From the NCBI GenBank assembly GCA_007116095.1, contig SKJD01000316.1, positions 1 to 15,384 on the forward strand: 15,384 nt of DNA. The letters run 5' to 3'. The notes under the pieces are model-generated. The model saw nothing but the letters and a program-made list of their open reading frames with translations, did not search any database and was not told the origin of the DNA. This document shows positions 1 to 15,384 of this stretch, piece after piece (positions within the stretch are counted from its first letter, which is position 1; each line of letters opens with the position of its first letter). A program made the position numbers and the translations under genes. This DNA is from Candidatus Hydrogenedentota bacterium (GTDB taxonomy: Bacteria > Hydrogenedentota > Hydrogenedentia > Hydrogenedentales > SCBR16-9).

Positions 1-140
1 GGGGGTCGGGGCCCGAGCGGGTCGCGAAAGTACTTTGCCCCATGCACCTTTTTGCCGCGCTTTCGTATGCAAGTGTCATCCATGGCCACCACAATAGGTC
101 CCGTTGTGTTTTCACAGGCCCAGACGCGCACTAAAATGCG
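1..140 (-). pseudogene. DDE-type transposase remnant, running off the left edge
   Basis: Read on the minus strand, the first 140 bases encode a stretch containing VVAMDDT, then RKRGKKVHGAKY and RDPLGP. This matches the region around the first catalytic Asp of DDE transposases of the DDE_5 / IS4-like type, where an 'a-DDT-x-x-RK-GKK-x-x-GA' block followed by 'DPLGP' is typical. The frame is open to the window edge, so the rest of the catalytic domain would lie to the left. Upstream in the same frame is a TAG stop (141-143), and just beyond it the DNA turns into a REP-like palindrome (170-198). The N-terminal part of the transposase is therefore missing or broken here. I read this as a decayed insertion sequence; the exact IS family cannot be fixed from about 45 residues. 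A plus-strand open frame over the same bases has no recognisable content. Confidence 0.6.
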
Positions 141-169
141 CTACTCCACATGGCTGCGCAGTCCCCATT

Positions 170-198
170 CGTCATGCTTGCGCAGGCAGGCATCCAGT
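170..198 (+). repeat. REP-like palindrome, copy A
   Basis: This 29-base element runs CGTCAT...ATCCAGT and contains the hairpin arms ATGCTTGC and GCAGGCAT around a GCAG loop. It differs from the composite consensus of the other copies (CGTCATTCCTGCGCAGGCAG then GAATCCAGT) at three positions. Two of these form a matched change, T to G in the left arm and A to C in the right arm, so pairing is kept; the third gives a G-T wobble. It lies next to the transposase remnant. Confidence 0.6.
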
Positions 199-250
199 GG
201 GGCATACAAACAGAACCCAACTACAGCATTACAAACCAAGGACATGCGAC

Positions 251-275
251 CCTTCGACCGCAGAGCGGTCGAAGG
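251..275. repeat. Perfect 11-bp inverted repeat with AGA loop
   Basis: CCTTCGACCGC (251-261) is followed by AGA and then its exact reverse complement (265-275). No T-run follows on either strand, so it is not a standard terminator. It may be another dispersed palindrome or a transcript 3' end stabiliser downstream of ptsI. Confidence 0.6.
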
Positions 276-296
276 CATACCCTGGGCTGTATTTAG

Positions 297-321
297 AAAA
301 GCTCCTTCGGAGCAATTTTTT
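297..321 (-). terminator. Small bidirectional terminator-like hairpin downstream of ptsI
   Basis: The stem GCTCC / GGAGC (301-313) has a three-base loop. It is flanked by AAAA on the left and AATTTTTT on the right, so both strands carry a T tract after the hairpin (four T on the minus strand, six on the plus). It sits about 145 bases beyond the ptsI stop and is the best candidate for its terminator. The stem is short, so confidence is moderate. Confidence 0.4.
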
Positions 322-457
322 GTTGGTATGGACTTTACGATTCCGCATTTCCGCATATCAGCGCTTTGTTTCCTTAAGTCTTTCCGTTAAAATGTGCCCA
401 ATGTTCATATCCGCGTCCCATTCAGGGTTGGTTCTGGGAGGGCGCCCCGGCACGCCG

Positions 458-2092
458 TCAGGCGTCAAGCACTTTTCGGGCGGCTTTGCGGGTGGAGGCG
501 ATGAGACGTGGGCTGACGCTGACCCGGGTGATGCCACAGGCGAGGATCTTCTGCATGTAGGGTTCCTGGCTGCCCAGTTCGCCGCAGAGGGAGAGTTGCT
601 TGCCGTGGGCCTTGGCGCTCTCCGCCATATGCTTCAGCAGCTCCCAGAACACCGGTTGGTCCGGATTGTAATCGTCAGCGACCAAGTCATTGTTGCGGTC
701 CACGGCGAAGAGGTACTGGATCAGATCGTTGGAGCCGATGCTGCCGAAGTCCGCTTCCCGTAAAATCTCGTTGGCGGCCATACAGGCGGAAGGCACCTCG
801 AACATCACGCCATGCTTGAGTTTGTGCCCGCTGATCCCGTCCAGGTTCTGGAGGAAGAGGGCCTTGAGCACATGGAATTGCTCGGGGTGGGAAATCATGG
901 GATAGATCACATGCACTTCGCCATAGGCGGAGGCGCGGGCAATGGCGCGGGACTGGGCGCGGAGCAGTTCGGTGCGCTTCAGCAGAAGGCGGCTCCCCCG
1001 GAACCCCAGGCAGGGATTTTCCTCTTTGGCAAGTTCCAGGAAGGGGGCGGATTTGTCACTGCCGAAATCCACCAGGCGGATATAAACCGGATTGCCGGTC
1101 ATGGCCTGTATCACCGTCACATAGCGTTGATATTGCTCATCTTCGCTCAACATGCGCTCGGCGGTGAGAAACTCAAACTCCGTGCGGTACAGCCCGATGC
1201 CCTCGCCCTGCATGGAGCAGACCCGGTCGGCCTCGCTGGCCAGGCTGATATTGGCCATGACCTCCAGGCCCTGGATGGGAGGCTCCACCTCCGCCACGGC
1301 AATACTAAGCATGCCCTGGCTGCCAAACAGGCTGATGGTCGATTCGGTGGGCCGGTGGATGATCTCGCCGGTGTTGCCGTTGACCAGCACCTCGTCGCCG
1401 GGCATGATCAAGTTGTGGATATCTTTGATCGCGGAGACAGCCGGGATACCCAGCGCCCGCGCCAGGATGGCCGTGTGGGATGCCGGCCCGCCGCGTTCGG
1501 TCACAAAGCCGACGATGCGCGCGGTATCGAGGGAGACCGTCTCGCTGGGAAAAAGTTCTTCCGCGACGACCACCAGCAAATCTTCGTCGCTGGTGGTGTG
1601 TTGGTGTCTGCGTGTGCTTTCCGGGTCATCCTGCCGGAGCACCGACAAGAGCCGTTGCCGAATCTCGCTGATATCAGAGAAACGTTCGCGGATGTACGCA
1701 TCGTTCACCTGGCCCAGCAGCGTCTCGTAGAAATCCAGCGCTTTACCAAAGGCCATTTCGGCATTGAGGCGCTTATTTTCTATAATTTCGTAGGCGCGTT
1801 CGAGTAAAATTTTGTCTTCCAGCATCATCTTTTGCGCCAGAAAGATATTGGCTTGCGCCCTGCCTATCCGCTCGGTAACTTCATCAATAATGGCGTCCAG
1901 TTGCGCGGCGGCAATCGAAACCGCCGCCCCAAGCCGCGCCTTCTCGTCCTCCAGCAATTCCTCGGGCACGTTATAATAAGGCACCGCCTTGGTATTATCA
2001 CTGGACAAACGCATGGCCCGAGCCACCACGATGCCTTCGCTAAGCGGCAAGCCCTTAAAACGTCGTTCACGCTCTGCCCTGACAAAATTCAT
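458..2092 (-). CDS. ptsI: Phosphoenolpyruvate-protein phosphotransferase (PTS enzyme I)
   Basis: This cytoplasmic enzyme takes phosphate from PEP onto a histidine and passes it to HPr, the first step of the phosphotransferase system. The product is about 544 residues (E. coli EI is 575). The swivelling phospho-histidine domain shows GGPASHTAILAR with the active His at 206. The PEP-binding barrel shows GLYRTEF, RLVDFGSDK, NPCLGFRGSR, GSIGSNDLIQYLFAVDRNN, and CGEL with Cys 503, the catalytic acid position. All key residues are intact. I chose ATG 2092 because the protein from there begins shortly before the family-typical LPLSEGIVVARA; an in-frame start at 2170 would add a non-homologous leader. 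An AGGA lies 14 bases upstream, a loose ribosome site. No ptsH, HPr kinase or EII gene is in the window, so whether it serves sugar transport or a regulatory PTS cannot be told. Confidence 0.96.
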   Translation of the reverse strand: MNFVRAERERRFKGLPLSEGIVVARAMRLSSDNTKAVPYYNVPEELLEDEKARLGAAVSIAAAQLDAIIDEVTERIGRAQANIFLAQKMMLEDKILLERAYEIIENKRLNAEMAFGKALDFYETLLGQVNDAYIRERFSDISEIRQRLLSVLRQDDPESTRRHQHTTSDEDLLVVVAEELFPSETVSLDTARIVGFVTERGGPASHTAILARALGIPAVSAIKDIHNLIMPGDEVLVNGNTGEIIHRPTESTISLFGSQGMLSIAVAEVEPPIQGLEVMANISLASEADRVCSMQGEGIGLYRTEFEFLTAERMLSEDEQYQRYVTVIQAMTGNPVYIRLVDFGSDKSAPFLELAKEENPCLGFRGSRLLLKRTELLRAQSRAIARASAYGEVHVIYPMISHPEQFHVLKALFLQNLDGISGHKLKHGVMFEVPSACMAANEILREADFGSIGSNDLIQYLFAVDRNNDLVADDYNPDQPVFWELLKHMAESAKAHGKQLSLCGELGSQEPYMQKILACGITRVSVSPRLIASTRKAARKVLDA

Positions 2093-2168
2093 AATGCGCA
2101 GTCCATTCCTAACACACCATGGCTCCGACCCCGGGTATTCGGGCATTGACCTTGTTCGACACCGCGTC

Positions 2169-2177
2169 ACAATACCA
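2169..2177 (-). promoter_or_regulatory. Possible extended -10 promoter for ptsI
   Basis: On the minus strand TGG-TATTGT forms an extended -10 element (4 of 6 matches to TATAAT plus the TG). It would start transcription about 70 bases before the ptsI ATG. No good -35 is seen at 17 bases. This is a weak, single-sequence call. Confidence 0.25.
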
Positions 2178-2332
2178 CAAATTACGGAAAAAGCACCACC
2201 CGCACGGAACGAAAAACGACCGACCTGTATTAAGGTATCACGTGCTGTTCATTTTTCACCATGGATATGTATCCTGTCGGTACGTATGCCGACGCGCCAG
2301 CAAGTGCAGTTATTGCGAAAGGATCCTGATCT

Positions 2333-4669
2333 TTGACCTACATTAATATTAACCCACAGCATTGCATGTTTATTCGGGTTTGCCTGCTGCTCTGCCTCAT
2401 CCCCGCCATGAACGCGGCGGCTTTTTTTCGCAACAGCGAGGAATACCGCTCCATAAATACGGATATGTACGAGATCAGCATCGCCCGGAACGGTCTGACG
2501 GATTTGCTGTTGCTCTCCGGGGAATCAATTTTCGAGTCGGCGCATGTCCGCTATCAGTTGGCCGGGGGGCGCGACCAGCATGCCAACCTACCGGGCCGCA
2601 ACACAAACCGCCAGGAGGTGCAAGATAGGCTGGGCCAGGGCCAGGGCTTTGTCTTCGCCCACCGCAACCTGGAATGGTACATTCGCGCCTATCCCACCAA
2701 GCCCTTTATCGCGGTGCAGGCGGTTTACGTAAACACCGGCCGGAACCCAGTCCGGGTGGAGCGTTTGAGCCCCTGGGCCGTGCAAAGTGATCGAGGCAAC
2801 GGCGCGTTCAGCCTGGGCGCGAACGCGGAGAACGTCCGTATCCTGCCTACTGCGGACGGTGCGCCGAACCTGGCTTCGGCCACGGGCCCGATACAAAGCG
2901 AAGACAGCCTAATGCTCTACAATCCCACGACCGGCCGCAGCCTGATCGCCGGTTTCCTGACCGCCAACGATGGGCGTGGGGTGATCACTCTGGAGCGGGA
3001 TTCGAACACCCCCAACCACGCTTTCACCGGTTTCCGGGCCGATTGCGTCTATGATCCGCCGGTCGAGCTGGCTCCGGGTGAGCGCCTGGAGTCAGAGGTC
3101 TTCTACCTTGGCATTACGGAATCGGAAGCATTGCTCGGCATGGAACGCTATGCCAAGGCCTTCGCCGTGGTCAATGGGGTACGTGAGCCGGAATCGGCCC
3201 TGCCCAGCGGCTTCCGGCTGCGCATCCCGGAACAGGCGACGCCCCTCTACGGCGCAACGGTGGCCGCGTGGCTCGAAGAGGCGGCCATCACCCCGAACGA
3301 CCATTTCAACACCTTGCTCTGGGACGCCTCCTGGTTGACTGCGCCGGATCGCCTGGAAGCGAATCCGCAGCACCTGCGCGAAGGCTTTGCCCCGCTCCTG
3401 GAAGCCGCCCAGACACTGGGCTACGTATCACTACTTGAGGTCGCCCCGCTGCTCTGCACGGATCCCGCCCAACGCAGTGACCAAATTGCAGCAGACGCCT
3501 GGATGCCGTTGCGCGAGACCGCACGGAATCGCTTCGCGCCCCATACCCATGTACTCGACATAACCCATCCGGAGTCGGAGCAATACCTCCGCCAGCAGAT
3601 GCAGCAGGTTCTGGACTGGGGCTTCGCGGGCGTGCTTGCGCAACATGCGGACGCGGCCTTTTACGCGACGCTGCCAGAGGACGGCCCCACGGCGCTCCGG
3701 CGTGTGCATACGGCGCTGGAAACGCTGCGCGGCGCCCTGCCCGATGCGGCTCCGTTCATCGTCTCGCCAGCCACCATGCACACCGGCCTGCATGCGGACT
3801 ACGCCCTGATGGATGGGGGGCTCACGCCGGGCAGTGCGGGAACCCTGGAACAACGCAACGCCCGGACGGCCGCCCGCTTCCACCTGACGCCCAGCCTCTT
3901 CGAGGGCGTGTTCCAAAGCTGGACCGCGCCGGCGCATGTTGACAACCCGGCCAACCTGGCGGCCTGGCGACAGACCCTGTCGCAGATGGCCCTCAGCGGC
4001 GGGACTGTGCTGCTGCCCTGGCGGCCCGATCTTTCCCCGGAACTGGTGAATACACTGAGCGCCTTGTTGCCCCCCTCCGGCAAGACGGCCCGCCCCGCCA
4101 ACGTGGCTCCGGATGCTCCCATCGGTATCTGGCACGCACCCATCTATCGGGACGGACAGAGCCTGCATCTGTTGGGCCTACAGCATCTTGAAGGCGAAGA
4201 CGCCCAGCAGGTCAACCTGGCGTTTCATCAGGTAGGGCTGGACCCCTCCACCTACTACACCGTCTTTGACCTGTGGCAACGGCAGTACTTCGGAACCGCC
4301 CAGGGCCAACTTAGCGTACAGGTCGCTCCGGGCCACACCCGCCTCTTATTGCTGCGTCCCCATGAGAACCGCCCCGCTCTGCAATGGGTCGAAAATCAAT
4401 CCCCACCCTGGTCGACCCGACACGGCGTCGCCCGCTGGGACGCCACGGACCGCTCGCTCAAGGGACAATTCCAGGGCCGCCGCGATGAACACGCACGTGT
4501 GCGCGTTTCCGTGCCGGAGCCGTGGCGTTTTCTTGACGCTTTCAGCGGTCCCGGGGAAATGCAGGCCACCCTGGCGGATCAGATCGTGGAACTCAACGTC
4601 CATCCCCGACATGACGGCCCCATCGATTGGGAAATCCGCTTCCACGACGGTCGCTCCTCAACCCCTTAA
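2333..4669 (+). CDS. Secreted GH-D clan (alpha-galactosidase-like, GH36/27 type) protein, probably not a standard hydrolase
   Basis: The start is TTG 2333, chosen because AAAGGA lies 9 bases upstream; the in-frame ATG 2366 has no such site. Residues 12-31 form a hydrophobic signal peptide ending in an NAAA site, so the protein is exported. Residues about 35-290 look like the N-terminal beta-sandwich of GH36 enzymes. A barrel follows, with the family order: a 'VLDITHPESEQYL' segment near 407-419 (usual 'lD-t-P-v-~-yl'), then WGFAGVLAQ, and later LSGGTVLLP and LLPPSGKTARP, as in the ends of GH36 barrels. A C-terminal sandwich closes the 778 residues. At the expected nucleophile (usual K-x-D) the sequence has L435-A-Q437, and the acid/base Asp of the usual R-x-x-x-D appears as Gly within ALMDGGLTP (491-499). 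Fold assignment is moderate and substrate unknown. It is divergent from ptsI, and no sugar transporter adjoins it. Confidence 0.7.
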   Translation: MTYININPQHCMFIRVCLLLCLIPAMNAAAFFRNSEEYRSINTDMYEISIARNGLTDLLLLSGESIFESAHVRYQLAGGRDQHANLPGRNTNRQEVQDRLGQGQGFVFAHRNLEWYIRAYPTKPFIAVQAVYVNTGRNPVRVERLSPWAVQSDRGNGAFSLGANAENVRILPTADGAPNLASATGPIQSEDSLMLYNPTTGRSLIAGFLTANDGRGVITLERDSNTPNHAFTGFRADCVYDPPVELAPGERLESEVFYLGITESEALLGMERYAKAFAVVNGVREPESALPSGFRLRIPEQATPLYGATVAAWLEEAAITPNDHFNTLLWDASWLTAPDRLEANPQHLREGFAPLLEAAQTLGYVSLLEVAPLLCTDPAQRSDQIAADAWMPLRETARNRFAPHTHVLDITHPESEQYLRQQMQQVLDWGFAGVLAQHADAAFYATLPEDGPTALRRVHTALETLRGALPDAAPFIVSPATMHTGLHADYALMDGGLTPGSAGTLEQRNARTAARFHLTPSLFEGVFQSWTAPAHVDNPANLAAWRQTLSQMALSGGTVLLPWRPDLSPELVNTLSALLPPSGKTARPANVAPDAPIGIWHAPIYRDGQSLHLLGLQHLEGEDAQQVNLAFHQVGLDPSTYYTVFDLWQRQYFGTAQGQLSVQVAPGHTRLLLLRPHENRPALQWVENQSPPWSTRHGVARWDATDRSLKGQFQGRRDEHARVRVSVPEPWRFLDAFSGPGEMQATLADQIVELNVHPRHDGPIDWEIRFHDGRSSTP

Positions 4670-4704
4670 AATCAGCGCACAGGCACATGAGCATGAATGT
4701 TTTC

Positions 4705-4734
4705 TTGACATAATCCGGGCTGCTAGTGTAAAAC
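4705..4734 (+). promoter_or_regulatory. Possible sigma-70 promoter
   Basis: A perfect TTGACA (4705-4710) is followed after 18 bases by TAAAAC (4729-4734), a 4 of 6 match to the -10 consensus. It is the weakest of the three candidates in this gap. Confidence 0.3.
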
Positions 4735-4758
4735 CATAGCTTGGAATACATTGTGCTG

Positions 4759-4767
4759 TGGTATAAT
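4759..4767 (+). promoter_or_regulatory. Extended -10 promoter motif TGGTATAAT
   Basis: A perfect TATAAT (4762-4767) is preceded by TGG, making an extended -10. A TTGGAA (4741-4746) lies 15 bases upstream, shorter than usual spacing. The sequence from 4760 to 4776 recurs at 4912-4928 with 14 of 17 identical bases. Confidence 0.45.
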
Positions 4768-4890
4768 TCGATTGGATACATCCGTAATCGCATGCAATTT
4801 GCCTGCGGGCCGTGCATGCGAAACCGTGAATCCGTTCGATAACTGGAATTGTTGCAAGCAACCGGGTGGATATCATTGCTTACAAAATTC

Positions 4891-4919
4891 TTTACTCATA
4901 CCACATATTGGGGTATAAT
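4891..4919 (+). promoter_or_regulatory. Sigma-70 promoter for the protease gene
   Basis: TTTACT (4891-4896) and a perfect TATAAT (4914-4919) are separated by 17 bases, the optimal spacing. Transcription would start near 4926. This is the best promoter in the window and faces the dockerin protease gene. Confidence 0.6.
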
Positions 4920-5057
4920 GAGATTAGAGCAGAATCAATAGTAGGAAGGGGAAGCAGCAGGCTCCCAGAGAAAATGTAGCGATAGGCAGGACGGTGCGAC
5001 GCCTGCCCATCGGGGGTGTATTGAATGCTGTATGGCGCTCAGAAGGGCTTTATCACA

Positions 5058-8000
5058 ATGAAAATGAAAAACGCAGCGAAAACGTTGACAGGTCGGACAG
5101 GGTCACTCCTACTGGTTATGTTGTTGGTGGGAGCCATCCTGCCGCTACACGCGCAGAATCTGCCGCCCGGGGAACGTTTTGAGCCCTCGGATGTGCCTTG
5201 GGATCCAGCCTTGCTGGAGCAATCCGACAAGGCTATATACGGGGAAGATGACCGCATTGATGTCTATGAGGAGACCGACCCCGAGCGGCGCGCCTGGGCG
5301 GCTTCTGTCGCCGCTATTGTGCCGGCACAGTTTCTGGTGCGGGACGGTCGTGGAAATTATGTATTAAATCCGCTTGAATATGGCTTTAACGGCATACCGG
5401 TCTGCGATGATGTTCGCTTCGCCGGACAACCGATTGGCGCCACGTGTACCGCTTTCATGGTTGGCAGCGACATTATTGCCACCGCCGGACACTGCCTCTT
5501 TCCTTTTGAGCTGGACAATTATTACATTGTCTTCGGCTATGAAATGGAAGATGAAGACACCCCCATCCTGGTGTTCAGCCCGAACCAGGTGTATGAAGTC
5601 GAAGAAATTATTGACTGGGCGCTCATGGGCCCCTTGGACCATGCCTTGTTCCGGGTGGACCGCCCCATTACCGCCCCCGAGGCAACGCCATTGCCCTTGC
5701 GGCGGGACGGCCAGATCGAATTGGATGAAAATGTGGGCACCATCGGGCACCCCACCGGTTTGCCCAAGAAGATAGCCTTTGGCGAAGATACTGTTGTTAC
5801 TGAAAACAGCCATCCCTTCTATTTTGGCGCCAACATCGATGTATTTGGCGGCAACTCCGGGGGGCCTGTATTTAACGCCGAAACAGGGCTGGTAGAGGGC
5901 ATAGCCGTACGTTCTTCCTTTCCGGAATTTGAAATGCGGGGTAATTGTACGGATGTGGTCTCATATCCCGACGATCACTTCGTCCAAACCGAAGTAAGCC
6001 GTTCCGTTGTCTTTGCGGAACTCGTCCCCGAGTCGGCCTTTGACCCGGCCATGATGGAGTTCAAGGTCCTTCCGACCCTGACAAACAACGGCAACCCCGT
6101 TGTGGCCGCGAGCTGGGTGCTGCCCACGCTGGCTCGCTTCCAGCAAGTCCATCTGGTGCGAAGCGCCGGGCATTTCCCGACTTCGCTGGAAGACGGCCGG
6201 GTGCTGGTCAGTGGCGATGACATCGAATCCTACGTGGACCGCAATGTGCAGTCCGGGGTCACCTATTTCTACAGTCTGATCGCCGAAGTGGACGACCCCA
6301 TCTATCCCTTAGTGATTGCGCATGATACCGCCAAGGCCGGTGAACTGGGCAAACCCGAACTGACCCAGGGCTTCGGCGTCTTCTCCGAAGACAACATCTC
6401 GGTGAGCACGCTCGAATACTCGCAAATCACCTTCACACCGGTGGATGCGCCGCGGGGTGAACTGGGAACCCAACGTTTCGTGGACAACACCTCCTATGAG
6501 GTCACCTTCACGCCGGATGTCTATGAGCTCCCCGTTCCCCGCCGGGATTCACAAGGCCAGGCCTATCGACTCCACCTGACGAATGATGGCATCGCCAATT
6601 TCAGGCTGGGTGAGTCAGTACCCTTCTTTGGTCGCTACTACAGCAACGTGTTTTTCGGCGCCAATGGCTTTATCAGCTTCCGCCGTCTGAATCCCGACAG
6701 TGAACTGAACTTCCCCAGTCTGGAATCGCACCTGGCCCTCCCCCGCATCTCGTACCTCTTCACGGATTTGTCACCGGATGCGGGCGGCGAACTCTGGGCG
6801 CGTGAACTGGAGGATCGCGTGGTCTTTACCATGCAGAATGTGGTGGAACGCCGCGGCGGCTTCGCCCAGCCGGCGCCACACCCCAGCACCGTGCAGGTTG
6901 AGCTGTTCTACAGCGGCCATATCCGCTTAACGTACCTGGAACTGGGAGCCCAGGATGCGATAGTCGGCATCAGCGCCGGTCGCGGGCTTCCCTTCGATGT
7001 GACCGAACTGGCCGCCGACCTCCAGGCCACACCGATCTACATCGACTTTGAAAACAAGCCGGAAATCGCCCAACGGATCAGCGTGGATCCGATTCCGAAC
7101 AAGTGGGTCTATGCCGGCCAAACGGTGCGCTTTGATGCGCAGGCCCGCGTGCCGGAGCACGCCACGGGCGCCCCGAAGCTGACCGCGGAATGGACGGGCT
7201 CAGGTCCGGCGCCCTTCGGGGACAACGGAGACGGCACGGGCTCCTTCGTGTGGCGCACCTCCTTCCTGGACAGCGGTGATTTCACGGTGCGCATTCATGC
7301 GACCCTGAACAACAAGACCGCCTACCAGGATGTAAAGGTCACGGTATACGATGTGTTCTTCAAGCCGGAGGCGCGGAACCTGGCCATCGCCACGGGCAAG
7401 CCCGGAGAAGACCCGACCGCCAGCCGCACCGTGGAGTTGGAGGACCGTCTGACCGCGCGTTATGAATTCTATCACCCGCTGGCGGAAGAACTGGCCGCCT
7501 TCTACGGCGAAGGTCCGACCATGCTCTACTGGTTCCGCAATGGGACGAAGATGCCCGGCCTGACCAACAGCCGCAGTGTGCCTCCGTCCTTCACCCAGGG
7601 TGGCGATCAGTGGACTTTCCGCGTGATTCCGTACACCAGCACCTACATCCGGGGCCTGGACGCGGTGTCGCCGGTTGTGACCGTCAGTGCGGCTCCGACT
7701 ATTACTTCCGTCTCCCCCGCCACCGGTCCCAAGGAGGGCGGCTACAATGTAATCCTGCGCGGACATCGCTTCGATAACACCCTGGAGGTGCGCTTCGGCT
7801 CCGCCAAGGCGACCCAATTCCAGGTGCTGAACAACGAATCCATCGAAGTGATCACGCCGCGCAATCCGGCTGGCCCGGTGGATGTCTACGTGCGCACCCA
7901 GAAAGGGGAGGGCGTCCTGCATGGCGGCTACACCTACCTGGAGCCGGGCGAGACGATCATCAAGGCCGACGTCAACAATGACGGCCGTGTTGATGCGCAA

Positions 8001-8150
8001 GACCTCCAACTGGTCATCAACGCCCTGCTGGGACTGGATAACGATGAGGATGCGGACAAGGACCTGGAAATCAACCCCGACGTAAACCGCGACGGGGTGG
8101 TCAATGCCCAGGACGTCCAATTGGTCATCAAGCACAGCCTGGGACGCTAA
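5058..8150 (+). CDS. Secreted V8/trypsin-like serine protease with beta-sandwich, IPT and C-terminal dockerin modules
   Basis: I chose ATG 5058: AGAAGGG sits 10 bases upstream and the product begins MKMKNAAKTL, followed by a hydrophobic core and an 'LHA' cleavage site, a standard signal peptide. An in-frame ATG at 5025 would put 11 extra residues before it. The protein has 1030 residues. The S1 protease domain (about 80-300) shows ATAGHC (His 145), DHALFRV (Asp 194) and GNSGGP (Ser 267), a complete triad. Next come a fibronectin III-like stretch (about 343-415), a beta-sandwich with 'FFGANGFISF' (about 500-650), an Ig/PKD-like stretch (about 678-765), another Ig-like part, an IPT/TIG domain (about 880-961) and a type I dockerin (970-1030). 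The dockerin has two calcium loops, DVNNDGRVDAQD and DVNRDGVVNAQD. It should be an active extracellular endopeptidase docked to a cohesin elsewhere; no cohesin is in the window. It has its own promoter and terminator. Confidence 0.92.
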   Translation: MKMKNAAKTLTGRTGSLLLVMLLVGAILPLHAQNLPPGERFEPSDVPWDPALLEQSDKAIYGEDDRIDVYEETDPERRAWAASVAAIVPAQFLVRDGRGNYVLNPLEYGFNGIPVCDDVRFAGQPIGATCTAFMVGSDIIATAGHCLFPFELDNYYIVFGYEMEDEDTPILVFSPNQVYEVEEIIDWALMGPLDHALFRVDRPITAPEATPLPLRRDGQIELDENVGTIGHPTGLPKKIAFGEDTVVTENSHPFYFGANIDVFGGNSGGPVFNAETGLVEGIAVRSSFPEFEMRGNCTDVVSYPDDHFVQTEVSRSVVFAELVPESAFDPAMMEFKVLPTLTNNGNPVVAASWVLPTLARFQQVHLVRSAGHFPTSLEDGRVLVSGDDIESYVDRNVQSGVTYFYSLIAEVDDPIYPLVIAHDTAKAGELGKPELTQGFGVFSEDNISVSTLEYSQITFTPVDAPRGELGTQRFVDNTSYEVTFTPDVYELPVPRRDSQGQAYRLHLTNDGIANFRLGESVPFFGRYYSNVFFGANGFISFRRLNPDSELNFPSLESHLALPRISYLFTDLSPDAGGELWARELEDRVVFTMQNVVERRGGFAQPAPHPSTVQVELFYSGHIRLTYLELGAQDAIVGISAGRGLPFDVTELAADLQATPIYIDFENKPEIAQRISVDPIPNKWVYAGQTVRFDAQARVPEHATGAPKLTAEWTGSGPAPFGDNGDGTGSFVWRTSFLDSGDFTVRIHATLNNKTAYQDVKVTVYDVFFKPEARNLAIATGKPGEDPTASRTVELEDRLTARYEFYHPLAEELAAFYGEGPTMLYWFRNGTKMPGLTNSRSVPPSFTQGGDQWTFRVIPYTSTYIRGLDAVSPVVTVSAAPTITSVSPATGPKEGGYNVILRGHRFDNTLEVRFGSAKATQFQVLNNESIEVITPRNPAGPVDVYVRTQKGEGVLHGGYTYLEPGETIIKADVNNDGRVDAQDLQLVINALLGLDNDEDADKDLEINPDVNRDGVVNAQDVQLVIKHSLGR

Positions 8151-8189
8151 GCACCATGCGCTTAACAGGCGCCTATAGCTGAGTTAACT

Positions 8190-8223
8190 GCCGTCATGGG
8201 CTCGAACCCATGGCGGCGTTTTT
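8190..8223 (+). terminator. Rho-independent terminator after the dockerin protease
   Basis: An 11-bp stem (8190-8200 with 8207-8217, one G-T pair) closes a CTCGAA loop and is followed by G and five T. It lies 40 bases beyond the protease stop codon. The ATG at 8210 that would open the next reading frame lies inside its right arm. Confidence 0.88.
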
Positions 8224-8242
8224 GTACCTACCAAGTCACCCA

Positions 8243-8270
8243 TTTACATTCCCCTGCCGTCTGCTATCAC
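8243..8270 (+). promoter_or_regulatory. Possible promoter for the propeller gene
   Basis: TTTACA (8243-8248) and TATCAC (8265-8270) are 16 bases apart, matching 5 of 6 and 4 of 6 consensus positions. Placed right after the terminator, it would start a transcript near 8277 and supports a downstream start codon for the next gene. Confidence 0.35.
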
Positions 8271-8305
8271 AACGGCGTCAGCAACCATTCGGAGCAATAG
8301 CTGTC

Positions 8306-9418
8306 TTGAGTCCCATTATCACCCTGTGCCTGTTATTGGCAAGCATCACCGAGCTTTCGGGACACATCGCCCTGGTTTTTCCCGACGAAGCGGGCGTCCG
8401 ACAGGTCGGCCTGCTGCGCCTGGACGATGACCACTTCACCGCATTGCAAAGCAGCCCGGTCCTGGGCGCGCCCCGCTGGTCGCCCGACGGCAACCGCCTG
8501 GCCTTTCCGGTCGAGCGCAGCCCCGGGCAGGGCGGCATCGCGGTCCAGGATATTGACGCGGCGCAGCAGCCCGGCGCCTATCGAGAACTGCCCCATGCGC
8601 GCCCCCGAAATATCTTGCCACGCTGGCATCCGCAGGGCAACGCCCTGGCCTACCAAAGTAGCGAACGCCATGGGGAGGACGCGCAAATCCGGGTCTACCA
8701 TCTTGAAGAGGATACGGAAACCGTCTGGGCGGACGGGCAAATCGGTCTGATGCGGCCGGTCTGGTTGCCCAGCCTGGACCTCATGCTGCTGCTGGACCCC
8801 AACCAGGAGCTCGCCATCCCCGGTGTGGATGCGGAACGCTTCCTGGCCGAGGCGGAAGCGCATGGAGCCATCATATGCATCGGCCATACGGAAGTCGGGG
8901 GACAACTCCGCACCGAGATATTTGTCATTACCGTCACCCAGTCCCTCAAAGTGTTGCCCATCATCCAGCGTCAAAGCCAGCGCTATGTCGAGTGGGCGGT
9001 GGAATCCGGACGGCGCGGGCGCTACATCGCCTTTGAATCCAACGACGGCGGGGACCGCGAGATATTTGTGCTGGGCCGGCGTGGCATCCTCAATGTCAGC
9101 AATCACCGGGCTGCGGACTGGAATCCGGTCTGGTCGCCAAGGCAGGACCTGTTGCTGTTTGAGTCCTTTCGCAGTGGCCGCCGCGGCATATACAGGGTGC
9201 ATCCCGAAACCGCCCACGTCCAACCCATCGCCGCCAACGCCGAGGCGGATTTCTGGGCTCCTGCCTGGTCCCCGGACGGCCGCCATGTAGCCTATGTCGG
9301 CAATCCCGACGGCGCGCCTTCCCTGTACGTCAGCGACACCAATGGCGGCGCGCCCCTGCAATCCCTCGCGGCTCCGACCCCGGCCTACGCCCCTGCCTGG
9401 CGCCCCCACGGCCATTAA
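8306..9418 (+). CDS. Exported TolB-like (PD40/WD40) beta-propeller protein
   Basis: The product carries repeated blade motifs of the TolB/PD40 type: PRWSPDGNRLAF (near residue 55), PRWHPQGNALAY (near 105), NPVWSPRQDLLLF (near 273), PAWSPDGRHVAY (near 318) and a final PAWRP. Such propellers usually act in the periplasm or outside the cell as binding platforms; no enzyme residues are recognised. A hydrophobic segment (ITLCLLLAS) at the N-terminus suggests export. The start is uncertain. I prefer TTG 8306, with GGAG 11 bases upstream and a promoter-like site before it, giving 370 residues. The frame also opens at ATG 8210, but that codon lies in the preceding terminator hairpin and has no ribosome site. 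The last codon is 29 bases before the next gene, so the two are probably one transcript. The ligand is unknown. Confidence 0.8.
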   Translation: MSPIITLCLLLASITELSGHIALVFPDEAGVRQVGLLRLDDDHFTALQSSPVLGAPRWSPDGNRLAFPVERSPGQGGIAVQDIDAAQQPGAYRELPHARPRNILPRWHPQGNALAYQSSERHGEDAQIRVYHLEEDTETVWADGQIGLMRPVWLPSLDLMLLLDPNQELAIPGVDAERFLAEAEAHGAIICIGHTEVGGQLRTEIFVITVTQSLKVLPIIQRQSQRYVEWAVESGRRGRYIAFESNDGGDREIFVLGRRGILNVSNHRAADWNPVWSPRQDLLLFESFRSGRRGIYRVHPETAHVQPIAANAEADFWAPAWSPDGRHVAYVGNPDGAPSLYVSDTNGGAPLQSLAAPTPAYAPAWRPHGH

Positions 9419-9447
9419 ATCAATCATTCACCGGAGGAAACGTCACC

Positions 9448-10278
9448 GTGTCCCGACTCAGCCCCCCCATCCGATTCGCTTCACACATGGCCCTCGCATG
9501 TTGCTGTGCCGCTGTGGGCTTCGCGCACGCGCAATCCGTACAGGAGCCCCTGAATCCTCCGGAAAGCTACCAGCTGGCTTGCCTGGCCGGGAACCCCAAC
9601 ATCAATGACGAAGTCGCTTTGGAAGCACTGGCGACACGCCTCGAAGCGCTCGCCGAGGTGGAGGTTCATGTGCTGATTTTGCTGGACCCGCTCTCCGGGA
9701 CAGACGCCGCAACCCGGGAAGCCCTAAAACAACTCCTGAACGCCTATCCGTTCACCGTGCATATCTTCGACGACCACACAGCAAAGCTTCCAGCTCCCGA
9801 ACGATACGGCGAAGACGCCTTCCTCTTCCTGGATGATCGCAACAGCCTGGGAGGCGAGGTCCTGGACAACCGGGATGGCGCTTTGCATCAACAGCGGCGC
9901 GCCATCAAGGCGGCCCGTTGGTCCATCGGCTTTGCGCCGGCGCTCTCCCCCGCACTGCCCATGCGCCATCAACTGAGCCTGATGGTCGACGATCCACTGG
10001 ACTATCTGATTGCCGGGGAGGTGCGCGGAATGGTCTTGCCAGAAGGCAGCTTTGGCCCGCTGCCCTGGGGCGCCACGTTATTTGGCCATGCATCCACGCT
10101 GGAGAACACCGACCCCCTGCTGTACCATGTGACGCCCCGGCATATCGCTCCCGTTACACTGCACACGCTCCAGGAGCTTCAGGAGGCGCGCCAGGCGGCC
10201 GAAGCGACCGAAGCGGCTGAGGCAGTGGAGACAGCGGCGGAGGAAGTAGAAGTAGAAGCAGAGGCAACGGCGGAATAA
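9448..10278 (+). CDS. Secreted protein of unknown function with an Ala/Glu-rich tail
   Basis: The GTG start is backed by a strong GGAGG 10 bases upstream. The product has 276 residues and begins with a signal peptide (RFASHMALACCCAAVGFAHA) with cleavage after AHA. The mature part shows no motif I recognise; it has alternating helix and strand stretches (for example VHVLILLDPLSG and EDAFLFLDDRNS) that could be an alpha/beta fold. From about residue 242 it becomes a low-complexity Ala/Glu run (EARQAAEATEAAEAVETAAE and on to the stop), strongly acidic and likely helical or disordered. It follows the propeller gene closely and is probably co-transcribed with it, so the two may act together in the envelope. 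No terminator is seen after it. Confidence 0.8.
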   Translation: MSRLSPPIRFASHMALACCCAAVGFAHAQSVQEPLNPPESYQLACLAGNPNINDEVALEALATRLEALAEVEVHVLILLDPLSGTDAATREALKQLLNAYPFTVHIFDDHTAKLPAPERYGEDAFLFLDDRNSLGGEVLDNRDGALHQQRRAIKAARWSIGFAPALSPALPMRHQLSLMVDDPLDYLIAGEVRGMVLPEGSFGPLPWGATLFGHASTLENTDPLLYHVTPRHIAPVTLHTLQELQEARQAAEATEAAEAVETAAEEVEVEAEATAE

Positions 10279-10360
10279 AAGAAAACGCATCACATGGGCA
10301 AAATTTATCCGCAGATAACTAAGATCTACGCAGATTATTGTACCTACGGCACGACGCAAT

Positions 10361-10392
10361 TACTGGATTCCTGCGCAGGCAGGAATCCAGTA
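10361..10392 (+). repeat. REP-like palindrome, copy B (perfect 14-bp stem)
   Basis: TACTGGATTCCTGC (10361-10374), a GCAG loop and the exact reverse complement (10379-10392) form a perfect hairpin. Pairing extends outward to about 10354-10399 with one bulged base. It has no T-run, so it is a repeat more than a classical terminator, though it could block exonucleases or cause pausing between the convergent genes. Confidence 0.85.
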
Positions 10393-10484
10393 ATGCGTGA
10401 AAACATAACAATACAGCAATAAAGCAGCATGTTGTGGCGCATGGTCGCAAGGCCTGGTAACGGTATTCCATGTTAAATCAATGA

Positions 10485-10513
10485 ACTGGTTCCCTGCCTT
10501 CGCAGGGATGACG
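10485..10513 (-). repeat. REP-like palindrome, copy C (inverted relative to copy B)
   Basis: The element runs ACTGGTTCCCTGCC through TTCGCAGGGATGACG, with stem TCCCTGC / GCAGGGA and a CTTC loop. It matches the reverse complement of copy A's CGTCAT...CCAGT layout, so B and C form an inverted pair about 92 bases apart, as in a REP doublet. Confidence 0.75.
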
Positions 10514-10534
10514 TGGGTGGGAAACCCCACCCAC
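10513..10534. repeat. Perfect 9-bp hairpin adjoining copy C
   Basis: GTGGGTGGG and CCCACCCAC pair perfectly around an AAAC loop. It starts on the last base of REP copy C, so the two make a composite unit. Confidence 0.7.
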
Positions 10535-10536
10535 GC

Positions 10537-10557
10537 GGGCGAACACAAGGTTCGCCC
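10537..10557. repeat. GGGCGAA / TTCGCCC hairpin
   Basis: A 7-bp perfect stem encloses CACAAGG. It follows the previous hairpin after two bases. Similar GGGCGAAC-N-TTCGCCCCTAC palindromes are familiar to me as dispersed repeats of environmental genomes; that recollection is not checked here. Confidence 0.6.
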
Positions 10558-10635
10558 CTACGCTTCGTTATGGATTGACAAGATCGGTAATATCAGAACT
10601 ACACCCGAAACAATACGGAGGTACGATGCCCCCAT

Positions 10636-10660
10636 TTCGTGCCCGTTCGTGTCTTTCGTG
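10636..10660. repeat. TTCGTG short tandem repeat
   Basis: TTCGTG occurs three times at 10636, 10646 and 10655, with periods of 10 and 9 bases, followed by GTTAAAAA. Translated on the minus strand it gives the NHERHERA type of artefact. It resembles a dispersed repeat common in environmental bacteria. Confidence 0.6.
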
Positions 10661-10670
10661 GTTAAAAATC

Positions 10671-10685
10671 TTCGCGGGAATGACG
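10671..10685 (-). repeat. REP-like half copy D
   Basis: TTCGCGGGAATGACG matches the right half of REP-like copy C with two differences. The left arm is absent; the DNA before it belongs to the TTCGTG repeat, suggesting one repeat inserted into or recombined with the other. Confidence 0.5.
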
Positions 10686-10752
10686 GCGGTTGGCTTCGCA
10701 CCCGAAGGTTCATGCCCGAATGGAGCGGCGCGGCAACTGGTTAAAGCCGTGC

Positions 10753-10962
10753 TCATTCGGAGTCGCTGCGTCCCCAGGGCCGCCACCAGCGTCGCTCACC
10801 TTCCGCTTTGGTGGACTCGCCTCGGAGTGTGGTGTCAGAAGAATGCAGGGTATTGAATTTAACGGGTTCGTAAGAATTTTTGTTGTCGATCACATGCGAA
10901 TGCACACAGCCCGTCAAGCCGCCCAGCAGTCCGACCAGTCCCAGAAAACAAAGCTTTCGCAT
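10753..10962 (-). CDS. Small lipoprotein of unknown function
   Basis: The 69-residue product begins MRKLCFLGLVGLLGGLTGC: a positively charged start, a hydrophobic core and a lipobox (LTGC, lipidated Cys 19). This is a good type II signal peptide. The mature part of 50 residues is polar, with a basic and Trp-containing end (RRWWRPWGR), and matches nothing I know. I chose ATG 10962 because it gives a normal lipoprotein start; the frame extends to ATG 10992, which would add MFSTINEWNR before it. Only a weak GGA precedes either choice. It lies 58 bases downstream of the SbcC-like gene on the same strand, so it is probably the last gene of that operon. With Ser next but two (CVHS), there is no Asp at +2, so an outer-membrane destination is likely if the Lol rule applies. 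Confidence 0.7.
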   Translation of the reverse strand: MRKLCFLGLVGLLGGLTGCVHSHVIDNKNSYEPVKFNTLHSSDTTLRGESTKAEGERRWWRPWGRSDSE

Positions 10963-11020
10963 ACGATTCCATTCGTTAATGGTTGAGAACATTCAACACA
11001 AGGGCCTTTGCGCGCCAATA

Positions 11021-14000
11021 CTACACGTAATGCACCGACGTTTGCACCGCTTCCGCCGCCTGGACCACATCATCCCGGGTAGAATAGACCAACACTTGAT
11101 GCTGATCGCCAGCCATACGATGCAGTAACCGGAAGGTCCGCTCCAACTGCCAGTCGTCATAGCCTGCAAAGGCTTCGTTCAGCAAGAGGGGAACCGGCTC
11201 ACGATGCGCTGTCATTTCCTGTAACAGCGCGAAGTGCAAGCCGAAATACAACAACTCCAAAAGCGGCCGCTGCTTTGCGGCATCCGCCTCCAACACCTGG
11301 GCGCCATTTTCTCCCCGCAGCGTCAAGCTGAACTCTCCGTCCAGGTGCAGGTCGTGGTACTTGCCGCCCGAAAGCATCTCAAGATGCGGGCGAATGCGTT
11401 CACACAAACCGGGGATAAGCTCCTGTCGCGTCGCTCTGGCGGCGTCGTCCATCAGGGTCAAGGCGCGGCTGGCCGCCTCCAGCTCGATGCTCAACTCGTC
11501 CAATCGCTTGCGGTTCCAGGCCAACGTTTCTTCCAGCACTGTCACGCTGCTGATGTTCATCTGCCGTTGGGTCAACCGCATTTGTTGTTCCCGGTAGCTC
11601 ATTTCCCGTTGCTCGATGGCGCTGCCGAGGGCATGCATCTCGGCGCGCAAGGCTTCCTTGGGTCGTTCCGGGCACTCCGGCAACGGCGACTCCGCTTCTA
11701 CCCGCGCCTGCAACTCCGCGATATCCCGTCCCTGCAACAGCTCTTCCAGCGCATTCTCGGCTTGCACGCGCTCTTCCCAGGCCTCCTGGTACTCCTGGTG
11801 CAAGGCTTCTTTCTGAAGCCACTCATCGAGTCGTTTCACGCCGGCCTTGCCCAGCAGTGTGACAAAAGATGCTTCCTCCCGTTTCACCACTGCGGATTCT
11901 TCGGCGATCCTTGCCGTCAGACGTTCGTATTCCTCGCGGATGTTGTCCTGCAGCGAGGTATCCGGGTCTTGTGCTTCCAAGTATTCATTGTACTGCGCAA
12001 TCAAGTCCAGCGGCGGCAGCTTTATATTGCCCAGGCCAAACCCGAAACGCTCGACATGTTGTTGCAGTTTTGATTCCGCTTCGGCCAGCACCTGCCGCGT
12101 CATCGCATGCTGTTCCTTCAGCCGGGCGTATTCCTGCTGGTGACGCTCCAGCAACGAGCGGTAATCGGTGACCCGGCGCTTGGCTTCACGGTATTCCTGG
12201 TAACGGGCAATGGCATTGCCGCCGGCTTCCTTGACCTCATGCTCCGAAGCGATAACAATCCCAATCGGCTGGAAGGTCTTTTGAATCCGTTGCAACAAAC
12301 GCGGCACGCGCTCTTCCGCCTCCTTGGCGCGTTCTTTGGCGGCGTTCAACACGTCCAGGTGCGCTTTCAACATCGAGACGGCCTCGGTGTAGGTATCGTA
12401 CATGGCCTCCAGTTCACGAATGGACTCGCAACCCGCCCGTCGCAACATATTCTCAATGCGCTCGACGTCCTTGCCCCGCGATTCATGGCCCGTGGCGTGG
12501 CTGCGCGGCAATTCGCCCCACTTGTCCGTGAGCTCAACCAGTTCCCCGCCTGGCTTACGGCGGGTGTCCAGCATCTTCAACTCGGTTTCCAGTTGCGCCA
12601 GCCGCTTTTTGGCATAGACATAATTGCCCAAGAAGTACAGAAAGGACACAAACATCAGTACGGTGGAGATGAGGATTCCGGGGTTCAGGTAGTGGAGATA
12701 GGCCGCCAGGGTCATCACAAAGAACAAGCCGCAGGCCGGAGCCATCCAGAGGAAAGCGGGCATGCGCTCATTGATCTCTTCATATTCCAGATTCAGCAAC
12801 TGCCATTGCCGATTTTGCGCCCATTGGTCTTCACGCAAAGCCGAACGCTGCTGTTCGTAGTTGTGGATGGCTCCATGAAAATTGTCCATCCCATCAAAGA
12901 GCGACGCCGCATGGGCGTTCCGGGCCTTGTTGATGTCGTACTCGGCCTGAAGCTGATCGCGGTGGGCGCACTCCTCGTCCCGCGTTCGGATCGCCACCTC
13001 CAGGGAGTGGGTCAATTGCGTGATCCATTCAATGGGGTCCGCTGCAAAGCGGCTGAAATCCGGCAGCACCGCCGAACGCTCCTGGGCCTGAAGCAAGCGC
13101 ATCTCGGCGTCTTCCATCTGCTCCTGCACCACTTCCAGTTGGTTGCCCAACTCCTGCAGGTACGCAGCCTTGTCACGCAGGGTATCCTCCAGGCCCTCGG
13201 GAATGTCGCGTTCCGCCCGCTGCGTGGTCTCCGGCTCATCGAGGTGGATGTCATGCTCCCGTACCCGCTCCATCAACGCATCCAGGGCCGCTAGACTCCG
13301 CTCATGTTGCATCTGGGCCGTACGCAAGCGGTTTTCCTGCTCCCGCAGCACCGGAGCGATTTCCGAGGGAAATTCCCGGGCGGTGCTGAGCGAAAAGCAT
13401 CGCTTGGTGGCTTCACGGACCTCCGCTCGAAGCGCTTCAGCCCGTTCCAACTGGGCGGCCCGTTCGTAGGCATCCCAGATCAGTAAATTCTTTTCTACCT
13501 GCTTCCGGCGCGCATGGAGGCGGGCCAGCTCTTCTTCCAGTTGCTCCTGTTCCAGCCATTGCGTGCGCAGATCACGCCAGGAGTTGCGACTGAACTCCAG
13601 CTCCCTTTCCAGGGCATTGCAGCGGTTCCGGAGTCGGGTCAAGGGCTTGGCCGGGGTGCCGCCACGCCCGATAAACAGTATGCGGTTGTCGAGCCAGCGA
13701 CGTGCTTCCACCGCGTTGTACAGCGGCGCGCCACTATCCGCCAACGCCGCCAGGTGCTTCGACAAGGTCTCCAGGTCCGGCGCATCGCCCAGGGCATCCA
13801 ACTGCTCCTGGCCAATATGGGCCAATGCCTGAAAAAGCGACCGGGGCAGCCCCAGCCAGTGCTGACCAGCACCATTGTCCCCTGGGGTTTCCAGCCCTAC
13901 CGGCATGGGATGTCCCGCAATATCCGTCACTTGAACCCCAAACGCCAACGCCTCGTCATTTTCATCATACGCCGCCATCGAGGCGTGCGCCAGGGATACG

Positions 14001-14218
14001 ACGCGCTCTTCACCACTGCGTAGCGCCAGGCCCAGCCGTCCCCCCTGAAGACGCCCACCGGCGGGATAGAGCAGCCCGGTGATCACATCGAATGGGTTGG
14101 GTAAAGGTTGCTCCACGGCATCGCCCAACCGGGCCAATACGTGGAGCCCAGGTTCGAGCAAGAGGGGGCTTGTAGTGTCGCCGTTGTCTCCCGGCAGATG
14201 AAGAGTTCGGAAAATCAC
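11021..14218 (-). CDS. SbcC/YhaN-like coiled-coil protein with degenerate ATPase motifs and two membrane segments
   Basis: The start is GTG 14218, 7 bases after a perfect AGGAGG and overlapping the stop of the preceding gene by 4 bases (GTGA). The 1065-residue product has the layout of the YhaN branch of the Rad50/SbcC family: an N-terminal head part, a conserved 'LYNAVEARRWLDNRILFIGRGG' type region near 165-186, coiled coil (about 190-480), two adjacent transmembrane segments (about 489-505 and 512-532), more coiled coil, and a C-terminal head part. The nucleotide motifs are lost. Where GPNEAGKST is expected after GLHVLA there is RLGDAVEQP (30-38), so the Walker A Lys is Glu 36. The signature region reads EADAAK (977-982), Walker B is LLLNE with Asn 1014 for Asp, and the switch His is Arg 1048. 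ATP hydrolysis is therefore unlikely. It should partner the phosphoesterase-like protein encoded just upstream. Confidence 0.88.
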   Translation of the reverse strand: MIFRTLHLPGDNGDTTSPLLLEPGLHVLARLGDAVEQPLPNPFDVITGLLYPAGGRLQGGRLGLALRSGEERVVSLAHASMAAYDENDEALAFGVQVTDIAGHPMPVGLETPGDNGAGQHWLGLPRSLFQALAHIGQEQLDALGDAPDLETLSKHLAALADSGAPLYNAVEARRWLDNRILFIGRGGTPAKPLTRLRNRCNALERELEFSRNSWRDLRTQWLEQEQLEEELARLHARRKQVEKNLLIWDAYERAAQLERAEALRAEVREATKRCFSLSTAREFPSEIAPVLREQENRLRTAQMQHERSLAALDALMERVREHDIHLDEPETTQRAERDIPEGLEDTLRDKAAYLQELGNQLEVVQEQMEDAEMRLLQAQERSAVLPDFSRFAADPIEWITQLTHSLEVAIRTRDEECAHRDQLQAEYDINKARNAHAASLFDGMDNFHGAIHNYEQQRSALREDQWAQNRQWQLLNLEYEEINERMPAFLWMAPACGLFFVMTLAAYLHYLNPGILISTVLMFVSFLYFLGNYVYAKKRLAQLETELKMLDTRRKPGGELVELTDKWGELPRSHATGHESRGKDVERIENMLRRAGCESIRELEAMYDTYTEAVSMLKAHLDVLNAAKERAKEAEERVPRLLQRIQKTFQPIGIVIASEHEVKEAGGNAIARYQEYREAKRRVTDYRSLLERHQQEYARLKEQHAMTRQVLAEAESKLQQHVERFGFGLGNIKLPPLDLIAQYNEYLEAQDPDTSLQDNIREEYERLTARIAEESAVVKREEASFVTLLGKAGVKRLDEWLQKEALHQEYQEAWEERVQAENALEELLQGRDIAELQARVEAESPLPECPERPKEALRAEMHALGSAIEQREMSYREQQMRLTQRQMNISSVTVLEETLAWNRKRLDELSIELEAASRALTLMDDAARATRQELIPGLCERIRPHLEMLSGGKYHDLHLDGEFSLTLRGENGAQVLEADAAKQRPLLELLYFGLHFALLQEMTAHREPVPLLLNEAFAGYDDWQLERTFRLLHRMAGDQHQVLVYSTRDDVVQAAEAVQTSVHYV

Positions 14219-15378
14219 AGGATATCCTCCTGGACGCCCCGTGCCGGAAACGGAATTTCCGGGTGAAACGCCACCCAGCCAGCTTCCCGCGCACGACAGA
14301 GCACCCGCCAGCGCCGGGTATCCGGGGCATCGTCAATCTCCAACCCCACCCGTTGCAGGAAGCGGCCCAACGTCGTCGGGCTTGGCGCGTAGTCCGCATA
14401 AAACCCCTGGGGCTGTGTTTCGTCAACCAACTCCACATACAACAAGCGTTCCGCCAGACTTTCCTGTATCTCCGGGAGCACCCCGCGCACCTTCAGGGAC
14501 AGACTCCCCCCCAATATCAGGCGCAGCACCAAACGCTCTGGAGCCACCTTCAATTGCGCAATATCGTCCTCGAGTCGCCGCAACAGCGCCTCGGCGCTTT
14601 GCTCCTCATCGCATGTGACCTGCTGCACCAGGAGAACCGTTGCATCCAGTTCCCGGGGGCTTACCTGCACCGTAGCGCCGGAATCCGGCGAATCCGTGAA
14701 AGAAACTTCAAGAAATTGTGTCGGCTGCACCGCGATAGCATGTTCCAAGGGTGGTATGGCGGGGTAACCGATCCGGGCCAGCGCATCCTCCACTATCCGA
14801 CACGTCGGACCATTACCCCCCAGGGCCAGATAATGGGCTTGTTCCAGGGCCGGGTGCATGACCGGTTTCAGAGCATGGCGCGCTTCCGGGGCCGGCATCA
14901 CCGGCGCCAACGCCACACGATGCGCCGAGGGCGTTTTCCAGAGCGACTCCGGGAATGTGGGCAAGCCGGTTTCCAGGCAAGATCGCGCACAACCGGCGAC
15001 CGACAGGGAGGTATCTGCAATCTCCCACACCGACCAGGTATCATCAAAGAAATGGACATTGTCGGGCCAGAGCCCACGGGTATAAGGCGATCCCGAACTG
15101 AGGGGGTCCCTCTCGCCGGCGGCGATACAGACCGGAATGTCGCCCAGATCTTCCAGGCGTTCCTTCAACCAATGCAGGGTGGACGGCAGATAGCGCGCGC
15201 CTTCAAGCAGGTTGCCCGCCACCAGCACGGCATCGGCCTGCACCGTGACTGCATGGTGCAATATCTGTTCCAACGCGGCTTTAAGCCCGTCCCGACAGGC
15301 ATTACAAACTTCTGGCGGCAGGGAAGCCCCCACGAAGGAACGATCCAGGCGAATGTCGGAAAGGTGAATAAGTTTCAT
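14215..15378 (-). CDS. SbcD/YhaO-like metallophosphoesterase homologue with degenerate metal site
   Basis: The product (387 residues from ATG 15378) starts MKLIHLSDIRLDRSF, as Mre11/SbcD/YhaO nucleases do. Family blocks can be followed in order, but metal ligands are replaced: D-x-H becomes D8-I-R10; G-D becomes G55-N56; G-N-H-D becomes G-E89-R90-D91; the 'i-a-l-l-H-g' His becomes Pro 159 (VALAPV); and A-L-G-H-x-H becomes ALGGNG (185-190). Only two of the usual ligands remain, so phosphodiesterase activity is unlikely. The C-terminal part (about 210-387) fits the capping and partner-binding region. The gene overlaps the SbcC-like gene by 4 bases, indicating translational coupling. GTG 15384 is an alternative start at the window edge; upstream signals lie outside the window. 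Confidence 0.88.
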   Translation of the reverse strand: MKLIHLSDIRLDRSFVGASLPPEVCNACRDGLKAALEQILHHAVTVQADAVLVAGNLLEGARYLPSTLHWLKERLEDLGDIPVCIAAGERDPLSSGSPYTRGLWPDNVHFFDDTWSVWEIADTSLSVAGCARSCLETGLPTFPESLWKTPSAHRVALAPVMPAPEARHALKPVMHPALEQAHYLALGGNGPTCRIVEDALARIGYPAIPPLEHAIAVQPTQFLEVSFTDSPDSGATVQVSPRELDATVLLVQQVTCDEEQSAEALLRRLEDDIAQLKVAPERLVLRLILGGSLSLKVRGVLPEIQESLAERLLYVELVDETQPQGFYADYAPSPTTLGRFLQRVGLEIDDAPDTRRWRVLCRAREAGWVAFHPEIPFPARGVQEDIL

Positions 15379-15384
15379 GCGCAC

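Follow-up and report, generated by a model that had tools for sequence, protein, structure and literature searches.

A membrane-anchored Mre11-Rad50-type pair of Hydrogenedentales that lacks its nuclease and ATPase motifs and is probably kept as a structural complex

How the work of Mre11-Rad50 is divided between catalysis and tethering is an open matter. Here, a contig from a Candidatus Hydrogenedentota bacterium raises the question of what such a complex may be kept for when the catalytic motifs of both partners are gone. The window analyzed is the whole contig of 15,384 bases, which ends 6 bases upstream of the ATG of an Mre11-like gene, the upstream side lying outside view. This gene comes first and shares a GTGA overlap with a Rad50-like gene on the same strand, the layout on which the first-pass annotation had based translational coupling. 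Both ORFs are open and of normal length, with a coding-like GC content by codon position. All features described below lie on the minus strand.

Loss of the catalytic motifs in both partners, as first noted, is borne out by alignment. The pseudo-Mre11 ORF (14215..15378; 387 amino acids) encodes a relative of YhaO-type metallophosphoesterases (best E value 4.3e-50 against an intact YhaO-type protein of the order), in which none of the five nuclease motifs is intact. Motif I reads D8-I-R10 instead of DxH (15349..15357), a change invariant in the orthologs P0002 to P0004, and GN replaces GD in motif II (15211..15216), GERD replaces GNHD in motif III (15106..15117), and GGNG replaces GHxH in motif V (14809..14820); AHG is absent. 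Similarly, none of the three ATPase motifs is intact in the YhaN-type pseudo-Rad50 ORF (11021..14218; 1065 amino acids), despite a full-length profile match to intact YhaN proteins of the order (E value 4e-142 over 1026 columns). The Walker A position reads RLGDAVEQP versus GPNEQGKST (14105..14131), the ABC signature position reads KQRPLLEL versus LSKGTVDQ (11252..11275), and the Walker B/D-loop is altered to LLNEAFAGYDD versus LLDDPFANYDD (11153..11185).

Such pairs escape annotation. The window's Mre11 homolog matched no Pfam family, its ATPase matched no Pfam AAA family, and no Pfam AAA or metallophosphoesterase domain was found in the pair. AAA_27 gave zero matches in the window's whole genome, while 13 of 14 controls were positive. 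Against the NCBIfam SbcD model, the Mre11 homolog stays below threshold (18.3 bits versus a cut-off of 77.65), and by itself it matched no Mre11/SbcD chain of solved structure (best E value, 0.6).

The closest described system is the YhaO-YhaN (SbcF-SbcE) pair of Firmicutes, an Mre11-like and a Rad50-like protein encoded in the order nuclease, then ATPase, and taken as active enzymes. Like YhaO-YhaN, the genes of the window pair are adjacent, on the same strand and nuclease first, with a transmembrane hairpin at the coil apex and full-length homology to intact members, those compared being members of the order rather than B. subtilis YhaO and YhaN. Unlike YhaO-YhaN, both active sites are gone (0/5 and 0/3 motifs). 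Intact pairs within the order, such as that of G021 (JAKQOG010000180.1), are direct homologs with the same length, gene order, transmembrane hairpin and full-length profile match, differing in that all five nuclease and all three ATPase motifs are intact. Classical Rad50 carries a zinc hook at the place of the hairpin. The fold family is shared with SbcCD/Mre11-Rad50, since profiles built from the window proteins and their intact relatives match Mre11/SbcD (1.5e-13) and Rad50 (1.9e-11) chains of solved structure; however, the window pair has a hairpin, lacks an apex CxxC (none in pseudo-Rad50 residues 480 to 550, which hold the hydrophobic hairpin instead), and would not be expected to catalyze. 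Among SMC-like defense ATPases, LmuB of Lamassu and others are matched over coil and head by intact YhaN of the order (LmuB, 50 bits), whereas the window ATPase reaches only 17 bits with LmuB and its Mre11 partner has no match. The title of one paper equates SbcE with YhaN (Krishnamurthy 2010), and another source describes SbcEF as implicated in double-strand-break repair yet poorly characterized (PMC6452273). No dead pair appeared among the listed literature matches on YhaO/YhaN, SbcEF and Hydrogenedentes, which comprised titles and the starts of abstracts, with subscription journals thinly covered.

The motif losses do not reflect a local sequencing slip, because the window's Mre11 recurs with a single substitution in P0001, on a contig of 30,414 bases that may be of the window's own source, and because P0002 to P0004 (Mre11) and P0006 and P0007 (Rad50) are similarly degenerate. 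These dead orthologs come from other metagenomes and share 75% (P0002), 48% (P0003/P0004) and 51 to 52% (P0006/P0007) identity with the window proteins. P0004 and P0007, both from contigs of 7,248 bases, probably lie on one contig. In P0001 and P0002, Mre11 is extended by 22 residues at its N terminus, on the side where the window ends.

In Rad50 comparisons of the window with P0006/P0007, identity is 0.24 to 0.32 in the N-terminal head and 0.57 in the coil (0.59 and 0.89, respectively, between P0006 and P0007), reversing the order seen in ATPase-intact Rad50 proteins, whose heads outscore the coil in 990/990 pairs (45 ATPase-intact rows, of which 3 are database proteins and 8 come from nuclease-dead genomes). 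This reversal is partial in the dead pairs G027/G035 (0.47/0.55/0.57) and G038/G053 (0.24/0.41/0.43) and absent in the double-dead G013/G019 (0.61/0.61/0.65). Within the coil base (residues 176 to 215; 13574..13693), residues 176 to 200 are conserved more strongly than any other 25-residue block in the dead clade, with 0.90 identity to P0006/P0007 versus 0.37 to intact proteins. Two further blocks flank the hairpin. The one before it (residues 351 to 425; 12944..13168) is 0.73 to 0.75 identical to P0006/P0007, and the one after it (residues 601 to 700; 12119..12418) is 0.72 to 0.74 identical within the dead clade; residues 480 to 545, around the hairpin, reach 0.67 to 0.68. In a separate ATPase-dead pair, G043/G051, these juxtamembrane blocks reach 0.77 and 0.86, but they are inconspicuous, at only 0.53 and 0.50, in G027/G035.

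In the pseudo-Mre11, the C-terminal region (residues 281 to 387; 14218..14538) is well conserved within the dead clade, with a mean identity to P0003/P0004 of 0.48 to 0.80 per block. By analogy with the Mre11 family, this region would bind Rad50. Its conservation involves no reversal: the core outscores the C-terminal part in 860/861 intact pairs, and this usual advantage is simply flattened in the window clade (0.48 to 0.49 for the core versus 0.45 to 0.46, identity to P0003/P0004).

Anchoring in the membrane was part of the first proposal, and the two mid-coil transmembrane segments are present by hydropathy (residues 488 to 506 and 513 to 531, spanning residues 488 to 531; 12626..12757). 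At the same threshold, a single mid-coil segment is called in each of P0006 and P0007. The feature is not special to the window, though: at least one such segment is found in 58/58 aligned YhaN-type proteins longer than 940 amino acids (53 from the order and 5 from databases) and in all 20 distant YhaN-type proteins retained by the ORF filter out of 40 loci. Judging from hydropathy, proteins of this YhaN type generally have a mid-coil membrane segment, in support of membrane anchoring.

Across the order, the pair is nearly always present. An Mre11 homolog was found in 65 of 68 genomes and a Rad50 homolog in 59 of the 60 searched, including all 38 near-complete ones. The Rad50 ORF adjoins the Mre11 ORF on the same strand in 61 of the 62 genomes with an Mre11 ORF, counting 58 identified by script (gap of -250 to 100) and three added (G026, G044 and G050) in which the longest Rad50 ORF extends further into Mre11; the one exception, G032, is due to a contig end. 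We scored a nuclease as dead when at least two of five motifs failed, so that G006 and G043, with one failing motif each, count as nuclease intact, and an ATPase as dead when any of three failed. Four of the 68 genomes (G062, G063, G066 and G067), with no or fragmentary matches, were left out. A pair ORF is available from 64 genomes, of which 42 have both activities intact, 9 are scored nuclease dead only, 3 are ATPase dead only and 8 are dead in both, while 2 have no Mre11 row (G003 and G049). Eleven of the intact ATPase calls rest on partial motifs in a cut ORF (G003, G030, G031, G036, G039, G046, G049, G054, G057, G059 and G061), as do the dead calls of G041 and G045; that of G057, a 163-amino-acid fragment with PDSQQGKTA, is not reliable.

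The doubly dead genomes provide the degenerate neighboring homologs that the first-pass annotation had suggested looking for. Three separate lineages are dead in both partners, other lineages are nuclease dead only, and one genus is ATPase dead only. Parsimony places five changes on the nuclease and three on the ATPase, and the AU test rejects uniting the double-dead rows (p 4.7e-5) or the ATPase-dead rows (p 1.5e-12) in a single clade. A mixture-model tree also separates the window clade from the dead block of family f10. Parallel loss thus stands for the window and for separate lineages, but joint loss is not the rule: on these motif calls, predicted catalysis is lost repeatedly, the nuclease and the ATPase separately and in either order depending on the lineage. 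Since either activity can go first, the ancestral complex of the order would probably already have had a role independent of catalysis.

We propose, with a probability of roughly 0.7, that the window encodes a membrane-anchored YhaO-YhaN (SbcEF-type) Mre11-Rad50 complex without nuclease or ATPase chemistry, kept as a structural complex. This proposal is based on the motif loss, the similarly degenerate orthologs, the retention of coil and transmembrane hairpin, the separate losses and the purifying selection seen elsewhere in the order. In such a complex, two pseudo-Rad50 coils would be anchored in the inner membrane via the hairpin. The C-terminal region of the pseudo-Mre11 would clamp the coil bases, replacing ATP-driven head closure, and the two hairpin-flanking coil blocks could form the working surface for a partner or for DNA organization at the membrane. 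The whole would act as a scaffold or tether, with the coil base, the two juxtamembrane blocks and the hairpin suggested as the parts that carry the structural role. That both active sites were lost repeatedly while the two genes remained adjacent and under constraint amounts to a natural experiment, one that points to such a role. More tentatively, and at somewhat less than even odds, the membrane Mre11-Rad50-type complex of the entire order may be a structural machine of coils, hairpin and Mre11 clamp, in which cutting and ATP hydrolysis are optional and were discarded independently, in either order. If so, the dead pairs would amount to separation-of-function mutants that arose naturally in a bacterial Mre11-Rad50 complex.

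One rival reading is a vestige, a useless complex whose two genes are decaying toward deletion. The dead Rad50 frame of G045 contains two in-frame stops, suggesting that at least this dead copy may be decaying, and the f10 dead block combines fast head evolution with long branches. However, selection can be read from lineages of the order other than the window's clade, where the dN/dS of dead proteins is 0.12 to 0.56 wherever computable, these ratios being rough for most dead pairs, whose dS is near saturation. The highest value (G038/G053) is the one that best fits decay; the unsaturated dead Mre11 pair G048/G052 gives 0.13 for the core and 0.12 for the C-terminal part, against 0.08 to 0.13 and 0.16 to 0.28 in four intact pairs. 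In the window as in orthologs of about 50% identity, the frames are open over their full length; coils are 0.57 to 0.89 identical, with one block at 0.90, and the Rad50 homolog is present in every near-complete genome. These observations likewise argue against decay, which we regard as unlikely. Dead pairs appear to be retained under selection, and the dN/dS below 1, together with the dead orthologs and the separate dead pairs, supports the shared noncatalytic role first suggested.

A retained dead pair might instead act as a regulator of another Mre11-Rad50-type pair that the same cell keeps intact. All four genomes of genus g13, whose nuclease is degraded, have a second YhaO homolog (63 to 100% identical to the G014 copy), followed in both loci read by a YhaN-like ATPase devoid of transmembrane segments. 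However, strong second-YhaO matches (at least 54% identity) are limited to 6 of 68 genomes; none was found in f6, f10 g22/g28, g36 or G000, the last a weak absence at 64% completeness. Regulation of a partner pair is therefore improbable. The same count speaks against a second YhaO-YhaN pair as general compensation, and canonical SbcD was rejected as a back-up nuclease, with 0 of 68 genomes above the NCBIfam cut-off.

The pseudo-Mre11 core might also have been repurposed, its altered residues binding a ligand or performing other chemistry. All four dead-clade Mre11 proteins share LSDIRLDRS unchanged, conservation over residues 1 to 20 is 0.80, and in G026, from another family, R arose at the same place. 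On the other hand, residues 121 to 280 have drifted to 0.05 to 0.35 identity to P0003/P0004, and the window keeps only D8 among the expected metal ligands (P0003/P0004 additionally retain a motif IV histidine), making a new pocket very improbable.

Finally, a three-part envelope complex including the downstream lipoprotein is the most doubtful proposal of all: the 69-amino-acid ORF (10753..10962; 79 amino acids in its longest reading) does start 58 bases after the ATPase stop on the same strand, as first annotated, with an LTGC lipobox, but among 5.8 billion proteins it finds only itself, short proteins being hard to find by shared words, and of 53 genomes checked, the 52 besides the window's have no lipoprotein-like ORF in the roughly 400 bases that follow the pair (random control, 27/2000). 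This ORF probably lies outside the system.

Besides the pair itself, the most frequent neighbor cluster is a family-2 glycosyltransferase (Pfam), found in 11 genomes. This gene lies directly or one ORF upstream of the pair, on the same strand, in at least 8 of the 48 genomes listed, a lower bound because gene picking missed the Mre11 ORF for 14 of 62 genomes.

On the minus strand of the window, a Mre11-like ORF of 387 residues (14215-15378, YhaO type) is joined by a GTGA overlap to a Rad50-like ORF of 1,065 residues (11021-14218, YhaN type). Alignment to intact relatives confirmed the first-pass annotation's observation that both partners have lost their catalytic motifs. In the Mre11-like protein, DIR replaces DxH, GN replaces GD, GERD replaces GNHD, the AHG motif is missing and GGNG replaces GHxH; in the Rad50-like protein, Walker A and the signature are lost, as is the aspartate pair of Walker B. 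Pfam detected no AAA and no metallophosphoesterase domain in either protein; AAA_27 and Metallophos were found in an intact pair from the same order. YhaN has reportedly been linked, as SbcE, to double-strand-break repair, going by the title of work from Krishnamurthy et al. in 2010. Passages on SbcEF implicate it in double-strand-break repair (PMC6452273) and list it as SMC-like (PMC12748557). Judged from sequence, the window pair belongs to this YhaO-YhaN/SbcEF family by homology, not by the catalysis that defines it. Among the titles and abstract openings listed in literature searches, none described catalytically dead bacterial Mre11-Rad50 pairs.

The window, an entire contig of 15,384 bases, comes from a MAG that is 64% complete, and orthologues carrying losses of the same kind were found in a search of 5.8 billion proteins. 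P0001, on a 30,414-base contig, is the window Mre11 with one substitution; P0002 is 75% identical to it, and P0003 and P0004 are 48% identical. All four have DIR, GN and a third motif of the form G[ED]xD and lack GHxH, with one histidine of motif IV retained in P0003 and P0004. The Rad50 orthologues P0006 and P0007 (51-52% identity) lack all three ATPase motifs; P0004 and P0007 each come from a 7,248-base contig. In P0010, a further Rad50-like protein (877 residues, 27% identical to that of the window), neither Walker A nor the signature is recognizable in the alignment; it may represent another dead lineage.

The Mre11-Rad50 pair is a standing feature of this order, Hydrogenedentales. Among 68 genomes, a set identical for phylum and order, Mre11 was matched in 65 (37 of 38 near-complete ones) and Rad50 in 59 of 60 (38 of 38 near-complete). 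The Rad50 ORF adjoins the Mre11 ORF on the same strand in 61 of the 62 genomes having the latter (a gap-limited script identified 58, and 3 others have long overlapping ORFs); in the sole exception, G032, the contig ends there. We scored 64 genomes with usable ORFs, 2 of them without a Mre11 row and some with weak rows: both sites are intact in 42, only the nuclease is dead in 9 (at least two of five phosphoesterase motifs failing), only the ATPase in 3 (any of three motifs failing) and both in 8. Nuclease-only loss occurs in genera g13 (4/4), g36 (2/2 examined) and g6 (2/4), and ATPase-only loss in g31 (3/3, of which G041 was scored from Walker A alone). Double loss characterizes the window clade (the window and its orthologues P0001-P0004, P0006 and P0007), g6 (2/4), g22 (2/2) and three genomes of g28 (G038, G045 and G053). 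A family-2 glycosyltransferase gene (L042:5937-6914 and the same cluster elsewhere) lies upstream of the pair, either immediately or one ORF away and on the same strand, in at least 8 of the 48 genomes listed.

These catalytic losses are independent. A 65-row tree was inferred from the columns of the coil and the Mre11 C-terminus, with the motif-bearing parts excluded. On it, parsimony counts 5 changes for the nuclease and 3 for the ATPase, although long branches may meet in this tree. Forcing the 10 double-dead rows into one group was rejected (p 4.7e-5), as was forcing together the 13 ATPase-dead rows (p 1.5e-12). A 30-row mixture-model tree, with the long f6 branch left out, gave 4 nuclease and 2 ATPase changes, and its well-supported branches again part the window clade from the dead block of family f10. 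Furthermore, dead and intact states are mixed within families f5, f10 and f11 and within g6, independently of any tree.

Selection on the dead pairs appears to have moved rather than vanished. In none of 990 pairs of ATPase-intact Rad50s is either head less conserved than the coil. The order is reversed between the window and P0006/P0007 (identity 0.24-0.32 in the N-head, 0.57 in the coil and 0.46-0.48 in the C-head), and P0006 and P0007 compare at 0.59, 0.89 and 0.77. G043/G051 (0.42/0.62/0.52) and G038/G051 (0.19/0.43/0.39) show the same reversal; it is limited to the N-head in G027/G035 (0.47/0.55/0.57) and G038/G053 (0.24/0.41/0.43), and is absent from G013/G019 (0.61/0.61/0.65). Within the window clade, conservation of pseudo-Rad50 peaks at the coil base (176-200), whose 0.90 is the highest of any 25-residue block; next come the blocks flanking the membrane hairpin (351-425 and 601-700) and the hairpin itself. 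The flanking blocks also lead in G043/G051 (0.77, 0.86) and do not in G027/G035 (0.53, 0.50). Pseudo-Mre11 of the same clade retains its first 20 residues (0.80) and its C-terminal region (0.48-0.80), and its residues 121-280 have diverged (0.05-0.35). Overall, its core (0.48-0.49) no longer has a clear edge over the C-terminal part (0.45-0.46), whereas the core is the better kept in 860 of 861 intact Mre11 pairs.

In the nuclease-dead pair G048/G052, where dS is unsaturated (0.45-0.65), the dead Mre11 has a dN/dS of 0.13 in the core and 0.12 in the C-terminal part, and the intact Rad50 one of 0.07-0.10. Intact Mre11 controls (G044/G050, G009/G059, G047/G055 and G002/G010) gave 0.08-0.13 and 0.16-0.28, respectively. 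For dead proteins of the remaining lineages outside the window clade, values of 0.12-0.56, where computable, are rough because dS is about 1.1-3.1 and some regions are saturated. Two in-frame stops interrupt the otherwise open dead Rad50 frame of G045 (L091, from 3763 on), a pattern that could reflect decay or a MAG error.

The transmembrane hairpin of pseudo-Rad50 sits at mid-coil, the position of the zinc hook in classical Rad50. All 58 family proteins longer than 940 residues have a mid-coil transmembrane segment: 45 have two, and 13, including P0006 and P0007, have one. Such a segment is also present in 20 of 20 distant YhaN-type proteins passing an ORF filter. This anatomy and the conservation of the pair are observed features; from them we infer a rod anchored in the membrane, in which pseudo-Mre11 would clamp the coil bases and the juxtamembrane coil blocks would form a binding surface. 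Any partner and any DNA role would be equally putative. The proposed third member, a 69-residue lipobox-bearing ORF starting 58 bases past the Rad50-like ORF (10753-10962, minus strand), fails on two counts: no homologue but itself turned up among 5.8 billion proteins, and none of 52 other genomes examined has a lipoprotein-like ORF after the pair. The envelope component of the first-pass proposal therefore depends only on the hairpin.

A second Mre11-like gene, with at least 54% identity to the G014 copy, occurs in 6 of 68 genomes (L107-L110 in G034, G026, G037 and G014; L111 and L112 in G011 and G058), including 4/4 genomes of g13, whose first-pair nuclease is degraded. L108 and L110 each carry, after this gene, a YhaN-like ATPase of about 1190 residues, in which no transmembrane segment was seen in either genome (G026 and G014); the G037 match runs across one TGA. 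Elsewhere in the window, a large protein (5025-8150, plus strand) carries trypsin-like, IPT/TIG and dockerin domains, and a 43-nt repeat is present in two copies, 77% alike (174-216 and 10367-10409).
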